Virus record (IMG/VR): IMGVR_UViG_3300032805_000003
Location: 24,939-88,938 of that record
Source of the DNA: a virus
Direction: 5' to 3' (one strand)
DNA: 64,000 bases
Notes under the pieces: generated by a model
The model's database searches: none
What the model was told of the DNA's origin: nothing
The model's input: only the letters and a program-made list of their open reading frames with translations
Shown: positions 1 through 64,000 of the stretch, piece by piece
Position numbering within the stretch: the stretch's first letter is position 1
Layout: every line of letters starts with the position of its first letter
Translations under genes and position numbers: made by a program

Positions 1-498
1 GTCCGGGCCGCCGGCGTCCAGCGCGGCCGCGGCGGCAGCCGCCCAGTCATGGCGCGGGCCCGGGCCGTGGATCCGGCGCGACCAGTCCATCACCGCGAGC
101 GCGCCCGCGCTGGCCGACTGCCCGGCAGCCTGATAGCCGGCTAGCTTGCTGGCGACCCAGGCCAGGTCGTGACCGGAGACATCCGGATCAGCCCAGCCTT
201 CCAGGATCTTGTCCAGCGTCCGGTAGTAGGCCGGGCCGGTGGCCCAGTTGCCGTCCTGGTAGCGGGTGTCCGGGTCGGGCGGGACGACGCCGAGGACTCG
301 CACCAGCCCGCCCTGAACTCGGCTATGAACCCGGGGGGCGGTGGCGTAGATCTCGCCGGTGGCCTGCACGTAGGAGACCCGCCAGCGGGGCCAGTCGTGG
401 CCTTTGACGGTCCAGTTGACGCCGTAGTCGGCTTCGCCGGACAGCATCCGGTCCTTGTTCGCGTTGTAGAACTCGCCGAGCGAGGGATAGGTCTGCAC
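1..498 (-). CDS. Hypothetical phage protein, C-terminus cut by window edge
   Basis: This leftward reading frame opens at a GTG whose first base is 498 and runs off the left edge, giving 166 codons in view. A good ribosome site (AGGGAG) lies about eight bases before the GTG. The protein begins VQTYPSLGEFYNANKDRML and contains a conserved-looking stretch with RVSYVQATGEIYA and GVVPPDPDT, which looks like a soluble domain. I do not recognise a function. It lies 22 bases downstream of the DpdA-like gene on the same strand and is probably the last visible gene of that operon. Many rightward ORFs across it are shadows. Confidence 0.7.
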   Translation of the reverse strand, partial: MQTYPSLGEFYNANKDRMLSGEADYGVNWTVKGHDWPRWRVSYVQATGEIYATAPRVHSRVQGGLVRVLGVVPPDPDTRYQDGNWATGPAYYRTLDKILEGWADPDVSGHDLAWVASKLAGYQAAGQSASAGALAVMDWSRRIHGPGPRHDWAAAAAAALDAGGPD

Positions 499-520
499 GG
501 AGTTGCGCTCCCTTGTCTGG

Positions 521-1210
521 TCAGTGATCTGGGTTGTAAAGGTCGAACAGTGCAGCCTGGTTGTTGACGGCTTGCTGCCAGCCGAGCACCACCGGCAGGT
601 ACCGGTCGGGCTGGCGGGTCTGGACGAGGTAAGTTCCGTCAGCGGTGTCGCATCCGATCGCCTCGGCGTACTTGAGCCGTCTGAAGGAGTTCACCCGGCC
701 CATGTGGACGGCCTTGCCGCGTGTCTTCGCCTCAGCGACCAGACGGCGGGCAGCTGGCCCGAGCTTCCACGCGTCGTCGCCGCCGACGAACAAGACATCA
801 AAGTCGTCCCACGGCACGATCAGGTCTTCGAGCCCGTTCTGGGCGACCAGCGCGGCCGGATAGCCGATATGCCGGATCCAGTCGAGCATGCGCGCAGACC
901 GCTGGAGGGTGGCTGCGGCGTCGTACAAGACGTCGGGGGCGACAGCGAAGAACGCGCCGCTGGTGTCCGGATCGCAGAAGTCCGACCCTTCGGCTGCCCA
1001 CAAGTCCTGTAGCAGCCCCAGGTACTTTTCGTCACCCGGGTATCCGGCGCCTGCGCGGCCGTCTTTCCCTGGCCCGCAGCTGTTGTCGACGCACCACAGC
1101 GCACCGTCGGGCAGCTTGTTGCCTGCTCGCGGAGTGATGATGCAAGCGAGCGATCCAGCGGCCATGGCCGCGCGGACCCCCGGGGTTGAGGGGTTAGCGA
1201 AGTACAGCAT
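521..1210 (-). CDS. dpdA: DpdA-like queuine tRNA-ribosyltransferase-fold DNA transglycosylase
   Basis: The 229-residue protein resembles the small TGT-fold proteins of actinobacteriophages. In better-studied members (DpdA), such enzymes exchange guanine in DNA for a 7-deazaguanine base, protecting phage DNA from host nucleases. Visible family features are the N-terminal MLYFANPSTPGVRAAM, a TPRAGNKLP segment, FAVAPDV, VAQNGLEDLIVPWDDFDVLF followed by GG..WKLG, and HMGRVNS with IGCDTADGTYL near the C-terminus. I chose the ATG at 1210 (GGAG upstream) over a longer frame that overlaps the preceding gene more deeply. No preQ0 synthesis genes (folE, queD, queE, queC) are visible here, so the base would come from the host or from genes outside the window. 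The exact base inserted is unknown. Confidence 0.75.
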   Translation of the reverse strand: MLYFANPSTPGVRAAMAAGSLACIITPRAGNKLPDGALWCVDNSCGPGKDGRAGAGYPGDEKYLGLLQDLWAAEGSDFCDPDTSGAFFAVAPDVLYDAAATLQRSARMLDWIRHIGYPAALVAQNGLEDLIVPWDDFDVLFVGGDDAWKLGPAARRLVAEAKTRGKAVHMGRVNSFRRLKYAEAIGCDTADGTYLVQTRQPDRYLPVVLGWQQAVNNQAALFDLYNPDH

Positions 1211-1472
1211 CGGGTGCTCCGTCTTGAACTTCCACCGACCAGCGGCCGGTGTGCCAGCGGGTGGTGACCGTGCCGCCGGCTGGAAGAAGCGCGGCGATCC
1301 CGGCGGTGTAGTCCTCATGGCTGATGGGCTCGGCAGACAGCCCGTCGATTTGGGCGCCGAAGGCGTGCAGTTCCGGCGCCGGGCCCGCCAGCGTGATCAC
1401 GACTTCGCCGTGGTCGGTTTCGGGCTTGTACGGGCACTGCTTCACGACAGCGGTTCGCAGGATGGTTTTCAC
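1194..1472 (-). CDS. Hypothetical 92-residue protein
   Basis: This short protein starts MKTILRTAVVKQCPYKPE and ends in a stretch rich in W, T and V (TTRWHTGRWSVEVQDG), suggesting a small beta-rich domain. Its start overlaps the preceding stop as ATGA, and its own end overlaps the DpdA-like start by 17 bases, so it is translated as part of the same leftward run. It has no motif I can tie to a function. The position directly before the DNA-modification gene is suggestive only. Confidence 0.65.
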   Translation of the reverse strand: MKTILRTAVVKQCPYKPETDHGEVVITLAGPAPELHAFGAQIDGLSAEPISHEDYTAGIAALLPAGGTVTTRWHTGRWSVEVQDGAPDAVLR

Positions 1473-1807
1473 CGGACGCCTCCGTGCCAGACGGTCCGGT
1501 CGACGTCGTCGGCCAGGTCCGGGCGGATCAGCCGCAGCCGGGTGTGCAGCCGGCGGTACTCGCCCAGCAGTTCGGCAGCGTCGGCTTCTGCCTGCTCGGT
1601 TTCAGCCTGGTAGGTGGCCCGGTTGGTGGTCGCCCAGCCGCGTTCCCGCTCGTTCTCGGGCAACGGCCTGGCCAGCATTCGGGTCAGCTGGGTCCGGCGG
1701 GCTGCGGCGCGGGTTTGCGCCATCCGGGCGTCGTAACCGGCGGCGAGCGCTTCGTTCGCCAGCGACAGTGAGGACACCACCAGCCGGTCCACATTTATCA
1801 ACGTCAT
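1469..1807 (-). CDS. Hypothetical helical protein, 112 residues
   Basis: I take the ATG at 1807 (MTLINVDRLVVSSL) because the longer upstream frame adds a poor N-terminus that overlaps the neighbouring gene. The rest is rich in Ala, Arg and Glu (AAARRTQLTRML, ETEQAEADAAELLGEYRRL), typical of a long alpha-helical or coiled-coil protein. The stop overlaps the next start as ATGA. Function is not recognisable. It may be a structural or nucleic-acid-associated accessory protein of the early operon. Confidence 0.6.
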   Translation of the reverse strand: MTLINVDRLVVSSLSLANEALAAGYDARMAQTRAAARRTQLTRMLARPLPENERERGWATTNRATYQAETEQAEADAAELLGEYRRLHTRLRLIRPDLADDVDRTVWHGGVR

Positions 1808-1817
1808 GTTGGCCAGC

Positions 1818-2105
1818 CTATAGCGTCCCGGAAACCTTGGCAACACGTATTTGCAGTGCCTCGATCGCCTGGTTCTGCTCGGCCTGAATCTGCTGGCAGC
1901 GCTCGCACCGTTTCGCGTGAGCGATCATCATGAGCACCGCTGCCGGGGTCACATCCGGCGACAACCCCGGCAGCGGCACCGCCCGCCGCAACCCCGGCAA
2001 CACGGTCACCGCACGGCGCAACGACGCCGCCTCGACGCCGCACAACCCCCGGATGACCGCACCCTTCGGCTGGTCGACGATCCGCAGCGGAAGCTCGCCT
2101 TTCAC
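1818..2105 (-). CDS. Hypothetical protein with a CxxC pair
   Basis: The 95-residue protein begins MKGELPLRIVDQPKGAVIRG. Near residues 68-71 it carries RCERCQQ in a helical context, a possible half zinc site or redox pair. The C-terminal third (AEQNQAIEALQIRVAKV) looks like a short coiled coil. It overlaps the upstream gene by four bases. No family is recognised. Confidence 0.6.
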   Translation of the reverse strand: MKGELPLRIVDQPKGAVIRGLCGVEAASLRRAVTVLPGLRRAVPLPGLSPDVTPAAVLMMIAHAKRCERCQQIQAEQNQAIEALQIRVAKVSGTL

Positions 2106-2452
2106 GACTCACCGCCGTCCAGCACGGCAGCGACAGCACGGCCGAAGTAGATGAACGGCGGATGCTTGCGACCGAGGTCACCGAGGCCCTGGCGGATGCG
2201 CTCGCGTTCAGCTGCGGTTCCTTCGCTGACGCCTTGCAGGTAGCCCAGGTCGCGGGCGTGCCCGGGTTCGGTGACGGTGATGAGCGGCGCGGCGGCAACA
2301 GCGGCGCGGCGGCCGGCTTCCAGGAGGACTCCCAGCAGCGCAGACGGGTTTCGCATGAGCAACGCCGTCGCTTCAGGTTCGTAAGCCTGAAGCGCGACGG
2401 CGATAGCGGTGCAGGCGGCGGCGGGTATGGCCTCGGCCGGGATGCCGGTCAT
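2102..2452 (-). CDS. Hypothetical Ala-rich protein
   Basis: This 116-residue protein is mostly predicted helix. It starts MTGIPAEAIPAAACTAIAVAL and ends with a GRAVAAVLDGGES tail. The middle contains EGTAAERERIRQGL. It sits between the DUF1643-like gene and a small CxxC protein with four-base overlaps on both sides, so expression is coupled to theirs. No function is evident. Confidence 0.6.
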   Translation of the reverse strand: MTGIPAEAIPAAACTAIAVALQAYEPEATALLMRNPSALLGVLLEAGRRAAVAAAPLITVTEPGHARDLGYLQGVSEGTAAERERIRQGLGDLGRKHPPFIYFGRAVAAVLDGGES

Positions 2453-2973
2453 GGCTGGTACCGGATCAGCGGCTCGTCGCCGCGGACGAACAACGGATGC
2501 CGCGGCTGGCCGTTCGCAGTCAGCCCCAGGCAGTGCAGCTGGACGCCGTCCAGCAAAGCGAGGACGTCCCGGGCGCGGCCGCGGTGAGCGCCGTGCAACC
2601 CCCAGGCTGCGACGACCACCGGCGACGACTCAGCGCGCGCCTTGATGACCAGGTTGTTGTCCGGTCCTTCGGGCGCCAGGTGCTTGATCATCACACGCGG
2701 GTGGGTGGCCCGCAGCGCGAACAGATTCACCACCGCCAGCCCGTCATACCCCCAGGCTTTGCTGTAGGCGATGCACCGGCGGATCGTCGGATCATCGGTG
2801 TTCTCGTCGGCGGTCGACGGGTTCAGCATGATCCAGGTCACGCAGTACGGCTTGGGACCCCAGTGGCGGGTCAGGTCGTACCGGTACACCCGGTCCGGGC
2901 TGAACACCGCCCGGCTGGACTGGCCGAACAAGTCCAGATCTAGTCCGGTCGTCTCGACTGGGGCGGCGGTCAT
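2449..2973 (-). CDS. DUF1643 family protein
   Basis: The 174-residue product matches the DUF1643 pattern. YLRFDL-like text (YRYDLTRHWGPKPYCVTWIM) is followed by the hallmark MLNPSTADENTDDPTIRRC, then GLAVVNLFALRATHP, and WGLHGAHRGR followed by LHCLGLTANGQPRHPLF. The family is common in phages and mobile elements and its biochemical role is not settled. I take the ATG at 2973, which overlaps the dnaN stop by four bases. The longer frame upstream is an antisense shadow of dnaN. Confidence in family membership is high; function is unknown. Confidence 0.8.
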   Translation of the reverse strand: MTAAPVETTGLDLDLFGQSSRAVFSPDRVYRYDLTRHWGPKPYCVTWIMLNPSTADENTDDPTIRRCIAYSKAWGYDGLAVVNLFALRATHPRVMIKHLAPEGPDNNLVIKARAESSPVVVAAWGLHGAHRGRARDVLALLDGVQLHCLGLTANGQPRHPLFVRGDEPLIRYQP

Positions 2974-4112
2974 CGGGAGTTCTCCGTCCGCATCGGCATC
3001 ACCAGCGCGCGGAACTGGTCGTCTTCGGCGCGGGTGACCAGCGCCGGCTTGAACGACCCGGTCATCCGGATCCGGACCTGCCCGGGCACTGGCAGCAGGG
3101 CGTCTCGCAGCAGTTCGGGCCCGAACCCGATCTCCAGCGGCCCGCCTTCGGTCTTGGCCGGCAAAGATTCGACGGCGGTGATCGCCGCGCCGGTGCCGGC
3201 CCGCAGCGTCAGTTCCCCGTCGCCGACCTTCAGATGGATCGCGGTCTTGCGCTCGGCGGCGATCCCGACCCGCTTGATCACCTGAACGAGCCCGGCCGCG
3301 TCGGCTTCGACGACGACCGGGAACTCCCGGTTCTTGCCCATCAGCGACCGGTAATCCACGAACTCGCCGCCGGCGCACCGGATCGTCACCCGCCGGCGCC
3401 CCAGGTCGCTGGCGAACCCGGCCAGCCCGGTCCCGTCCGAACCCGGATCCGGCAGGCTGATGGTGATCTCGCCGGCGTCGGGCAGGCCTTTGACGAACGC
3501 CGCCAGCGCTTTGCCCGGGACCAGCGCCGTCCGGGGATCCATGCCCGGGTCAGCCGGGGTCCAGGGCAGGTCGACGGTCGCGAGCTCGTACCGGTCGGTG
3601 GCAGCCAGCACCAGCCCGGTCTTGCTGGCTTCCAGGCACACCGTCGTCAGCACCGGCAATTCGGTGTCGCTGCTGACGGCGGGCAGCACGCTGGCGACCG
3701 CCTGAGCGAACCCGGCCGGCGAGCACGACCCGGCCGGCGCGGAAGTCTCCGGGAACTGCGGGTACTCGTCCAGCGGCAGGGTGTTCAGCGAGAACTTGCT
3801 GGTTCCGCACGCCAGCCGGAGCATCGCGCCGTCCAGCTCGAGGTCGGCTGGCTTGGCGGGCAGGCTGGCGGCGATCGTGGTGAACAGCCGGCCGGGGATC
3901 AAGACGGCACCGGGTTTGTCGCTGCGGACACCGGTGACGCTGATCTGAGCGCCGTTGTCGCCGTCGAACGCGTCGACGATCAGCGTGCCTTCGCGGGCGG
4001 TCAGCCGCAGGCCGGCGTAGACCGGGACGTACGGGCGGGCCGGGAGCGTGCGAGCAGCCCACGCGGTAGCGCTGGCCAGATCGCTCTGGCTGATGGTGAG
4101 TTTCACGGTCAT
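2970..4112 (-). CDS. dnaN: DNA polymerase III beta sliding clamp homologue
   Basis: The 380-residue protein has the length and three-domain layout of a bacterial beta clamp. It begins MTVKLTISQSDLASATAWA, includes PVYAGLRLTA and DGDNGAQIS in domain I, a central DEYPQFPE segment, LAATDRYELATVDL in domain II, EFVDYRSLMG, and ends RALVMPMRTENSR, matching the clamp C-terminus (..LVMPMR). Clamps encircle DNA and tether replicative polymerases. Carrying its own clamp suggests the phage redirects host polymerase III or ensures clamp supply. It is coupled by four-base overlaps to the DUF1643-like gene and the tandem-HTH gene. Confidence 0.93.
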   Translation of the reverse strand: MTVKLTISQSDLASATAWAARTLPARPYVPVYAGLRLTAREGTLIVDAFDGDNGAQISVTGVRSDKPGAVLIPGRLFTTIAASLPAKPADLELDGAMLRLACGTSKFSLNTLPLDEYPQFPETSAPAGSCSPAGFAQAVASVLPAVSSDTELPVLTTVCLEASKTGLVLAATDRYELATVDLPWTPADPGMDPRTALVPGKALAAFVKGLPDAGEITISLPDPGSDGTGLAGFASDLGRRRVTIRCAGGEFVDYRSLMGKNREFPVVVEADAAGLVQVIKRVGIAAERKTAIHLKVGDGELTLRAGTGAAITAVESLPAKTEGGPLEIGFGPELLRDALLPVPGQVRIRMTGSFKPALVTRAEDDQFRALVMPMRTENSR

Positions 4113-4642
4113 GCTGCCTTTCCGGTTGTGATCGGGCTGGGCCAGAATCTGTTGACCTGCTGTCCGGACATGCGCAGCCAGCAGCGGACGTGCCAGCGGC
4201 TGTAACCGAGGGCAGCCATCTGCCGGACTGCTTCAGCGCGTTCGGCGCTGGTCATCTGGACGTCGTCGCCGGCGATCACCCGGTCGACAACGGCCTGGTC
4301 GAAAAACAGCTGGTTCACGCGGTGACCAGACATCCGCAGACGTTTAGCGACCTGCGAGCGGGTGAAACCACGGCGCGCCATCTGCCGGACCGCTTCAGCG
4401 CGTTCCAGGCGGGTGAGCGGGACGTCTTCGCCGTCGATCGCCCGTTCAACCGCGACGTCGTCGACGAAAGCGTCAGGCGGCGGCCAGCCGCCGGCGCGGC
4501 GGGCAGCTGCGCGGGCTGCCCGGCAGATGTCATCGAGCGGTTCATGGCGGTACCGGTGCCGGGCGATCGCCGCGGCGGTGCCGCAAGGCTGGATCCACCG
4601 GGCGCCGTAGCGGGTGTCGTCCCGGCGCTGGTTCCGGATCAC
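4109..4642 (-). CDS. Tandem helix-turn-helix protein
   Basis: The 177-residue protein contains the same roughly 50-residue unit twice. Each unit carries VERAIDGEDVPLT or VDRVIAGDDVQMT, then ERAEAVRQMA, then a putative HTH (GFTRSQVAKRLRMSGHRVNQ in the first, GYSRWHVRCWLRMSGQQVNR in the second). An internal duplication that keeps both recognition helices suggests binding to a repeated or two-part DNA site. It lies between the helicase-loader-like cluster and dnaN with four-base overlaps. Candidate roles are regulator or origin-binding accessory protein; neither is proven. Confidence 0.72.
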   Translation of the reverse strand: MIRNQRRDDTRYGARWIQPCGTAAAIARHRYRHEPLDDICRAARAAARRAGGWPPPDAFVDDVAVERAIDGEDVPLTRLERAEAVRQMARRGFTRSQVAKRLRMSGHRVNQLFFDQAVVDRVIAGDDVQMTSAERAEAVRQMAALGYSRWHVRCWLRMSGQQVNRFWPSPITTGKAA

Positions 4643-4938
4643 TGGTCACCACCCATCGCGGCCCGGACCGCGGCGATCCCCCGCCGGGACGCCTCCGCTT
4701 GCCTGGGATCCGGCTGGGCGGGCCGGCGCGCATGCAGCGGGTTGCGGGACGCTTCCGTCAGATCACGCGGGCCGGCCTGCTCGTCGACCATCAGCCGGAC
4801 GGTCTCCTGCAAGATCCGGGGCCATGGCCAGCCGGCGGAACGGACAGCGCCGATCGCGCCGGCGAGCCGGTCCCGGTCCCAGTCCGGCCGGACTGCGGCG
4901 GCCAGGTCGATCAGCTGGAGGGTGGCGACTTCGATCAC
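4639..4938 (-). CDS. Hypothetical 99-residue replication-operon protein
   Basis: It starts MIEVATLQLIDLAAAVRPDWD, with helical text RLAGAIGAVRSAGWPWPRI and an Arg/Pro-rich tail. The first 60 residues resemble small helical proteins found beside replication genes in actinophages, but I cannot name a family. It overlaps both neighbours by four bases. Confidence 0.65.
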   Translation of the reverse strand: MIEVATLQLIDLAAAVRPDWDRDRLAGAIGAVRSAGWPWPRILQETVRLMVDEQAGPRDLTEASRNPLHARRPAQPDPRQAEASRRGIAAVRAAMGGDQ

Positions 4939-5498
4939 GGTTCGCTCCTTCGTGGCTGGCGTCGTGATTCGGCGGCTTGCCGGCGCGCGATCGCTTGCGG
5001 GCTTTCGATCGCCCGCCGCCGGGCCGGCCCTAGGATCTGCCTGAGTTCTCCGAACGCGGCCCGCAGCGACGCGGGCGGCCCGTTCGTTCGCATCACCGGC
5101 GCGGCGAGCGCCCGGAACGCGCTGGTGACCGGCAAAGCGTGGCCGTCGCCAGCGCGCCGGATGTTCGCCTGCAACGCAGCCTGGAAAGCTGGCGGGTTGT
5201 CGGCCAGTTCTGCGGGCGGGTCGTCGACGACCGACTTCTTGATCCGTTCGGCGCGGGTTGCCCTGACCCGGCGCCGGATGTCAGCGGGCATGATCCAGTC
5301 CCGCGTTTCGCGGTAATGCGCCTGGACGGCTTGCGCGCAGTCGGCGTAAGTCAGGTCGCCGATCATCTCCAGCCAGAACCCGATCACGGCGTTGCGGCCT
5401 TCGACGTCGTCTTCGTCCGGCGGCTTGCGGTTGTCCGCGAGCGCCATCAGGCCGAGCAGTTTGCCGACTTCGCCGGGAGTCATCCGGGGCTGGTTCAC
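4935..5498 (-). CDS. Replicative helicase loader/inhibitor-like protein
   Basis: The 187-residue protein begins MNQPRMTPGEVGKLLGLMAL. It carries the pattern seen in actinophage helicase loader/inhibitor-like proteins: a short helical N-terminus, GFWLEMIGDLTYADCAQAV, AHYRETRDWIMPADIRRRV, then a basic, disordered-looking tail. Such proteins are thought to deliver or hold the replicative helicase at the origin. It lies directly downstream of the initiator gene with a four-base overlap, as expected for an initiator-loader pair like lambda O-P. No helicase (DnaB) gene is visible, so host DnaB would be the partner. The functional name is an inference from pattern and position. Confidence 0.65.
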   Translation of the reverse strand: MNQPRMTPGEVGKLLGLMALADNRKPPDEDDVEGRNAVIGFWLEMIGDLTYADCAQAVQAHYRETRDWIMPADIRRRVRATRAERIKKSVVDDPPAELADNPPAFQAALQANIRRAGDGHALPVTSAFRALAAPVMRTNGPPASLRAAFGELRQILGPARRRAIESPQAIARRQAAESRRQPRRSEP

Positions 5499-6448
5499 CG
5501 GCCCGCGCCCCCTTCCGCCTCGAAACCGAGCCCGGCGTCCATCCAGCCGCGCGCCCGGTCCGGCGCTGACGGTGAGGCAGGCCTGCTGCCGTTGCGCTGT
5601 CCGGCGCCCCGGATTTCGCCGAGGGCGACGGTGATCGTGCCGCCCGAGACCGGCCGGCGTTCGCGGGCGAGCTTGTCGAGTGCCCGTGCTACGTCGTTGC
5701 GCGGAAGCCCGTTGGCGATGGCGGTGCGGATGACGCCGCGGATGGCCAGGAACGGCTGGGCGGTTGCGGACTTGTGGTGTTCCCAGAACGCGGCGGCCAG
5801 CTCGTCGGCGACGTCGTGCTTGCGCTGTCCTCGCCGCTGGGGTGCAACTGGTTGCACCCCAGGGTTTTCGGCCGCCGTGGTTGTACCTGAGCTATCTGCA
5901 CCTACAGGTACATCAAGGGGGTTGAGGTTAGTAGTTAGTTTGGGTGCAATGGGTTTCACCCCAGGCGACGCTGTATTGCACCCCAGCAAATCGGACACTT
6001 GAGGTGCAGTGGGTTGCACCCCAGGGGATTCATGCAGGTCAGAGCCGGTTTGGGGTGCAATAGGTTGCACGTCAGCCTGGGGTGAATCTGGTTGCACCCC
6101 AAGGTCAGCCTGGGGTGCAACCGGTTGCACCCCTTGGGGTGAACCTGATTGCACCCCAGCGACGCGCTCCATCGCCAGGTCATAGACCATCGGACGACGG
6201 TTCTGCGGCAGGTCCCCGGTCAGCGACTGGTCCCCAGGACGGATCAGGCCGAGTCCGACAAGAAGCGCCAGGTCGTACCGCACCTGACGCTGGCTCTTGC
6301 GGGCATAGCCGCTCAAGGTGAGAGCGCTCGGGAAGGCTCCGCGGCCTTGCTTGTCGGCGTGGTGGGCGAGGCCGAACAGGGAGCCGACGCACTGCGGCGG
6401 AACGTCTGGCGCGTCGCGAAGCGCCCACACGATCGCCTCGTAGCTCAT
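5495..6448 (-). CDS. Winged-helix replication initiator containing internal iterons
   Basis: The 317-residue protein has an N-terminal HTH_36-type winged helix (residues about 1-85: MSYEAIVWALRDAPDVPPQ, FPSALTLSGYARKSQRQVRY, LGLIRPGDQ). A repetitive linker with the peptide GVQPVAPQ and variants at least seven times follows, then a helical C-terminal domain (HDVADELAAAFWEHHKS, GVIRTAIANGLPRNDV). I prefer the ATG at 6448 because MSYEAIVWALRD is the usual start of this domain; a GTG at 6508 is in frame. The linker repeats are the coding image of DNA iterons, so the gene probably both encodes the initiator and carries the origin. A divergent promoter region lies upstream. Confidence 0.75.
   Translation of the reverse strand: MSYEAIVWALRDAPDVPPQCVGSLFGLAHHADKQGRGAFPSALTLSGYARKSQRQVRYDLALLVGLGLIRPGDQSLTGDLPQNRRPMVYDLAMERVAGVQSGSPQGVQPVAPQADLGVQPDSPQADVQPIAPQTGSDLHESPGVQPTAPQVSDLLGCNTASPGVKPIAPKLTTNLNPLDVPVGADSSGTTTAAENPGVQPVAPQRRGQRKHDVADELAAAFWEHHKSATAQPFLAIRGVIRTAIANGLPRNDVARALDKLARERRPVSGGTITVALGEIRGAGQRNGSRPASPSAPDRARGWMDAGLGFEAEGGAGR
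5837..6159. repeat. Palindromic iterons and AT-richer patch, putative replication origin
   Basis: Eight related sites lie in this stretch. The best copy (5837-5862) has perfect 12-base arms, CTGGGGTGCAAC and GTTGCACCCCAG, around a two-base centre. Other 26-base copies are at 5939-5964, 5999-6024, 6050-6075, 6077-6102, 6110-6135 and 6134-6159; a half site (TTGCACCCCAG) is at 5976-5986. Between the first and second copies, about 5881-5940, base composition becomes clearly richer in A and T, a plausible melting region. All lie inside the initiator coding sequence. By analogy with lambda ori inside gene O, this is the best candidate origin in the window. Confidence 0.75.
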
Positions 6449-6644
6449 GCTGCATCCCGGCGGGGAAGCCCCGCCCGCCGCATGGCGCTCATTGTCACCG
6501 ATTCCCACCGTCTGCTTTTTCCGTTTCGCGTACTTGTGGTATGCCTACACTACACGTTGCATCGTGGCAACGCTACCTGTAGGCGAATGCCGTGTAAATA
6601 TGGCATACTGGTGACGTGGCCTAGAGACGTGCCACGATTAGGGA
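6449..6644. promoter_or_regulatory. Divergent promoter/operator region between initiator and small HTH gene
   Basis: This gap is less GC-rich than its surroundings. It contains CGTTGC-6-GCAACG (6555-6572) and a wider inverted pair GCCTACA (6543-6549) and TGTAGGC (6578-6584). Leftward, TTGCCA followed 17 bases later by TAGGCA could form a sigma-70-like promoter for the initiator operon. Rightward, TAAATAT and CATACT near 6594-6612 are candidate -10 elements for the HTH gene at 6645. The promoter assignments are inferred. Confidence 0.5.
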
Positions 6645-6899
6645 GTGACCGACGACATGGCTGGAGTGCTCGCCGCGCATCAGGCGTATCTGGACGCCCC
6701 CGACGAAGCGAGAGAACTACTCGCCCGCCGCCGCGCCCAGCTTGGTCTTGCGGTCGCCCGGGAACGAGGCCAGGGCACATCGCAGAGAGCCATCGCTGAA
6801 CGACTCGGCCGGACCCGCGAGCAGATCCGCCGTTATCAGCAGGCCTACGACGACTGGCAGCATGACCACCCTGACGAGCAGCTAGAAGCAGTCGGCTAG
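6645..6899 (+). CDS. Small HTH DNA-binding protein
   Basis: This is the only rightward gene in the first 13 kb. The 84-residue product starts MTDDMAGVLAAHQAYLD (GTG at 6645, or ATG at 6657). A clear HTH covers about residues 45-70: GQGTSQRAIAERLGRTREQI followed by RRYQQAYDDW. It sits divergent to the initiator operon over an inverted repeat and converges on the leftward gene ending at 6903. An autoregulator or switch controlling the initiator promoter is a reasonable guess from position. Confidence 0.72.
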   Translation: MTDDMAGVLAAHQAYLDAPDEARELLARRRAQLGLAVARERGQGTSQRAIAERLGRTREQIRRYQQAYDDWQHDHPDEQLEAVG

Positions 6900-6902
6900 C
6901 CA

Positions 6903-7244
6903 TCAGGCAGCCGCCTTCCAGCCCAGGTACTTGCGGCGCGTCTTCCGTCCCAGATGCCAGTGCCCGGCCGGGCACCGGTACTCGTTCAGCCCCTGACCTT
7001 TCCGGTGCTTAGGCATCCGCCGGATCGCGGCCCTGGCGAGAGCCTGAGTCTCGTACCGGGTCTTCCACGGATGCAGGCACCGGCCAGTTTTGACCAGCCC
7101 GGCCAGCTCGGCTGGCTCGTCGTCCCGCTCGAGGCGGGCCAGCCATTGCCGGTAAGCAGCTTGACGGTCTTCAGCTTCGCGGCGGCGGCGGGCCCGCAGC
7201 ACCCGCAGCGCGCCGCGGTGCTGCGGGCCGGTGAAACGCGACAT
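6903..7244 (-). CDS. Small zinc-ribbon-like phage protein
   Basis: The 113-residue product starts at ATG 7244, seven bases after GGAGGTG. The N-terminal half is very basic and helical (RVLRARRRREAEDRQAAYRQ). The C-terminal half carries CLHPWKTRYETQALARAAI and then YRCPAGHWHLGRKTRRKYLG. This C..H..C..H arrangement matches a zinc-ribbon pattern common in small actinophage proteins of unknown role. It is the last gene of the right-hand leftward run and stops three bases from the convergent HTH gene, leaving no room for a separate terminator. Confidence 0.7.
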   Translation of the reverse strand: MSRFTGPQHRGALRVLRARRRREAEDRQAAYRQWLARLERDDEPAELAGLVKTGRCLHPWKTRYETQALARAAIRRMPKHRKGQGLNEYRCPAGHWHLGRKTRRKYLGWKAAA

Positions 7245-7246
7245 CT

Positions 7247-7618
7247 TCACACCTCCGGCTGATAGTCGCGGCAGGCGGGCCACCAGACCCGGACGTCTGT
7301 CGCTGCACCGTTAGTGACCCGCACCGGGCGGCCGGTGACCGGGCCCGGCAGATAGCACTTGCCGTAGACCCGGTCGTGGTGCCTGAGCAGCTGGCGGAAC
7401 TGGCAACTGCCGCACCGCAACCCGGGTGCTGTCCGGTCAGCAGCGGGTGCGGCGTCTGGGTGCAACGGCAGCGGGAACCCCAGCGGTGACGACAGCGGGT
7501 GCCGGCCGCTGGCGAGCAATTCCGCCTGCCGCCGGGTCCGGCGCTGGTCTGCTGACTCATGCTCGGCAGGTTCAGCGGGCAGCCCGGGGTCGACGTGGAA
7601 CAGTTCAATCTGGCTCAT
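7247..7618 (-). CDS. Small cysteine-rich zinc-binding phage protein
   Basis: The 123-residue protein has a disordered, charged first half. The compact C-terminal domain contains LRCGSCQFRQLLRHHDRVYG, KCYLPG, and GAATDVRVWWPACRDYQPEV. The CGSC...C...C pattern with the WWPAC ending recurs in actinophage early regions. A four-cysteine zinc site is likely, but the partner is unknown. It overlaps the preceding weak ORF by 14 bases and is followed after two bases by another zinc protein. Confidence 0.7.
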   Translation of the reverse strand: MSQIELFHVDPGLPAEPAEHESADQRRTRRQAELLASGRHPLSSPLGFPLPLHPDAAPAADRTAPGLRCGSCQFRQLLRHHDRVYGKCYLPGPVTGRPVRVTNGAATDVRVWWPACRDYQPEV

Positions 7619-7856
7619 CGCTTTCTCCGTGGTTCAGGTACGGCCCGATCCGGATAGGAGGCAGGCCGTCGATACGCGTGAGCTCGGCCGCCGACATGCC
7701 ATCGGGCGGCAGCGTCGGCGGCAGAGTGACGATCAGCGCGACGGCGGGACGGCTAGCGCCACCCCGGCGGCCGCGGCGAGCGCGCAGACGATCAAGCCAA
7801 CGGCCAGCCAGGCAAGTCCTCGTATGACGACCCGGGCGGTCTTGGCGGCGGCGCAT
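7605..7856 (-). CDS. Possible small protein, start uncertain
   Basis: This 83-codon frame ends with a plausible peptide (SAAELTRIDGLPPIRIGPYL). Its first half is antisense-like Arg-rich text overlapping the 42-residue membrane peptide gene at 7733-7861. A shorter reading from the ATG at 7697 would give 30 residues but lacks an obvious ribosome site. I keep it because the C-terminal text does not look random and it fills the space before the next gene, but it may not be translated. Confidence 0.35.
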   Translation of the reverse strand: MRRRQDRPGRHTRTCLAGRWLDRLRARRGRRGGASRPAVALIVTLPPTLPPDGMSAAELTRIDGLPPIRIGPYLNHGESDEPD

Positions 7857-7861
7857 CTCAC
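7733..7861 (-). CDS. 42-residue single-span membrane peptide
   Basis: This frame opens at a GTG (first base 7861) that overlaps the upstream stop as GTGA, the coupling used throughout this element. The peptide is MRCAAAKTARVVIRGLAWLA followed by a continuous hydrophobic stretch (VGLIVCALAAAAGVALAV) and a short PPSR tail. It is a basic N-terminus plus one transmembrane helix of about 22 residues. It is too short for most gene callers. The role is unknown; membrane micro-proteins of this type are common in phage early operons. Confidence 0.6.
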   Translation of the reverse strand: MRCAAAKTARVVIRGLAWLAVGLIVCALAAAAGVALAVPPSR

Positions 7862-8175
7862 TGCGCCTCCCGGCCGTGCGCGCCGGCCTTCAAGAACTGG
7901 CCGGTGACCGGATCCCGCGGCCGTTCAGCGGCGAGAGCCGCCAGATGCGGGTTGCGAGTGCTGCGCGCTTGCGCTGGCCGGTCAGCAGCCGGCCGGCTGA
8001 TCGGCGGCGCGGTCTTGTCGATGCTGGCCAGCAGCTGGCGCAGCGGGACCAGCTTGGGTTCCGGCGGCTTCCGGCGCGCGGGAGCGGTCCGCAGCCGGCC
8101 AGCGACCAGCCCGCCCGCCAGGACCAGGTTTTCGACGACCAGCCCGCCGGCGACGACGACACCGGCGGCGCTCAC
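7858..8175 (-). CDS. Hypothetical protein with hydrophobic N-terminus
   Basis: From the GTG at 8175 (GTGA overlap with the upstream stop) the product is 105 residues. The first 28 residues are Gly/Ala/Val/Leu-rich (AAGVVVAGGLVVENLVLAGG), possibly a weak membrane segment. A Pro/Arg-rich linker and a basic tail with RDPVTGQFLKAG follow. The longer upstream frame is Arg-rich shadow text and was rejected. No family is recognised. Confidence 0.6.
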   Translation of the reverse strand: MSAAGVVVAGGLVVENLVLAGGLVAGRLRTAPARRKPPEPKLVPLRQLLASIDKTAPPISRPAADRPAQARSTRNPHLAALAAERPRDPVTGQFLKAGAHGREAQ

Positions 8176-8441
8176 GCTGGCTCTCCCGCCTGGTCGCCAG
8201 AGCCGGCGACCTGGCCGGCTGCAGCGGTCTGGACGGCGGCGAGCTCGGCCGCCCGGCGGGCTAGCGCTCGTTCGAGGCACGCTGCAGCCTCGTCCGGGTT
8301 AGTGCTGGTGGCGGTCGGGCAGTAGTGGGTGCCGTCGCCGGGTGACACCATCTCGCCGGCGGGGCGCTCCAGCGCGCACAGCGAGCACGCAGCCGTCTCA
8401 GCTTCAGTCGTAGACAAGGTCACGGTCGTAGACATGATCAC
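8172..8441 (-). CDS. Small putative zinc protein, 89 residues
   Basis: I place the start at the GTG with first base 8441, overlapping the upstream stop as GTGA; an ATG at 8435 would remove two residues. The protein starts MIMSTTVTLSTTEAET, then shows CSLCALERPAGEMVSPGDGT followed by HYCPTA, and later a Cys in EAAACLERALARR. The CxxC...HxC pattern suggests one zinc site followed by a helix. No named family. Confidence 0.6.
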   Translation of the reverse strand: MIMSTTVTLSTTEAETAACSLCALERPAGEMVSPGDGTHYCPTATSTNPDEAAACLERALARRAAELAAVQTAAAGQVAGSGDQAGEPA

Positions 8442-8752
8442 GGTCGTTGGTTCCTTTCTGGTTCGTTCACAAGCGGGTAGCGGGTGAGCATGCAGAAGGC
8501 GATCGCCAGCTGGTCTTCCTGATCGGGAGTCAAGACGTCGCCGTCGACTGGCCGGCCCGGATGCTGCGCCGGCGTTGGCGGCAGCGATGTCATCGGCGGC
8601 TTGGACGCCGGCGGCGGCGCGGGTGGAAGGCGACGGCCGTGGACCGCGTTGACTGCCCGGGTCGCCAGGATCGCGACGCAAACCAGGCCGCCGAGGATCA
8701 GGTAAGCGATCACACAGCCGACCGAATAGTCGTACGGGGTGACGGTGTTCAT
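8438..8752 (-). CDS. Single-pass membrane protein with Pro-rich tail
   Basis: The 104-residue product begins MNTVTPYDYSVGCVIAYLIL. It has one transmembrane helix at about residues 10-31 (GCVIAYLILGGLVCVAILAT), then an Arg/Pro-rich linker (RRLPPAPPPASKPP) and a short helical C-terminus (DQEDQLAIAFCMLTRYP). A membrane-tethered accessory role is likely. It overlaps the HNH gene by four bases. Confidence 0.62.
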   Translation of the reverse strand: MNTVTPYDYSVGCVIAYLILGGLVCVAILATRAVNAVHGRRLPPAPPPASKPPMTSLPPTPAQHPGRPVDGDVLTPDQEDQLAIAFCMLTRYPLVNEPERNQRP

Positions 8753-9309
8753 GCGACCTCAGCCCCTTCAGGCGGGCTGAACGTGTACCGGCCGTCAGCC
8801 GTCAGCCATCGCCCGGGCCGGCCGGTGCCATAAGGCTTGACCGCGACCAGCAATGGTTTCTGGCCGGAGTCGAGCAAGAACCCCCGGTCTTTCATCCGTT
8901 TCTCTTCGCGGGTGGCCGCGCCATGGCAGCCGGTGTACGGGTCGCCGCACAACAGGGCCGCGTTCTGGATCGTGTTCCGGGTGCGAGATCCGCCCATTCC
9001 CCGGTTGCACCGGTGATGAACCTGCCCGCCGTACAGGCCGAGCCAGCGGCCGCAGCATTCACAGCGGGCCTCAAGCGGGTCACCGTCGCCGGCGCGGGTC
9101 CGGACCGCCAGCCGGATCTCCGGGGTGAACCCGGTTTCCCGGCGCCGGGGACGTCGCTGGCCGGCCGGGACGGTGACCTTAGCGGGAACCAGCGGTGACC
9201 CGAACCCGCGCCATGGCGGTGCTGTCCCGCGCGCGAGCCCGGTCTTCCTGGCCGGGCCTTCGCCGCGGGGCATCGGCTTGGTGCGCTGCGGCAGGCCGGA
9301 GCGTTTCAC
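8749..9309 (-). CDS. HNH endonuclease
   Basis: The 186-residue protein has a basic N-terminal 70 residues followed by an HNH fold: CECCGRWLGLYGGQVHHRCN, GGSRTRNTIQNAALLCGD, and GCHGAATREEKR. The HH pair, the central N and the later H within CxxC...C...C spacing match a zinc-stabilised HNH nuclease. In phages such enzymes nick or cut DNA during packaging or recombination, or act as homing nucleases. Lying among replication genes, far from the terminase, a recombination or repair role with the neighbouring exonuclease and helicase is more likely than packaging. Confidence 0.82.
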   Translation of the reverse strand: MKRSGLPQRTKPMPRGEGPARKTGLARGTAPPWRGFGSPLVPAKVTVPAGQRRPRRRETGFTPEIRLAVRTRAGDGDPLEARCECCGRWLGLYGGQVHHRCNRGMGGSRTRNTIQNAALLCGDPYTGCHGAATREEKRMKDRGFLLDSGQKPLLVAVKPYGTGRPGRWLTADGRYTFSPPEGAEVA

Positions 9310-9968
9310 CGGCCGGCCCCGTACGGCTTGATCAGATCCCAGATGTCGCGGACCTGGCGGGCGTCGGACAGGGCTTCATGGATCTGGTAGGCGCTCAAGT
9401 CCAGCCCGAGCGCGGTCGTGATCTCGCTCAGGCTGGTCGACTCGGGCAACGGCGGCCCGGTCTTGAGCAGGCCGAGGCCGTGCGGGTCGTCCCACGGGAC
9501 AGTGTCCGGCAGCTGGCCGGCCAGGTGCCGCTGGCCGGCCAGCCATCCCAGGTACAGGCTGCCGATGTCAACCAGCCGGTAATCCCACGCCGGTGCCTGA
9601 CCGTTGGCTCGCAGGAATTTGTCCAGGAACCCGGCGTCGAACGCCGGATTCTTGGCGACGAACGCCGCGTCCGCGGTCAGCGCAGCGAACGTCCGGGCTG
9701 TTTCGCGCGGGTCAGCCCACGTACAGCCTTTGGTGCGCTGGTAGTACCGGCCGATCCGCAGCGCGGTCGTCTGCGCGTGCTCCATCGACGGAGGTTCGAC
9801 CAGCCACCAGTATTCGCCGTCCAGGTAGGCACGGGCTTCTGGACAGTCCGGGCGGATAGTCGCCCACGGTTCGCGGACGATCAGGCCGATCTCCCACAGA
9901 TGCCCGGTCAACGGCGAGTCCGTAGTGGTCTCGACGTCGACGAAGCACACTCGCTCGGGCAGTTTCAT
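9306..9968 (-). CDS. DnaQ-like DEDDh 3'-5' exonuclease
   Basis: The 220-residue protein carries the three exonuclease motifs: CFVDVETTTDSP (Exo I, D11 and E13), FVAKNPAFDAGFLDKF (Exo II) and HEALSDARQVRDIW (Exo III with His and Asp). These match DEDDh-type proofreading or RNase-T-like nucleases acting on single-stranded 3' ends. It is coupled by a four-base overlap to the UvrD-like helicase, suggesting joint end-processing during recombination or replication. Confidence 0.87.
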   Translation of the reverse strand: MKLPERVCFVDVETTTDSPLTGHLWEIGLIVREPWATIRPDCPEARAYLDGEYWWLVEPPSMEHAQTTALRIGRYYQRTKGCTWADPRETARTFAALTADAAFVAKNPAFDAGFLDKFLRANGQAPAWDYRLVDIGSLYLGWLAGQRHLAGQLPDTVPWDDPHGLGLLKTGPPLPESTSLSEITTALGLDLSAYQIHEALSDARQVRDIWDLIKPYGAGR

Positions 9969-11659
9969 GCGCTCATCACCGCCAGCTCGTTCACCAGGTC
10001 AGCCAGCTGACGGCCATGGCCGGCGGCGGCAAGGTCGAACAACGCGCCCTGCGGCCCGGCCTCAGCGACGGTCTCTGTGGCGGGCCCGGGCACCGGGGCG
10101 GTCTCGGGCTCGGGATCCGGGTCGTCGTCCGGGTCGTCGTCCGGGTCGCCGGCGAGAGCGTCCAGGAACCGGGCGACCCACGCCAGCCCGGCCGGGTCCA
10201 GGACGTACTGGGCGCGGGTGACCGCGACGTAGGCGAGCATCGCGTCAGTGCGCGGGATCTTCGGCTCGCTGCCGTCGCGGGACTTCGGCTCGCGGAAGTC
10301 GTCAGCGATGACGACGTTCCGCCATTCCCGGCCCTTGGCCTTGTGGGCGGTCGAGACGATGACGTCTGCTTTGCGCTCGTCGCTGGTGACCCGGTTCAGG
10401 ATCGCCAGCAGCCCGTCCGTGCCGTGCGAGTCGACCAGGTCAGCGAACACCTTCAGGTCCTGGCCTTCGGGGTCGTTCTCGACGTAGTCCTGGAACTGGC
10501 CCCAGGTCGTGAACCCCATCAGTTCCGGGTGTTCTACCGGCCGGCCCGCCTTCAGGTCCTCGGCGGCGCGGGTGAGGGCGATCAGTTCGCCGACACCGCC
10601 GGCCATCGCGACTTTCAGGCCCTTGTCCAGCAGGCCGATCGCCTGCTTGATCACTTCCGCGTTGGTCCGGCACAAGATCGCGTCCGGCTGGCCGAGGGCG
10701 ACTTCACCGACCCGGTCCTGGATCTTGTCCCAGCCGCGGAGCGGCTTGGTGACGCCCAGGATCGTCAGCCACTGGTTGCCGACTTCGGCGATCGCCGGCC
10801 CGAACCGGAACGACTGGGTCAGCGACAAGACGGTGACCCCGGACTGCTGGCTGAAGTCGCGCATCGCGTCGGTCGCGCCGCGCCAGCCGTAGATCGCCTG
10901 GTTCTGGTCACCGACCATGATCAGCTGGGTGCCGTACCGGGCCTGCTCGCACACCATCGCGGCGACGCAAGGGTTCGAGTCCTGCGCCTCGTCCAGCATG
11001 ATCACGTCGCCGGGCAGGTGCGGGTGGGTCAGCGCGTACGCCTTCAGGTAGTGATCATGGGTGACCGGGAACCGGCCGTGCGGGTGATGCGGGCTCCCGC
11101 TGCCCAAGATCGCTTCAGGCTGGGTGATGTCGTTGTCCCACGCCTTCTGGGCGATCGGCGGGACGATCTTCCGCAGCGCGGCGATCTCGGCCGGGTCCGA
11201 CAGGGACTTGATGTCGGACGGGACATGCCAGCCGGTGATCTTCTCGTCAGCCGAGTAGCAGAACTTGGCGATCGTCTGCCGGACCACCGAGGCCAGCTGG
11301 CCGGGGGCCAGGACCCGGTCGGCGGTCAGGCGGGCCGGGCCGAGGATCCCCAGCACTCTCGCCAGCTGGAGGCCGGTCATCCGGCCGCCGCCGATCCGCT
11401 TGGCCATGTCGATCATCGGCCGGTACGCCAGCCCGTGGCTGGTGACGCACCTGGCGTTGACCGGGAACGACCGGGCGGCGTCGTCTTTCGCGGACCGGTT
11501 GTAGGCGATGTACAGCACCTTGATGCGCGGGTTGGCGCTGGCCAGCAGCCTGAGTGTCGACGTCTTGCCGGTGCCGGCGTACGCGCCGATCACCAGGTTC
11601 TTGCGCGCCAGGTAGGCGTCGATGATCGCCTGCTGTTCCGGGGTGGGGGTGAAGGTCAC
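9965..11659 (-). CDS. UvrD/Rep-family superfamily 1 DNA helicase
   Basis: The 564-residue protein has the SF1A motif order. A Q-motif region TPEQQAIID leads into Walker A GAYAGTGKTST (about residues 25-35). Motif II MLDEAQDSNP is near residue 221, motif III GDQNQAIYGWRG near 248, motif IV SLTQSFRFG near 281, STAHKAKGREW in the C-terminal half, and motif VI LAYVAVTRAQ near 480. It should unwind DNA with 3'-5' polarity. Start is GTG at 11659 with GGAGA upstream. It is directly preceded by the strongest copy of the element-specific leftward promoter. A 575-codon rightward frame across it is a shadow. Confidence 0.92.
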   Translation of the reverse strand: MTFTPTPEQQAIIDAYLARKNLVIGAYAGTGKTSTLRLLASANPRIKVLYIAYNRSAKDDAARSFPVNARCVTSHGLAYRPMIDMAKRIGGGRMTGLQLARVLGILGPARLTADRVLAPGQLASVVRQTIAKFCYSADEKITGWHVPSDIKSLSDPAEIAALRKIVPPIAQKAWDNDITQPEAILGSGSPHHPHGRFPVTHDHYLKAYALTHPHLPGDVIMLDEAQDSNPCVAAMVCEQARYGTQLIMVGDQNQAIYGWRGATDAMRDFSQQSGVTVLSLTQSFRFGPAIAEVGNQWLTILGVTKPLRGWDKIQDRVGEVALGQPDAILCRTNAEVIKQAIGLLDKGLKVAMAGGVGELIALTRAAEDLKAGRPVEHPELMGFTTWGQFQDYVENDPEGQDLKVFADLVDSHGTDGLLAILNRVTSDERKADVIVSTAHKAKGREWRNVVIADDFREPKSRDGSEPKIPRTDAMLAYVAVTRAQYVLDPAGLAWVARFLDALAGDPDDDPDDDPDPEPETAPVPGPATETVAEAGPQGALFDLAAAGHGRQLADLVNELAVMSA

Positions 11660-11730
11660 GGGTATCGTCTCCCTGTAGGTTTATCTAGGTTATGTAGTCA
11701 AACCTACAGTCGGTCACGAAACCTCGTCAA
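11660..11730 (-). promoter_or_regulatory. Leftward promoter with paired GTAG-CTAC operators, UvrD operon
   Basis: Read leftward, TTGACG (11730-11725), an 18-base spacer and TAGGTT (11706-11701) form a near-consensus promoter. The -10 is covered by the palindrome GTAG-N6-CTAC (11694-11707). A second copy in opposite orientation gives a 10-base inverted repeat, CTGTAGGTTT (11673-11682) and AAACCTACAG (11700-11709), spanning the expected transcription start. Two palindromes on one promoter suggest tight repression by a dimeric protein. Confidence 0.72.
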
Positions 11731-12052
11731 CAGGTTTCGCTGATGTTTCCGCGTCGTCGTGCGGCGCGTCGTCGTGATCGGGGTCCGGCGATGTTCCGTC
11801 GTCGTCGGTGAACCGGTCCGGCGGAACCGATCCCAGGTCCGCGTGCGGGTCGACGAGCTCGCCGTCCTCCGTCAGTTCGCCGCGCCGGATCGCCTCATCC
11901 AGCGACAGCCACGCCTTCGGCCCGGGCCGGTACGAAAACCGGCCAGACGGCTCGTAGCGGGTCACCACAGCGACTTGCTCGCGTTCCCCGCTGCGCCGGC
12001 TGGCGACCTTCCCGTCGTTCTCCTCCAGCTCGGCCTGATACTGGGCCCGCAC
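11714..12052 (-). CDS. C-terminal part of a frame-interrupted conserved protein
   Basis: The 112-codon frame (GTG at 12052) encodes RAQYQAELEENDGKVASRRS, EPSGRFSYRPGPKAWLSLDE and an acidic tail. In the same frame, coding-like text extends upstream (LAARFPHLVGTRIKPGV) to about 12106, where a TGA ends it. This text has the character of the second half of a single-chain actinophage protein whose first half lies in another frame at 11962-12432. Either one gene is broken by a one-base change near 12100, or the halves are separately translated. Its end lies under the promoter for the UvrD gene. Confidence 0.55.
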   Translation of the reverse strand: MRAQYQAELEENDGKVASRRSGEREQVAVVTRYEPSGRFSYRPGPKAWLSLDEAIRRGELTEDGELVDPHADLGSVPPDRFTDDDGTSPDPDHDDAPHDDAETSAKPVDEVS

Positions 12053-12432
12053 ACCGGGCTTGATCCGGGTGCCGACCAGATGCGGGAACCGGGCCGCGAG
12101 TCCCGGTCAGCACCGGGCAGCAGATAGTCCTCCAGGTCGCCGGAATCGTTCCCGGCGGCGATCGCCAGAAGCGAGTCCTCGTCGACCGTGAACGTCGTCG
12201 TGCCCTTGTGAATCGAGATCGTCCCGATCTCAGTCCCGTCCGGCAAGATGACAGCCAGAGTCTTGTCCGCCTTCCGCCGCGCCGCGGCGAACACGATCTG
12301 CGCAGCCGCGCGAGCGCCTTCTTTCGCCCGTTCTGCCTGATCGGCCTGCCCGGTCTTGATCGCGACCCGCAGCGCGTGCCGCTGCAACACTGCCGGAGTC
12401 GGCGGCGTGACAGTCTCGTCCTGGCCGCTCAT
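11962..12432 (-). CDS. N-terminal part of a frame-interrupted conserved protein
   Basis: The frame begins MSGQDETVTPPTPAVLQRHA, with a long helix (QAERAKEGARAAAQIVFAAA) and the compact beta signature LAVILPDGTEIGTISIHKGT, VDEDSLLAIAAG, DLEDYLLPGADRD. After about codon 110 the text turns into low-complexity Ser/Pro/Arg residues, while the natural continuation appears in the -1 frame. This architecture (helix, DGTxIxTISxxKG, then RP..Q..LE, then TGRFxYRP) matches a conserved actinophage early protein of unknown function. It overlaps the erf stop by four bases, so it is the second gene after it. Confidence 0.6.
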   Translation of the reverse strand: MSGQDETVTPPTPAVLQRHALRVAIKTGQADQAERAKEGARAAAQIVFAAARRKADKTLAVILPDGTEIGTISIHKGTTTFTVDEDSLLAIAAGNDSGDLEDYLLPGADRDSRPGSRIWSAPGSSPVCGPSIRPSWRRTTGRSPAGAAGNASKSLW

Positions 12433-13520
12433 GACTGCTGCGCCTTCGCCTGCTTGGCGGCGGCCGCCAGCTGTTCCCGCCGCTTGGCGATGTCACCGAA
12501 CAGCGCGTTGGCGGTCTGCGGGGTGATGTCTTTGCTGGCGATCGCCTGACCGATCTCGCGCTGTAGCTTCCGGACCGCGGCCTCGTCCGGGGCGTCCCAC
12601 AGCTTCGCGGTGAACTCCTTCAGCCATTCCGGGTTCTCGCCCGGGCCGGCCACCGGTTCCGCAGGCTGGCTGTCGCTGGCCGGCCCGGGCATCTGGGGCT
12701 CGGCGCCGGGGTCGCCGGTTTCAGCCTGCGCAGTCTGCGCTTGCGCCTTCAGGCTGTTCACCCGCGCTGTGATCGCGTTCGACAGCACGTCAGCCCGCGC
12801 CTCGTCGATCTGGCCGTCTTTCAGCTGCTGGCCGATCTCCCGCCAGACTGCGGTAGCGTCGTCACGGCCGGTGATCTCGTCGATCTTCGGCCTCCACGGG
12901 TCTTCCGGATCCAGCGGCCTGTGCTGCGGCGCGGGCCGTTCAGCTTGCGATGACTGCTGCTGGCGACGCGGCCGGTTCCCCGGCGCCGGGGCCGCTTGAT
13001 CGAACGACTCGCCGCGGCGGGACTGGCGGCGCGAAGAATGGTCCTGGCGCTCGGTCCCGGCACCGTCCAGGTCCTCTTCGGCGACGATCCCGGTGACCGC
13101 GCAGAAGCAGTACCGCTTGGCGTAGGTGATCGCCCCGCCCAGCTTCTGCAGATCACCGCCCGACAGGGGGAAGAAGCCGCGTTCGCTTTCGCCGGACGGG
13201 CCGTGCTTGAGCTTGTACCGGAGACCGAACTGGCCTTTGCGCATCGTCGGCTTGGCGATGTACGCCAGCCCGTGCCGGCCCAGCAGCGGAAGCCCGGCGC
13301 GGTGGACGGCGGCCAGGTCGGCGTAGCTGTAGCTGAAGCCTTGCTTGCCGTCTTTGCCGGGGATCGTCGCGTCTTTGTTCTTGTGGACTTCCGGCAGTTC
13401 CATCTGGAACGCCGCGAGGGCGTCGGCCAGGGTGTCGTGCTTGACGGCGGTCATCGCTGGCCGCGCCGGCGATGATTGCTCGGCGGCGGCGGTCTTGCTG
13501 CCGTTGGTGGTGGTGCTCAT
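12429..13520 (-). CDS. ERF-family single-strand annealing recombinase
   Basis: The 363-residue protein has an ERF core at about residues 30-160: LADALAAFQMELPEVHKNKD, FSYSYADLAAVHRAGLPLLG, HGLAYIAK, a short GPSGESERGFFPL loop, then LQKLGGAITYAKRYCFCAVT followed by GIVAEEDLDG. This matches Erf/Sak-type recombinases that anneal complementary single strands for phage recombination. The C-terminal half is Gln/Pro-rich linker plus a helical domain with two KxLQxEIGQAI-like repeats (REIGQQLKDGQI, REIGQAIASKDI). A strong AGGAAGGGAG ribosome site precedes the ATG. Gene order ERF, helicase, exonuclease is typical of a phage recombination module. Confidence 0.85.
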   Translation of the reverse strand: MSTTTNGSKTAAAEQSSPARPAMTAVKHDTLADALAAFQMELPEVHKNKDATIPGKDGKQGFSYSYADLAAVHRAGLPLLGRHGLAYIAKPTMRKGQFGLRYKLKHGPSGESERGFFPLSGGDLQKLGGAITYAKRYCFCAVTGIVAEEDLDGAGTERQDHSSRRQSRRGESFDQAAPAPGNRPRRQQQSSQAERPAPQHRPLDPEDPWRPKIDEITGRDDATAVWREIGQQLKDGQIDEARADVLSNAITARVNSLKAQAQTAQAETGDPGAEPQMPGPASDSQPAEPVAGPGENPEWLKEFTAKLWDAPDEAAVRKLQREIGQAIASKDITPQTANALFGDIAKRREQLAAAAKQAKAQQS

Positions 13521-13578
13521 GGTGAGCGCGCTCCCTTCCTGTAATCTGTGCCGGACGAGAAGTTGCGCTCCCGTCCGG

Positions 13579-13611
13579 CGTCCCCGGCCGACCTGACCCC
13601 GGCCGGGGACG
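13579..13611 (-). terminator. Strong hairpin between XRE gene and ERF operon
   Basis: A perfect 12-base stem, CGTCCCCGGCCG (13579-13590) and CGGCCGGGGACG (13600-13611), closes a nine-base loop. A second inverted repeat, GCCGGACG and CGTCCGGC (13550-13557 and 13572-13579), lies next to it. No T-run follows on the leftward strand; TTGTGTTAT follows on the rightward strand. It probably limits readthrough from the repressor gene into the recombination operon. Confidence 0.55.
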
Positions 13612-13616
13612 TTGTG

Positions 13617-13865
13617 TTATCCGGTGCTGGTTTCCAGCAGGTCGTCGGTCTGGACGTCAAGCGCTTGCGCTAGCGCCAGCAAGCTGGCGGGCGCTGGCCG
13701 GATCCGGCCGCGTTCATAGCGGGAAATCTGGCCAGCTGTGACTGGCCGGCCGTCCTCGGCTTCAGCGCACAAGGCCGACAACTGCCGCAGCGTGAGACCG
13801 CGGCGAAGCCGGGCAGCCTTGATCGCCCGGCCGCTGACCTTTAGTTGATCTTGAGTTGCGGGCAC
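13617..13865 (-). CDS. XRE-family HTH regulator, repressor candidate
   Basis: The 82-residue protein is little more than one Cro/C1-type HTH: SGRAIKAARLRRGLTLRQLS, ALCAEAEDGRPVTAGQISRY, ERGRIRPAPASLLALAQAL. The pattern of LxxxR...T...L......S..E.G...P....L..LA..L is clear. The GTG start lies six bases after a TAGTTT -10 candidate (13877-13872) with TTGCTT 17 bases further up, so the mRNA may be leaderless. GATAGC lies within the spacer. It diverges from the HTH gene at 14013, forming a cI/cro-like arrangement. Confidence 0.75.
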   Translation of the reverse strand: MPATQDQLKVSGRAIKAARLRRGLTLRQLSALCAEAEDGRPVTAGQISRYERGRIRPAPASLLALAQALDVQTDDLLETSTG

Positions 13866-14012
13866 GACAGCAAACTACCGCTGGATAGCACAGAAAGCAA
13901 CAGATTAAAACAGCTATCAGATAGCGTTCGTTGCTTTTTGTTGCTGGCCTGCGCTGAATGCGGCTATCCTGCGTCCGGAACGGGGTTCAGCAGACGGCAA
14001 AGGGCAGGGAAC
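13866..14012. promoter_or_regulatory. Divergent switch region with GCTATC/GATAGC operators
   Basis: This low-GC gap holds GATAGC (13884-13889), the 13-base palindrome GCTATCAGATAGC (13913-13925) and GCTATC (13963-13968). Leftward promoter: TTGCTT (13900-13895), 17 bases, TAGTTT (13877-13872). Rightward promoter: TTGCTG (13941-13946), 18 bases, TATCCT (13965-13970). One box lies in each promoter and one between them, the usual geometry of a bistable phage switch. A repeated AGCAAC/GTTGCT pair also flanks the central box. Confidence 0.68.
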
Positions 14013-14450
14013 ATGCCAGAGCAGACCCGGCAACGGGCCAGGCTCAATGCGCTGATGGAAGACCGGCGCCTTGAGTTGCGCATGCGCTGGCGCGACGTCG
14101 CCACCAGCGCAGGCATCACCTACGAAACTCTCCGGGCTGTGCGCCGCGGCGGCCAGGAGATCCGGGACCTGACCAAGCGAGCCATCGAAGACGGCTTGCT
14201 GTGGGAACGCGGCTCAGTCGACACCATCCTCAAGGGCGGCGACCCGGTTCCGCTCGCCCCCAGCGCCGTGTCCCGCAGCCAGCGTTACGATGACCCGCGC
14301 CTGCAAGAAGTCTCGGATGCTGTCGCTGACATGGATCTTGACCCGGAGCTCAAAGCCGGCATGGTCGCGTTCGCGATCGGCTTTTTCCGCCAGCAAGACA
14401 CAGCCGCCAGCGCGGACGGCCGCCGGACTCGCGCTGGCCGGCCTGCCTGA
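14013..14450 (+). CDS. HTH DNA-binding protein opposite the XRE regulator
   Basis: I start at the ATG at 14013 with an AGGGCAGGGAA ribosome site; the longer frame crosses the promoter region. The 145-residue product has a helical HTH domain: RARLNALMEDRRLELRMRWR, DVATSAGITYETLRAVRRGG, KRAIEDGLLWERGSVDTILK. It then has a linker and a second helical segment (PELKAGMVAFAIGFFRQQD). This pattern is common in actinomycete phages and mobile elements as a regulator. Its position makes it the second partner of the XRE switch. Confidence 0.75.
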   Translation: MPEQTRQRARLNALMEDRRLELRMRWRDVATSAGITYETLRAVRRGGQEIRDLTKRAIEDGLLWERGSVDTILKGGDPVPLAPSAVSRSQRYDDPRLQEVSDAVADMDLDPELKAGMVAFAIGFFRQQDTAASADGRRTRAGRPA

Positions 14451-14493
14451 AAATCATGTCGCAGCGCGTAACCCGCTGTAGCATCCCGGTGCT

Positions 14494-14796
14494 GTGACCG
14501 GAACACCCGACGACTTGCCAGCCCGGGTCACCCAGCTGGAAAACCGCATGGCGATGATCGAACGGTTCTTCCGCAGCATCGCCAGCGACGACGGCCCGAA
14601 CGGCTGCCAGGTGATCAGAATCATCCTCGACGGCCAGCCGGTGACGGTGTCTGTCCCGGCTGGTGAACCAGTCGACCTGGACGCGATCTGCCTGGCTGTC
14701 CAGCAGCAACGGCAGTCAAGGCAGCCCGCTGTGTCGCCCGCCGACGAAAGGTACGCCGGCCTTCACCCGGTCAGCCCGCCGCCGGATATCGCCTGA
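14494..14796 (+). CDS. Hypothetical 100-residue protein
   Basis: The product (GTG at 14494) begins MTGTPDDLPARVTQLENRMA, a short coiled coil, then VIRIILDGQPVTVSVPAGEP and a Gln-rich tail. A TAGCAT box ends ten bases before the GTG. It follows the HTH gene by 43 bases and converges on the GNAT gene. Function is unknown. Confidence 0.55.
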   Translation: MTGTPDDLPARVTQLENRMAMIERFFRSIASDDGPNGCQVIRIILDGQPVTVSVPAGEPVDLDAICLAVQQQRQSRQPAVSPADERYAGLHPVSPPPDIA

Positions 14797-14800
14797 GAAC

Positions 14801-15538
14801 TCAGGCGTTCATGTCCATGTCGTACAGAACCAGCAGCCCCGGACCCTGGAAACGTTCGACAGCGCCGTTGTCGAATTGCACTATCCACCGGCCGTCGTCG
14901 CCCCGGCCGGTGACCCGGCCTTGCCCGTAGTTCTCGGCGAACACCCGGGCTCCTTCCTCGAGCACCGGCTTCTCCCGGGTCATCCATACCGGCACCGGCG
15001 CCGAGAACATCTCCCGCGCCTCCGGATCCGGCCCGGCCGGGAGCCGGAACAGCGCGCCGGATCGTTTCCCGGGGACTTCAGCGACCCGGACGAGCTCGGC
15101 GCCCTGGCGCTGGTACCAGGCCCGCAGCGGGGCGGCGTCATCCAGCCGGTACACATCCAGCCGCAGCCAGGGAATCCCGGCCTGGTGCGCCTGGTCTGCC
15201 GCCCACCGCAGCATCGGCCCGCCGAGTCCCCGGCCCCAGGCCAGGGATGTCGCCATCTTGGAGACGTACATCGCCGGCTCGGCCAGCTCTTCGCGGGTCC
15301 AGAAGCCCGGGTCGCCCTGCGGCGACAAGGTGATCGTCCCGGCGATCCGGTTGTCGTCTTCGCGCATCGTCAGCCAGGTCCAGCCCTGTGCGACGATCGA
15401 CGCGACCCGGGCGTGCGAAACCAGGTCACCGTCCCACTGGCTGGATCCGCGTTCCCGCAGCCAGCTGGCGCGTTCTCGCAACAGCCGCTGGACGTCGAAC
15501 CGGCGCCCGGAAGTAGCCGGGTACATGACATATCTCAT
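14801..15538 (-). CDS. GNAT acetyltransferase with C-terminal extension
   Basis: The 245-residue protein has a GNAT core. WLTMREDDNRIAGTITL forms the central strands, AMYVSKMATSLAWGRGLGGP gives the R/Q-x-x-G-x-G/A-like CoA loop, and MLRWAADQAHQAGIPWLRLD is followed by RAWYQRQGAELV. Residues about 195-240 form a separate small beta module (ARVFAENYGQGRVTGRGDDG, RWIVQFDNGAVERFQGP) that could be an SH3/Tudor-like binding domain. The acceptor is unknown. It is coupled by four bases to the GntR regulator and is probably co-regulated with it. Confidence 0.8.
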   Translation of the reverse strand: MRYVMYPATSGRRFDVQRLLRERASWLRERGSSQWDGDLVSHARVASIVAQGWTWLTMREDDNRIAGTITLSPQGDPGFWTREELAEPAMYVSKMATSLAWGRGLGGPMLRWAADQAHQAGIPWLRLDVYRLDDAAPLRAWYQRQGAELVRVAEVPGKRSGALFRLPAGPDPEAREMFSAPVPVWMTREKPVLEEGARVFAENYGQGRVTGRGDDGRWIVQFDNGAVERFQGPGLLVLYDMDMNA

Positions 15539-16302
15539 CCTGGTAGCTCCGCAATCAGCCGGGCCCGGTCAGCAGGCCAGATCGTTACCGTCAGCTTGAG
15601 CGGCCGCCCGTCGCCGGTCCGGCCGGTGGTGTACTGGACGATCACCGGAACGCCTTGCGGGATCCGCAGCTGCTCGGCTTCGCCGCGGGTCGGCATCCGT
15701 GCCTCGAATTCGTAAACGAAGACGTCTTGCTCCAGCCCGTGCTCGCGCATCAGCAAGATCACGCCCTGGGGCACGTCAGCCGGGTGCATGATCTGCGGGA
15801 TCTGGCCGGCGACGTCCATCGGGTAGAACGTATCCGACAGGTTGTGCGGGTCGCCGTCTACAGTCCGCAGATGATGCCGGACCAGCACCGCGTCGCCTTG
15901 CTTGATCCCGAGCCGGCGGGCGACTTCCGCGTCAGCGTCGTCGATCCGGACCATGATCGCCTGCTGGCCTGGTTCGCGGCCCAGGTCCCGGACGTCTGTC
16001 ATCCAGGCGTCCCGGCCTGCGCTGCGGCGCTGGTCCGCGCGGGCTCGCGTTTCGGACTGGGCGAACGGGACCGTCAGCGGTTCGTGTTTCCGGACGCGCC
16101 GTGGCCGGCCTTGCCCGGGTGTGGTGATCAGCCCGTCGTGTTCCAGGTCGCCGAGCGCTTTCCGGATAGTGTCCCGCGAGTACCCGTACCGGCTCATCAG
16201 ATCCTGCTCGGACGGGAACGAGTCATCGGGGGCCAGGTCGCCAGCGTCGATGCGGTCACGCAGGTCGTCGTAGACCTCACGGCGCTTGGACCGTTCGGTC
16301 AC
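15535..16302 (-). CDS. GntR-family (HutC/UTRA) transcriptional regulator
   Basis: From the GTG at 16302 (GGAGG upstream) the product is 255 residues. The winged HTH is at residues 10-75: YDDLRDRIDAGDLAPDDSFP, SEQDLMSRYGYSRDTIRKAL, GDLEHDGLITTPGQG. The UTRA-like effector domain follows (GDAVLVRHHLRTVDGDPHNL, SDTFYPMD, and R...EAEQLRIPQGVPV). HutC-type GntR proteins such as KorSA control transfer genes in actinomycete integrative plasmids. Here the gene faces the WhiB-FtsK run over GTACAAG boxes, which fits that role. The long upstream extension of the frame is a shadow. Confidence 0.85.
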   Translation of the reverse strand: MTERSKRREVYDDLRDRIDAGDLAPDDSFPSEQDLMSRYGYSRDTIRKALGDLEHDGLITTPGQGRPRRVRKHEPLTVPFAQSETRARADQRRSAGRDAWMTDVRDLGREPGQQAIMVRIDDADAEVARRLGIKQGDAVLVRHHLRTVDGDPHNLSDTFYPMDVAGQIPQIMHPADVPQGVILLMREHGLEQDVFVYEFEARMPTRGEAEQLRIPQGVPVIVQYTTGRTGDGRPLKLTVTIWPADRARLIAELPG

Positions 16303-16335
16303 GCCGGCACCTCCGCCTCCGGTCACGGGGAAAGT

Positions 16336-16407
16336 CCGTACAAGTATCTTGCCACCTCCGCCGATCGCGGTTACCGTGTACGTACAAGCATGCATGGTAC
16401 GTACAAG
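16336..16407. promoter_or_regulatory. GntR operator boxes (GTACGTACAAG)
   Basis: Three related boxes occupy the gap in front of the GntR gene: CCGTACAAG (16336-16344), GTACGTACAAG (16378-16388) and GTACGTACAAG (16397-16407). The last two are spaced 19 bases start to start, about two helical turns, and are separated by GCATGCATG. They lie in the leftward promoter area of the regulator and at the head of the rightward WhiB transcript, so autoregulation plus control of the transfer genes is the simplest reading. Confidence 0.7.
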
Positions 16408-16488
16408 GTGGTCAAGGATGAACGGTCTCCCGCACATCACGATCTTCCACGGCTTCTGGGGCTGGAGCCAGATGCAGGAGACGTCCCG

Positions 16489-17043
16489 GTGACCGCTGCC
16501 GCCGAATGGGCCGTGCCCGCCAGGCCAGCTCTCACCCGTGTCCCTGACTTGCCCGAGCCGGATGTCACCCGGGCGCTGGGCTTGATGCGCGAAGGCGTCC
16601 AGGTCCGCAGCATCGCCGTAGCCCTCGGCCGTACCGCCCAGGAGATCCGCGACGCCGGCATCGCTCACGGCTGGACCTGGTCGCCAGCCGAACGCCGGAT
16701 GATCCGCGAGGGGATGACCTTGCCGCCGCCGCATGAAGGTGCCCGGCCAGCGCGCCACCCCGGGCCGGCCGCCCCGGAAACGCTCGCCAGGATCTTCGGG
16801 ATCTTCTCTGACACTGCCGCCGGAGACCTGGCCTGGATGGACGACGGCTTGTGCGCCGAAACCGACCCGGAAGCGTTCTTCCCCGAGAAAGGCGGGTCGA
16901 CGCGGGAAGCCAAGATGGTCTGCCGGTCGTGCGAGGTCCGAGCCGAATGCCTCGAGTACGCGCTGGAGCGCGACGAGCGGTTCGGGATCTGGGGCGGCCT
17001 GTCCGAACGGGAACGACGCCGGCTCAAGCGCCAGCGAGCCTGA
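16489..17043 (+). CDS. WhiB-family Fe-S regulator with N-terminal HTH extension
   Basis: I choose the GTG at 16489, eight bases after GGAG; an ATG at 16390 would place the start inside the operator boxes. The 184-residue product has an HTH-like N-terminal half (EPDVTRALGLMREGVQVRSI, AVALGRTAQEIRDAGIA). The WhiB domain has C at DDGLCAETDPEAFFPEKGG, then VCRSCEVRAECLEYAL, and the signature FGIWGGLSERERR. Four cysteines are present, so a [4Fe-4S] cluster is expected. Phage WhiB proteins can interfere with host WhiB control. Fusion to an extra HTH is unusual. Confidence 0.85.
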   Translation: MTAAAEWAVPARPALTRVPDLPEPDVTRALGLMREGVQVRSIAVALGRTAQEIRDAGIAHGWTWSPAERRMIREGMTLPPPHEGARPARHPGPAAPETLARIFGIFSDTAAGDLAWMDDGLCAETDPEAFFPEKGGSTREAKMVCRSCEVRAECLEYALERDERFGIWGGLSERERRRLKRQRA

Positions 17044-17057
17044 AAGGGAACCTGACT

Positions 17058-17516
17058 GTGCCAACCAAGATCGTTCACAACCAGCCGGCGCGGGTGACCG
17101 TCGAATACGGCAGCGGGCCCAGCGGCAGCACCGTCGCGCTGGTCGTCTTGCTGGTCGTCGCGATGGCCGCCGCCGGCGGAGCCGCCCGCGCCGGGCATCT
17201 TCTCGACGGCGTGCTGCGCTTCGCCCTGATCGTAACCGCGTGCGTTGCTGTCGCCGGGCTCCTGATCCTGGCTCACCTGCTGCGGCGAGTGTTCTGGAAC
17301 TATCACCGCCAGCGCGAGCAGGAAGCGCTGGCCGCGCAAACTCAGGCCCGCGAGATCGCCGTCCAGACCCGGACCGCGATAAGCCAGCAGGCTGCCGCTG
17401 CTGACGTCCCGGCGATCGCCCCCAGGTTCGACGCCGACACCGCCTACGTCCTGTCCGGCGACGCCGTCCAGACCGTCCGGGTCGAACGCTTCCCGAAAGA
17501 GGAGGACACCCCGTGA
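17058..17516 (+). CDS. Two-span membrane protein of transfer-like operon
   Basis: The 152-residue product (GTG at 17058) has a short polar start (MPTKIVHNQPARVTVEYGSG) and two close hydrophobic helices at about residues 27-47 and 53-78 (TVALVVLLVVAMAAAGGAA, ALIVTACVAVAGLLILAHLL). A basic, helical cytoplasmic tail (YHRQREQEALAAQTQAREIA) follows. It is followed by another membrane protein through a GTGA overlap. By position it resembles the Spd-type spread proteins of actinomycete plasmids, but sequence similarity alone does not prove this. Confidence 0.62.
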   Translation: MPTKIVHNQPARVTVEYGSGPSGSTVALVVLLVVAMAAAGGAARAGHLLDGVLRFALIVTACVAVAGLLILAHLLRRVFWNYHRQREQEALAAQTQAREIAVQTRTAISQQAAAADVPAIAPRFDADTAYVLSGDAVQTVRVERFPKEEDTP

Positions 17517-17968
17517 ACATCCTCGCCGCCCTGGCCGCATCCGCCGCCGGCATCGTCGCTATCGCTGTCGCGATGGTGGTCTCGATGCACTACACCCACC
17601 TGCCGTCCGGGCTGCACCCGTGGATCGCCCGCCTGATCATCGTGATCATGTACTGCGGCGGGTCGGTGATCGTCGCCGCCGGCCTCGGCTCGGTCGTCTC
17701 CGGCCTGATCGCCGACGCCGTCGACCTGATCGGCGGCCAGTACGCCGGACTGATCAACGTCGGCATCATCATCTTCGCGCTGGTCATGCTCGTCGGCCTG
17801 GTCGCCGAACTGATCTGGGCGCCCAGCACAGACGTGGCGATCACCGCCGCGTGCATCCCGCTGCTGCTGTCGCTCGTCGCCGGCGGGTTCATCCATCAGT
17901 TCTACCTGGACACCACCGCACCAGGCCAGCAGATCGCCGCCCAGATCATGGCCTGGGTCGCAGGCTGA
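17513..17968 (+). CDS. Four-span membrane protein, Spd-like by position
   Basis: The 151-residue protein is almost entirely hydrophobic. Segments near residues 3-25 (NILAALAASAAGIVAIAVAM), 40-72, 78-102 and 108-125 are separated by short loops, including HYTHLPSGLHPW. It overlaps its neighbour as GTGA and precedes a membrane-linker protein and the FtsK/TraB gene. Small polytopic proteins next to TraB aid plasmid spread along mycelium in actinomycetes; this is inference from context. Confidence 0.62.
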   Translation: MNILAALAASAAGIVAIAVAMVVSMHYTHLPSGLHPWIARLIIVIMYCGGSVIVAAGLGSVVSGLIADAVDLIGGQYAGLINVGIIIFALVMLVGLVAELIWAPSTDVAITAACIPLLLSLVAGGFIHQFYLDTTAPGQQIAAQIMAWVAG

Positions 17969-17982
17969 AAGGACCATCACCG

Positions 17983-18876
17983 ATGCACATCTTCCTCGCT
18001 CTCGCGATCCTGGGGCTGGCGGTGTACGGCGCTGGCGCTATGACGACCCGCATGGTCCGGCACGTCGCCAGCAGCGCCAGCAGCACCCCCGGCGCGAAGC
18101 GAGTCGCCGGCCAGGTCCAGCAACGCGGCCGCGCCGCCCGGGGTGCCGCCGGAACCAGAAGCAAGCAAGCTGCTCAAGTCGGCCAGCGGCGGATCAGCGA
18201 GATCTGGCATGAAGCGTTCGCTTTGAACTGGCTGGAGAAACACCGGGCCCGCCGGGCGGCGAACCCGGGCAGCGTGCGGCCAGTCCGGCAGCGCGTCACT
18301 GAATGGATCGGCGCTCGCCGCAAGCCGCCAGCCTCGGGCAGTCAGCCACAGCAGCCGATCGCGCCACCAGGACCATCCAGCACGCTGGGCGGGGCCATGC
18401 CACCGCCCGCGGCCAAGCCTGCCGCCCCGGCCGCGCATCCCGCGCCGGCTACCCACTCGCCTTCGCACCCGCCGTCGACTAACGGAAAGGCTCCTACTCC
18501 GATGACCCAGCCCGTCAGCGCCCCCCCTGTCTCCGGAGCATCCGGAGACCTGTTCACCGCCGCCAACCAGCTCGTCGGATCCTCCCTCGCCGGCGGGATG
18601 CAGTCCAAGCGCCGCGGTGTGCACACCCTCGCCGAAGCAGTCGACTACTTCGCGAACCTGCTCCACCAGTTCTCGTCCCGGCTGGCCGAACCCGACCAGG
18701 GATATCCGGCGGCCGTGTGGGAGCCGATCGCCCAGGCTGCCGCGCATCTCAAGGGATGCGGCTCCAAGCTCGGCGAATCCGACACCGCGCTCGCCACCCT
18801 CGCGAACACGCCGATGGGCGACGTCGCGACCTCTACCGTCAAGTCGCCTCACCACGACCAGGTGAACAGTGAGTAA
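17983..18876 (+). CDS. Membrane-anchored linker protein before the translocase
   Basis: The 297-residue product starts at ATG 17983 after AAAGGA. It has one N-terminal membrane helix (MHIFLALAILGLAVYGAGAM), a basic region, a Pro/Ala-rich linker around residues 110-170 and a C-terminal helical domain (AGGMQSKRRGVHTLAEAVDY, FANLLHQFSSRLAEPDQ). An internal ATG at 18502, preceded by GGAAAGG, could produce the C-terminal domain alone. It overlaps the translocase by eight bases, which suggests a partner or membrane adaptor for it. Confidence 0.65.
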   Translation: MHIFLALAILGLAVYGAGAMTTRMVRHVASSASSTPGAKRVAGQVQQRGRAARGAAGTRSKQAAQVGQRRISEIWHEAFALNWLEKHRARRAANPGSVRPVRQRVTEWIGARRKPPASGSQPQQPIAPPGPSSTLGGAMPPPAAKPAAPAAHPAPATHSPSHPPSTNGKAPTPMTQPVSAPPVSGASGDLFTAANQLVGSSLAGGMQSKRRGVHTLAEAVDYFANLLHQFSSRLAEPDQGYPAAVWEPIAQAAAHLKGCGSKLGESDTALATLANTPMGDVATSTVKSPHHDQVNSE

Positions 18877-20920
18877 GACCGCCGCCCCCCCGCACCCGCC
18901 CCAGAGCTTGCCCGGCAAGCCCAGGTTCACCTGGCTCGTGCCGCTGTGGATGCGACGTCACCGGCATCTGACCGTGCCGCTCCTGCTTGTCCCGGCCGTC
19001 TTCCCGGCTGCCGGGCTAGCGCTGCACACCAGCCGCTGGCGGGCCGAAACGCTGATCGCCTCCGGTGTCGTCCTGGCCTGCGTCTGGTTCTTCGCCCCCC
19101 ACAAATGGGACCGCCCGGCGGAACGCTTCTACGCGATCGCGTCCGTCGCCGCCGCCGGCGGCTGGCTGACGTTCGCCGCCTACCGCGGCTTCAGCCGGTG
19201 GACCTGGATCGCCGCCGTCGTCCTCGCCGCCCTCTGGGGAGTGCCGTGGTGGTGGCACAAGCGGGTGCGCTTGTACTCGAGCTCGGCCCGCCTGGTCCGG
19301 TCCTGGAACAGCTGGTGGCAGGCCAACTCGCATCTGTGGAACGGCCAGGGCTCTGGTGTGATCGACCTTGACCCGCGCCGGGACGTCGAAGAGCTCCGGA
19401 TCCAGCTGGTCCCCGGCGTCCACCATGCTGAGGTGGTCAAAGACTGGCTGCCGCGGATCGAATCCGCGCTTCAGGGCTATGTCCGGCACGGGATGGTCCG
19501 CGGCCAGGTCGACCCGCGCAACCCGTCTCAGGCGCTGATCCAGCTGCGCCGCGAGAACCCGCTCCGCGACGACGTCGAATGGGATCCGAAGCAAGCCCCG
19601 TCGACGATCACCCAGCCGGCGCCGATCGGGAAACACGGCGCCGGTAACTGGGTCAAGACGTTGCTGCTGCGTAACTGGTTCGTCCTCGGGATGACCCGCT
19701 GGGGCAAGTCGAACTGGCTGTCAGCGTTCCTGGCTACCGTCAGCCAGTGCGACGACGCGCTGCCCTGGCTGATCGACATGAAAGGCGGCCGGGCGACCCG
19801 CCCCTGGCTGCCCGCCCTGGACTGGGCCGCGGTGACGATCGACGAAGCCCGCCTGCTGCTCGGCTGCGCGCTGGCCGAGATCCAGGCCCGCGCTGAAGAC
19901 GCCGAATCCGAAACCGAGCAGCTGGAGCCGACCCCGGAAGTCCCGGCCCTGTTCGTGATCATCGACGAGACGCATGAGGTGACGTCGCTGCCGGTCGGTG
20001 ACACCGAATGCGCGGTCCAGCTGTCGCGGGTGGTATCCCTCGGCAACGGCCTGGCGGTCTACGGGGTGGTGGCGACACAGTACGGGTCGCTGGACGAGTC
20101 GGTCCGGTTCGCCCAGACCCGCGCGAACCTGGACGGCCGGGTCTGCTTCCATGTCGCCTCCAGCCGCGACGGCCAGTTCGCGCTGGAAGACTGGGCGAAG
20201 CTGGACGCGTCCCGCCTGGACGTCCCCGGCTCGTTCTATTACCAGCTCGGCGCTCGGGCGTCTGTCGAAGACGCCAAAGGCCCGCACATGCCGCACGCTC
20301 TTGTCCGGATGATCGCCGCGGCGAACGGCAAGCTGCGGGCCAGCCGGCCGCCGCTGCGGCTGTATTGCGGTGACCGGCCGATCAGCGACCAGCCGGGTGC
20401 GCCGACCTGGCAGCAGGTCTACGACGACCGGTGGAGGCGGTTGCCGGCCAAGTTCTGGAAAGACGCCCCGCAGTGCGACGGGCTGGCCGTCCCGGGCCCG
20501 GCCTCTCCCCCGGTCGCAGCCCCGGCACCGTCGCCGGCTGCAGCCGGGCTGGCCGCCGACGCCGCGGCGATCGCCGCCCGGATCGAAGCTGACATCGCCG
20601 GCACCCCGGATATCAACCCGGGGCAGCTGGCGCGGATCCCGTCCGAGATCGAGCTCGAAACCGAGACGCTGCGCAAGATGGCCATGTTCGCTCGCTTGCT
20701 GACCGACGCCGACCCGCACATCACCCCGAAGGATCTTGTGAGCAAGTCGGGGATGTCGCGGGCGTGGATCATGGCGATGCTGCCTGATCTGGTCACAGAC
20801 GAGGTTGTGATCAACTCTGGCAAGGGCCAGTACCGGGCAGTGCCGGGTGCTGACGTCTGGGCTGCTATCGAGGCCATCCGGGACCGGCGGGCCAGGTCGC
20901 TGACCGGGGCGACAGCCTGA
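18869..20920 (+). CDS. FtsK/SpoIIIE (TraB-like) DNA translocase
   Basis: The 683-residue protein has four N-terminal membrane helices (residues about 33-130) and then a cytoplasmic RecA-like motor. The P-loop is GMTRWGKSN near residue 273 and Walker B is LFVIIDETHE near residue 360. A later GNGLAVYGVVATQYGS segment and a winged-helix end (LVSKSGMSRAWIMAMLPDLV) follow. This layout matches actinomycete TraB proteins, single-component pumps that move double-stranded DNA between cells and bind clt through a C-terminal wHTH. Such genes are rare among siphovirus structural modules. A repeat array lies right after the stop. DNA segregation inside the host is the main alternative role. Confidence 0.87.
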   Translation: MSKTAAPPHPPQSLPGKPRFTWLVPLWMRRHRHLTVPLLLVPAVFPAAGLALHTSRWRAETLIASGVVLACVWFFAPHKWDRPAERFYAIASVAAAGGWLTFAAYRGFSRWTWIAAVVLAALWGVPWWWHKRVRLYSSSARLVRSWNSWWQANSHLWNGQGSGVIDLDPRRDVEELRIQLVPGVHHAEVVKDWLPRIESALQGYVRHGMVRGQVDPRNPSQALIQLRRENPLRDDVEWDPKQAPSTITQPAPIGKHGAGNWVKTLLLRNWFVLGMTRWGKSNWLSAFLATVSQCDDALPWLIDMKGGRATRPWLPALDWAAVTIDEARLLLGCALAEIQARAEDAESETEQLEPTPEVPALFVIIDETHEVTSLPVGDTECAVQLSRVVSLGNGLAVYGVVATQYGSLDESVRFAQTRANLDGRVCFHVASSRDGQFALEDWAKLDASRLDVPGSFYYQLGARASVEDAKGPHMPHALVRMIAAANGKLRASRPPLRLYCGDRPISDQPGAPTWQQVYDDRWRRLPAKFWKDAPQCDGLAVPGPASPPVAAPAPSPAAAGLAADAAAIAARIEADIAGTPDINPGQLARIPSEIELETETLRKMAMFARLLTDADPHITPKDLVSKSGMSRAWIMAMLPDLVTDEVVINSGKGQYRAVPGADVWAAIEAIRDRRARSLTGATA

Positions 20921-20970
20921 GGTGTCCAGGAGGCCGGACGGTGCCTGTCGCATCCCGCAGCAGGCGCCTA

Positions 20971-21112
20971 CGCGCGCGCGCGCGAGTGGACATCCAGCTG
21001 GACACCAGCGCTGTCCAGCTGGACACCCCGCTGGACACCAGGGGACCGGATCAAACCAGCCGATAGACACCAGCCCAGGGCAAAGCCGCCCGTAGACACC
21101 GATAGACACCAG
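20971..21112. repeat. GGACACCAG direct repeats and (CG)7 tract, clt-like site
   Basis: Just after the translocase stop, (CG)7 at 20971-20984 is followed by repeats: TGGACATCCAG (20987-20997), CTGGACACCAG (20998-21008), an inverted CTGTCCAG (21011-21018), CTGGACACC (21019-21027), CTGGACACCAG (21031-21041), ATAGACACCAG (21063-21073), GTAGACACC (21092-21100) and ATAGACACCAG (21102-21112). In plasmids such as pSVH1 and pIJ101 the TraB recognition locus clt is a cluster of short repeats near traB. Position and form match; the repeat sequence differs. Confidence 0.65.
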
Positions 21113-21133
21113 CAGAACAGAAGGTGAGGGATC

Positions 21134-21802
21134 ATGCTCGGTCGTGAACACGCCCTGTCCGGGCTAGCCGCCGGGCTGGCCGTCGCCGGGCTCGGGCTGC
21201 ATCTGCACACCGGCCCGCTGCTGGCGCTGGCTGCCGGAACCGGCGCGTTCGCCACCGTCCCGGACATGGACACCCTCCATTCGTGCGCCGCCCGGTCGCT
21301 CGGTTTCCTGTCCGAAGCGTTCGCCTTGCTGATCGAAAAACTGTCGGGCGGGCACCGGCACGCCACCCACAGCCTGCTCGGCGTCGCGGTGTTCACCCTG
21401 GACGCCCAGATAGCGTGCTATTACCGGCATGACCCGGGCGGCCGGATCGGCCTCGGCCTGGTCCTGGCGATCGCGCTGGCCGCAGGCCTGCGCGCGCTGC
21501 ATGTCCACCGGAACCTGGCTGACCTGCTCGCGCTGCCCGCCGCCGCGGCGATCGCGGTAACCGGCTGGAACCTCGAGCTGGTGCCGCTGGCGTGCGGCCT
21601 GGGCTGCCTGACGCACATCACCGGAGACATGCTGACCACCGAAGGCTGCCCGCTGGCCTGGCCGGTGACGCTCAAGCATTACCGGCTGCTGCCCGGCCCG
21701 CTGGATTTCACCACCGGCACCTGGCGCGAAACCTGGGTCGTGTTCCCCAGCCTGCTGGGAGCGATCGGGTTGCTCGGTTACCTGGCTGTGACAACACACT
21801 GA
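21134..21802 (+). CDS. YdjM-like membrane-bound metal-dependent hydrolase
   Basis: The 222-residue protein starts MLGREHALSGLAAGLAVAG. It carries the YdjM (LexA-regulated membrane hydrolase) pattern: an early H in the first helix, DMDTLHS, GGHRHATHSLLG, and CLTHITGDMLTTEG, with several membrane helices between them. The conserved His and Asp residues are expected to bind metal at the membrane face. The family is frequent in actinomycete plasmids and phages, but its substrate is unclear. It lies between the clt-like repeats and the DUF2637 protein. Confidence 0.8.
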   Translation: MLGREHALSGLAAGLAVAGLGLHLHTGPLLALAAGTGAFATVPDMDTLHSCAARSLGFLSEAFALLIEKLSGGHRHATHSLLGVAVFTLDAQIACYYRHDPGGRIGLGLVLAIALAAGLRALHVHRNLADLLALPAAAAIAVTGWNLELVPLACGLGCLTHITGDMLTTEGCPLAWPVTLKHYRLLPGPLDFTTGTWRETWVVFPSLLGAIGLLGYLAVTTH

Positions 21803-21839
21803 CCAGATGTCCTCCGCTACCCCCGGGAAAGGCGCGACC

Positions 21840-22784
21840 ATGGCTGACATGGCAGACAACACCCCCGCGCACGCCGTCCGCCCGCGTTCGTTCGAACCGG
21901 AACAGAAAGCTGTCCTCGCGCTCCTGATCGCCGTCGTCGCAGTGATCCTGGTTGCCTACGGGGCGGCCGCGTCGTACGACAACCTGTGGCATCTGGCGCT
22001 CGCCCGCGGTGTGCCGTTGCCGCGGCTGATGCCGGTCGGGCTGGACGGCGGCCTGATCGGCACCGTCGCCCTGGACCTGGCGCTCACATGGGCCGGATAC
22101 CCGCTGTGGTGGCTGCGGTGGATCGCCCGCCTGTTCGCGTTCGCGACGATCGCCGCCAACGCTCTGGCGGGCTGGCCGAACCCGGTAGGCATGTTCCTGC
22201 GGATGGCCGCCCCGGCGCTGATCGTCGTCATCACTGAAGCTGTCCGGGCAGTGTTGCTCAAGCGGCGGCGGGAGATCGCCAGCGACCGGATCCCGGGTGC
22301 CCGCTGGCTGCTGGCACCACGGCAGACGTTCGCGATGTGGAAGCGGATGAAGCTGTGGAACATCACCGTCTACAGCAAGGCAGTCACGATGGAGCTCGCC
22401 CGGCTGCGCGCGATCGAGGCGCTAGCCGACTATTACAAGACGCGGGACTGGCGCGCGCTAGCGCCCGGGTCGCTGGTCTGGATGCTGGACGCGGGTGTCC
22501 ACATGGACGACGCGCTGGCGGCTGTGGCGGTTCTCACCGCCCCGCCAGAAGCCTCGCCAGAACAGACGCCAAAGGCCCGCCAGAAGCCTCGCCAAACCAG
22601 CCGCCAGAACGCTCGCCAGAAGCCTCGCCAGGAGACCGCCGCCGCGCGCGAAAAGGCGAAGCGTCTCATGACCGACGACTGGACGATGCCGCTGGCGGAT
22701 GTGGCCGCCCAGACCGGGTTGTCCGAGCGGACCGTCAGCCGGGTCCGGAGCCAGATGCCCCGCCCGCTCCGGTCCACAGGATGA
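21840..22784 (+). CDS. DUF2637 (SpdB-like) membrane protein with HTH tail
   Basis: From ATG 21840 (GGGAAAGG upstream) the product is 314 residues. The DUF2637 part has membrane helices near residues 25-45, 60-85, 88-108 and 112-135 (LLIAVVAVILVAYGAAASYD, LMPVGLDGGLIGTVALDLAL). A linker near residues 235-262 repeats QKPRQ-type units. The C-terminal region holds a Trp-rich start (DDWTMPLADVAAQTGLSERT) continuing as VSRVRSQMPRP, a likely HTH. DUF2637 proteins accompany TraB in actinomycete conjugative plasmids, where SpdB is thought to form membrane pores for spread. Confidence 0.8.
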   Translation: MADMADNTPAHAVRPRSFEPEQKAVLALLIAVVAVILVAYGAAASYDNLWHLALARGVPLPRLMPVGLDGGLIGTVALDLALTWAGYPLWWLRWIARLFAFATIAANALAGWPNPVGMFLRMAAPALIVVITEAVRAVLLKRRREIASDRIPGARWLLAPRQTFAMWKRMKLWNITVYSKAVTMELARLRAIEALADYYKTRDWRALAPGSLVWMLDAGVHMDDALAAVAVLTAPPEASPEQTPKARQKPRQTSRQNARQKPRQETAAAREKAKRLMTDDWTMPLADVAAQTGLSERTVSRVRSQMPRPLRSTG

Positions 22785-23032
22785 CGGACGACTTCGGCGA
22801 GTTTCAGTTCACCAGCCTGGCCGGCGGGCTGCGCTGGCGGATCGACCGGGCTGACCCGCGCATCCGGATCAGCGGCCAGATCGTCCGGATGGGCCTCGCC
22901 CGCGAGCTGGCACCCGGCGCCGAGCTCACCAGCGACCGGCTGGTGATCTGCGGCGAGAACCAGCGAGTGATCTACCAGATCGGGCCGTACCATCAGGACG
23001 AAGACTGGTACGAAGCCTGGTGGCCGGACTGA
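22781..23032 (+). CDS. Hypothetical 83-residue protein
   Basis: The ATG at 22781 overlaps the DUF2637 stop as ATGA. The protein (MTDDFGEFQFTSLAGGLRWR, IRISGQIVRMGLARELAPGA, YHQDEDWYEAWWPD) looks like a small beta-rich domain with an acidic aromatic tail. No family is recognised. It ends the coupled run; 74 bases follow before the next gene. Confidence 0.6.
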   Translation: MTDDFGEFQFTSLAGGLRWRIDRADPRIRISGQIVRMGLARELAPGAELTSDRLVICGENQRVIYQIGPYHQDEDWYEAWWPD

Positions 23033-23106
23033 ATCTGGACGCCGCGACCAGATCGTGACCGGCAGAAAGGCGCAGAAACCTGCGCTTGTCTGGTATCAAT
23101 TGCGCC

Positions 23107-23709
23107 ATGGCCGACTCTGCGTCCAACGGATCCAGCCCTGCCGCCGGCGATGTCCCTGACGGTCTGCGCCCAGCCCCCGCGCTTGTCATCGCAGACTTGT
23201 TCGCCCGCAAGCTAGCCGAATTCCTGGGCTCCTGGATCGCCCAGCAGCCCCAGATGCTTGCCAGCGTCCTCGCGCAAACCAAACTCAAGCAGCCGATGTG
23301 CGCTCAATGCCTGCTGCAACGACTCCTCTGGGAAGCCAGATACGACACCGAGCTGGACGCCGCCCTGGCGACCGCTATAACCGAGAACGGGATCGCGGAA
23401 CGCGCCGACCCCCGCGTCGGCAGCCTGGACCTGGCCGCGTACCTTCCCGAGCCTTTGCGACCGCATCCGTCTAAACCGTGGGACGGCGACCGGATGCCGC
23501 AAATCCTCGACGGGGTGACGTTCGCCTCAGGGTCCTGGTGCTGCCCGTTCCATATCCCGGGCGCACCCCCGCCTGACGGCGTAACCCCGCTCGCCGCAGT
23601 GCTGAACCAGCGACCGCCACTTATCGCGATGCCCGGCATCAGCCTGTCCGCGGCGGCAGCGATAGCGATGGGCAACGTCCCGGGACTGCCGGGAGCCCCT
23701 GGACAGTGA
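23107..23709 (+). CDS. Hypothetical cysteine-containing phage protein
   Basis: I use ATG 23107; a TTG at 23086 is in frame but its ribosome site is too far. A TATCAA box lies seven bases before the ATG, so a leaderless mRNA is possible, and a GCGCAG-AAAC-CTGCGC hairpin lies just above it. The 200-residue protein has a helical N-terminal domain (LVIADLFARKLAEFLGSWIA), CAQCLLQRLLWEARYDTELD, then WCCPFHIPG near residue 144. The cysteine and histidine positions suggest a zinc site. No function is known. Confidence 0.65.
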   Translation: MADSASNGSSPAAGDVPDGLRPAPALVIADLFARKLAEFLGSWIAQQPQMLASVLAQTKLKQPMCAQCLLQRLLWEARYDTELDAALATAITENGIAERADPRVGSLDLAAYLPEPLRPHPSKPWDGDRMPQILDGVTFASGSWCCPFHIPGAPPPDGVTPLAAVLNQRPPLIAMPGISLSAAAAIAMGNVPGLPGAPGQ

Positions 23710-24419
23710 ACTGCCCGGGCACCTGCAACGCCGAGTACCGCAAACTGAAAGCGATCTACGACGACGCAGTCCGCCGGTACGACGCCACTCTCGCCAGCTT
23801 GCCCGACGGTGCGCCCGTGCCGGACCCGCCCCACCCGCCGCGGCTGCGCGCGTTCGAAGGCCGGCCGGTCTGGTGCGGCCGGTGCGCGTCGGTCATCCGG
23901 ATCCAGCTGGCCGAACTCGACGAGCTAGCCGCGTTGCTGGCCGCGCTCCCGCCCGGGATCCGGCCCGCGTCTGACACGCCGCGTAACCCGGGGAAAGTAG
24001 ACGGCACACCGGCTATCCAGTCACCGTCACCCGCCGGTGACGACCTGGACGAGCTAGAACGCTGGCTCGCCGGCTGGGAACGAGACTGGCGGCATGCCCG
24101 CGGCTGGCCGTCGCCGCCGAAACGAGGTGTGCTGGCCACCCCGATCACCACGATGGTCGCCTGGCTCGGGCTGCGCCTTGACGCCATCGTCGCCGACGCG
24201 GACTACGGGGAACGGTTCGGGCTGGAAACCTTCCGCTGGCACCGGGTCATGCGCCGGAAATCGCACGCCGCGTCGTTCTCCCGCTTCGTCAGGCAACCGT
24301 GCCCCAGCTGCAAGAGATACACCCTGTGGGAGAAAGTCGGCGAACCGTATATCTCATGCGTTTACGAGCCGTGCGCCCGCCGGCTGACCCGCGAAGACCT
24401 CGAGCGGGAGTCAGCGTGA
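23706..24419 (+). CDS. Zinc-finger phage protein, 237 residues
   Basis: The protein has two cysteine clusters. The N-terminal one is CPGTCN plus WCGRCASVIR. The C-terminal one is CPSCKRYTLWEKVGEPYISC, then VYEPCARRLTREDLE. Between them lie a helical linker and GWPSPPKRGVLATPITTMVA, a conserved-looking core. This arrangement is common in actinophage genomes between the regulatory and packaging modules, often beside a small HTH gene as here. DNA binding is likely but unproven. The start (GTG 23706) overlaps the previous stop. Confidence 0.7.
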   Translation: MNCPGTCNAEYRKLKAIYDDAVRRYDATLASLPDGAPVPDPPHPPRLRAFEGRPVWCGRCASVIRIQLAELDELAALLAALPPGIRPASDTPRNPGKVDGTPAIQSPSPAGDDLDELERWLAGWERDWRHARGWPSPPKRGVLATPITTMVAWLGLRLDAIVADADYGERFGLETFRWHRVMRRKSHAASFSRFVRQPCPSCKRYTLWEKVGEPYISCVYEPCARRLTREDLERESA

Positions 24420-24736
24420 ACCCGGTGTTGACCGCACCGCCGGCGCCTGTGTACAGTGGCGCCAGCGAGACACGTATGCCCTGGCCAGAGCCAGGGCTTT
24501 CTGTTTCTCCGGATCAGGTCGCCGCCCGGTACTTCACCATCGCCAGCGTGCCGTTGCTGACCGCTCCCGAGCTCGGCCAGATGCTCGGTATCCGGACCCG
24601 GACGATCTATGAATGGCGCCGGCGCGGGTTCCTGCGCGAACGCGGCCTGGACGACCAGGGCAGGTGGCTGTTCGACGTCGCTGAAGTCGCCGAAGTGCAC
24701 GCCACCCCCGGCTGCCGCAGGCGGGATCTCCGGTGA
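24416..24736 (+). CDS. Excisionase/MerR-like HTH protein
   Basis: The 106-residue product (GTG 24416, GTGA overlap) holds one HTH_17-like domain: LLTAPELGQMLGIRTRTIYE, WRRRGFLRERGLDDQGRWLF, DVAEVAEVH. An internal ATG at 24476 follows an embedded promoter and hairpin (24428-24508) and could be the start on a separate transcript. Proteins of this size and fold act as excisionases or small regulators. With no integrase in view, regulator is the safer call. Confidence 0.68.
   Translation: MNPVLTAPPAPVYSGASETRMPWPEPGLSVSPDQVAARYFTIASVPLLTAPELGQMLGIRTRTIYEWRRRGFLRERGLDDQGRWLFDVAEVAEVHATPGCRRRDLR
24428..24508 (+). promoter_or_regulatory. Promoter immediately followed by terminator-like hairpin
   Basis: TTGACC (24428-24433), an 18-base spacer and TACAGT (24452-24457) make a near-consensus promoter inside the first codons of the HTH gene. 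About 20 bases later GCCCTGGC (24478-24485), a CAGA loop and GCCAGGGC (24490-24497) form a hairpin followed by a T-rich run ending at 24508. This looks like an attenuated promoter or a source of a very short RNA. Confidence 0.6.
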
Positions 24737-25026
24737 GCGTTTCCCCGGCGTGGGTCCAGCAGACCCTGTTCCAGCTGTACGGCCAGCTGGCTACCGCCCA
24801 GCAGTCGCTGGCGATGGCCCGTGACCTTGAGATGGAAGCCAAGTACGAGCATGACCGGGGCCCGATCGACCCGGGGCTTCGCGCGGAGACAGGTTCAGGC
24901 GGCCTGCTGGTTCGCGGCCTGACGCTTCTCGCACGCCGCCTCGGACTTGCACACCTGACGGCTCTGGGGGCGCGGGAAGACGAACCCGCACCTGACGCAC
25001 TCGCTGACTTTGCCCGGCCCGGCTGA
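24733..25026 (+). CDS. Hypothetical protein, C-terminus probably replaced
   Basis: The 97-codon frame starts MSVSPAWVQQTLFQLYGQLA with convincing helical text to about residue 50 (SLAMARDLEMEAKYEHDRGP). From codon about 55 on it runs antisense to the leftward gene at 24895-25323 and reads as low-information LLARRLGLAHL-type text. The simplest reading is that a leftward cassette landed in or next to this gene and changed its natural end. It is coupled to the preceding HTH gene by four bases. Confidence 0.5.
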   Translation: MSVSPAWVQQTLFQLYGQLATAQQSLAMARDLEMEAKYEHDRGPIDPGLRAETGSGGLLVRGLTLLARRLGLAHLTALGAREDEPAPDALADFARPG

Positions 25027-25323
25027 GGCTTCGATCGCGTCGTTCGCTGCGTCGGCCGCAGCCTGCCCGGGGTCGCGCCCGTCCTCGAGCGCGGCGGCCG
25101 CAGCGGCGCACGCTGCCCGCTCGGCCGCGTTCTCGGCGGCAGACCGGAGCGAGTGACGCCGGACCCGGTCACGGATGGTGCTGACGGCGACGCCCATCTG
25201 GCGGGCGGTCTCGGCGTAGCTCCGGCCAGTGTCGACGTACATGTCGAACGCCATCTTGTCGAGCTCGGCCAGCGCGGCGGCGGCCTGGACCTCGGACAGA
25301 GGGGTCTGGGTGAGTGCAGCCAT
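24895..25323 (-). CDS. HTH/zinc protein on a leftward cassette
   Basis: The 142-residue protein starts MAALTQTPLSEVQAAAALAE after a clear AGGAGGATCCG ribosome site. A Hin/resolvase-like HTH is present (SYAETARQMGVAVSTIRDRV), followed by an Ala-rich linker and a zinc-knuckle-like end (CVRCGFVFPRPQSRQVCKSE, ACEKRQA). It is driven by its own leftward promoter at 25362-25391, against the direction of all genes around it. This fits an independently expressed accessory gene (moron). Confidence 0.7.
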   Translation of the reverse strand: MAALTQTPLSEVQAAAALAELDKMAFDMYVDTGRSYAETARQMGVAVSTIRDRVRRHSLRSAAENAAERAACAAAAAALEDGRDPGQAAADAANDAIEASAGPGKVSECVRCGFVFPRPQSRQVCKSEAACEKRQAANQQAA

Positions 25324-25354
25324 CGGATCCTCCTGAAGTTCATGTCGTTGTGAT

Positions 25355-25391
25355 GTAGACGACTCTACGGCAAGCCTCCCAACCTACGCAA
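25355..25391 (-). promoter_or_regulatory. Leftward promoter with GTAG-CTAC operator (cassette 1)
   Basis: Reading leftward: TTGCGT (25391-25386), 18 bases, TAGAGT (25367-25362). The palindrome GTAGACGACTCTAC (25355-25368) overlaps the -10. A CTACAT follows on the transcribed strand, as at the other copies. Transcription would begin about 30 bases before the HTH/zinc gene start at 25323. Confidence 0.7.
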
Positions 25392-25420
25392 CACGTATTG
25401 CCGAACTTTCCGGAGGTGGC

Positions 25421-25963
25421 GTGGCCGGCGAGATCACCCAGTTCCCGCACTGTGACCAGCGCATCCTCCACGCCCCCGGCGAATGCGAGTTCTGCGACCG
25501 CCACCCCGGATGGCAGCAGCTACGGCAAGCATGGGGGATCGCGTTCACCGGCCACCCGCCGCGCGCCGGCTTGCCGAAATGCGGCCGCCGGATGCGCAAC
25601 ACCTTCCCCGGCTACGGCAGCGACAAAATCCGCTGCCAGCAACCCGCCGGCCATCAAGACGAATGCCGCCCGTACCCGGCGTGGGACGTGCTGCCATGCC
25701 CAGCCGACGCAACCCGCCCGCCCGGCGCCTCGAATGATCACCGCCGCTGGGGCGGCAACAAGCCCACCACAGCCGCAAGCAACCCGGCCTGGCCCGCCGA
25801 AACAACCGCCAGCAAGATCCTGTACGGCGACAAAGGCGGCCGCCAGCTCTGGCCGCTACGCGAACAGATCACCCGCCGGGCCCGCCGCCCGATCGAGAAC
25901 TGGCGCATGCGACACCGCGGCTGGCGACGCGACGGCCCGTTCTGGATCCGGAAGCACTCCTGA
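25421..25963 (+). CDS. Hypothetical zinc-type protein upstream of terminase
   Basis: The 180-residue product starts at GTG 25421 after GGAGGTG. It shows CDQRILHAPGECEFCDRHPG, then WQQLRQAWGIAFTGH, a second cluster KCGRRMRNTFPGYG followed by RCQQPAGHQDECRPYPAWD, and a basic C-terminus (RRARRPIENWRMRHRGWRR). Both halves look zinc-binding and the protein may bind DNA. It resembles small proteins found before the terminase genes in actinophages. Function is unknown. Confidence 0.65.
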   Translation: MAGEITQFPHCDQRILHAPGECEFCDRHPGWQQLRQAWGIAFTGHPPRAGLPKCGRRMRNTFPGYGSDKIRCQQPAGHQDECRPYPAWDVLPCPADATRPPGASNDHRRWGGNKPTTAASNPAWPAETTASKILYGDKGGRQLWPLREQITRRARRPIENWRMRHRGWRRDGPFWIRKHS

Positions 25964-26015
25964 CCAGCTTTTTCGACGAACCCCATCAGCCCATCGCAAA
26001 CCACCTGGAGGTCCG

Positions 26016-26537
26016 ATGGCTCAGGGTCGCAAACGCGGGCTGGAACAGCGCGAGAAAGACCTCCGCGCGCTGGAAGCCCGCCGCCGTAACCTGACCTACC
26101 ACCAGATCGCCGCCAACCTCGGCTACTCGTCAGTGTCGGGAGCGTACGCCGCAGTCCAGCGCGCGCTCGAAGACAGCGTCCGCGAAGCAAGCGACGCGGT
26201 CCGGCAGCTGGAGCTTGACCGGCTGGACGAGCTCGCCCGCCACATGTACCGGATGCTGGCCGCCAGGCATGTGGTGGTGATCCAGAGCGGGAAAGACGCC
26301 GGCAAGCTGGTGACCGACGACGATACCGGGTTGCCGTTGCAAGACTGGGCGCCGGTCGAACGGGCTGTAGCCCGCCTCCAGTCCATCAGCGAAAGCCGCC
26401 GGAGGCTGCTGGGGCTGGACGCGCCAGTCCGCACGAAGGTGGAAGTGATCACCCGCGACCAGGTCGAAGACGCGATCATGCAGCTGGAGGCCCAGATTGC
26501 CCAGCGCGAGCGGGCTGCCGCCGAAGCTGCTGGTTGA
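26016..26537 (+). CDS. Terminase small subunit-like protein
   Basis: The 173-residue protein begins MAQGRKRGLEQREKDLRALE with a strong CTGGAGG ribosome site. An HTH follows (RRNLTYHQIAANLGYSSVSG, AYAAVQRALEDSVREA) and then helices (LDRLDELARHMYRMLAARH, APVERAVARLQSISESRRRL) leading to a short LGLDAP motif. An HTH plus a coiled region directly upstream of, and overlapping, the large terminase fits a small subunit that recognises the packaging site. Sequence divergence in this family is high, so position carries most of the weight. Confidence 0.8.
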   Translation: MAQGRKRGLEQREKDLRALEARRRNLTYHQIAANLGYSSVSGAYAAVQRALEDSVREASDAVRQLELDRLDELARHMYRMLAARHVVVIQSGKDAGKLVTDDDTGLPLQDWAPVERAVARLQSISESRRRLLGLDAPVRTKVEVITRDQVEDAIMQLEAQIAQRERAAAEAAG

Positions 26538-28110
26538 AGCGCCGGAAGACCGGCTTCGCCGGCTGAAAGAGCTTCAGGACCAGTGGGAGGCGCTGGAGAA
26601 GATCCGGCTCGCTGAACTGGACGTGTTCGACCTGATCGGCTACAGCCCGTCGCCGAAGCAAGCCGAGTTCCATGCAGCCCGCGAGTTCGACATCTTGTAC
26701 GGCGGCGCGGCCGGCGGCGGCAAGTCGGCGGCGCTGGTCGCCGAAGGCCTCAGAGCGTGCGCCCGCTACCCGGGCCTGCGGTGCCTGCTGGTGCGCCGCA
26801 CGTACGACGAGCTCGAGGAATCCATCTTCCCGGCGCTCCGCAAGTTCCACATGGGCGAGCCGGTCGGCGCACGATGGAACGGCACCACCCGCGAGCTCAG
26901 CTTCACCAACGGCAGCTTGTTCCGGTTCCGGTACATGGAAACCCTCGCCCACGCCTCCAGGAGACAAGGCGGCGAGTACCAGCTGCTGCTGGTCGACGAG
27001 CTCACGCTGATGGTCCCCGGCGTCGTCGACATCCTCCGTTTCGAACGCCTCCGCGCCTCCGGTGACCAGCCGATCATCGGGGTCCGGTGCACCAGCAACC
27101 CGGGCGGCCCCGGCCACGGCCAGGTCAAAGCCCGCTATATCGACGCCACCCGCCATGGCCAGCGGATCGTCACCGACGAAAACGGGCTGACGATCCGGTT
27201 CATCCACGCGAAAGCGACTGACAACCCGCACCTGGACCCGGGTTACCAGCAACGCCTCGACGCGATCCCGGACCCGGCCCGCCGGGCGGCGATGCGCGAC
27301 GGAGACTGGGACCAGTTCGCCGGCATGGTCTTCAAAGAGTTCCGGCGAGATCTGCACACCGTCGACCCGGTCCAGCTGCCGTTGTCCTGGCGCCGGTACA
27401 ACGGCATCGACTGGGGATTCGCCGCCCCGTGGGCTGTCCTGTGGGGCGCGCTGGACGAAGACGGCCGGGTCTGGATCTACCGGGAGATTTACCGGACCCA
27501 CGTCGGTGAAGCCGACCAGGCGCGCAGCATCCTGGCGGCGGAAGCTGACGGAGAGCACGTCAGCGTCCGGTACGCCGACGACGCGATGTGGGCCACCCGC
27601 GGCGACGCGAAACCGATCTCAGAGGTCTACGCGGAGGAAGCGGTCCCGCTGACGCAAGCCGGCTCGTCCGCAGGCAGCCGGATCGCGGGCTGGCAACGGA
27701 TCCACAGCTACATGCGGGAAGGGCCAGCGTGCCAGCTGCACCGGGCCGAAGGCCGGGACACCTGCCCGATGATCCATTTCTTCCGGACCTGCGAGAACCT
27801 GCTGTCCGAGCTTACGAACATCCCGTACGCCACCACCGGCAACCCGGAAGACACCGACCCGAACGCGCCAGATCACGCGTGTGACGCTCTCCGGTACCTG
27901 CTGATCAACCTGGGAACCGGACCCCAGTTCGTCATCCTGGCCGACGCCCCCAAGCCGCTGGAAGCCGACGGGGTGGAAGTGCTCCAGCCGGCCGGGTCGT
28001 TCGCTGTCCGGCCCGATCCGGCGGACATCCTGTTCGGGTCATCCAGCCAGGCTGCTGCCGACAGCGACGGGCCTCGCGCCGGCGCGACCCAGAAAGCTCC
28101 CTGGATGTGA
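26497..28110 (+). CDS. terL: Terminase large subunit
   Basis: The 537-residue protein has an ATPase domain with Walker A GGAAGGGKSAA (residues about 69-79), LVRRTYDELEESIF, Walker B LLLVDEL (about 164-170) and the coupling segment SNPGGPGHG. The C-terminal RNase-H-like nuclease has GIDWGFAAPWA (about 304), VRYADDAMWAT (about 358) and DHACDALRYLL (about 458), supplying the metal-binding aspartates. The start is a TTG at 26497 overlapping the small subunit by 41 bases. It pumps DNA into proheads and cuts concatemers. No cos site is recognisable nearby. Confidence 0.95.
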   Translation: MPSASGLPPKLLVEAPEDRLRRLKELQDQWEALEKIRLAELDVFDLIGYSPSPKQAEFHAAREFDILYGGAAGGGKSAALVAEGLRACARYPGLRCLLVRRTYDELEESIFPALRKFHMGEPVGARWNGTTRELSFTNGSLFRFRYMETLAHASRRQGGEYQLLLVDELTLMVPGVVDILRFERLRASGDQPIIGVRCTSNPGGPGHGQVKARYIDATRHGQRIVTDENGLTIRFIHAKATDNPHLDPGYQQRLDAIPDPARRAAMRDGDWDQFAGMVFKEFRRDLHTVDPVQLPLSWRRYNGIDWGFAAPWAVLWGALDEDGRVWIYREIYRTHVGEADQARSILAAEADGEHVSVRYADDAMWATRGDAKPISEVYAEEAVPLTQAGSSAGSRIAGWQRIHSYMREGPACQLHRAEGRDTCPMIHFFRTCENLLSELTNIPYATTGNPEDTDPNAPDHACDALRYLLINLGTGPQFVILADAPKPLEADGVEVLQPAGSFAVRPDPADILFGSSSQAAADSDGPRAGATQKAPWM

Positions 28111-28117
28111 CCCGGAC

Positions 28118-28375
28118 ATGTCCGGACATCTTCCCTCGCCGCCGCAGGTCGCACCCGAACCAGCCAGTAACAGATCATGGGCGGGACGGACCGAGACGGA
28201 CCGGCTGACGGTGATGAACACCTGGCGCCGGCAGGCCGCCGTCTCCTACGGCGTCCCTCGCCGCAAACTGCGGCTGGTGTTCTGGTGCGAGAACGACCAC
28301 GACATGGTCACCTGGATGGCCTGCCCTGACGACAACCCGTGCTGCTGGTTCTGCGGCCAGCCCGGCCGACGATGA
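28118..28375 (+). CDS. RbpA-like zinc-ribbon small protein
   Basis: The 85-codon frame (ATG 28118; ATG 28214 also possible) ends in a compact domain: AAVSYGVPRRKLRLVFWCEN, DHDMVTWMACPDDNP, CCWFCGQPGRR. The arrangement YxC-x-N-x-H followed by W-C-x-x-CG resembles the zinc ribbon of RbpA, the actinobacterial RNA-polymerase-binding protein that helps sigma-A. The RbpA sigma-interaction tail is absent, so this may be a stripped-down mimic or an unrelated ribbon. It sits between terminase and portal, where small host-takeover proteins are often inserted. Confidence 0.6.
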   Translation: MSGHLPSPPQVAPEPASNRSWAGRTETDRLTVMNTWRRQAAVSYGVPRRKLRLVFWCENDHDMVTWMACPDDNPCCWFCGQPGRR

Positions 28376-28393
28376 TCACCTGGGAGGTCGGCC

Positions 28394-30385
28394 GTGCCTC
28401 TCCGTGATTACCTGCCTGCGCCGCGGCCGAAAGGACGGCACCACGCCCCGCCGGTGATCACCGAAGCCGCGCCCCAGTACACCCGCGCCCAAGGCGCCCA
28501 GAACCGGGTGACACCGTCTCCCGAGCGCGCAGGGTTCGTCTGGGGCATCCCCCCGGGCGGGCTGGATGAATACAACCAGGCCACCGGCGCCAGCACCCAG
28601 ACCGACCGTAAATCCCTCATGCAACAGCTGTACGAGGGATACGTCGCCTGCCCGTGGGCCTGGTCGTGCGTTCAGGCGATCGCCCGCACAGTCACCAGCG
28701 GCGGGCTGGTCACCCAATGGGACGGCGACACCGACAACGCGAACCCGAAAGCCCCGGACAAGCCAGACAACGTGCTGGCGCTGGAACGGCTGCTGGCGTT
28801 CGTCAACCCGCAGCAGAACATCCGCCAGCTGTGCCGGAACATCATCGCCGACTTGCAAGTCTTCGCCGACGCCTACATCGAGATCGTCTGGTGGGGGAAC
28901 CTGCCGGTCGCGTTGTACAACCAGGACAGCCCGACGACGTACCCGGTCGCTGACGAACACGGCGCGATCACCAAATACGTCCAGATCACCGACTTCGGCC
29001 AGCGCGCCAGCTTTGACCCGCGCGAGATCATCCATATCTCGCTGGACGCAGCCCGCCCCGGCGTCCAGGGCGTGTCCCCGATGCAAGCCGCCTTGCTGCC
29101 GGTGACCGCCTGGCTGTTCGCTGCTGCAGACGGGAAAGAAGGCTTCCGCAAAGGCCTGCCCCCGTCGTTCCACGCCGACTTCCCCGGCGGGGCGCAAGAG
29201 AAAGAGATGCGCCTGTGGCGCGACCAGTACTACACCCAGAACCTGGGCGCCCGGAACATCGGAACCCCGGTGATCACCAAAGGCGGTGTCCGGCTCACCG
29301 AACTCCAGCAAGGCCGGATCGCGGACGTCCTCCAGTTCAAGAACCAGTGCCGGGACGAGATCTTCGCCACCTTCGGCGTCCCGCCGTCGAAAGCGACAGT
29401 GATCGAATCCGGCAACCTGGGCGGCGGCACCGGGGAAGCGCAAGACAAGTCGTACCGGATCGACACCTGCGACCCGATCGCCGAGCTGGTTGAAGAAGCG
29501 TTCAACTATGCGCTGACCCAGCAGGCGTTCGGCATCGACGACTGGCACCTCGAGTTCGTCGACACCGACTACCGGGACTCTCAGGTGATCGAGCAGATCC
29601 GGGACATGCGGCTCCGGAACGGGTCATGGACCCGGAACCGGTACTCCGCTGAAATCGGCGAACCGCCGGTCGAAGGCGGCGACGACGCAGTCCTGGTCGA
29701 CCGGCAGAACCTGGTGCTCTGGTCAGACATGCGAGCCATGTCCGCGGCGATGGTCGCGTCGAAACAGCCGGCTGGCCAGCAGCTTGCGGCGCTCCAGCCA
29801 GGTACCCAGCCGCCAGCCAGCCCGCCCGCCCCGGACGACCAGGACGACGACCAGGATCCGGATGCCCGCGAGACAGCCCGCCGGTACGCGACGGCGTACC
29901 GGATCCGGCTGGCCGCGGCGCTGAAAGCGCTGCCGGTCCTCACCGAAGCACATCCGGCGCTCGCTGACGCCAGCCAGGCTGTTTATGACCAGCTGGCGCA
30001 AAACTTCCCTGCCCGGTCGATCGGCTGGGTGCGTGACCTGGAATGGGAAGGACCGGTGCGAGTCCCGGCTGACCATATCGACGTCCAGCATGCAGACGAG
30101 TGGGCCGCCAGCCATGACGGACGTTTGCCCAAGTTCGTCAAAAAGCTGAAGCGACGCCAGCGCAACGGCCGCGAGCTCAAGCCGGCGGTGTATGTCCGGA
30201 CCCCCGGCCAGCCGAAAGACGTGATCGTCGACGGGCATCACCGGACGCTGGCGTACCTGGACCAGGGGCAAGCACCGCTGGCGTACATCGGGCGGGCGTC
30301 CAGCGACCAGGGCCCGTGGGACGAGCTTCACGCCGCCCAGTATCCGGATCATCACCACCGGCCGGATGACAACCAGATGCAGTAA
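28394..30385 (+). CDS. Portal protein with C-terminal ParB-like domain
   Basis: The first about 450 residues are a phage portal: GYVACPWAWSCVQAIARTVT, CRNIIADLQVFADAYIEIVW, EIIHISLDAARPGVQGVSPM, FKNQCRDEIFATFGVPPSKA, then NYALTQQAFGIDDWHLEF. Portals form the dodecameric DNA entry ring and head-tail connector. After an Asp/Pro-rich linker, residues about 536-636 add a ParB/sulfiredoxin-like module (PARSIGWVRDLEWEGPVRVP, LKPAVYVRTPGQPKDVIVDG, HHRTLAYLDQGQAPL), with DGHHR near residue 613 as the family's key motif. At 663 residues it is longer than usual for a portal because of this addition. Confidence 0.9.
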   Translation: MPLRDYLPAPRPKGRHHAPPVITEAAPQYTRAQGAQNRVTPSPERAGFVWGIPPGGLDEYNQATGASTQTDRKSLMQQLYEGYVACPWAWSCVQAIARTVTSGGLVTQWDGDTDNANPKAPDKPDNVLALERLLAFVNPQQNIRQLCRNIIADLQVFADAYIEIVWWGNLPVALYNQDSPTTYPVADEHGAITKYVQITDFGQRASFDPREIIHISLDAARPGVQGVSPMQAALLPVTAWLFAAADGKEGFRKGLPPSFHADFPGGAQEKEMRLWRDQYYTQNLGARNIGTPVITKGGVRLTELQQGRIADVLQFKNQCRDEIFATFGVPPSKATVIESGNLGGGTGEAQDKSYRIDTCDPIAELVEEAFNYALTQQAFGIDDWHLEFVDTDYRDSQVIEQIRDMRLRNGSWTRNRYSAEIGEPPVEGGDDAVLVDRQNLVLWSDMRAMSAAMVASKQPAGQQLAALQPGTQPPASPPAPDDQDDDQDPDARETARRYATAYRIRLAAALKALPVLTEAHPALADASQAVYDQLAQNFPARSIGWVRDLEWEGPVRVPADHIDVQHADEWAASHDGRLPKFVKKLKRRQRNGRELKPAVYVRTPGQPKDVIVDGHHRTLAYLDQGQAPLAYIGRASSDQGPWDELHAAQYPDHHHRPDDNQMQ

Positions 30386-30422
30386 CCAGCGAACGTCACC
30401 GCCAGCCGGTACTATCAGGCGC

Positions 30423-30572
30423 ATGACAGCGCAACTTGCCACAGAACTGCGTGATTCTGTGCGACGTTGCCGGCGCCGGCTGCCCATGAGCTCGGACGAC
30501 GAAACGCCGCAATGGTGCCAGCGGCCAGCCGGTCACCAGTTCGGCTGTTCACCAGTGCCGGACCAGTCCTGA
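30423..30572 (+). CDS. Small hypothetical protein, 49 residues
   Basis: The product begins MTAQLATELRDSVRRCRRRL and ends TPQWCQRPAGHQFGCSPVPD plus QS, a WC..H..C cluster like those of other small zinc peptides here. Its stop overlaps the next start as TGATG, which supports translation as part of the run of tiny genes between portal and MuF. Confidence 0.5.
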   Translation: MTAQLATELRDSVRRCRRRLPMSSDDETPQWCQRPAGHQFGCSPVPDQS

Positions 30573-30838
30573 TGGCTGGCAGCCCGATGGTCAGCATCCC
30601 GATCAGGCTCGAGGCAGACCATCTCACCGGCGCGATCGACCTTATGATCAAGCATCTGACCGCTTTGCGTGACGACCTGGTCGCCTACGCCGCCGGTGAT
30701 GATCCCCGGATGCTGGACGATCTGGAGTACCGGACTGGTGCAGCACCCCGGTTCGTGTGCACCAGGCACGGGTGGGCGTCGAACTTCACCCCGTGTCCGC
30801 GCGCCGGCCACGCACCAGCCGGAACCCAGCGGCTGTGA
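30572..30838 (+). CDS. Small hypothetical protein, 88 residues
   Basis: Starting at ATG 30572 (TGATG overlap), the protein has a helical N-terminus (RLEADHLTGAIDLMIKHLTA, LRDDLVAYAAGDDPRM) and a Cys/His end (APRFVCTRHGWASNFTPCPR, AGH). It may bind one zinc ion. It is coupled to the genes on both sides. Confidence 0.55.
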   Translation: MAGSPMVSIPIRLEADHLTGAIDLMIKHLTALRDDLVAYAAGDDPRMLDDLEYRTGAAPRFVCTRHGWASNFTPCPRAGHAPAGTQRL

Positions 30839-30996
30839 ACGGCGCCGAATTCGGGCCTGACGGCAGCAACTGGCGCTGGAAAGCCAGCGTTGCCTGGCTC
30901 TGGCTGACCCGCCCGAGGCTGATGACCAGCCTCCGCCGCCGCGGCCCGAAGCATCTGATCACGGTGCCGTCGCACACCTTCGGAGACGGCCAGTGA
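30835..30996 (+). CDS. Small basic hypothetical protein, 53 residues
   Basis: This frame opens with GTG 30835 overlapping the previous stop. The peptide NGAEFGPDGSNWRWKASVAW continues with LWLTRPRLMTSLRRRGPKHL and has a Trp-rich amphipathic middle. No function is known; evidence is the tight four-base coupling on both sides. Confidence 0.5.
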   Translation: MNGAEFGPDGSNWRWKASVAWLWLTRPRLMTSLRRRGPKHLITVPSHTFGDGQ

Positions 30997-31115
30997 GCCA
31001 GCCTGACCCGCCCGCCGGTGACACACCAGCGGATGAACCCGGCCGGCGAGACTTCCCGGACTGGCCGATGACCGCGCAGGACGCGGCCGCGCTATTGCCG
31101 AAGAACATCGGCTGA
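30993..31115 (+). CDS. 40-residue hypothetical peptide
   Basis: A GTG at 30993 overlaps the preceding stop (GTGA). The peptide has an acidic, Pro-rich start (SQPDPPAGDTPADEPGRRDF) and a compact end (PDWPMTAQDAAALLPKNIG). It is too short for most callers. Coupling and clean spacing to the next ribosome site (AGGAGA before 31130) support it. Confidence 0.45.
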   Translation: MSQPDPPAGDTPADEPGRRDFPDWPMTAQDAAALLPKNIG

Positions 31116-31129
31116 CAGGAGACAAAGCC

Positions 31130-31387
31130 ATGGCACTGCTCGACGAACTTCTGCCCGCGCTGCGGGACCTGGCCTCCGGCGGTGACGCCCAGCTGGTCGC
31201 TGACGTCCAGCAACTGGAAGGAATCGTCAGCCGTCGCGCTGCTTCAGCTGCGGCGGCCGTCGACCAGGCGGAGACGGAGGCGAAAAGCTGGCTGGCGGAC
31301 CGTCTCAAGGGCGTGCTGCCTGCCCCGTCCGCTGCGGTGAGCGAGCCGGCGCCGGAGTCGCCTGACCAGGTGACGGAGACCAGCTAA
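31130..31387 (+). CDS. Hypothetical helical protein, 85 residues
   Basis: The protein MALLDELLPALRDLASGGDA is a run of amphipathic helices (VDQAETEAKSWLADRLKGVL) with a Pro/Ser-rich tail. It has a good AGGAGACAAAGCC ribosome site. Its size and composition suit an accessory or small head-associated protein. No family is recognised. Confidence 0.6.
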   Translation: MALLDELLPALRDLASGGDAQLVADVQQLEGIVSRRAASAAAAVDQAETEAKSWLADRLKGVLPAPSAAVSEPAPESPDQVTETS

Positions 31388-31399
31388 GGCGGTCGCTGT

Positions 31400-31831
31400 A
31401 TGGGCCGCGGCCCGATACCGGGCCGGCGCACCGTACCCGAGCCGGCTACCCGGCGTCGTGTTTCACCGGACAGCCGGCGTCCGGTCACCGGGATGCGCGG
31501 CGGGTGGGAACGCTTGAGCGAATGCGTCCAGCGCGCCCTGGATCCCGAGTTGTTTTTCCCCGGCGTCGGTGAAGAGATCGACCCGGGCGTGTTCGCCGCC
31601 TGCTCGGCGTGCCAGGTCCGGCAGCAGTGTCTTCGCCGCAGTCTGGCGGTCGACCAGGTGAGCCTGGCGCAAACCGGTTACCGGTTCGGGATCTGGGGCG
31701 GGCTGACACCCCGGCAACGGACGAACCTGATCGCCGGCCGGACTGTCCGGACCAGCATCCCGACCGGTGAACGGAACCGGTACAAGAAACGCACCGTCGC
31801 CGGGGCTGCGCTTAAGGCGGTGAACAGCTAG
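31400..31831 (+). CDS. Second WhiB-family protein
   Basis: The 143-residue protein has a basic N-terminal extension and then a WhiB-like domain: LSECVQRALDPELFFPGVGE, VFAACSACQVRQQCLRRSLA, and YRFGIWGGLTPRQRTN. All four cluster cysteines and the GIWGG turn are present. It differs from the WhiB protein at 16489-17043 in spacing and lacks the HTH extension, so it is not a recent copy. Placed in the late operon, it could tune host development or cell division genes during assembly, as reported for mycobacteriophage TM4 WhiB. That link is an analogy. Confidence 0.8.
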   Translation: MGRGPIPGRRTVPEPATRRRVSPDSRRPVTGMRGGWERLSECVQRALDPELFFPGVGEEIDPGVFAACSACQVRQQCLRRSLAVDQVSLAQTGYRFGIWGGLTPRQRTNLIAGRTVRTSIPTGERNRYKKRTVAGAALKAVNS

Positions 31832-31848
31832 AAGCCGGAGGGTTCGGG

Positions 31849-32343
31849 GTGGCCGACCGGCCTGTGGTAAGCGGAGGACCCGGTCGCAACCCGGGCGCAG
31901 CGGGTTTGACAGCAGACGGCCGTGTGGTCCCGCCTCCCGCCATCGACCCGGACGCCTGGCTAGATGACACTCCGCTGGAGCTGGTGTTCGCCGCCGGGGC
32001 CTGGCCGCGACGTCAGGCACGCGCCAGCCGGCGCCAGCTGCTGGAGACGCTAGCCAGCCATGGTGTGACCGAGCAGGATTACCAGCTGGTCGAACACGCC
32101 CGCGAGCTGGTTCAGGAAGTGAACCAGCGGCTGGCCAGACGCGGATCCGCGCTGGTGTACGCGGTCACGTTGCAGGTGTCACCGGAGCCGGTTCATCCGC
32201 CGCAGCGACTGGAAGAACGACCGGGTGACGTTCCGGCGGACCAGCCGGCGACTCAATGCGCCGTGACCGCGTTCAGCAGCCGAAACGTCGCCCATCGTCC
32301 GCTGAGTGAAGTACAAGCCGCGCCGGATCTGGTCCCAGGTTGA
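31849..32343 (+). CDS. Hypothetical protein, C-terminus overlaps antisense gene
   Basis: The GTG at 31849 begins MADRPVVSGGPGRNPGAAGL. Residues about 40-110 look like a real helical domain (DTPLELVFAAGAWPRRQARA, GVTEQDYQLVEHARELVQEV). From about codon 111 the frame runs antisense to the small leftward gene at 32179-32352 and becomes low-information. As at 24733, an inserted leftward cassette seems to have changed this gene's original end. The function is unknown; it sits between WhiB and MuF. Confidence 0.55.
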   Translation: MADRPVVSGGPGRNPGAAGLTADGRVVPPPAIDPDAWLDDTPLELVFAAGAWPRRQARASRRQLLETLASHGVTEQDYQLVEHARELVQEVNQRLARRGSALVYAVTLQVSPEPVHPPQRLEERPGDVPADQPATQCAVTAFSSRNVAHRPLSEVQAAPDLVPG

Positions 32344-32352
32344 ACGAGCCAT
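32179..32352 (-). CDS. 57-residue basic protein on a leftward cassette
   Basis: Starting at ATG 32352 after GGAGGTG, the peptide MARSTWDQIRRGLYFTQRTM continues GDVSAAERGHGALSRRLVRR and ends in a second basic helix (SFFQSLRRMNRLR). It resembles very small basic proteins (xRTLGDVxAxxRG..xxRRxxR) that I have seen in many actinophage genomes, function unknown. It has its own leftward operator/promoter (32372-32385), opposite to all neighbours. Confidence 0.62.
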   Translation of the reverse strand: MARSTWDQIRRGLYFTQRTMGDVSAAERGHGALSRRLVRRNVTRSFFQSLRRMNRLR

Positions 32353-32371
32353 CGCACCTCACCTCCCTCAT

Positions 32372-32385
32372 GTAGACAAACCTAC
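32372..32385 (-). promoter_or_regulatory. GTAG-CTAC operator/promoter (cassette 2)
   Basis: GTAGACAAACCTAC is identical to the copy at 40555-40568. On the leftward strand it gives TAGGTT as -10 (32384-32379) followed by TGTCTACAT and then an AGGGAGGTGAGG ribosome site. No good -35 is visible at 17-18 bases, unlike the other copies, so this may be an activator-dependent or mainly repressor-binding site. Confidence 0.6.
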
Positions 32386-32413
32386 ACCTGGCCGGCGACA
32401 CCCGGGGGCGATC

Positions 32414-33394
32414 GTGACTGATCTCGCCGAGCAAGCCCGGCTGGCGTACGCGGCCGGGTGGGCGCTGTCCGGCGGGCCGATGACTGCGCGTGTTCAGGCT
32501 GGCGGTGCCGCCGTCGTCGCCGCCAGCCTGAACACCCGCGATCCGGTGATCCTGGAAGTCGCGCTCCAGATCGGCAAGCTGGAAGGCACCTGGGCAACCT
32601 ACTTCCAGCGGCGGGAACGGCTGATCGCCGCCCAGACCGCCCTGGTGCTGAAGACCTGGCACCAGATCACCGCCAGCTTGCACCCCCGGCAGACGATCCG
32701 GCGGGTCAGCGCCGAACTCGGGCCCAAGCCGGATCCGGTGCAAGCCCGCGAGATCGCCGCAGTCGCCGCCGCCGGCTTGCTGTCCGGCGTGTACGCCCAC
32801 GACTCGCATCACCAGCTGCAGCAGATAGTGCAGGACGCGCTGAGGGCTGCGGCAGCTGAAGGCCAGGCCGGGTCGCTGGCGATCGCCGCCGACCGTCTTG
32901 GCCGGGCGTTCAGTTTCACCAGAACGTTCCGGATCTTGTACGGCCAGCTCGGGACGCTGCCCGAGTTGCCGTTGCTAGCCCAGCAATGGATCCAGCGGAT
33001 GATCGCCGGGGCTGCATCCTCCACCGGGTCGCTGATCGCCCGCATGATCACCGCCGGCAGCACCGAAACCGAAGTCGAGGCTGCGGTCACCAGCGCGCTC
33101 GGCACCGGCCTGGACGCAGCCGCCGGGCGGGCGGTGAAACTGTTCCTGGATCAGGCGATGACCCAGGCCATGTCTCAGGCGTCGATCCAGCTGTATCAGG
33201 CTGAAGGCGTCAGCCAGGTGTACTTCCTGACCGCCGGCGACGCCGCCGTCTGCGTCATGTGCCAGGAGGCGGCAGACGGGAACCCGTACACCACCCAAGA
33301 CGTCCCGACTCCCGGGCTGCATCCGGACTGCCGGTGCACCGTCACTCCAGCAGACCCGGAGCCGTATCAGGCGCTCGCCGCCTACCTGCCCTAG
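32414..33394 (+). CDS. MuF-like minor head protein
   Basis: I place the start at GTG 32414; the longer frame from 32306 crosses the leftward cassette. The 326-residue protein is helical (EQARLAYAAGWALSGGPMTA and onward). It ends with the Mu gpF-like zinc region: YFLTAGDAAVCVMCQEAADG, NPYTTQDVPTPGLHPDCRCT. CxxC, H and CxC are at about residues 280-312. Such proteins bind near the portal inside the head and may be ejected. Position two genes after the portal block is typical. Confidence 0.85.
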   Translation: MTDLAEQARLAYAAGWALSGGPMTARVQAGGAAVVAASLNTRDPVILEVALQIGKLEGTWATYFQRRERLIAAQTALVLKTWHQITASLHPRQTIRRVSAELGPKPDPVQAREIAAVAAAGLLSGVYAHDSHHQLQQIVQDALRAAAAEGQAGSLAIAADRLGRAFSFTRTFRILYGQLGTLPELPLLAQQWIQRMIAGAASSTGSLIARMITAGSTETEVEAAVTSALGTGLDAAAGRAVKLFLDQAMTQAMSQASIQLYQAEGVSQVYFLTAGDAAVCVMCQEAADGNPYTTQDVPTPGLHPDCRCTVTPADPEPYQALAAYLP

Positions 33395-33407
33395 AAGGAG
33401 GCCTCGG

Positions 33408-33848
33408 ATGGCTGACGATCCGGTACGGCTTATCTGGTCGCTCGCCGGCTCAGGCGAAGGCGTGACGCTGACCGCCAGCGGCAACTCGGGCAGCTGGTCA
33501 TCCAGCAACCCGAACGCCAAAAGCCCGGTCGACTTGCGCTGGGTCGACGACGTCTGGATGTCCGTCAGCGTCGCCGGCGCGTCCGGCACCACCCCGACGC
33601 TGAAAGTCAACCTGAACGCTTTCGACGACCAGGGCAACCTGTTCGGCGGCGGCGCCAGCCCGCTGCTGGTCGCCCCCGCATCCGGGTCGATCACCGGCGC
33701 CGGGCAGACCGTCGTGTTCGGTGGCCGGCACGGCGGATCCGGCGGCTCGTACTTCGTGCTGCCGGAATGGGGTCAGGTGTCCTGGACGCTCGGCGGCACC
33801 AGCCCGTCGTTCACCGGCGTCGAAATCGCGCTCTACGGCCGCGGCTGA
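33408..33848 (+). CDS. Beta-rich putative head decoration protein
   Basis: The 146-residue protein starts MADDPVRLIWSLAGSGEGVT and alternates Gly/Ser with hydrophobics (WMSVSVAGASGTTPTLKVNL, GSYFVLPEWGQVSWTLGGTS), as expected for a small beta sandwich. It lies between MuF and two small paralogous beta proteins. Decoration or head-surface role is inferred from place and composition only. Confidence 0.6.
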   Translation: MADDPVRLIWSLAGSGEGVTLTASGNSGSWSSSNPNAKSPVDLRWVDDVWMSVSVAGASGTTPTLKVNLNAFDDQGNLFGGGASPLLVAPASGSITGAGQTVVFGGRHGGSGGSYFVLPEWGQVSWTLGGTSPSFTGVEIALYGRG

Positions 33849-33902
33849 ACCCCCGGCACACCTGCCAACCGATCAACACCTCGAGCCCAGGAGGACTCAG
33901 CC

Positions 33903-34226
33903 ATGGCGAAGAACCAGATCCTGACCGAGTACGACGACAACGGTTTCCCGGCGCAGGCGTGGGAGACCTTCCCGGTCACCCTCGGCGGCCTCCAGACCGT
34001 GAAAGCGGGCCCGGGCCGGCTGGTGAAAGTCACCGTCACCACGGCGACCGCGTCAGCGGCGGCGACGATCTACGACAACGCTTCCGCCGGCTCCGGCACC
34101 GAGTTGCTGGTGATCCCGGCCGCCGCGCCGGCGGGGACGGTGTACGACGTCCAGCTGCCGGCGGCGAACGGGATCACCGTGTCGTCGTCAGGAGCGACCG
34201 GCGGCATCACCGTCGGCTACAGCTGA
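33903..34226 (+). CDS. Small beta-rich structural protein, paralogue A
   Basis: The 107-residue protein begins MAKNQILTEYDDNGFPAQAW after CAGGAGG. It shares about half its residues with the next gene, including NGFP.QA, AGxGRLxxVxVTTAxxS, TxYDNASAGSGT, VIP, and LPAANGITxV with a VGYS end. The tandem copy suggests neofunctionalised head proteins. The repeated YDNASAGSG segment is the most conserved part. Confidence 0.65.
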   Translation: MAKNQILTEYDDNGFPAQAWETFPVTLGGLQTVKAGPGRLVKVTVTTATASAAATIYDNASAGSGTELLVIPAAAPAGTVYDVQLPAANGITVSSSGATGGITVGYS

Positions 34227-34281
34227 CCGGCGCCCGCGTCTTTTCAGCCACATCGGGATCTAGGGAAGAGACGGTCAAGCC

Positions 34282-34611
34282 ATGGCCAAGAACGGGCTGT
34301 TCACCAACTACGACAACAACGGCTTCCCGGTGCAGGCGTCGTACACCGAGCCGGTTGCCGCCGGCGCCGGGACGACGACGATCAAAGCCGCAGCCGGCCG
34401 GCTGTGCCGGGTCGTCGTCACCACCGCCGGGACCTCCTCCGACAACCTGACGTTGTACGACAACGCGTCAGCCGGGTCAGGCACCGTCCTGGCGGTGATC
34501 CCGGGCGGCGGGACAGTCGGCACCGTGTACGCGCTGGATCTGCCGGCGGCGAACGGGATCACCGCGGTGAACGTCGCCTCCGGTCCGGCGGTCACAGTCG
34601 GCTACAGCTGA
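34282..34611 (+). CDS. Small beta-rich structural protein, paralogue B
   Basis: The 109-residue product (MAKNGLFTNYDNNGFPVQAS) is the downstream duplicate of the gene at 33903. It keeps YDNASAGSGTVLAVIPGGGT and LPAANGITAVNVASGP, and ends in VGYS. The first halves differ most. Both genes have their own AGG-rich ribosome sites. They may form different lattice contacts on the capsid. Confidence 0.65.
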   Translation: MAKNGLFTNYDNNGFPVQASYTEPVAAGAGTTTIKAAAGRLCRVVVTTAGTSSDNLTLYDNASAGSGTVLAVIPGGGTVGTVYALDLPAANGITAVNVASGPAVTVGYS

Positions 34612-34614
34612 CCA

Positions 34615-34854
34615 GTGCCCAGTCCGGCACAGCAGGCGAAAGCCGCAGCTGAACGAACCCGGTTCACCGCCATGCTGCTGGAGGTTCTGGCTGACCCGGA
34701 GATCCGGCGTCAAGTGCAGGCGGCGCTGCGGCACACCAGCGCCGATTCTGGCCAGCGGCCGGGCCGGCGACGCGAATACGCGACGACGACGGCTAAAGCC
34801 CGCGAGTTGAAGACAGCACGGCTAGCAAGCCGGGGAGGCGTGCGGAATGGCTAA
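34615..34854 (+). CDS. Hypothetical basic protein, 79 residues
   Basis: The GTG at 34615 gives PSPAQQAKAAAERTRFTAML followed by LEVLADPEIRRQVQAALRHT and a basic disordered tail. The ADPEIRRQVQAAL helix is the only structured-looking region. It overlaps the protease-scaffold gene by eight bases, so it is translated with it. No function is known. Confidence 0.55.
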   Translation: MPSPAQQAKAAAERTRFTAMLLEVLADPEIRRQVQAALRHTSADSGQRPGRRREYATTTAKARELKTARLASRGGVRNG

Positions 34855-36721
34855 AGTGCTCGCCACGATCGGCGGGGTCGCGATCGCTCCCGGGGTGTCG
34901 AAGAACCGGCGCTGGTACAAGCCCGAGCACGTCGCCAGCGCTGTCGCCCGCGCCCGGGAACGGCTGGAAGCCGGCGACCAGCCGATGGTGATGCTGACTC
35001 ACCATGACGCCGGCGACGACTCGCAGCTGATCGCCGCCCGGATGACCGGCATGTCGCTGGACGAGCACGGGCGAGCCCGGTTCACCGCCGACCTGGCTGA
35101 CACTCCGGCTGCCCGGAACATCGCCAGCCTGGCTGACACCAGTGACGGCCAGCCCGCGCACCTGAAAGGCGTGTCGATCCGCGGCCGGTGGCTCGGGAAA
35201 GTCCGGAAAGTCCAGGGCCCGGACGGTGACCCGGTCGAAACCGGCGACGACCTCGAGATCGACGGCCTGGACTTCACCCGCAAACCCGGTGTCGACGACG
35301 CCGGGATCGACACCTTCAGCTGGGCGGCCTCCGGGGCGCGTGAAACAACCGAGCGAGTGCTGATCACCGAATCCGTGGAGGCAGAAGTGACGATCACCGA
35401 AGACGCCACGGCGCCGGATCCGGGGGTGTTGTCGACGGCGTACCCGGATCTGGCCGGCGACCAGCTGCACGTCTTCGAGAACGGGCTGTGCGTGACGTGC
35501 CCGCCGGTCACCGAGGCGAAAGACCCGAAGAAGCCGTACGGCGACGTCGCCTACGCCGACCCGGGCTACCAGAAAGACGGCAAGAAGCGTTACCCGCTGG
35601 ACAACGAGAAGCACATCCGGAGCGCCTGGGGGTACATCAACCAGGCCGGCAACGCCGCCTTGTACACCGCCGCCCAGCTGAAGCGAGTCAAGGGCCGGAT
35701 CAAGGCGGCGATGAAGCGCATCGGCGCGAAAGTCGCCAGCGAATCCGAGCAGGCCCCCGGCTGGTTGTTCTTCCCGCCCCGCCAGCTGGCTGAATCCGCC
35801 AGCGTGACCGAGTACTACGGTGACGGGTCTCGCGCCGGGTCCTGGTCGATCTCAGCCAGTAACGGTCCGGTGAACTTGTGCCTGAGCTCGTACAGCATGG
35901 ACCCGGCTGACCTGGACGTCATCCTCCGCGCCGCCGCCGACGCTGCGTGCAAAGCTCTCGCCGCGCTGGATCCGGATATGGACGGCGACGTCGACGTCCC
36001 GGGCGCCGGCCAGGACAGCGACCCGGACGACGACGCTCCCGCGATCCCGCCGCTGACGCTCACCGGCGACGAACACGAACCCGACGACCCGGCCGGCCCG
36101 GCCGAGTCGGCTCAACCGGCACCGGACCCGGCCGCCGGCACCACCGAGAATCAGGAGGACTCCGTCATGCCGGAGAACACCATGGCCGAGACCGCTACGG
36201 CCGCGCCCGCAGCAGGGTTGTCCCAGGCCGACGTCACCGCGGCGGTCCAGTCCGCGCTGGACGCCGAGCGCGCCGCCCGCAAGGCGAAGAAGAAGAGCAA
36301 GAAGGCTGCCGCGGAGGCGGCGGCCGCCGAGACCGCCCGGATCGAGAAGATCGTCGCCGAGCGGATGGCGGCCGAGCGCGCCGCCCTCGGCGAAACCGCC
36401 GCCGGCGACAGCCAGCCGGCTGCCGGGGTGGCCGAGACTGACGAGCAGCGGGTCGCCCGCCTCGTCGAAGCGCGGGTGACGGAGGAACGGCAGAAGCTGG
36501 TCGCCAGCGGTCAGGTCGACGTCGGCCGCAAGGGCGTGGTCCGGCCGGTGAACGAGACCGTCGCCGGCGCCGGCGCCGGCGGCGAGATGAACAGCCACGG
36601 CATGCCGGCGGACTGGCCGGACAAGCCGTTGCACCAGTACACCCCGGACGAGCGCGACCGGTTCTTCGGGCCGGTGCTGACCCGCCACGTCCTCGGCCAG
36701 CGCGCCGACTTGCTCTCCTGA
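34847..36721 (+). CDS. Prohead protease fused to scaffold
   Basis: The 624-residue protein joins three parts. Residues 1-180 resemble an HK97-type (U35/S78-like) prohead protease, with MVMLTHHDAGDDSQLIAARM (candidate His 51-52) and LKGVSIRGRW (candidate Ser near 109). Residues about 225-295 are a DUF6582-like module (KRYPLDNEKHIRSAWGYINQ, LYTAAQLKRVKGRIKAAMKR). After an acidic Pro-rich linker, residues about 441-624 are a Lys/Ala/Glu-rich coiled scaffold. The strong ribosome site before codon 441 suggests the scaffold is also made alone, as for lambda C and Nu3. It would cut itself and scaffold out of the prohead. Confidence 0.82.
   Translation: MAKVLATIGGVAIAPGVSKNRRWYKPEHVASAVARARERLEAGDQPMVMLTHHDAGDDSQLIAARMTGMSLDEHGRARFTADLADTPAARNIASLADTSDGQPAHLKGVSIRGRWLGKVRKVQGPDGDPVETGDDLEIDGLDFTRKPGVDDAGIDTFSWAASGARETTERVLITESVEAEVTITEDATAPDPGVLSTAYPDLAGDQLHVFENGLCVTCPPVTEAKDPKKPYGDVAYADPGYQKDGKKRYPLDNEKHIRSAWGYINQAGNAALYTAAQLKRVKGRIKAAMKRIGAKVASESEQAPGWLFFPPRQLAESASVTEYYGDGSRAGSWSISASNGPVNLCLSSYSMDPADLDVILRAAADAACKALAALDPDMDGDVDVPGAGQDSDPDDDAPAIPPLTLTGDEHEPDDPAGPAESAQPAPDPAAGTTENQEDSVMPENTMAETATAAPAAGLSQADVTAAVQSALDAERAARKAKKKSKKAAAEAAAAETARIEKIVAERMAAERAALGETAAGDSQPAAGVAETDEQRVARLVEARVTEERQKLVASGQVDVGRKGVVRPVNETVAGAGAGGEMNSHGMPADWPDKPLHQYTPDERDRFFGPVLTRHVLGQRADLLS
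36167..36721 (+). CDS. Nested in-frame scaffold protein (internal start)
   Basis: Inside the protease-scaffold gene, CAGGAGGACTCCGTC leads to an in-frame ATG at 36167 that opens 184 codons: MPENTMAETATAAPAAGLSQ, then ARKAKKKSKKAAAEAAAAET and a C-terminus ending in HVLGQRADLLS. The AGGAGG is among the best ribosome sites in the window. The resulting protein would be a pure scaffold without protease. A weaker internal site (GGAGG before GTG 35387) also exists. Confidence 0.6.
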   Translation: MPENTMAETATAAPAAGLSQADVTAAVQSALDAERAARKAKKKSKKAAAEAAAAETARIEKIVAERMAAERAALGETAAGDSQPAAGVAETDEQRVARLVEARVTEERQKLVASGQVDVGRKGVVRPVNETVAGAGAGGEMNSHGMPADWPDKPLHQYTPDERDRFFGPVLTRHVLGQRADLLS

Positions 36722-36734
36722 GCAACCCCTGACG

Positions 36735-36769
36735 GCCGTCCGGGCAGAGAGCGGGGCTGCCCGGACGGC
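36735..36769 (+). terminator. Hairpin between scaffold and capsid genes
   Basis: GCCGTCCGGGCAG (36735-36747) pairs perfectly with CTGCCCGGACGGC (36757-36769) around a nine-base loop. No T-run follows, so it may pause or protect RNA rather than terminate fully. Confidence 0.6.
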
Positions 36770-36850
36770 GCACCATCACTCCGTGTTTGATCATCCTGAC
36801 CGCCAGCCAGCCGGCTGGTGTCTAGAGCGGCAACGGTCACCCAGCCCTGC

Positions 36851-36881
36851 AACCCCCGGACGCACCACCGCGCCGGGGGTT
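36851..36881 (+). terminator. Rho-independent-like terminator before major capsid gene
   Basis: AACCCCCGG (36851-36859) pairs with CCGGGGGTT (36873-36881), followed by TCGTCTT. It lies only 30 bases before the major capsid start and after the scaffold hairpin, so the capsid gene may rely on readthrough or a promoter in the 36770-36850 gap. Confidence 0.65.
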
Positions 36882-36911
36882 TCGTCTTCCCGACCGAAGG
36901 GAGGGGCGGCC

Positions 36912-38288
36912 ATGCCGTCCGAGCTCCGTGAGGCGCTCACCGCAGCCGGTGCCAGCGCACTCATCCCGAAGATCATCGACCCGATCCTGCTGGAGTACCA
37001 GCGGCGCTACAGCCCGCTGGTGCGTTCGATCCCGATGCAGCAGTGGGCCGCGGACGTGTACTACTTCAACCAGCGCACTTCGGTGGCAGCTGGCGGGTTC
37101 GTGCCCGATGGCGGCGCCAAGCCGGTGTCCAACTCGGTGTACGTCCAGCTCAGCTACCAGATGAAGCACGTCGAGACCGTGGGTGCGGTCACCGGCTACG
37201 CGCAGGAAGTCACCCGGCAGGTCATCGGTGACCTGCGGCAGACAGAAATCCAGGGCTCGATCCGGGGCTACTACTGGGACATCGAGACCGGCATCCTGTG
37301 GGGCAACTCGGCGTCGACGCTGAACCAGGCCCAGCCCCAGTTCGACGGCCTGGACTCGCTGGTCAACGTCTACAGCGGGTCGTACCAGAACGCGCTGGAC
37401 AAGGCCGGCAACACTCTCACGCTGGCGATGCTGGACGAGCTCATCGACATGGTCGAGTCGAACGCGGCGATGCCGGTGTTCGACGACACCTGGATGCTGC
37501 TCATGTCCAACACCGCGTCGTCGAAGATCGCCCAGCTGCTGGTGAACCAGCAGCGGTTCAACGACACCGTGGAAGTCGCCGCCGGCCTGATCGTTCCGAC
37601 GTACCGGAACATCCCGCTGATCAAGTCCAGCTTCCTGTCGACCCGGTCTTACTCGATGGGGACGGTGACGCCCAGTACCACCACCTACGCTGGCGCGACG
37701 CTGAACGCCACCTACAAGTACGTGATCTCGCCGGTGATCGCCCGTCAGGGCGAGATCCTGCCGTGCGCGGAGGTGTCGCAGGCGGTGACCACCGGCAACG
37801 CGGTCACGCTGACGTTCACTCCGCCGACCGGGCTGGATGGCTTGTCGCCGCAGCTGTACAAGGTGTACCGGACGGCAGCCGGCGGCGCGAGCGGGTCCGA
37901 GACGTTCCTCGGCTATGTCGACGCGACGGTCGGGCTCGCCAGCGACGGGGTCACCCCGGTGGTCACGAACCAGATCCAGGACACCGGCTCGTTCCTGGTG
38001 CCGGTCCAGACCACCGGCTCGGTCGTGCCGGCGACGTTGCCGACTACCTACTACGGCACGAACACCGGCATGTTCCCGCCGGCGGCGGGCAACGAGAACC
38101 TGTACCTGATCAGCCGGGACAGGAACAACGTGGTCCGGCCGTACATCAGGGAAGCGCAGCCGCTGGACGTCTACCCGACGACCGCCAGCCCGGACACGCT
38201 TCCGTACGCCGTGATCGGTGACACCGCGCTGGCGGTGCGCGCCACCCGGTACACCGGCCGGCTCAGCAGGGTCAACGTCAGCGTCTGA
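36912..38288 (+). CDS. Major capsid protein, HK97 fold with inserted Ig-like domain
   Basis: The 458-residue protein has the helical N-arm (MPSELREALTAAGASALIPK), SPLVRSIPMQQWAADVYYFN, and YAQEVTRQVIGDLRQTEIQG, and a late P-domain/A-domain text with LDELIDMVESNAAMPVFDDT, NQQRFNDTVEVAAGLIVPTY and RYTGRLSRVNVSV at the end. Residues about 250-340 (YKYVISPVIARQGEILPCAE, GLSPQLYKVYRTAAG) form an FN3/Ig-like insertion. The start ATG 36912 follows AGGGAGGGG. The gene is bracketed by hairpins, suggesting an expression level set apart from its neighbours. Confidence 0.85.
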   Translation: MPSELREALTAAGASALIPKIIDPILLEYQRRYSPLVRSIPMQQWAADVYYFNQRTSVAAGGFVPDGGAKPVSNSVYVQLSYQMKHVETVGAVTGYAQEVTRQVIGDLRQTEIQGSIRGYYWDIETGILWGNSASTLNQAQPQFDGLDSLVNVYSGSYQNALDKAGNTLTLAMLDELIDMVESNAAMPVFDDTWMLLMSNTASSKIAQLLVNQQRFNDTVEVAAGLIVPTYRNIPLIKSSFLSTRSYSMGTVTPSTTTYAGATLNATYKYVISPVIARQGEILPCAEVSQAVTTGNAVTLTFTPPTGLDGLSPQLYKVYRTAAGGASGSETFLGYVDATVGLASDGVTPVVTNQIQDTGSFLVPVQTTGSVVPATLPTTYYGTNTGMFPPAAGNENLYLISRDRNNVVRPYIREAQPLDVYPTTASPDTLPYAVIGDTALAVRATRYTGRLSRVNVSV

Positions 38289-38298
38289 CCCGTGTGAT

Positions 38299-38346
38299 GT
38301 GCGCCGGCGCCCAGGCTGAATCCAGGTCGGCCGGGCGCCGGCGCAC
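38299..38346 (+). terminator. Long GC hairpin after major capsid gene
   Basis: A perfect 14-base stem, GTGCGCCGGCGCCC (38299-38312) and GGGCGCCGGCGCAC (38333-38346), closes a 20-base loop ten bases after the capsid stop. A shorter palindrome with CCCCCCGGGGGG follows at about 38353-38374. No T-run is present. It probably stabilises the 3' end of the capsid message or attenuates downstream transcription. Confidence 0.6.
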
Positions 38347-38407
38347 TCCCCAGGCCTTCCCCCCGGGGGGCCTCGAGACAACCCGCAACATACCGGAAGG
38401 CGCCAGC

Positions 38408-38734
38408 ATGCTGCTCAGGAAAGAGCACGGCGGGTCGGTGATCGGCTCGTATTCGTGGGCGAAAGACGGTGACGTGACCGACGTGCCGGATGATCTGGCA
38501 GCTGAATTGCTGGCGATCCCCGGCAATGACTTCAGCGTCGCTGAAGCGCCCAGGCCGCGTCCCCGGGTAACCCCGGCGCCGGCGCCGGCTACACCGCCAG
38601 CGGACGCTCCAGCCCCGTCCCCGCCAGCGGCCGCGGCCGCAACACCAGCGGAAAGCCCGGCTCCGGCCGCGGCTGACGCCGCACCGCAGCCCGCCGCCGG
38701 CGCCCAGGAGGCGGAAGCCGCCGCCAGCGCGTGA
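38408..38734 (+). CDS. Hypothetical small protein with Pro/Ala-rich tail
   Basis: The 108-residue protein has a short folded start (LLRKEHGGSVIGSYSWAKDG, DVTDVPDDLAAELLAIPG), the pattern of small head proteins annotated as lysine/valine-rich head-tail or decoration-type polypeptides. About 60 residues of Pro/Ala repeat follow. A similar build occurs in the gene at 41137. Role unknown; it lies between capsid and connector genes. Confidence 0.6.
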   Translation: MLLRKEHGGSVIGSYSWAKDGDVTDVPDDLAAELLAIPGNDFSVAEAPRPRPRVTPAPAPATPPADAPAPSPPAAAAATPAESPAPAAADAAPQPAAGAQEAEAAASA

Positions 38735-38773
38735 AGCTGTTAACCGCACGCTTATCGACCGGGAGACGGTGAC

Positions 38774-39436
38774 ATGGCTGACACTCCAGTGCCGTTGTGC
38801 ACCGCCGCCCAGTTCACCGAAGGCCCGTACGGAGATCTGGTCGCCAAGTATTCGCCGCAGGCGCTGTCTGACGTGCTGGTTGAAGCGACCCGGATGTGCG
38901 AGTCGGAAACCGGCCGCCGGTTCGCTCCGTTCACTACCACTGAAACGCACCGGGCCAGCGGGATCGACCCGGACGAATACTCGGACAGCGCGAACTTGCC
39001 GATGGACATCCGGTCAGTCCTCGGCGCGTCGTACGCGGCAGCGCTCGGCGCGTCGTCGCTGGTCCGGCACTGCTGGCTGGATGAATGCGCAGTCCGGTAC
39101 CCGGATCTGTGGACCTACAGCAACACGACAGTGACGTTCATCCGGTCCTACGGCGGCACCGAGACGATCGCCAGCAGCCAGATCTTGAACGGCCCGGAAA
39201 ACGACACCGGGCATCTGTGGTTCCAGCTCGGGTTGTTCCTGCCGGTCGGCAGCAGGGTGCAAGTCACTTACTCGGGCGGTTACACGATCGCGATGCCGGC
39301 TGACCTGGTGAGAGCGAACAAGTACATGGCCGCCAGCATCGTTGTCCGCGAGCTCAACCCCGGGTCGACAGACCACGACCCGGACGCGTTGCACACTGAC
39401 GCGCTTATGGTGCTGGCGAACTACGCCAGGTCTTGA
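38774..39436 (+). CDS. Head-tail connector/adaptor-like protein
   Basis: The 220-residue protein starts MADTPVPLCTAAQFTEGPYG. It includes LSDVLVEATRMCESETGRRF, CWLDECAVRYPDLWTYSNTT and a C-terminal AMPADLVRANKYMAASIVV followed by RELNP. N-terminal helical text followed by a beta region, placed right after the capsid genes, matches gp6/gp7-type head completion proteins. Sequence identity to known members is not obvious by eye. Confidence 0.7.
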   Translation: MADTPVPLCTAAQFTEGPYGDLVAKYSPQALSDVLVEATRMCESETGRRFAPFTTTETHRASGIDPDEYSDSANLPMDIRSVLGASYAAALGASSLVRHCWLDECAVRYPDLWTYSNTTVTFIRSYGGTETIASSQILNGPENDTGHLWFQLGLFLPVGSRVQVTYSGGYTIAMPADLVRANKYMAASIVVRELNPGSTDHDPDALHTDALMVLANYARS

Positions 39437-39438
39437 CG

Positions 39439-39801
39439 ATGGCCGGCCTGACCCGCGCGGTGCTGCGACCGTTGAAGCCGTCGCGCCGGTCACCGCGGCA
39501 GACCCGGTTTCATTCGCACCGGGGGCGCCGGTCCAGCGAACAGTTCCTGGCGCACCGGAGCGGGTATCCGCCGTATCCGGCGTTCCGGGCGCACGCCACC
39601 CGCGCGATCCGGGCCTGGAAACAGAAGCCGGTCACTCCGGCGAAAGCTGCTAAGGCGGTCAAGTACAAGTCCGAGATCAAAAAGGTTCCGGCGGTGTACA
39701 AAGGCCGGAAGACGCCAGCCAGGTACCCGTCGCTGATCAAGACGGTGCCGTCTGCCTACAAGATCCGGAAGACGTCCGGCAAGTACAAGCCAGCGCGCTA
39801 G
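39439..39801 (+). CDS. Highly basic hypothetical protein
   Basis: The 120-residue protein is more than a quarter Lys and Arg (LKPSRRSPRQTRFHSHRGRR, AAKAVKYKSEIKKVPAVYKG, LIKTVPSAYKIRKTSGKYKP). Its second half repeats a K-V-P-x-x-Y-K-x-R-K-T pattern three times. It might bind DNA or the negatively charged portal channel. ATG 39439 is used; a TTG two codons earlier is in frame. Its end overlaps the leftward gene at 39798 by four bases. Confidence 0.55.
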   Translation: MAGLTRAVLRPLKPSRRSPRQTRFHSHRGRRSSEQFLAHRSGYPPYPAFRAHATRAIRAWKQKPVTPAKAAKAVKYKSEIKKVPAVYKGRKTPARYPSLIKTVPSAYKIRKTSGKYKPAR

Positions 39802-40121
39802 CTGGCGCGTCTGCGGCCGGACTGGCCGGGTTGCCAGCGTCCGCTGCCGCCTCGCCCGGGTGATGCTGCCCGCGCGAGCACAAGAGTCCGGAACCGCCAG
39901 GCTGGTGACCGGCCGAAGATCCGGTCCGGGTTCGGGAACTCGGGTGTCTTGTCAGCCCGTATCCGGAGCCGGGCGCGGGAGATCGACCGGGCCTGGATGC
40001 CGAGGAATCTGGCTGCGCCGTCGATGTCGGTCAGTTCGTCGATCCACGGCATCCAGCGGTCGAGCGCGCCAGGGCCGTCAGCTTTCACCGCGGCGATCAG
40101 GTCTGCTGCGTTCGGCTGCAT
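39798..40121 (-). CDS. HTH protein on a leftward cassette
   Basis: The 107-residue product has an excisionase-like HTH: ELTDIDGAARFLGIQARSIS, RARLRIRADKTPEFPNPDRI, FGRSPAWRFRTLVLARAASP, then GRG. The P-x-P-D...GRS..W end is typical of HTH_17 proteins with a winged tail. It follows the gene at 40177 on a leftward two-gene cassette driven by the promoter at 40562-40591. Confidence 0.7.
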   Translation of the reverse strand: MQPNAADLIAAVKADGPGALDRWMPWIDELTDIDGAARFLGIQARSISRARLRIRADKTPEFPNPDRIFGRSPAWRFRTLVLARAASPGRGGSGRWQPGQSGRRRAS

Positions 40122-40176
40122 CGCTCGCTCGCTTCCTGCCGGTTTGCCTGCCTTACAGCGACAATCGTACAGGATT

Positions 40177-40554
40177 CTAGCGGCATCCGGCCTGACGGGC
40201 GTACTGCATGATCGTGACGCGCGGCCGGTGCTGCCAGAACGCCCGCAGTTCTTCTGACGCCATCCGGTGCGCCCACGCCTCGGGGCCGGACCACAGGCGG
40301 GTCGGGGAGATGCCGGCGGCGATGCCAGCGCGAGACAGCAGGTTGCCGCGGGTTTCGGCGTCGGCGGCCAGGTAGTCGGCGTACATGCCGTCGTACCATT
40401 CGGCGTTCACGGCGCGACGGCGGGCGCGGGCGATGGCGAGCCGGTCCCGGCGGGCCAGCTCGGTCAAGACGGCGTTCCGGTCGGTCTGGTCGCCGCGCTG
40501 GTAGAGGGCGGCCAGGTGCTCGTCGCCCATCACCGGAAGGTTTGCCATCAGCAT
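40177..40554 (-). CDS. Hypothetical protein, first gene of leftward cassette
   Basis: The 125-residue protein (MLMANLPVMGDEHLAALYQR) is helical, with LTELARRDRLAIARARRRAV, NAEWYDGMYADYLAADAETR and RLWSGPEAWAHRMASEELRA. The ATG at 40554 lies seven bases after the -10 box TAGGTT, so the transcript is probably leaderless. No named family. It is co-transcribed with the HTH gene downstream and lies against the direction of the late operon. Confidence 0.65.
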   Translation of the reverse strand: MLMANLPVMGDEHLAALYQRGDQTDRNAVLTELARRDRLAIARARRRAVNAEWYDGMYADYLAADAETRGNLLSRAGIAAGISPTRLWSGPEAWAHRMASEELRAFWQHRPRVTIMQYARQAGCR

Positions 40555-40591
40555 GTAGACAAACCTACGGCTGGCCAGCCCACCTTGTCAA
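40555..40591 (-). promoter_or_regulatory. Leftward promoter with GTAG-CTAC operator (cassette 3)
   Basis: Leftward TTGACA (40591-40586), 18 bases, TAGGTT (40567-40562): a full-consensus -35 and good -10. GTAGACAAACCTAC (40555-40568) overlaps the -10 and abuts the start codon at 40554. This is the cleanest member of the promoter family. Confidence 0.78.
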
Positions 40592-40625
40592 CACCTCCAT
40601 CCAACGTTTTCCCGGGAGGCTGGCC

Positions 40626-41126
40626 GTGTCGACCGCCGACGCCGTCTCACGCGAAGCCGCCTGGCTGGCGACCTCCATCACAGACGGCCTGCCGCTGCTG
40701 CCATCAGCCGCAGGAGGCCCGTGGCAGGTCATCCAGGCGTACTGGCCCGGAATCCGCCTCGCCACCCAGCAAACCGGCATCTATGTCCAGCGCACCGACC
40801 TGGACGACGTCCGGGCCGCCACCCAGCGAATCCGGCCCCAGTACGCGTTCGAGCTCAAGCTGGTCTGGCCGGTCCGGGTCACCGGCGCGCCGATCGCCGA
40901 AACCGAAGCCCAGAACCTGGACAACGCCGTCGACTTGCTGATCCAGCGGCTCCGCGGCCCGCTCGGCGACAAAACCCACGGCGGCCGTTTCCTGTCCGTC
41001 TGTGAAGTGCCCAGAGAGAACCCGGTCAACGTCCGGTTCGACGACCCGGAAACCACCATCCCGGTCCAGAAAGCGCTGCGCGCCACCGTCACCTACCACG
41101 CCGACGACCTCGAGATCACCGACTAG
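40626..41126 (+). CDS. Tail terminator/connector-like protein
   Basis: From GTG 40626 (GGGAGG upstream) the product is 166 residues: STADAVSREAAWLATSITDG, GPWQVIQAYWPGIRLATQQT, VYVQRTDL, QYAFELKLVWPVRVTGAPIA, NLDNAVDLLIQRLRGPLGDK, and TVTYHADDLEITD. An early helix, a central strand-rich core and a late helix resemble tail terminator proteins, which sit between connector and tube genes as here. The assignment is positional. Confidence 0.65.
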   Translation: MSTADAVSREAAWLATSITDGLPLLPSAAGGPWQVIQAYWPGIRLATQQTGIYVQRTDLDDVRAATQRIRPQYAFELKLVWPVRVTGAPIAETEAQNLDNAVDLLIQRLRGPLGDKTHGGRFLSVCEVPRENPVNVRFDDPETTIPVQKALRATVTYHADDLEITD

Positions 41127-41136
41127 GAGGCTGGGG

Positions 41137-41460
41137 ATGCTCCAGCGCAACCAGACCGACTCGATCTTGTGGGTCGCTGACGCCGGCGTGAAAATCGGCC
41201 CCGGCGAGACCGTCGACACCCCGTTGCCGGTCCCCGGCTGCATCCCCGTCGACGACGACACCGCCAGCGCGGCTGAAAACGATCCTCCGGCCCCCGGCGA
41301 GCCGGCCACAGCAACACCCGGACCCGAGCCCGCCAGCCCGCCAGCGCCCGCGCCTGCTATGCCTGCGGCACCCGAGCCAGCACCCCCCGCTGACGACCCA
41401 CCTGCCAACGCCCAGCCCGATGACGAGGCTGGCCAGCCTGCGGAGGAGACCGCGCCATGA
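41137..41460 (+). CDS. Small hypothetical protein with Pro/Ala/Glu tail
   Basis: The 107-residue protein has a 40-residue folded start (LQRNQTDSILWVADAGVKIG, PGETVDTPLPVPG) and then a disordered Pro/Ala/Asp tail. It parallels the 38408 gene in layout. The stop overlaps the tail tube start as ATGA. Function is unknown. Confidence 0.55.
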   Translation: MLQRNQTDSILWVADAGVKIGPGETVDTPLPVPGCIPVDDDTASAAENDPPAPGEPATATPGPEPASPPAPAPAMPAAPEPAPPADDPPANAQPDDEAGQPAEETAP

Positions 41461-42623
41461 CGTACCTGAGCAGGCTCACCAAACTCGGCCTGGCCAAAGA
41501 GACAACCCAGTACACGTACCTGGCACCGACCGTCAGCGTGCCGTTCAACACCGCCAAATTCACCGACAACATCACCCCGTTGCGAGACGAGTCGGTGCGC
41601 GCGAACGACGCTGTCCTCCAGGGGCTGAACCAGGGTCCCTGGTCGACGACCTGGGACATCGAATGCAACGCCTACGGCGACCTGATCGGCCAGTTCTTCC
41701 GGGCGATCATCGGCCCGGACACGATCACCACCGCCGGAGTCAGCACCACCCTGGCGTCGAACTGCTCAGCTGGCGCAGTCAGCTTGTCGCTGACCGCGTC
41801 AGTGCCGTCGAACAGCATCATCCAGATCTCGGACTCGGGCGGCGCTCACCTCGAATGGGTGCAAGTCGGCACGGTCACCGGCTCGGGCCCGTACACCGCC
41901 CCCGTCAGCTTCCCGGCCTCCGGCACCCGGTACGCGCACACCGCCGCCGGCGGGTCCGTCATCTCGCAGACAACCCACTCGTTCAAGCAGAACCGGACCT
42001 TCAGCACCGTCTGGCCGACATACAGCTTCACCACCGACGACGGCACCGACCAGCTCGGCTGGCCCGGGTGCGTCATGTCCGACCTGGCTATCAAGATCGA
42101 CCCGAAGGGGTACATCACCTTCAACCCGAAGTACACCGGCATGCCGTCGATCGCCGAATCAACGTTCAGCTATGCCGCCAGCGCGGTCCAGCCGAACGTC
42201 GGCTGGGGCTGGACAGTGACCCAGAACAGCGTCGCGTCGACCCGCGGCCTGACGTTCGACCTGACGCTCAAGCGCGCCGTCGAAGCGATCCAGTCGTCAG
42301 ACGGCACCCAGGCGCCGCGCGAGATCTTCCCCGGCGCGCTCGAGTCCGATGGCACCTACAAGGCGATCCTCGAGAACGACCTGGACTTCAACCTGTTCAA
42401 GCAGTACCTCCAGTACCCGACGGTGCACACCCTGAACCAGCCGGTCGTCGCCGGCGGCGCGGTCATCGTCTTGACCATGTCGTCATCCGGCTACACCACC
42501 GGTGAGGCAGACATCAGCACGCCGTACGTCCAGCTGAACCAGAACCTGTCCGGCATCGCGAACTCGACAGACGCCGGCGTGCTGCAAGTCCAGCTCAGCA
42601 ACTTCGTCACCACCACCTACTAG
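41457..42623 (+). CDS. Major tail (tube) protein
   Basis: The 388-residue protein begins MTYLSRLTKLGLAKETTQYT. Early residues (TVSVPFNTAKFTDNITPLRD) and SWSTTWDIECNAYGDLIGQF-type text resemble siphovirus tube proteins. Later beta segments include GMPSIAESTFSYAASAVQPN and FDLTLKRAVEAIQSSDGTQA. At 388 residues it is longer than many tube proteins, consistent with an added domain. It lies directly upstream of the frameshifting chaperone genes, the usual order. Confidence 0.8.
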   Translation: MTYLSRLTKLGLAKETTQYTYLAPTVSVPFNTAKFTDNITPLRDESVRANDAVLQGLNQGPWSTTWDIECNAYGDLIGQFFRAIIGPDTITTAGVSTTLASNCSAGAVSLSLTASVPSNSIIQISDSGGAHLEWVQVGTVTGSGPYTAPVSFPASGTRYAHTAAGGSVISQTTHSFKQNRTFSTVWPTYSFTTDDGTDQLGWPGCVMSDLAIKIDPKGYITFNPKYTGMPSIAESTFSYAASAVQPNVGWGWTVTQNSVASTRGLTFDLTLKRAVEAIQSSDGTQAPREIFPGALESDGTYKAILENDLDFNLFKQYLQYPTVHTLNQPVVAGGAVIVLTMSSSGYTTGEADISTPYVQLNQNLSGIANSTDAGVLQVQLSNFVTTTY

Positions 42624-42692
42624 ACCGGCGCGCAGGCCGCCGCTCCTGACTGTCCCAGCCATCCCAACCTCACCTGGAAGAGGAACCCTGCC

Positions 42693-43124
42693 ATGCCCGG
42701 TTACGCCACCCCTGTGATCACCAGGCATTTCCCCGAGCTCGTCGAAGACGGCGACGACGTGTGGGTCACCATCCGGAACCCGCGGCTGATGGCCCCCGGC
42801 GAGATGCTGTCGACCGCTGACGGCGTCCAGACCGGCCCGGACGGGGAAGTGCAAGACCTGGGGGTGGCCAGCCGGGCGTCGTTCAAGCTGGCCGCCAAGC
42901 TGATCATCGGCTGGCGGATGTACGACGCGACGTTCATCCCGCAGCTGGATCCCCAGGGCGAGCCGGTGCCGGGTGCGGCCGCGGCGCTGCTGCCGCCGGT
43001 TCCCGGGCCGGCGGATGTCGCGAAAGCGCCGATGGCGGTGTTCAACTGGCTGGGGGAACAGATGGCCACGGTAAACCCTCAGCAGACCCCGGCGAACCCG
43101 GAGGGTACTTCTGGGACGTCCTAG
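42693..43124 (+). CDS. Tail assembly chaperone (G-like)
   Basis: The 143-residue protein (MPGYATPVITRHFPELVEDG, DDVWVTIRNPRLMAPGEMLS, KLIIGWRMYDATFIPQLD) is the short product of the tail chaperone pair that wraps the tape measure before tube assembly. Near its end, codons GTA AAC CCT contain the heptamer AAACCCT in frame for -1 slippage, giving a longer fusion. Confidence 0.85.
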   Translation: MPGYATPVITRHFPELVEDGDDVWVTIRNPRLMAPGEMLSTADGVQTGPDGEVQDLGVASRASFKLAAKLIIGWRMYDATFIPQLDPQGEPVPGAAAALLPPVPGPADVAKAPMAVFNWLGEQMATVNPQQTPANPEGTSGTS

Positions 43125-43348
43125 CCCCCGCCGAATCCATCTATGACGGCACCTGGGGCGGGCCGGCTGTCCCGGACGAAGTCCGCGACTTCGAGCTCAT
43201 GCAGATGATGGGCTGGTCCTGGCCGGATCTGGTCCGCACCCCGGTGTACGTGCGCCGGATGTGCTGGGACATCGGGATGATCAAACGGCGGGTAGAGGCG
43301 GACCGGACCGCCCGGAACAGGGGGTCCGGTGAACAACGCGGGGGCTGA
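42693..43348 (+). CDS. Tail assembly chaperone GT fusion by -1 frameshift
   Basis: At 43073-43079 the heptamer A AAC CCT is in phase with the upstream frame. After a -1 slip, reading continues SADPGEPGGYFWDVLAPAES, ELMQMMGWSWPDLVRTPVYV, RRMCWDIGMIKRRVEADR and stops at 43346-43348. The downstream frame has no good start of its own, and its text is clearly coding. This is the classic siphovirus G-GT arrangement; the ratio of G to GT controls tail assembly. Confidence 0.87.
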
Positions 43349-43817
43349 CGTCGCAGCCAGGCTGAAAGTGATCCGGTCCCGCGCTGCCGGGGTCGCGCCG
43401 AAAGCCGCCGTCGAAGCCGTCAGCCAGGCTGGCGAGACGCTGACCAAGCTGGCGCTGTCGAAACGCTCCCATCCGAAAGGGACGCCGACGCCGTCACCGA
43501 AAGGCGCGCCGCCGGCGCTGGTGTCCGGTGACCTGCGCCGGTCGGTGCGCCGGACCCCGGCGACGATGGTCGGCAGCGCCCGGTTCGTGCAAGTCCTCGG
43601 CTCCCGGCTGATCTACGCCCCGGTGCACGAATTCGGGCCGGTGACGATCACTGCTAAACGGTTCCCGCAGCTGGGGAACCCGCAAGCCGGGTTCTTCGGC
43701 CCGCAAGTCACGATCCCGTCCCGCCCGTGGATGCGGCCGTCTGTCGAACTGCTGATCACCAGCGGGACGGCGACGAAGACGGGTGCGCTGGCGTTCCTGG
43801 CCGCCCTCGACACCTGA
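43329..43817 (+). CDS. HK97 gp10-like tail completion protein
   Basis: The 162-residue protein starts MNNAGADVAARLKVIRSRAA (GTG 43329, overlapping the GT end by 20 bases). It contains GDLRRSVRRTPATMVGSARF, VLGSRLIYAPVHEFGPVTIT, and IPSRPWMRPSVELLITSGTA. The YAxxxEFG and RPWMRPS motifs are typical of HK97 gp10-type proteins at the head-tail joint. Its place after the chaperones rather than before the tube is slightly unusual. Confidence 0.78.
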   Translation: MNNAGADVAARLKVIRSRAAGVAPKAAVEAVSQAGETLTKLALSKRSHPKGTPTPSPKGAPPALVSGDLRRSVRRTPATMVGSARFVQVLGSRLIYAPVHEFGPVTITAKRFPQLGNPQAGFFGPQVTIPSRPWMRPSVELLITSGTATKTGALAFLAALDT

Positions 43818-43838
43818 TCTGAAGCCTAGGGAGGCGCT

Positions 43839-46800
43839 GTGGCGGTCCTCCCTCCGGTTGAGCAGGTTTTCGAGGCGAACGCGGAAGCGTTCCTGGCGAC
43901 GATCGACTCGATGGTCGCCGCGTGTGACCGGCTGGCCGAGTCGATCGACGAAGTCGCCGCCAGCGCTGACCGGCTCGGCGGCGGTGCTGACGCGGCCGCC
44001 GCCGGAGATGACCGGGTCGCTGAAGCCGCCGACATGGCGACTGAGGCCGTCGACCGGCAGGTCGCCGCCATGGACGAGCTGGCGGCGGCGCTGGACCGGA
44101 CCAGCACCGCGGTCGACGCGAACGCGGCCGCCGTCGACGACAACACTGCCGCGCTGGACGCTAACGCCGGGTCAGCTGACCGGGCCGGCGAGTCCGCGGT
44201 CGGATTCGGCGCCAAAGGCAAGATCGCGTTCCTGGCAGTCGCCGCCGCTGTCGCCTACTCGGTGGTGAAGGCGGCTGAGTACCAGTCCCAGATGACCACT
44301 CTGCTGACGCAAGCCGGAGTCGCCAGATCCCAGTTCGGGTTGCTGGAGTCCGGGGTGCTGAAACTCGCCGGGGTAGTCGGCTTCGCGCCGACGTCGCTCG
44401 CGCAAGCGCTGTACCACATCGAATCCGCGTTCCAGTCCAGCGGGATCACCGGCGCGAAAGCGCTCCAGCTGCTGAAGATCGGCGCGGAAGGCGCGGCGGT
44501 CGGCCATTCCGACCTGGTCGACACCGTCAACGCCCTCGACGCGATCATGGTCGCCGCGTTGCCTGGCATCCATTCGTACAGCCAGGCGATGGGTCAGGTT
44601 AACGCGATCATCGGCGCTGGCGACATGACGATGGAGGATTTCGCCAAAGCCGCCAGCACCGGGTTGTTCGCTGTCGCCAAGTCCTACGGCCAGAGCCTTA
44701 CCCAAGTCGGCGCGGCGATCGCGGTCTTCGGCGACTCGAACATCCGGGGAGCTAAAGCTGCCACCGATCTGAGGATGGCCTGGCAAGCGGTCGGCGCTCC
44801 GCTGACCACCAGCAAGGCGATCCTGGCGTCGCTCGGGCTCCAGTACGACACGCTTGCCGACACGATGCGAAAGCACGGGCTGTCGGTTGCGATCGGCCAG
44901 TTCATCGACCATCTGAAGGCCGCGAAAGTTCCCATGAGCGAGTGGGGACAGCTGGAGACCGAAATATTCGGGAAGAGGGCCGGCGTCGGCATCGGGGTGC
45001 TGATCGGCCAGTTCAGCCGGCTGGAAGGCAAACTGCCGGACATCGAACGCGGGGCGCACAACTTCGGGTCAGCGTGGAACACCACCAACAAGACCTTGTC
45101 CCAGCAGTGGAAAGACCTGCGCGGCTCGATCGACGCGCTGACCGTCAGCTTCGGTGATGTGCTGTTGCCGGCGGTCACCAAGGTTGTGGGCTGGCTGGTC
45201 AAGCTGTTCAACACGATCGAACAGCACCCGCTGATCGCCAAACTCGCCGGCGCGCTGATCGCTCTCGCCGCGGTCACCGTCCTGGCGTCCGGGGCGATGG
45301 CCGGGCTGGCCGCCATCTCGGGAGCGATCATCCCGGCGCTGGTGATCGCCGCTGTCGTCGCCCTCGCGATCGGGTTGTACGAGCTTTATCACCACAGCAA
45401 GATGGTGCGAGACGCGCTGGCGGACGTCGCCCGGTTCTTCAAAGCAGCCTGGAACGACGCCGTCAAGACCGCCGGAGATGTGCTGCACTGGTTCGTCAGC
45501 GGGCCGCTGGCCTGGCTGAAAGCCCAGCTGGCGGTGTTCACCCAGTTCTGGCAGCAGCACGGCGCCCAGATCGAGCAGGTAGCCAAGCAAACCTGGGCGC
45601 TGATCTCGACGATCATCACCACCGCCTGGGATGCGATCAGCGGGTTCCTGAAAGCCGGCCTGAGTTACCTGCTGGCCATATGGAAAGCCAGCTGGGATTT
45701 CATCGTCGGCGTTATCAGGTTGGCCTGGAACCTGACCGGCCAGATCATCCATACCGCGATTCAGCTGATCCTCGGGATCATCGGAGTCGGCCTCGATCTG
45801 ATGACCGGGCACTGGTCGAAAGCCGGTGACGATCTCCAGCACCTGACTTCAACGATCTTTGATGATGTCCGGCACATCATCGCGACGATCGTCGGCGGGT
45901 TCGCCCAGTTGCTGTTCAGCCTTGGCCAGCGGGCGATCGAAGGGCTGATCAACGGGATCAAGTCCATGTTCGGGGCGGCTGTCGGCGCGGTCGAAGACCT
46001 CGGCAAAGGCATCGTCTCCGGCATATCCAGCATCCTGCATATCCATTCACCGTCGAAGGTGATGGAAGAAATCGGGCAGGAAATCGGCGCCGGGCTGATC
46101 CAGGGGCTAGAAGGAACCGCCGCAGATGTCAAATCCGCAGCATCCAAACTGGCCAGCCTGATCACGCAAGCGCTGTCCGCTGGTGATATCGGCTACCAGC
46201 GGGCGACGTCGCTGACGGCCTACCTCGAGCGGGACAACACCCGGCTCCAGACGCTGGCCACCCAGCGGGCAGCGATCCTCAAGACGATCACCACCGCCGA
46301 AAACTACGCCACGTCGACCACCTCGAATGTGGAGTCGTGGGCCGGGCTGGCGAACAACACCGCGATCACCAGCGCCAGCAGCGCCGGCGGCGGACTGTAC
46401 TCCGGAGACATCCTGGCGTCGATGCAAGCCAGCCTGACCACCATCCGCCAGTTCACCAGCGCGCTCAAGCAGCTGAAGAAACTCGGGCTGAACAACAACC
46501 TGCTGAACCAGATCATCCAGATGGGCCCCCAGCAAGGATTGCAGGTCGCGCAAGCGCTGATCGACGGCCCGGTGTCAGTGATCAAGTCGATGAACCAGAC
46601 CCAGACGGCGATCAACTCGGCAGCCACCAGCCTTGGCCAGTCCGCCGCCGACGCCATGTACGACAGCGGGAAAGACGCCGGCAAAGGGTTCCTGAGCGGG
46701 CTCGAAGGCCAGCAGGCGGCGATCGAGAAGCTGATGGAGAAGATCGCCAAGGGCATGGTGTCGACGATCAAACGCGAACTCGGGATCCGGTCCCCGTCGA

Positions 46801-47117
46801 CAGTCGGGCACTATCACGGGCTGATGTGGGCCGCCGGGATCGCCGCCGGGATGAAAGACGGCGAGCCGATGATCGACGCGGCCGGCAAGCAGCTGGCGCT
46901 GGCGATGGGACACCAGCCCGGTCCGATGCTGACCGCTGCCGCCAACAGCGGCGCTGGCGGGGACACCTGGCATGTGCAGCTGACGGTCAACGGGTTCGTC
47001 GGCAACAACCAGGAGCTTCTGCGCGAGCTCACGCTGCTGATCCAGAAAGGGATCCTCCAGCAAGCGAAACGAAACGGCGGCAACAACCTGTCGCTGGCCG
47101 CCGGCCGGTACACCTGA
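43839..47117 (+). CDS. Tape measure protein
   Basis: At 1092 residues this is a typical tape measure. The N-terminal about 130 residues form an Ala/Asp-rich coiled coil (VDANAAAVDDNTAALDANAG). A helical TMP core follows (FGLLESGVLKLAGVVGFAPT, AVFGDSNIRGAKAATDLRMA), then membrane-like helices near 467-517 (LAGALIALAAVTVLASGAMA, IIPALVIAAVVALAIGLYEL). The C-terminal half has SPSKVMEEIGQEIGAGLIQG near 736 and RSPSTVGHYHGLMWAAGIAA near 983, repeats common at tape measure ends. Length predicts a tail of roughly 160 nm by the usual 1.5 angstrom per residue rule. Confidence 0.92.
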   Translation: MAVLPPVEQVFEANAEAFLATIDSMVAACDRLAESIDEVAASADRLGGGADAAAAGDDRVAEAADMATEAVDRQVAAMDELAAALDRTSTAVDANAAAVDDNTAALDANAGSADRAGESAVGFGAKGKIAFLAVAAAVAYSVVKAAEYQSQMTTLLTQAGVARSQFGLLESGVLKLAGVVGFAPTSLAQALYHIESAFQSSGITGAKALQLLKIGAEGAAVGHSDLVDTVNALDAIMVAALPGIHSYSQAMGQVNAIIGAGDMTMEDFAKAASTGLFAVAKSYGQSLTQVGAAIAVFGDSNIRGAKAATDLRMAWQAVGAPLTTSKAILASLGLQYDTLADTMRKHGLSVAIGQFIDHLKAAKVPMSEWGQLETEIFGKRAGVGIGVLIGQFSRLEGKLPDIERGAHNFGSAWNTTNKTLSQQWKDLRGSIDALTVSFGDVLLPAVTKVVGWLVKLFNTIEQHPLIAKLAGALIALAAVTVLASGAMAGLAAISGAIIPALVIAAVVALAIGLYELYHHSKMVRDALADVARFFKAAWNDAVKTAGDVLHWFVSGPLAWLKAQLAVFTQFWQQHGAQIEQVAKQTWALISTIITTAWDAISGFLKAGLSYLLAIWKASWDFIVGVIRLAWNLTGQIIHTAIQLILGIIGVGLDLMTGHWSKAGDDLQHLTSTIFDDVRHIIATIVGGFAQLLFSLGQRAIEGLINGIKSMFGAAVGAVEDLGKGIVSGISSILHIHSPSKVMEEIGQEIGAGLIQGLEGTAADVKSAASKLASLITQALSAGDIGYQRATSLTAYLERDNTRLQTLATQRAAILKTITTAENYATSTTSNVESWAGLANNTAITSASSAGGGLYSGDILASMQASLTTIRQFTSALKQLKKLGLNNNLLNQIIQMGPQQGLQVAQALIDGPVSVIKSMNQTQTAINSAATSLGQSAADAMYDSGKDAGKGFLSGLEGQQAAIEKLMEKIAKGMVSTIKRELGIRSPSTVGHYHGLMWAAGIAAGMKDGEPMIDAAGKQLALAMGHQPGPMLTAAANSGAGGDTWHVQLTVNGFVGNNQELLRELTLLIQKGILQQAKRNGGNNLSLAAGRYT

Positions 47118-47144
47118 TCGCACCAGGACAGGGGGTGACGCACG

Positions 47145-50100
47145 TTGGTCGCCCTGGTTGACAGCTGGTCCGGCGGGATGGTCCGGCCTGCCGCCGGACA
47201 GTTCGGGCTCCCGGGCCCGGCGTGCCAGTCAGCGACCAGCGCGATAGCGAACACCGGCGACCCGGGTAACTGGATGGTCGTGCTGTGTGTCTGGCGGATC
47301 ACGTCTGCGCTGGATACGACGATAGCCGTCGGCGACGACGCCGAGAACTTGTGGGAACCGCTCGGCGCCCCGAACGGCACCAGCACAGCCACCGGGTTGA
47401 CGCGCTGTTCGATCTGGGCGGCCGCCAGCCCGCGCCCGGCCGCCAACATCTATGTCGCGCCGAACGGGTACACCGGCGGGATCTCGTTCCTGGCCGTTGA
47501 ACTGTCCGGCTTGTCGCCATGGCAGACGCTGGCTGGCATCATCACCGGCTACGCCGGCGCAGCCACCGCGTTGTCGCTCGCGTTGCCGGCGCCGTCCGCG
47601 CAAGCGCTGTTCTTGACCTGCGCCGGCGGGGACTTGAACACCGGCACCGTCAGCGGCCCTGGAGCGGGCTGGACCGCGCTGCCTTCGGTTTCGTTCACGA
47701 ACGGGTCTGACTACACGTCAGACACGTTCCTGGAATCTGCCTGGCAGGTGTCCAGCGCGGCGGTGACCGCAGCCTGGTCAGACACCGTCGCGAACGATCT
47801 GTCCGGTGTCCTCGCCGGGGTGCTGGTCACCGGCACCGCCCCCGCCGCCCCAGCCCAGAACTGGCCGCTGATCCGCTTCCAGGCCGGGTTCGGCGCCGGG
47901 GCTGCCACCCCGTGGGACACGGTCACCTGGACGGATCTGACCAGCCGGTACCAGGGGATGTCCGGCCAGTCCGGCAAACAATACGAGCTGGACACCATCC
48001 AGGCCGGGACCACCACCTGGACGCTGTCGAACAACGACGCCACGCTCACGCCCGGCAACCAGAACAGCGCCTACTGGCTGGGGGTCGCCGGCTGGAGCGT
48101 CACCGCCGGAACCGGCACGCTGGCGCCGTCCCAGCAGTATTCCTGGCTCGGGATGGCTACCGCCGTCTACACACCGGACGGGGTCACCAGCGGCGGGCAT
48201 CCGGAAAGCTCGCGCACCGCGGTCATCACCGGCGACACTTACTCGGGCAGCGTGTGGGCGTATTCGCCGCAAGGCTGGTCGACATGCGCGGCGTTCATCA
48301 GCTGGTACAACTCCGGCGGCAGCCTGCTGTCCACCAGCACCGGCGCCAGCGCCAGCCTGAGCGCCGACCAGTGGACCCAGTTCACCGTCTCCGGCACCGC
48401 CCCCGCCAGCGCGGTGTACGGGACGATCGGGTTCATCACCAACGGCACCCCGCCGGTCAGCACCCGGTTCTGGCTGGCGGCCGCCATGCTGCTGTCACCA
48501 GCCGGCGCGATCTTGAACAGCAACTGGAACTTCAGCCAGGGCGCGCAAGCGTACACACCGGTCCGGCTGCTGGTCACCTGGCCGCCGCCGCCCGCTTTGA
48601 ACGCCCGCACCTATGTGATCAAACGCGAGTTCATGGAACGCTGGCCGCAGGCTCTCACCCCGGCCCGCTACCAGATCGCGAACGCGGTCAGCACCGACGC
48701 CTGGGCGCTGCTGACGCCGTTGCTGCTGACGTTGCCGCGGGCAGAAATCCTGCAAGACGGCCCGAGCGCGTACTGGCCGCTAGATGACCTGACCGGGTCA
48801 GTCACCGGCCGGCAGATCGCGCCGACCAGCGTCGGCCCGATCCAGGTCGTCGCCTCCCGCAACGGCACCAGCACCGCCGCCGTCACCTTCGGCGTGTCAG
48901 CAGACGCCCTCGCCGGCGACCCGTCCGCAACCGGCTGGCAGCAATCCGCTCTCCCGGCCAGCGACACCGAAGGCTACAGCCTGTACACCGCCGACCAGCT
49001 GCTGCCGCCGCTGGCTGACGGCATCACGATCACCGGCTGGTTCAACATGCTCGCCAGCCAGCCGACCGGCGCGAACCTGGGGCTGATCACCGTCCGGAAC
49101 GGCAAAGGCACCGTCGCGGAAGTGTTCGTCACCCAGTCCACCGGCGACATCAAGATGATCGTCTTCGACAAGATCACCGGGACCGGGACGACGACGACGA
49201 TCACCACCTTGCCGGCGCTGACCGGCAACTGGTTCCATGTCGCGCTCGAGCTCACGCCCGCCAGCTGGCAGGTTTACATCAACGCCGGCCAGACCGCCTC
49301 CGGATCCGGCACTGCGAACCTGGCCAGCACCAGCTACTGGCTGTGTTTCGACGGCATCGCCGACCGGTCTTACGGCGGGTCGTTCTTCAACGGGATCCTG
49401 GCCAGCCTGGTAGTCTTCCCGGTGCTGTTGCCGGTGTCCCGGTTGCAGTCGCACTGGTTCGCGTTCATCGACGGCGCATCCAGCGACCCGGCCGGATACC
49501 GGATCGAACGGCTGCTCGGCGCCGGGTTGTGCGCGTTCCCGCGGCTGATCGCCCAGAACGGTGACGAGATGACCGGCGCGCTGGACATCTCCGGCCAGGC
49601 CGTGTCCCAGAACGTGGCGAACATCGCCGAATCAGACTCCGGGATCTTGCTGGTCAACAGCGCCGGCTATCTGGTGTACCAGTACCGTCAGAACGCCTGG
49701 AACCTGCCGGTGCAGCAGGTCCTGGGCGAGCAAGTCGCCAGCCAGCTGAACGTCAACAGCAACTTCAACACCGGTGTCTCTCCCTGGACCGGCGGGAACA
49801 GCGCCACCGTCGCGGTCTCGTCCGCGTGGGCGTACTCCGGGTTGTTCTCGCTGGTGATGAACGGCAACGGGAGCACCGCGAACCCGGGAGCGTTGTCCGA
49901 GCAGACAATCCCGGTCACCGCAGGCACCGCGTACACCGCCAGCGCGTGGGTTTACTCGCCGCAAGGCTGGTCCGCAGTCCAGGTGTGCATCGACTGGTAC
50001 AACTCCAGCCACACCTACCTGGGCGGCGTGTTCCCGTCGCCGTCCAGCTTGCCCGCCGGCGGGATGACCCAGCTGACCGCCAGCGGGCAAGCGCCCGCCA

Positions 50101-50966
50101 GCGCCGCGTACGCCGAGATCATCATTCAGATGGCCGGCACCCCGGCCAGCACCGTCCAGCTGTTCATCGACATGGCCGAACTCACCACCAGCTACACCGA
50201 ACAGCCGTATCTGGCGGATGCGACGTTCGACTATGACCCGAGCCAGGTGTTCAACGACCTGACGCTGGACCAGCTCGCCGCCCCCGCGTACCTGCAATGG
50301 TCGTTCACGGCGTCGACGACCAGCAGCGAGTTCTTCGCGGTCGGGTTCAGCTTCAGCGACGGCCAGCAAGTGCTGCTGTCCGGCACGTCGCTGCCAGGCG
50401 GTTTCACCGCCGGCGTCATCTACTACGTGATCAACGTGTCAGCGAACAGTTTCCAGCTGTCGGCCACCAGCGGCGGGACGGCGATCACCGTCACTTCAGA
50501 CGGCTCCGGCACGGTCGCCGGGTTCAGCCCGGCGACCGGGGTGACGATCACGCTGGCCAGCCCGGCGTCGATCGCCGCCTACGGCGACCAGACGCTCCAG
50601 CAGACGGTGTACCAGCTGAATCCGGTGACGATCACCGACCTGGCGAACTGGATCGTCAACACCCTCGGCACCCCCGGTATCCGGATCGACCAGCTGACGC
50701 TGGACCCGTCCGCGAACCCGCTGCTGTGGCCGGTGGTCCTGGCGCTCCAGACCAGCCAGGTGGTGCTGGCGAAACGCCGGCTCGGATCCGGCACCGAATC
50801 CCCGCCCGAGATCGACTTGCAACAGCAGATCATGTCGGTCGCCCATTCGAACCAGCCCGGTGTCTGGCGGACGACGATCGGGGGAGTGCCGTACTACGGC
50901 CAGATCCTGACTCTGGACGACCCGGTCCTCGGTGTCCTGGACGGAAACAACCGGCTCGGCTGGTGA
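47145..50966 (+). CDS. Large multidomain tail tip/fibre protein
   Basis: The 1273-residue protein (TTG 47145 after AGGGGG) is a chain of beta domains. Residues 1-240 contain an immunoglobulin-like LVDSWSGGMVRPAAGQFG region. Two copies of a carbohydrate-binding-like module share the peptide YSPQGWS (WAYSPQGWSTCAAFISWYNS near 370 and WVYSPQGWSAVQVCIDWYNS near 945). Between them, residues about 545-770 form a LamG/ConA-like domain (AYWPLDDLTGS, ITGWFNMLASQPTGANLGLI, GNWFHVALELTPASWQVYIN). The C-terminal part (DATFDYDPSQVFNDLTLDQL) resembles distal tail proteins. It likely binds host surface glycans. Confidence 0.72.
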   Translation: MVALVDSWSGGMVRPAAGQFGLPGPACQSATSAIANTGDPGNWMVVLCVWRITSALDTTIAVGDDAENLWEPLGAPNGTSTATGLTRCSIWAAASPRPAANIYVAPNGYTGGISFLAVELSGLSPWQTLAGIITGYAGAATALSLALPAPSAQALFLTCAGGDLNTGTVSGPGAGWTALPSVSFTNGSDYTSDTFLESAWQVSSAAVTAAWSDTVANDLSGVLAGVLVTGTAPAAPAQNWPLIRFQAGFGAGAATPWDTVTWTDLTSRYQGMSGQSGKQYELDTIQAGTTTWTLSNNDATLTPGNQNSAYWLGVAGWSVTAGTGTLAPSQQYSWLGMATAVYTPDGVTSGGHPESSRTAVITGDTYSGSVWAYSPQGWSTCAAFISWYNSGGSLLSTSTGASASLSADQWTQFTVSGTAPASAVYGTIGFITNGTPPVSTRFWLAAAMLLSPAGAILNSNWNFSQGAQAYTPVRLLVTWPPPPALNARTYVIKREFMERWPQALTPARYQIANAVSTDAWALLTPLLLTLPRAEILQDGPSAYWPLDDLTGSVTGRQIAPTSVGPIQVVASRNGTSTAAVTFGVSADALAGDPSATGWQQSALPASDTEGYSLYTADQLLPPLADGITITGWFNMLASQPTGANLGLITVRNGKGTVAEVFVTQSTGDIKMIVFDKITGTGTTTTITTLPALTGNWFHVALELTPASWQVYINAGQTASGSGTANLASTSYWLCFDGIADRSYGGSFFNGILASLVVFPVLLPVSRLQSHWFAFIDGASSDPAGYRIERLLGAGLCAFPRLIAQNGDEMTGALDISGQAVSQNVANIAESDSGILLVNSAGYLVYQYRQNAWNLPVQQVLGEQVASQLNVNSNFNTGVSPWTGGNSATVAVSSAWAYSGLFSLVMNGNGSTANPGALSEQTIPVTAGTAYTASAWVYSPQGWSAVQVCIDWYNSSHTYLGGVFPSPSSLPAGGMTQLTASGQAPASAAYAEIIIQMAGTPASTVQLFIDMAELTTSYTEQPYLADATFDYDPSQVFNDLTLDQLAAPAYLQWSFTASTTSSEFFAVGFSFSDGQQVLLSGTSLPGGFTAGVIYYVINVSANSFQLSATSGGTAITVTSDGSGTVAGFSPATGVTITLASPASIAAYGDQTLQQTVYQLNPVTITDLANWIVNTLGTPGIRIDQLTLDPSANPLLWPVVLALQTSQVVLAKRRLGSGTESPPEIDLQQQIMSVAHSNQPGVWRTTIGGVPYYGQILTLDDPVLGVLDGNNRLGW

Positions 50967-50987
50967 TCACAGGAAGGCGGTCACGTC

Positions 50988-52295
50988 GTGCCGTTGCCGC
51001 CTTACCCGAACCAGCCCGCTCTCGGGACCTGGAGCCCGGGAGAACAGCTGTGGACCGCGAACCTGAACGCTGACCCGGGGAACACGCTGCTGCTGCTGGC
51101 GAACCGGCCGGTACTGGCCGCCAGCCAGCTGACCACCGGCCAGTCGATGGGCACCAGCGACACCGGCATCCAGCTGGACACCGAATTCCTGGACGCCTGG
51201 AGCGGGCACACCCCGGGCAGCAGCCAGTACCAGGTGCCGTTCTGGGGCTGGTACCTGTCTGAACTGACCGCTGAGTATTCGACGCTCGCGGCGACGACCG
51301 CCGCGGTCGCCGGCATCCAGACCGTCTCAAGCGGTCTGGCGGCCAACCGGGACGGCGGGAAAGCCTGCGGCAACGGCTCCGGCGCGATCGGGGTCACCGC
51401 TGCTGAATTGTCGCTGTGCAACCCGGCGTTCAACGACTATCTGGAGCCGTACGGGTCAGCTACCGTCGCGACAGACCTGACCACCGGCGCCGCCTCCGGA
51501 GCCCGGTTCAAAACTGAATGGGTCGGCGTTCAGGACGGGACGGTTGTCACCAGCCCGCAGCCGGCGGCGCTGTGGCCGCCCGGGGCCGGGACGACGATCA
51601 CCAACTCGGGCGGCATCCCGGCCGGTGCTACGTCGATGACGGTAGCCAGCGCAACCGGGATGATCACCGGCGGAAGCCTGGGCCTGGATTACCTGAACGG
51701 AGCCCAGACGTCCGCTGGCGCCGAGACCGTGACGATCACCAGCGTCACCGGCCTGACCATCGGCATCTCGGCCACCAGCTATCCGCATAACCAGAACGCT
51801 CCTGTCGCCGTCCCGGTATCCGGCGCCTGGATGAACCAGCAAGTCAGAGACATATCGAACTTCCTGCTGTATCCGCCGATGGCGAACCTGAACACTTCCG
51901 GAACGTCCGCGACTTTGGGCAGCGGGACCGCCGCGCCGGTCACGTTCACCACCGCCGTCGTCGACTCGTTCTCAGGCTGGAACAGCGCCACCGAATACGT
52001 CTTCCCGGTCAGCGGCGTGTATTACTGCTTCGGCCAGGTGTATCTGACGACGCACGCCAGCTACCAGCTCGGAGCCGCCCTCTCGGTCAGCGGCGGAACC
52101 CCGATGTACGGCACTGTCCAGCGGAACCAGTCGTCGACGTCGAACTACATGTGCGCCACCGTCCGGCGGCACCTGCGAGTCACCGCCGGCCAGAACGTCC
52201 AGCTGTACGGCTACCAGAACTCGGGCAGCGCCCTGGCGCTGATGGGCTCAGGCAACGCTTACTGCAAGCTGATCGTCGTCTGGAGAGGTTTCTAG
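50988..52295 (+). CDS. Tail fibre protein with C1q-like C-terminus
   Basis: The 435-residue protein starts MPLPPYPNQPALGTWSPGEQ, with helical and beta regions. A middle domain has TTITNSGGIPAGATSMTVAS. A C-terminal domain of about 130 residues (ATEYVFPVSGVYYCFGQVYL, TTHASYQLGAALSVSGG, AYCKLIVVWRGF) matches the C1q/TNF-like jelly-roll pattern often found on phage tails. The N-terminal WSPGEQLWTANLNA motif recurs in actinophage minor tail proteins. A receptor-binding or adaptor role is likely. Confidence 0.7.
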   Translation: MPLPPYPNQPALGTWSPGEQLWTANLNADPGNTLLLLANRPVLAASQLTTGQSMGTSDTGIQLDTEFLDAWSGHTPGSSQYQVPFWGWYLSELTAEYSTLAATTAAVAGIQTVSSGLAANRDGGKACGNGSGAIGVTAAELSLCNPAFNDYLEPYGSATVATDLTTGAASGARFKTEWVGVQDGTVVTSPQPAALWPPGAGTTITNSGGIPAGATSMTVASATGMITGGSLGLDYLNGAQTSAGAETVTITSVTGLTIGISATSYPHNQNAPVAVPVSGAWMNQQVRDISNFLLYPPMANLNTSGTSATLGSGTAAPVTFTTAVVDSFSGWNSATEYVFPVSGVYYCFGQVYLTTHASYQLGAALSVSGGTPMYGTVQRNQSSTSNYMCATVRRHLRVTAGQNVQLYGYQNSGSALALMGSGNAYCKLIVVWRGF

Positions 52296-52835
52296 ATGGC
52301 TACCTGGCCGGCGCCGGATGTGCCGTTCTTCCCGGCCGGGTACGCGCCGTCAGCCGCCGACTTCGCCAGCTGGTGGATGAACAACGCCGGCTTCCACCAG
52401 AACAAGGTCGTGTTCCGCGGATCTCAGACGGTGACCGCGACGACGCTGCCGGACACTGAAGCGATCACGCTGATCAAGCTGGACACCATCAGCGAAGATC
52501 CGTACTCGGGCTGGAACGCCAGCACCTGGGCCTGGACTCCGCCCGCCGGGTACTCAGGCTGGTACGAGATCACCGGCACGCTCGCCACTGTCGCGCTCGC
52601 GTCAGGGGATGCGATCCGGCCGTTGCTGACCGGCACCTACACCCTGGATCTGGCGACCACCGTAGGAGCCACCAGCGTCCCGGCCGGGTCGGAAGGGTAC
52701 GCGTGCGTGTACCTGGTCGGCGGGCAGGACACCGTCTCGCTGTCCGGCGCCTTGTACGCCGCCACCGCGAACGTGAACACCTCGATCGCCGCCGGTAACC
52801 AGTCCAGCCTTGAAATCGTCTGGCTCGCGCTCTGA
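52296..52835 (+). CDS. Minor tail protein with C1q-like domain
   Basis: The 179-residue protein follows the previous stop without a gap. It starts MATWPAPDVPFFPAGYAPSA and then a C1q-like jelly roll: LDTISEDPYSGWNASTWAWT, PPAGYSGWYEITGTLATVAL, YACVYLVGGQDTVSLSGALY, SSLEIVWLAL. It shares its fold pattern, but not close sequence, with the previous gene's C-terminus. Trimerisation and receptor contact are plausible. Confidence 0.7.
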   Translation: MATWPAPDVPFFPAGYAPSAADFASWWMNNAGFHQNKVVFRGSQTVTATTLPDTEAITLIKLDTISEDPYSGWNASTWAWTPPAGYSGWYEITGTLATVALASGDAIRPLLTGTYTLDLATTVGATSVPAGSEGYACVYLVGGQDTVSLSGALYAATANVNTSIAAGNQSSLEIVWLAL

Positions 52836-52865
52836 TCACCAAACCAACGGCCCGGGGGTGAGCAA

Positions 52866-53216
52866 GTGAGCGCCAGCTACAACATCGTCGTCGACCAGGG
52901 CGCGACGATCGACCGGGTTTTCACCTGGTATCAGGCTGACGGGGTCACCCCGGTCAACCTGACTGGCTTCTCAGCGCACATGCAAGTCCGGTCATCCGCC
53001 GGCGGGACGCTGCTGGCTGACTTGTCCACCGCCGAAGGCCAGATCAGCCTTGGCGAAGCCGCCGGGACGATCACGCTGAACGTGGCCGCCGCGGTCACCG
53101 CCGGATGGACCTTCGGCGGCGGTGTGTACGACCTCCAGCTGACGGACCCGCTCGGGAACGTCACCACCTTGCTGGCCGGATTGTTCACCGTCAACCCGGC
53201 TGTCACCACCTCCTGA
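52866..53216 (+). CDS. Small BppU-like baseplate/tail protein
   Basis: The 116-residue protein MSASYNIVVDQGATIDRVFT followed by WYQADGVTPVNLTGFSAHMQ, ISLGEAAGTITLNVAAAVTA, and VYDLQLTDPLGNVTTLLAGL is the classic short baseplate-upper-like Ig domain (Q-G-x-T...PVDLTGxxA...M.VR...G...A). Such proteins link fibres to the baseplate. Start GTG 52866. Confidence 0.75.
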   Translation: MSASYNIVVDQGATIDRVFTWYQADGVTPVNLTGFSAHMQVRSSAGGTLLADLSTAEGQISLGEAAGTITLNVAAAVTAGWTFGGGVYDLQLTDPLGNVTTLLAGLFTVNPAVTTS

Positions 53217-53274
53217 CCCGTCTCCTGCCGGAAACGCCGCGCAGGCACCCCTTCAACCAATCAAGGAGATAGCC

Positions 53275-53805
53275 ATGTCTCAGGCACGCGCTTACCGCGT
53301 CGGCGTTTTCGACACTTCTACCTGGAACGCGACCGGCGCCACCGTCACCACCACGTCGACGACCGCGCCGACGCCGATCCTGACCGCCGCCACCCCGGCA
53401 ACCGGGACCGCCGACATCTCCCGGATCGGGATTTCGTGCCTCGGCGCGTCGTCGTTCCCGTCCAACGCCTCGTTCACCGCCATCCTGGCGATCTTCACCG
53501 GCACCGTCTCGGGCGGCAACGCGGCCACCCCCGAGCCGACCGGCGCGGTCACCCTCGCGGCCAACACCACGTTCCTGACCGCGGGCGGCGCGTCGGCGGC
53601 GGCCATCTCGGTCGCGTCGCTGGCGCTGACCCAGGTGCTGTGGACCCAGTCGTTCCCGTTCACCGCCGGCGCCAACTGGGCGGAATGGGTCACGCCGGGG
53701 CTGGAGTTGCATGTCCCGATCTCCGCCAAGTTCGGGTTGTTCCTCACCGAGTCGTCGGCCGGGTCCGGGACGACGTTCGGCGGCGAGCTCAACTTCACCG
53801 AATGA
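53275..53805 (+). CDS. Beta-rich minor tail protein followed by terminator
   Basis: The 176-residue protein (MSQARAYRVGVFDTSTWNAT) is Thr/Ala-rich and beta-like (GAVTLAANTTFLTAGGASAA, FPFTAGANWAEWVTPGLELH, VPISAKFGLFLTESSAGSGT). It has a strong AAGGAG ribosome site and is followed by a 14-base hairpin, so it may be produced in many copies. No clear family; a fibre or decoration subunit is likely. Confidence 0.62.
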   Translation: MSQARAYRVGVFDTSTWNATGATVTTTSTTAPTPILTAATPATGTADISRIGISCLGASSFPSNASFTAILAIFTGTVSGGNAATPEPTGAVTLAANTTFLTAGGASAAAISVASLALTQVLWTQSFPFTAGANWAEWVTPGLELHVPISAKFGLFLTESSAGSGTTFGGELNFTE

Positions 53806-53815
53806 CCCCGGTCCT

Positions 53816-53847
53816 CCCGGGTGCCAGGCCCGCGCCTGGCACCCGGG
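53816..53847 (+). terminator. Strong 14-base hairpin after minor tail gene
   Basis: CCCGGGTGCCAGGC (53816-53829) pairs perfectly with GCCTGGCACCCGGG (53834-53847) around a four-base loop, 11 bases after the stop at 53805. No T-run follows. It is compact enough to act as an actinobacterial terminator or mRNA stabiliser. Confidence 0.68.
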
Positions 53848-53869
53848 AAGACAGTGATGCGGAGGCAGC

Positions 53870-55117
53870 GTGACCACCTACCGGCTGATGGACGGCGTCG
53901 CCGGACGGCCCGGAGTCGGTTCCTCCGGCACGCAGCCGCCGTCGTCGCCGACTGCTTACGCGGGCCCGTTCCAGGCCGGGACGGTGTTCTTCGTCACCCA
54001 GGGCGGCATGTGGCTGGAAGGGTACTGGTGGTGGTGCCCGGCCGGCGGGGACACCGGGGCGCAGAAGTTCTGCCTGTGGCAGCTGACGGCGGTCGGGTCG
54101 GTCGCCGGGACGCTCGTCCCGGACTCGGAGGTCACTTCCGGGACGCTCACCGCCGGCGCCTGGAACTATGTGCCGCTCGCCAGCCCGATCCAGCTGTCGA
54201 TCGGCTACGCCGGCAGCATGTACGTCGCGGCGACCGGCTGGACGTCGGTCAACGGCTTCCCGGACACCCACAGCCAGTTCGCTTCCGGAGATCCTTACTC
54301 GGCCGGGATCACCAACGGCCCGCTTCAGTGCTGGGGTGATGACAGCGCCGGCGGCACGTATCACGGGATCGCCGACAGCTATCAGGGGTTGTTCGGCACC
54401 GGGAACACCGGCGGGGCGGCCGACCCGGCTTTGAACATGCCAGACGCCGGATCGAGCTCCAGCAATTTCTGGATCGACGTGTCGGTGGCCGACACCGCCC
54501 CGGCCGGCTACGCGGGCAGTTACCGGATCTGGCCTGACAAATACGACGTCGCCACCACTTCAACCGGCATCGACCTGAATGACCCGTACATCCTCGGCAC
54601 CGAATTCACTCTCTCGCAGGCCTGCACGCTGGACAACCTGTGGTTCTATTCCCCGCCTACAGCCACCCAGCTGCCGACCCAGTGCGCGATCTGGGACGTG
54701 AACACCCAGACGATGGTCGCCGGGACGTTGCAAACCTCGCCGTCATGGTCAGGTGCCGCAGGATCGGGCTGGGTCTCGGCGCCTTACTCTGGTGTCACGT
54801 TGCCCGCCGGGGATTACAAAGCTTCCGTGTGGAATGCCGCAGCCCCGGGCAGCGGCACCGGCTGGAACAATTACGCCATCGGCTATTTCACCAGCCTGGA
54901 CGGCCAGAACGGCATCACCACCGGACCGGTCACCGTCCCGGACGCGGCGGCCGCGACCAGCCCCGGCCAGTCCACCTACCAGACCAGCAGCGCCAGCTTC
55001 CTGTACCCGGATCAGTACGTGGCCACCGAAGGCCAGTCGTACTGGGTCGACCCTGAAGTCACTCCGGTGACTGCGGCCGCCCCGGCGGTGGTCTATTCGA
55101 TGCGAATGATGCCCTGA
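53870..55117 (+). CDS. Tail protein with two DUF4082-like domains
   Basis: The 415-residue protein carries two similar beta domains: FQAGTVFFVTQGGMWLEGYW (about residues 30-205) and GTEFTLSQACTLDNLWFYSP (about 245-410). Both contain W.LTAVG/WDVNT, VxSGTLxAG-like text and a final SYWVD. DUF4082 domains are linked to carbohydrate-binding enzymes. The protein ends VVYSMRMMP, almost the same terminal peptide as the next gene. Confidence 0.68.
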   Translation: MTTYRLMDGVAGRPGVGSSGTQPPSSPTAYAGPFQAGTVFFVTQGGMWLEGYWWWCPAGGDTGAQKFCLWQLTAVGSVAGTLVPDSEVTSGTLTAGAWNYVPLASPIQLSIGYAGSMYVAATGWTSVNGFPDTHSQFASGDPYSAGITNGPLQCWGDDSAGGTYHGIADSYQGLFGTGNTGGAADPALNMPDAGSSSSNFWIDVSVADTAPAGYAGSYRIWPDKYDVATTSTGIDLNDPYILGTEFTLSQACTLDNLWFYSPPTATQLPTQCAIWDVNTQTMVAGTLQTSPSWSGAAGSGWVSAPYSGVTLPAGDYKASVWNAAAPGSGTGWNNYAIGYFTSLDGQNGITTGPVTVPDAAAATSPGQSTYQTSSASFLYPDQYVATEGQSYWVDPEVTPVTAAAPAVVYSMRMMP

Positions 55118-55120
55118 CCT

Positions 55121-56554
55121 GTGACTTCTTACATAACCGGCCTCGCCGGCACACCGGGTCCCGGATGGTTCACCGACAACAACGGGCAGCCGAAATTGTG
55201 GGTGGCTACCGAAACGTGGGGGCTGCCAGTCAACGCAGGCGAATGGAACGGCTCCGGCGGCGGCACGTTCGAGCAGGACTACGACAACTTTTTCTCCGAG
55301 CGCGCCGCCCAGGGGTTCACTGTCTGCATGACCGACCCGGTCTGGGCGGCGACGGGCTCGGGGGCTGCCAGCGTCAACGGGAACACCTGGGACGGCGTCA
55401 CCCCGCTGGCCGGCGGCAGCCATGACCCGTCGTCAGCCGGGCTGAACGCCACGTTCTGGGACCGTATCGACTACATGCTTTCCAGCGCCGCGGCTAACGG
55501 CATCACTGTCGGCCTGACCGTCGCTAACATCGGCGACGACGTGGAATCCGGCCAGTGGCAGGACTCCTGGACCGGTACCCAGTGGGAAGACTGGGGGGCG
55601 CTTGTCGGGGCCCGGTACGCCAGCACCCCGAATCTGGTCTGGCTGGCCGGCAACGACATGTTCTCCCCGTATTCCGACTCGATCCTGGACGCTGTTTACG
55701 GCGGTGTCGTCGGGGCGGGCGCGGGGCAGATGTGGTCGGCGTGGTACAACGCCGAATGCACCAGCCGCTTCGTCACCGACACCGCCGAAGCTGAAGGCTG
55801 GGGCACTGACTACGCGGCGTTCAACTTCTGCTACAGCTACAACGCCGGGTACTGGATCATCGAATACGCCTACCTCGAGGTGGCTGACGAGGACGCGGCG
55901 AGCTTGCTGCCGGTCACCTGGGGCGACGGGTACTTCTACCAGGGCGGCTCTGGTGATGGCTACGACTCGACCTATGACCGGGCGCTGCGGCAGGAATGGT
56001 GGTGGACGCTCGCCAGCGGCTCGCGCGGTGTCTTGGGCGAGGCAGAGAACGTGTACCCGTGGTCGGCGTCGTCATGCCCTGGCGCGGTGACCGGAAACTG
56101 GTTCTTCGCGAACAACGCCGCGAATATCGTCTCGGCGTTCACCAGCCTGAGCGGGTGGCACAAGCTGATCCCGGACACCTCCAGCGCGCTGGTGACCGCG
56201 GGGCGCGGCACCCGGGTCAGCGGCCTGACGTCGGGCGGCAGCGGCGGTTCTTACGAGCCGGCGTTCACCAACAGCTACGTCGCCGCGTCCCGATCCCCGG
56301 ACGGCACCCTCGCGGTGCTGTACCTGCCCGCTCACACCACGGTGACGATCAACCAGTCGCTGCTGGTGCCCGGGTACTCGGCTACCTGGATCGACCCGGT
56401 CTCGGGAGCGAGAACCGCCGCCACCCCGGGCAGCACGTACAACTCCACCGCGAAGGGAACTAACTCGCAGGGCGACCCGGACTGGGTGCTGACGTTCCAG
56501 GGCGCTGTTCCTGCGGCAACGGTGCCTCCGGTGTACTCCATGCGACGGTGCTAA
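55121..56554 (+). CDS. Apiosidase-like glycoside hydrolase (DUF4038 type)
   Basis: The 477-residue protein has a TIM-barrel pattern typical of DUF4038/apiosidase-like hydrolases: DNNGQPKLWVATETWGLPVN, DYDNFFSERAAQGFTVCMTD, FWDRIDYMLSSAAANGITVG, ASTPNLVWLAGNDMF, RQEWWWTLASGSRGVLGEAE. A C-terminal beta sandwich follows (YVAASRSPDGTLAVLYLPAH), like the putative collagen-binding-type domain of this family. It is likely a tail-borne enzyme that trims surface or environmental polysaccharide. The exact substrate cannot be read here. It ends PPVYSMRRC. Confidence 0.78.
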   Translation: MTSYITGLAGTPGPGWFTDNNGQPKLWVATETWGLPVNAGEWNGSGGGTFEQDYDNFFSERAAQGFTVCMTDPVWAATGSGAASVNGNTWDGVTPLAGGSHDPSSAGLNATFWDRIDYMLSSAAANGITVGLTVANIGDDVESGQWQDSWTGTQWEDWGALVGARYASTPNLVWLAGNDMFSPYSDSILDAVYGGVVGAGAGQMWSAWYNAECTSRFVTDTAEAEGWGTDYAAFNFCYSYNAGYWIIEYAYLEVADEDAASLLPVTWGDGYFYQGGSGDGYDSTYDRALRQEWWWTLASGSRGVLGEAENVYPWSASSCPGAVTGNWFFANNAANIVSAFTSLSGWHKLIPDTSSALVTAGRGTRVSGLTSGGSGGSYEPAFTNSYVAASRSPDGTLAVLYLPAHTTVTINQSLLVPGYSATWIDPVSGARTAATPGSTYNSTAKGTNSQGDPDWVLTFQGAVPAATVPPVYSMRRC

Positions 56555-56570
56555 CCAGGACGGGAGTTTC

Positions 56571-58520
56571 ATGAGCGACCGGCCGCCAGCCCGTCTCGAG
56601 GACCGGCAGGTGCCGTTGTGGCAGGCTGCGCTTGGTGCCGGCCGCCAGCGGCTAGCGCGCAGGCACGCCACCCGCGTGACACAGCAACCGCATTCCCGGG
56701 TGATGCCCGCGGCGGTGCGGCGCTACTGGAAAGACGCAGCCCGGGACCTGGCGGCCGCCGGCGCTGTCGTGCTGCTGCTGGTGCAGGTCCTCGGCGTGGC
56801 GGCGCAGATCCCGCCGTCGTCGCAATGGCCGTCGCCGGCGTCGCCGCCGGTGCAGATCTGCGGCAACTCGTCTGTCCTCGACGGGCCGTCTTCGCCGCCG
56901 GCCGGGGCGGTCACCGTCCCGGCCGGAGACAACTCCAGCTTGTTCGACAGCCCGCTCGCCGCGAACACAACATACTGGTTCGCTCCCGGCACCCACACTT
57001 TCACCGCCGGCACCTACGGCGCGTTCTCGTCGATCCCCGTCGAAAACAACGACGTTCTCACCGGCGGCCCCGGGGCGATCATAGACGGAGAGAACTTCAA
57101 CTATGAAGCTGTCGACAACCCCAGCGCCTCAGATGTGACGATCGAATACCTGACTTTCCAGAACTTCCACACTCCCGGCGGGCAGGGCGCGGTCTACGGG
57201 TACACGGGTTACACCGTGGAATACGACACTATCCAGGACACGATCCCGGGCAGCGGGCTTTACCTCGGCAGCGACGACGTCGCTGAATACAACTGCCTGA
57301 CCGAGAACGGGCAGCAAGGCTTCGGCGCGTACGGCACTCAGGACACCAGCTCGCTGACCGGCGGGGTGCAGAACGTCACCGTCGACTACAACGAGATCTC
57401 TTACAACAACCAGTGCAACTGGGAAGACTTCGCCGGTTTTCCTATCACGCCGCCCGCCGGCTGCGCCGGGGCCGGGCAGTTCTCGGGCTGTGGCTGCGCT
57501 GGCGCCGGCAAATTCTGGGAAACCTACGTGTCCTATTTCGAGGGCAACTACGTCCATAACGATTATGACAACGGGCCGTGGTGGGACACCGACAACACCG
57601 GCATGACCGTGACCGGGAACTATATCGCTGGTGAGTACGGCGCCGGCGTGACGATGGAAATCGGTTACAACGGTTACATAGCTGACAACACGTTCATAGA
57701 CGACACATGGGGTGTCGGGCCGATCAACCCTGGTTTCCCTACCTCCGCGATCTACATTAACGCGTCCGGGTCTGACAGCCGTGTCTCCGGCCCTTACGGC
57801 AGCGGGTTCGACATCACCGGCAACTCTTTTATCAACGACTGGTCCGGCGTGGTCTTGTACGAGACCGCGGACCGGTTCTGCGGGTCAATCGCCAACACCA
57901 GCACCGGGGACTGCACGCTGGTCAACCCGTCCGCGAACATACGAACTTGCGGGCAGCCGACTCCGGTGTCACCAAGCGCCCCGGCCGGCCCGGCAGGGCC
58001 AGCCCCCGGACGAGGCCGCACAGGCACTTCCCGCGGCGCTCCTGCGAGAGCCGGCCGCGGCGGGCGGGCGGCGGGACAGAACTTCACCCCGCTGATCGAC
58101 TACCAGCCGTATTACTCTGACTGCCGGTGGAAAACCCAGAACGTGTCAGTCACGGGTAACTTGTTCGCTTACGACCCGTCTGACATCCCGGACTGCACCG
58201 TCGCGCTGTATTGCGGGTTCAACGGCTTGTTCTCGAACTATGGCATCACCCCGCCTTATCTCGGCTACGCGGTGGCGAACACCATCACCTACAGCCAGAA
58301 CAACTTGTTCTCGGGCAACACCTACTGCGGGCCATGGCAGTTCGATCCTTACATCCAGGGCAGCGACGAGACTTTCGCGACCTGGCAGGCGTCTCCGTAT
58401 AACCAGGACCCGGGCAGCACCCTGAACAGCGCGGCGTGCTCGGCGATCATGCAGCAGACGGCCGGGCGGTCTGCGGGCCCGGCGCCGGTGACGATCCCTG
58501 TCCGCATCGGCCGCAAGTAA
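56571..58520 (+). CDS. Right-handed beta-helix protein with N-terminal membrane anchor
   Basis: The 649-residue protein has a basic cytoplasmic-type N-terminus (residues 1-58), one membrane helix near 60-82 (AAGAVVLLLVQVLGVAAQIP), and a long beta-helix with NVTVDYNEISYNNQCNWEDF, YIAGEYGAGVTMEIGYNGYI, and FDITGNSFINDWSGVVLYET repeats. A Gly/Arg/Pro stretch near 465-505 interrupts the helix. Beta-helices in tails are usually polysaccharide-degrading spikes, but a membrane anchor is unexpected for a virion protein. It may instead display on the lysogen or infected cell surface. Confidence 0.72.
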   Translation: MSDRPPARLEDRQVPLWQAALGAGRQRLARRHATRVTQQPHSRVMPAAVRRYWKDAARDLAAAGAVVLLLVQVLGVAAQIPPSSQWPSPASPPVQICGNSSVLDGPSSPPAGAVTVPAGDNSSLFDSPLAANTTYWFAPGTHTFTAGTYGAFSSIPVENNDVLTGGPGAIIDGENFNYEAVDNPSASDVTIEYLTFQNFHTPGGQGAVYGYTGYTVEYDTIQDTIPGSGLYLGSDDVAEYNCLTENGQQGFGAYGTQDTSSLTGGVQNVTVDYNEISYNNQCNWEDFAGFPITPPAGCAGAGQFSGCGCAGAGKFWETYVSYFEGNYVHNDYDNGPWWDTDNTGMTVTGNYIAGEYGAGVTMEIGYNGYIADNTFIDDTWGVGPINPGFPTSAIYINASGSDSRVSGPYGSGFDITGNSFINDWSGVVLYETADRFCGSIANTSTGDCTLVNPSANIRTCGQPTPVSPSAPAGPAGPAPGRGRTGTSRGAPARAGRGGRAAGQNFTPLIDYQPYYSDCRWKTQNVSVTGNLFAYDPSDIPDCTVALYCGFNGLFSNYGITPPYLGYAVANTITYSQNNLFSGNTYCGPWQFDPYIQGSDETFATWQASPYNQDPGSTLNSAACSAIMQQTAGRSAGPAPVTIPVRIGRK

Positions 58521-58529
58521 GGCACACCT

Positions 58530-59315
58530 GTGACCTCCTACAACACCGGGGCTACCGCCAGCGCTAGCACCGCGGCCAGCGTCGCGATCACCATCCCGTC
58601 CGGGGTGCTGGCCGGCGACGTGATGTTCATGTGCCTCAACGTGTTCACCGAGACCGGCACCGCCCCGTCGATCTCGTTCTCCGGAGCTGGCGGCTCATGG
58701 ACGCTTGTCCCGGTCACAGCCGGCGCTAACCCGGAAGTCGCGAACAGCGGCTCGATCTGGAACTACGGCTACACCTACTACCGGGTAGCTACCTCCGGGG
58801 ACCCGGGCGCGACTTTGACGATCACCGAATCCGGGTCGTCCGCGTCGACGACCTGGTTCGCGGTCGCGATCGCGTCTTACACCAGCGCGAGCACCACCGC
58901 GCCGGTCGACGTCGCCGGCGGGACTGAGACTGCGGCTGTGGTCACCACCATCGCCTGCCCGTCGCTGAACACCGTCGTCAACAACGACTGGGGCATCTAC
59001 CTCGGCGGCGGCGGCGTCGGCACCGGTTCGACCTGGACAGGGCCCGCCACGCAACGGCAAAGCGTCGTCTCCGTCAGCGCTGGCATCGGCGCGGCGATCA
59101 GCGACAGCAACGGCCCGGTCGCAGCCGGGTCGTCCATCGGCGGCGGCAACTTCACCACCAGCAACGGCAGCACCACGAACTATCTGACCGCGTTCACTGT
59201 CGGGCTGGCGCCCCCGTCAGTGACCGGCCCGCCGCTAGGCCAGCAGTACATGGGAAACGCGCCGGCGGTGATCGTAACCGGGGCCGGCTGGAGAGGCGCG
59301 TCGCACAGCCGCTGA
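58530..59315 (+). CDS. Beta-sandwich tail protein related to next gene's N-terminus
   Basis: The 261-residue protein is Ser/Thr/Gly-rich: ASTAASVAITIPSGVLAGDV, VPVTAGANPEVANSG, FAVAIASYTSASTTAPVDVA. The pattern (V.IPSGVxAGDVxxxxLxV, WTLVP, YRVAxSGDPGA, xWFAVAIASYTxA) is a recurrent actinophage/actinomycete extracellular domain also present in the first part of the 59341 gene. Likely a fibre or surface-attachment subunit. Confidence 0.65.
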   Translation: MTSYNTGATASASTAASVAITIPSGVLAGDVMFMCLNVFTETGTAPSISFSGAGGSWTLVPVTAGANPEVANSGSIWNYGYTYYRVATSGDPGATLTITESGSSASTTWFAVAIASYTSASTTAPVDVAGGTETAAVVTTIACPSLNTVVNNDWGIYLGGGGVGTGSTWTGPATQRQSVVSVSAGIGAAISDSNGPVAAGSSIGGGNFTTSNGSTTNYLTAFTVGLAPPSVTGPPLGQQYMGNAPAVIVTGAGWRGASHSR

Positions 59316-59340
59316 CTAGCCCGGAGGGGAGCGCTCGCCC

Positions 59341-62124
59341 ATGGCGGTCTCCGAAGTCGGCACCCCGGCCGCGACGGTTTACACGACCACCAACGGCACC
59401 AACACGCCGACGCTGGCCTGGTCCGGTTCACAGCCGCGCACCGCCGGAGACCTGCTTGTCCTGACCGTCACCGCCGCGGCGACAACCTCCGTCACCGCCC
59501 CGTCGACGCCGTCAGGCTGGACCGCCGGCCCGGCGGGCGGGAACACCGGCACCACCCCGCACGCCTACACCGCGATCTTCTGGAAGATCGCCACCGGATC
59601 TGATTCGGTGCCGTCGATTTCGGTGACCACCAGCGGGACGACCCGCTGCGGGTTCACCCTGCTCGAGTTCACCGGAGTCAACCAGGCCAGCCCGGTCGAC
59701 ACATCCGGCACCTTCGGCTCCGGGTCGAGCTCGGCGACGATCGCGTCTATCACCGTCACGACCAGCGGGAACGTCACCCTCCCTGACGAGTACGCGATAG
59801 CGTGTTTCGCCCGCGAGCAAGCCACCGCGGCGACGATGCCGGCCTGGACCCCCGGCAGCGGCTGGTCGAACCTCTCTAACGACGGCTCGACATCTAGCCG
59901 TGACCACAACGCGGTCGACACCTACAGCAACCCGCCGTCCGGCTCTGCCTTGTCTGACGCGGCGACGATGACCAGCGCCGCCACCGCGTACTCCGCCGCC
60001 TCGATCATGGTGATCGCGACAGCGGTCGGCAACGTCGGCCCGGCGCTGACCGGGCTGAACCAGGCTGTAGGCACCCGGGTTGTGCTGGTCCGCACCGGCT
60101 TGCCGATGACGTCGCTGATTCCGCCAGCGCCGGCGGCACCGCCAGCGCCAGCGCCGTTGTACCCGCAAACCAGGCCCGCTGGACGGCTGCGCGGGCTGCC
60201 GCCGCGCGGCATCGTCCGCGGCGTCGCCGGAGCCGCCCTGGTCGTCGGTGTCCTCGGCCCGCCGGCCCGCCCGCTGCATTCTCCGGTCACGGCCGGGATC
60301 CCGAACCCGGCCGCCGGGCAGCAAACCAGACTGCCGTCAGCGGGCCGGGTGTACAGCCACGCCGGCACACGTCAAAACACCGGGCCGCCTGCCCCCGCGC
60401 TGCACCGCCCGGTCAGCGCGCCTGCCCGGCCGTTGCCGCCGCGCGGCATGTCCCGCAGCCAGCCCGGGTCGCGAGAAAACACCGGCCCGGCAGTCCTGCC
60501 GTCGCGCAGGCCTGCGCGCGCCCAGCTAGCGTTCCCTGTCCGGCGCGGACGGTCTCAGGCAACTCCGGTACAGCCGCCAGCGCCGCCGGTCACCCCGCCG
60601 CCGCTGACCCCGTTGCGCGCCCCGGTGCGAGCCCGGCTGCCGCAGCCGTTGCGCGGCTGCACACTGACCATGGTCGGGCTGCCCGGGCAGGCGCTGCCCG
60701 TCCCGGCGCCGCTGACGCCGTTGCGCAGCCCGGTCCGGGCTGCCGGGCTGCCGCCGGCGTTGCACGGCCGGGCCGCGACCATGGCGGCGCTGCCAGTCCC
60801 GGCCGCGCCCGCTGCCGGAGCTCCGCTGCCGCCGAAGACGACGCCGTGGCGGGCGGTCATCCCGGCCGCGGCCAGAGGCGGCACCGCCCGCGGCAGCGCC
60901 GGCGCCTACCAGGGCACCGGACTGCCGCAGGCCCCGCTCAGCCAGCCAGCCGGCGTCCAGGTCGTCATCGTCCGCGAAGGCAGCGTCCAGACCTCCGGGC
61001 CGTACGCGCCGTCTGCCGCGCCGCCGGTCACCCCGGCGCCGTTGTACCCGCTGACCCAGCCGGCGCGGGCCCGGCTGCTGAAGCCGCCGCCCGGGCGGGC
61101 CGCGACGATGGCCCCGCTGGTCGTCACCCCGGTCACCCCGGCGTCCGGGCCGCCGCTGACGCCGTTGCGCGCCCCGGTGCGGGCTGCCTGGCCGGCCAGA
61201 GTCCGCGGCGGCCGGGGTTACGGCTCGCGCGGCATCCGGGCACAAACCGGGCCGTCGCCGCGGCCGCTCACCAGCCCGGTCACCGTCTCTCATGCGCTGC
61301 CGCCGGCTGGCCACATCCAGCGGGCCAGCCCGCCGCAGCAAGCGCCAGCCCCGCCGCAGCTAGCGCCGGCGTATCCGCTGCGATCCCCTGCGCGGGCGGT
61401 CATCCCGCCGCGGCCTCGAGCTGGTTACGCCCGCAGCCTGCGCGGCGTGCCCGAAAGCACCGGCCCGGTCCTGCGGCCGGCTGCCGGCCCGGTCACCAGC
61501 CGCCAGCCGTTGCCGCCGCGCGGCCAGATCTGGCACAGCATCCCGCCGCCGCCGGTTTTCATACCGCCCGCGTCCGGGCCGCCGCTGACCCCGTTGCGCA
61601 CCCCGGTCCGGGCGCCGGTGCCGGCCCGTCCCCGCGGCGGGACCGTTCACGGTCTGCGCGGCGTCTACGAAAGCACCGGCTCGCCGGCCAGGCCGCTCAC
61701 CAGCCCGGTACGGCCGCCGGTTCTGCCGACGTTCAGCAAAGGCCGGGCACAGCACCTCGCCGGCGTCTACGACAGCACCGGCGGCCCGGTGCCGCCGTTG
61801 CGGCAGCCGGTCCGCGCTCGCCAGCCGTTGCCGCCCGCAGGCCGTCAGCTGGTCACCCCGGCGTACGTGCCGCCGGTCGTGCCACCCGGCCGGATCCCGG
61901 ACACCTGCACGCTGGTAGTCGCCGCCGAAACCAGCTATCAGGCTGTCCCCGGCGCCGGTGACCAGATCGCCGTGACCACCGTCACTTACCAGATCGGGGA
62001 AGACTGCCCGCAGCCAGCGGTAATCACCGTCGACGGGCAGGTCACCGCCGGCGACGTCCCCGGCCAGGTCCAGGTTTTCACCTATCAGGCTCAGCGGCAG
62101 ATCACCGTACCGGGCAACAGCTGA
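59341..62124 (+). CDS. Giant Pro/Arg-rich repeat fibre protein
   Basis: The 927-residue protein starts with a beta-sandwich domain like its neighbour's (residues 1-235: SQPRTAGDLLVLTVTAAATT, FWKIATGSDSVPSISVTTSG). Then about 600 residues are imperfect repeats with the core P-L-T-P-L-R-x-P-V-R-A, interleaved with RGG or GRA(A)TM and YxSTGxP units (12 to 15 copies). A short C-terminal beta domain follows (TCTLVVAAETSYQAVPGAGD, TTVTYQIGEDCPQPAV). High Pro and Arg with almost no acidic residues suggests an extended, positively charged stalk that could bind anionic wall polymers. Confidence 0.65.
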   Translation: MAVSEVGTPAATVYTTTNGTNTPTLAWSGSQPRTAGDLLVLTVTAAATTSVTAPSTPSGWTAGPAGGNTGTTPHAYTAIFWKIATGSDSVPSISVTTSGTTRCGFTLLEFTGVNQASPVDTSGTFGSGSSSATIASITVTTSGNVTLPDEYAIACFAREQATAATMPAWTPGSGWSNLSNDGSTSSRDHNAVDTYSNPPSGSALSDAATMTSAATAYSAASIMVIATAVGNVGPALTGLNQAVGTRVVLVRTGLPMTSLIPPAPAAPPAPAPLYPQTRPAGRLRGLPPRGIVRGVAGAALVVGVLGPPARPLHSPVTAGIPNPAAGQQTRLPSAGRVYSHAGTRQNTGPPAPALHRPVSAPARPLPPRGMSRSQPGSRENTGPAVLPSRRPARAQLAFPVRRGRSQATPVQPPAPPVTPPPLTPLRAPVRARLPQPLRGCTLTMVGLPGQALPVPAPLTPLRSPVRAAGLPPALHGRAATMAALPVPAAPAAGAPLPPKTTPWRAVIPAAARGGTARGSAGAYQGTGLPQAPLSQPAGVQVVIVREGSVQTSGPYAPSAAPPVTPAPLYPLTQPARARLLKPPPGRAATMAPLVVTPVTPASGPPLTPLRAPVRAAWPARVRGGRGYGSRGIRAQTGPSPRPLTSPVTVSHALPPAGHIQRASPPQQAPAPPQLAPAYPLRSPARAVIPPRPRAGYARSLRGVPESTGPVLRPAAGPVTSRQPLPPRGQIWHSIPPPPVFIPPASGPPLTPLRTPVRAPVPARPRGGTVHGLRGVYESTGSPARPLTSPVRPPVLPTFSKGRAQHLAGVYDSTGGPVPPLRQPVRARQPLPPAGRQLVTPAYVPPVVPPGRIPDTCTLVVAAETSYQAVPGAGDQIAVTTVTYQIGEDCPQPAVITVDGQVTAGDVPGQVQVFTYQAQRQITVPGNS

Positions 62125-62159
62125 CCAGACATCAGACGAGGGAAGGGGGCCTGGTCCCG

Positions 62160-62489
62160 TTGATACACCAGCTGGCCGGCGTCATCACCACAAGCCAGAT
62201 CCCGTGGCTGGAGATCGTCGCCTGGGGCAGCCCTCTGGTGATCGCGTGCACCGGTGCTGTCGTCGTCGGGTTGAAAGCCTTGTACCGGCTGGCGTCGACG
62301 AACCAGCGGTCAGCCACCGCGCAGGAAGGCACTGCGAAAGCGTTGCAAGAACTGTCGGAACGGTTCGCGAACTTCGCTGACGAAGTGCAGAAGAAGCAAT
62401 CCGAAACGGATAGTCGTCTGGCTGTGATCGAGTACGCCCGCGATCACGGATGGAGATCCCAGACCGGGAGAACGCGGGAGGGCCAGTGA
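62160..62489 (+). CDS. Holin-like membrane protein with coiled coil
   Basis: The 109-residue product (TTG 62160 after GAGGGAAGGGGG) has one membrane helix at about residues 15-40 (IPWLEIVAWGSPLVIACTGA, VVVGLKAL). A coiled coil follows (AQEGTAKALQELSERFANFA, DEVQKKQSETDSRLAV). A membrane helix plus coiled coil just after the tail genes is the usual layout for small actinophage lysis proteins. No lysin is visible within the window, so the assignment rests on position. Confidence 0.55.
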   Translation: MIHQLAGVITTSQIPWLEIVAWGSPLVIACTGAVVVGLKALYRLASTNQRSATAQEGTAKALQELSERFANFADEVQKKQSETDSRLAVIEYARDHGWRSQTGRTREGQ

Positions 62490-62887
62490 GCCGGGTTCTG
62501 AAGCTTCGGATTCCGACGCTGCCCGCCGATCCGGCTGTCCGGGCGGTGGTGCTGGTCGCCGCGGCGTGCGTGCTGGTGCTGGCGATCGCCGGCGGGTCGA
62601 TCGCCGGCAGCTATGTGCTGACGTTGCACCAGATCGCCGTCAACAACACGAACATGGCGGCCGCGCATCACCAGCAGCAGGTGACAACGGCGGCGAACCA
62701 GCGCCGGCAAGAGATCGGGGCGTGCCGCCAGTTCGGCGGCCTGGTCGAATCAATCGTCCAGGCCAACGACGACACCCGGCATGCGGTGAAAGCGAGCCAC
62801 AGCTTCGGCCAGCTGTTCTCGCTCGCTGTCCAGCGCTATTACGCCCAAACCGGGTGCGCCCGGTTCTTCACCGTCGCAGGTGGCTGA
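62486..62887 (+). CDS. Single-span membrane protein, possible second holin-type component
   Basis: From GTG 62486 (GTGA overlap) the 133-residue protein has a membrane helix at about residues 17-45 (AVRAVVLVAAACVLVLAIAG, GSIAGSYVL). The outer-facing part carries two Cys (IGACRQFGGLVESIVQANDD, YYAQTGCARFF) that may form a disulfide. Directly coupled membrane pairs are common in phage lysis cassettes. Other membrane roles are possible. Confidence 0.55.
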   Translation: MSRVLKLRIPTLPADPAVRAVVLVAAACVLVLAIAGGSIAGSYVLTLHQIAVNNTNMAAAHHQQQVTTAANQRRQEIGACRQFGGLVESIVQANDDTRHAVKASHSFGQLFSLAVQRYYAQTGCARFFTVAGG

Positions 62888-62918
62888 TGACCTCTGCCAG
62901 CCAGAAGACGGCTCCCGC

Positions 62919-63611
62919 ATGACCAGCTACAACCCGGCCGCTGACCCGGTCCACGGCCACGGGTTCAACACCGCTGCCCGCTGGGGCGGCTGGTCCTGGA
63001 ATGCGCCGTCCCGCGGCGAGCATTTCCGGCGGTGCTCTTTCTGCGGGTCGATCCATCCGGATGACCTGGCCGCCGAACCCGCCGGCACAGGATGCGGGCA
63101 CCCGGGTTGCCCGGACCCGCACAGCCAGCTTGCGCGGGTCCATTTCCCGGTCGCCGGCCTGGCCGGCGACCGGCGGCATGTGTTCGTGGACACTGGCTGG
63201 CGGGCCAGCTGGGCGGACATGAAATACGGCTGGCCGCACAAGTTCTATGTCGAAGGGCTGGTCAACCGGGATCCGAGCAGCTTGTCGGTGATCGGGTCAG
63301 CCAGCGGCCCGCAAGCCCCGTCCTGGGCTGCCGGTGCCGGTGAACAGTGGGTTCCGGTCAGCCGGCTGACGCGCCAGCAACGGAAAACCGCCCGCGGTGA
63401 AGGGTATCTGCGGTCCGGTGACCAGGGCGGCTGGCTGTTGTTCGGGCACCGGAACACCCATTTCGCCAAGTTCTACACGATCCATCTGGCGGACCCGGCG
63501 ATCGGCGAGCAGACCCGGGAGATCATCGCGCGGGTGAGCCGGCGCAGGCTGACGTTCGACGACGGGCTGGTCAGCTGGCAAGCGTACGCACCGCCGGAGA
63601 CCAGCCCGTGA
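62919..63611 (+). CDS. Zinc-containing hypothetical phage protein
   Basis: I use ATG 62919; a GTG at 62880 overlaps the previous gene. The 230-residue protein has a conserved-looking zinc region: NAPSRGEHFRRCSFCGSIHP, TGCGHPGCPDPHSQLARVHF. It then has ADMKYGWPHKFYVEGLVNRD and a C-terminal LLFGHRNTHFAKFYTIHLAD. The family occurs near lysis/structural genes in actinophages; I know no function. Confidence 0.65.
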   Translation: MTSYNPAADPVHGHGFNTAARWGGWSWNAPSRGEHFRRCSFCGSIHPDDLAAEPAGTGCGHPGCPDPHSQLARVHFPVAGLAGDRRHVFVDTGWRASWADMKYGWPHKFYVEGLVNRDPSSLSVIGSASGPQAPSWAAGAGEQWVPVSRLTRQQRKTARGEGYLRSGDQGGWLLFGHRNTHFAKFYTIHLADPAIGEQTREIIARVSRRRLTFDDGLVSWQAYAPPETSP

Positions 63612-63799
63612 CCGAGTTCACCGGGACGGCGAGCACCAGCGATCCGGCAGCCATCTGGATTATCTGGGGTTCCGGGCCGGATGATCCGCCGCCAGCGCCG
63701 GTGCCGGCTCGCCGGCCGCAGCACCCGGGCGGCCCGCCGGTGCTGGCCGCCCGCCGCGCACCGGATGGCGAACGGGTCCTGGCTGCGGTCAGCGCGTGA
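63608..63799 (+). CDS. Short hypothetical protein, 63 residues
   Basis: The product begins MTEFTGTASTSDPAAIWIIW and continues as Pro/Arg-rich text (PPPAPVPARRPQHPGGPP). GTGA overlaps link it to both neighbours, which is the only strong evidence for translation. Function is unknown. Confidence 0.5.
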   Translation: MTEFTGTASTSDPAAIWIIWGSGPDDPPPAPVPARRPQHPGGPPVLAARRAPDGERVLAAVSA

Positions 63800-64000
63800 A
63801 CCGGACCCGGATCCCGGTCCGGCCGGTGATCTTCGGTTTGTGCGACGGGGCCATGTCGATCCTGGGAGTCGTGTTCTATGCCGCCGGTCACGCCGGTGAG
63901 GTGTTCCCGGTCGCGTTGTCCGGCGGGCTGACGGCGGCGGTGTCGATGGCCGGCGGCCAGTGGCTGTCAGATTCAGACACCGGGCCGCTGGCAGCAGTCG
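63796..64000 (+). CDS. VIT1/CCC1-like membrane protein, truncated by window end
   Basis: Sixty-eight codons are visible from GTG 63796: RIPVRPVIFGLCDGAMSILG, VVFYAAGHAGEVFPVALSGG, and LTAAVSMAGGQWLSDSDTG. The order G-x-x-D-G...S-x-x-G-V-V ... SMA-G-x-x-L-S-x-S matches the first two helices of vacuolar iron transporter-like proteins, a fold that turns up as membrane proteins in actinophage genomes. Metal transport by the phage version is unproven. Confidence 0.6.
   Translation, partial: MNRTRIPVRPVIFGLCDGAMSILGVVFYAAGHAGEVFPVALSGGLTAAVSMAGGQWLSDSDTGPLAAV

What the first reader, a model, noticed from the sequence alone, without database searches (positions are those of the whole stretch)
5837..6159. 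Candidate replication origin built into the initiator gene
Seven 26-base palindromic iterons and one half site, with arms CTGGGGTGCAAC/GTTGCACCCCAG in the best copy, sit in the middle of a winged-helix initiator gene next to an AT-richer patch (5881-5940). At the protein level they appear as GVQPVAPQ repeats, so the linker looks like a by-product of conserving DNA. The helicase-loader-like gene follows immediately. This mirrors lambda O/ori/P but with unrelated proteins and iterons.
Basis: partly seen in the sequence, partly recalled or inferred. Interest (0 to 1): 0.78.

Follow-up and report, generated by a model that had tools for sequence, protein, structure and literature searches.

The report
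Phage replication origin inside its initiator gene
A bacterial virus carries the DNA sites that its replication-starting protein most likely grips inside the very gene for that protein, and comparison with over a hundred distinct relatives shows that evolution keeps the DNA sites rather than the amino acids they happen to spell.

Summary
Seven imperfect 26-bp palindromes and one half site (core GGGGTGCAA) fill the linker of a winged-helix initiator gene (CDS 6448-5495, minus strand). Nine of the genome's ten exact cores lie there. The AT-rich patch 5881-5940 is the third least stable 60-bp segment of the 88.8-kb genome. The next gene (5498-4935) has the predicted fold of the SPP1 helicase loader G39P; in the closest relative it is followed by DnaB.

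Relatives supply the decisive test. Of 119 initiator clusters, 75 carry repeated words beyond a synonymous-codon null (0 of 67 neighbouring genes do). All 75 use one word in at least two reading frames, commonly 22 bp apart. One recognition-helix residue (Tyr58 here) co-varies with an iteron base: Arg goes with C in 15/15, non-Arg with not-C in 35/37. DNA is conserved, not peptide, and the protein very probably binds the repeats.

The kind is known: SPP1 gene 38/oriL, pSK41 rep, lambda O. Possibly new are the self-encoded recognition code and a second strand-specific element (AACCRTC, 10-12 bp period) 3' of the iterons in many relatives. This window lacks its canonical form.

The parts
5495..6448 (-). 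Initiator CDS (317 aa, ATG start at 6448; the open frame runs back to GTG 6508)
   Evidence: PHROG 1032 replication initiation protein E=1e-12; homologues begin at MS..A..W
6155..6448 (-). N-terminal winged-helix domain, residues 1-98; recognition helix SQRQVRYDL, Tyr58 = position V+2
   Evidence: HTH_36 E=9e-4, below Pfam cut-off; AF2 pLDDT above 90 for residues 1-90; alignment
5828..6154 (-). Linker, residues 99-207, predicted disordered; its DNA is the candidate origin
   Evidence: AF2 pLDDT mostly below 50; repeats
5837..5862 (.). Iteron 1, perfect palindrome CTGGGGTGCAAC-TG-GTTGCACCCCAG, 12/12
5939..5964 (.). Iteron 2, imperfect palindrome 8/12
5976..5984 (-). Half site, exact GGGGTGCAA, read in a different codon phase from the others
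5999..6024 (.). Iteron 3, imperfect palindrome 8/12
6050..6075 (.). Iteron 4, imperfect palindrome 8/12
6077..6102 (.). Iteron 5, imperfect palindrome 9/12
6110..6135 (.). Iteron 6, imperfect palindrome 10/12
6134..6159 (.). Iteron 7, imperfect palindrome 8/12
5881..5940 (.). Candidate DNA unwinding element, AT-rich, between iterons 1 and 2
   Evidence: third least stable 60-mer of the 88.8-kb genome
5504..5833 (-). C-terminal helical domain of the initiator, residues 206-315; differs from that of the closest NTD relative L053
   Evidence: AF2 helices; phrog_5718 at 229-301; BLAST to L053 stops at residue 190
4935..5498 (-). Putative helicase loader, G39P-like fold, 4-bp overlap with the initiator
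   Evidence: Foldseek 1NO1_A prob 0.99, TM 0.82 (target), rmsd 2.0 over 71 columns, E 0.54; homologue precedes DnaB in L053
2970..4112 (-). Sliding clamp (DnaN-like) further down the same strand of genes
   Evidence: Pfam DNA_pol3_beta E=1e-34

Best explanation
The segment 5837-6159 is the phage's theta replication origin, placed inside the initiator gene. The N-terminal winged helix of the encoded initiator binds GGGGTGCAA half sites, here arranged as inverted pairs with a 4-bp spacer (convergent dimers), and loads the array cooperatively. This strains and melts the AT-rich segment 5881-5940. The initiator then recruits a DnaB-type helicase through the loader encoded next (4935-5498), as SPP1 gp38, gp39 and gp40 do. 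No DnaB was found in this genome, so the host's DnaB is the likely cargo. The linker peptide is mostly a by-product of the DNA. Shown by computation: repeats, DNA-level selection, instability, domain layout, loader fold, co-variation of protein and site. Inferred: binding, melting, loading, origin activity.
For: Clustering of 9 of 10 genomic exact cores and excess over the synonymous null. Family test: 75 of 119 clusters with repeated words beyond the synonymous null, all in at least 2 codon phases, 34 in all 3, against 0 of 67 next genes. Same-strand spacing of 22 bp in 53 of 75 clusters and 23 bp in 26, as for classical iterons and not a multiple of 3. Almost no cores in several kb of flanks. 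Recognition-helix residue 58 has the highest mutual information with the iteron dinucleotide of all wHTH columns (z 9.3; Arg with C 15/15, non-Arg with not-C 35/37). Phylogenetically independent pairs go the same way in 4-6 of 6 and never the other way. AT patch. G39P-like fold of the next gene and initiator-loader-DnaB order in L053; DnaC-like and DnaB genes follow in Pseudomonas phage vB_Pae_U2. No DnaB_C in the genome. Precedents: SPP1 oriL in gene 38 (PMC6316719); pSK41 origin in rep, and pPR9 Rep with a pfam13730 NTD replicates autonomously (PMC5703833).
Against: No binding or replication data. GC skew does not mark the site. The strand-specific AACCRTC element found next to the iterons in many relatives is absent here in canonical form. 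The iterons here lack the regular 22-bp spacing of the family. The loader match rests on fold only, with a Foldseek E of 0.54. 44 of 119 clusters did not pass the 8-mer test at p 0.05, partly because their repeats are degenerate. The sign test alone is at p about 0.06.
Confidence: 0.86

Rival explanations
1. The array is bound by the initiator but serves mainly as an autoregulatory or incompatibility control site (roadblock, handcuffing) within the transcript, and the true origin is elsewhere, for example in the 136-bp divergent intergenic region 6509-6644.
For: Iterons commonly have a control role as well (established for iteron plasmids). The intergenic region is also unstable (6515 is among the least stable 100-mers) and holds inverted repeats.
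Against: The sites lie about 290 nt inside the gene in nearly all clusters and not at promoters. Flanks hold almost no cores. Among the least stable 60-mers of the genome, one lies inside the array. Characterised relatives of this layout (SPP1, pSK41) use the intragenic sites as origin.
Confidence: 0.08
2. The repeats are selected as peptide (a proline-rich repetitive linker, GVQPVAPQ), and the DNA palindromes follow from codon bias.
For: In this window and in L053 most sites are in one frame, and the array spells a repeating peptide.
Against: Synonymous shuffling never reaches the observed counts in 5000 trials. In relatives the same word is used in two or three frames, so the peptides differ. 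The linker is predicted disordered. Neighbouring genes show nothing of the kind.
Confidence: 0.02
3. The array is another cis site, such as a partition centromere, a packaging or recombination signal, or a second late origin that stalls forks (like SPP1 oriR).
For: Iteron arrays also occur as centromeres and as fork barriers (established knowledge).
Against: Recognition-helix co-variation ties the sites to the initiator itself. No second array exists in the genome. A helicase loader follows directly.
Confidence: 0.04

Closest known systems
Bacillus phage SPP1 genes 38-39-40 with oriL (PMC6316719)
   Same: Origin with repeats plus AT-rich unwinding element inside the initiator gene; the next gene is a helicase loader with the G39P fold; overlapping ATGA junction; DnaB-type helicase third, as in the closest relative L053.
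   Different: No sequence relation between gp38 and this initiator could be tested (the record is not in the collections). Repeats here are G+C-rich inverted GGGGTGCAA pairs. No DnaB in this phage. No second origin array.
pSK41 RepA_N and the chimaeric pPR9 Rep (pfam13730 N-terminal domain) of staphylococcal plasmids (PMC5703833)
   Same: Three-part initiator: wHTH, dispensable linker encoded by the origin DNA, C-terminal domain. pPR9 has the same Pfam HTH family, HTH_36, and replicates autonomously. DNA-binding domain and origin move together while the C-terminal domain stays, as seen here between the window and L053.
   Different: Different host phylum; Pfam RepA_N not matched; Rep boxes not compared by sequence; structural match to 4pql/4pt7 is weak. 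Here a separate loader gene follows.
Phage lambda O gene / ori / P gene
   Same: Iterons plus AT-rich region inside the initiator gene, loader gene next; uses host DnaB (general knowledge).
   Different: Different loader fold; iteron sequence, number and spacing differ. PHROG labels relatives 'replication initiation O-like', but kinship with O itself was not tested.
Arthrobacter and Pseudomonas phage PHROG 1032/270 replication initiation proteins (for example LittleTokyo gp44, vB_Pae_U2)
   Same: Homologous wHTH (34-50% identity); the same GGGGTGCA core inside the gene.
   Different: Sites mostly direct half-site repeats about 22 bp apart in rotating frames, followed by AACCRTC repeats; different C-terminal domains and loaders.

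Membership tests
PHROG 1032-type (HTH_36) phage replication initiator | N-terminal winged-helix domain homologous to the family | tested here: met
   PHROG 1032 E=1e-12; 34-50% identity to annotated initiators. Pfam HTH_36 only at 19.4 bits, below the 25-bit cut-off.
PHROG 1032-type (HTH_36) phage replication initiator | Binds and fires an origin | not testable with these tools
   Bench work needed; co-variation of helix and site is indirect support.
Intragenic iteron origin (SPP1 oriL / pSK41 / lambda kind) | Multiple initiator-type repeats inside the initiator coding sequence, after the DNA-binding domain | tested here: met
Intragenic iteron origin (SPP1 oriL / pSK41 / lambda kind) | Adjacent AT-rich unwinding element | tested here: met
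   5881-5940, 99.98th percentile of instability; melting itself not testable
Intragenic iteron origin (SPP1 oriL / pSK41 / lambda kind) | Autonomous replication in cis | not testable with these tools
   no experiment
G39P helicase loader | G39P-type helical N-terminal fold | tested here: met
   1NO1_A TM 0.82 (target), prob 0.99, rmsd 2.0 over 71 columns; E-value 0.54 is weak
G39P helicase loader | Sequence similarity to a named loader family | tested here: not met
   No meaningful Pfam hit; PHROG hits are all 'unknown function'
G39P helicase loader | Lies between initiator and DnaB-type helicase | tested here: inconclusive
   True in L053; in this genome no DnaB_C was found
RepA_N (pSK41) | Pfam RepA_N domain | tested here: not met
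   No RepA_N match; weak fold resemblance to 4pql/4pt7 only
Lambda O/P module | Initiator homologous to lambda O and loader to lambda P | not tested
   O and P were not compared directly

The most novel reading that the evidence does not exclude
The wHTH initiators form a large family in which each gene carries its own readable binding sites, so protein-DNA specificity can be read from sequence alone: a natural recognition code in which the residue at position V+2 sets GGTGCA versus GGTGAC or GGTGTC. Many members also share a second, so far undescribed, strand-specific origin element, AACCRTC repeated every 10-12 bp at roughly 20-60 bp 3' of the last iteron and read in all frames, which may be melted and held as single strand or bound by a conserved partner. 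The window belongs to a branch that has turned iterons into in-frame palindromes and let the second element decay.
Probability: 0.5. Interest if true: 0.75.

Novelty: new member of a known kind. Interest (0 to 1): 0.6.

Why it matters
It gives a compact candidate origin for a phage of GC-rich bacteria, and turns a loosely annotated 'helix-turn-helix' family into one with predicted binding sites and predicted specificity. Because protein and site are encoded in the same few hundred bases, hundreds of natural protein-site pairs can be read directly from public sequence, which makes the evolution of winged-helix specificity and of origin incompatibility directly testable. The AACCRTC element, if confirmed, would be a conserved part of phage origins whose role is unknown.

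Tried and rejected
GC skew: cumulative maximum at genome position 36.8 kb and minimum at 87.1 kb follow gene strand and do not mark the site. Canonical AACCRTC element in the window: not found after the iterons; only loose AACYNNC spacing in 5881-5945, no better than noise; L053 has a one-mismatch copy at the expected offset. The full-length initiator as a query found no relative in viral contigs; a 15-row alignment was too diverse to search with, so sub-alignments were used. Exact palindrome in genome contigs gave four isolated hits (Anaerolineae, Myxococcaceae, Nitrosomonadales) without arrays. SPP1 and pPR9 records are not in the collections, so their repeats could not be compared. Considered and set aside: peptide-level selection of the linker (contradicted by frame usage), and a CRISPR-like or transposon-end repeat (rejected because sites are confined to one gene and co-vary with its protein).

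Full report
WHAT IS THERE. The window is bases 24939-88938 of a virus record of 88,938 bases whose first and last 127 bases are identical, so it is most likely a complete circular genome of 88,811 bp, 68% G+C. On the minus strand, the CDS 6448-5495 (the open frame extends to GTG 6508, but homologues start at the ATG-encoded MS) encodes a 317-residue protein. Seven palindromes and one half site lie between 5837 and 6159. Only 5837-5862 is perfect (12 of 12 arm pairs); the others have 8-10. The shared core is GGGGTGCAA, with 9 of the genome's 10 exact copies in the array and no second palindrome array in the genome. Shuffling synonymous codons, which keeps the protein, gives 0.96 GGGGTGCA on average and never more than 5 in 5000 trials, against 9 observed.

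DOMAINS. The protein matches PHROG 1032, replication initiation protein (E=1e-12), and weakly Pfam HTH_36 (below cut-off; relatives are well above it). AlphaFold2 gives a confident winged helix (residues 1-98), a long low-confidence linker (roughly 99-207) and a helical C-terminal domain (206-315). The iterons lie in the DNA of the linker. The AT-rich patch 5881-5940 sits between the first iteron and the rest, and is the third least stable 60-bp segment of the genome by nearest-neighbour energy.

THE NEXT GENES. The gene 5498-4935 overlaps the initiator by 4 bp. Pfam finds nothing of note and PHROG only unknown families. Its predicted structure (mean pLDDT 81) matches SPP1 G39P helicase loader 1NO1 over 71 columns (TM 0.82 by target, rmsd 2.0, Foldseek probability 0.99, E 0.54). 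The E-value is weak and the other hits of similar E are plainly spurious (TM about 0.25), so the match rests on fold quality and context. In the closest relative of the initiator, L053 (62% identity over 173 residues), a homologue of this gene (39%) lies between the initiator and a DnaB helicase. The window genome has no DnaB_C match but has a sliding clamp.

THE DECISIVE COMPARISON. If the peptide were selected, relatives would keep GVQPVAPQ; if the DNA is selected, they may read the same word in other frames. The latter is found. Pseudomonas phage Pacha_bin_1 has ACGGGGTGCA four times, read as RGA, TGC and NGV. Arthrobacter phage LittleTokyo has GGGGTGCA five times in three frames. The viral contig L009 carries the exact palindrome in another frame. 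I collected 271 initiator genes from phages, plasmids and viral contigs and reduced them to 119 clusters at 75% identity. In 75 the most repeated 8-mer exceeds the synonymous null at p 0.05 or less (200 shuffles each). In all 75 the word occurs in the same orientation in at least two codon phases, and in 34 in all three. The same test on 67 genes directly downstream gives none. The first site lies at a median of 292 nt from the start, directly after the winged helix; cores are almost absent from several kb of flanks. Consecutive sites on one strand are 22 bp apart in 53 of the 75 clusters and 23 bp in 26. Two helical turns not divisible by three explain the rotating frames. The window differs: its spacings are 24, 33, 78, 38, 22 and 102, mostly multiples of three, so the peptide repeat is visible here.

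PROTEIN AND SITE CO-VARY. Iteron cores differ between clusters: GGTGCA, GGTGAC, GGTGAA, GGTGTC, GGGGCGC, GGCCGGAC and others. For 52 clusters with a GGTGnn core, I asked which of the wHTH columns best predicts nn. Position 58 of the window protein, second after the conserved Val in the recognition helix, ranks first (z 9.3; the next column 5.4). Arg there goes with C as second base in 15 of 15 cases; other residues go with not-C in 35 of 37 (Fisher p 3e-11, ignoring relatedness). On a tree built without that column, 8 changes are needed for each trait; six phylogenetically independent pairs on supported branches agree in 4-6 cases and disagree in none, sign test about 0.06. This is limited by the number of pairs but consistent. 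It is the best available evidence that the encoded protein binds the repeats in its own gene.

MODULARITY. The window and L053 share winged helix and iteron (about 70% identity over the first 95 residues) but not the C-terminal domain. The window's C-terminal domain is shared with Streptomyces phage Vondra gp40, which has a different N-terminus, and the L053-type C-terminal domain resembles one in Micromonospora phage pMLP1 with another N-terminus (L307). This parallels pPR9, where a stretch covering the DNA-binding domain and origin was exchanged together while the pSK41 C-terminal domain stayed (PMC5703833). Keeping the origin next to the code for its reader would let both move as one block (inference).

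A SECOND ELEMENT IN RELATIVES. After the last iteron, many relatives carry repeats of AACC(A/G)TC, for example GAACCGTCCTTGAACCGTCCTTGAACCGTCC in Arthrobacter phages. In the 119 clusters it occurs 163 times on the sense strand, 16 on the antisense, against 40 +/- 5 expected under synonymous shuffling and 0.13 per kb in flanks versus 1.63 in the genes. Spacing is 10-12 bp in 62 of 79 close pairs, and it is used in all codon phases. It was found by eye and then counted on the same set, so the count is descriptive; the shuffles, strand bias and period are the controls. The window lacks a canonical copy in this position; L053 has a one-mismatch copy at the expected offset. Its role is unknown; an unwinding element with helical phasing is my guess.

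MECHANISM. Shown by computation: repeats, DNA-level selection, instability of the patch, domain layout, loader fold, co-variation. Inferred: binding, melting, loading of host DnaB, theta replication. Precedent: SPP1, where gp38 binds oriL inside gene 38, gp39 loads gp40 (PMC6316719); pSK41, where the origin lies centrally in rep and the linker protein segment is dispensable, and pPR9, whose Rep carries a pfam13730 domain and supports autonomous replication (PMC5703833).

LIMITS. No binding or replication experiment. Relatives were fetched by similarity of the winged helix, and clusters are not independent. Forty-four clusters fail the 8-mer test; several have visible but degenerate repeats. 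GC skew is uninformative.

Noticed in passing
G000:1-127 and 88812-88938 (outside window / window 63874-64000): 127-bp direct terminal repeat, so the record is probably a complete circular genome of 88,811 bp.
   Followed up: partly
L014:3415-3450, L026, L048, L054, L145, L150, L257 and others: AACC(A/G)TC repeats with 10-12 bp period, one strand only, about 20-60 bp 3' of the last iteron in many relatives; role unknown.
   Followed up: partly
window 5882-5912: Inverted repeat TGTACCTG-N15-CAGGTACA inside the AT-rich patch (read).
   Followed up: no
window 6539-6608: Divergent intergenic region with inverted repeats GTATGCC/GGCATAC (6539-6545, 6602-6608) and CGTTGC-N6-GCAACG (6555-6572); likely promoter/operator region between the initiator operon and the small HTH gene 6645-6899.
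   Followed up: no
window 2970-4112, 9965-11659, 12429-13520: Phage-encoded sliding clamp, UvrD-type helicase and ERF annealing protein in the same gene block, but no DnaB.
   Followed up: partly
window 5504-5733: The initiator's C-terminal domain recurs in Streptomyces phage Vondra gp40 (L024) with an unrelated N-terminus: domain shuffling.
   Followed up: partly
L025, L029, L026, L028, L027: Actinobacterial plasmids carry homologous initiators with their own intragenic repeats (GGGGTGCTT, GGGGGAACT, GGGGTGCGAC, GGGGTGCA, GGGGGGACT), two of them followed by dnaB and one by dnaN.
   Followed up: partly
L010:3034, L011:3429: Isolated perfect palindrome AGGGGTGCAACATGTTGCACCCCT on two contigs of one Anaerolineae MAG, no array.
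   Followed up: no
window 32678: The only exact GGGGTGCAA outside the array, minus strand.
   Followed up: no
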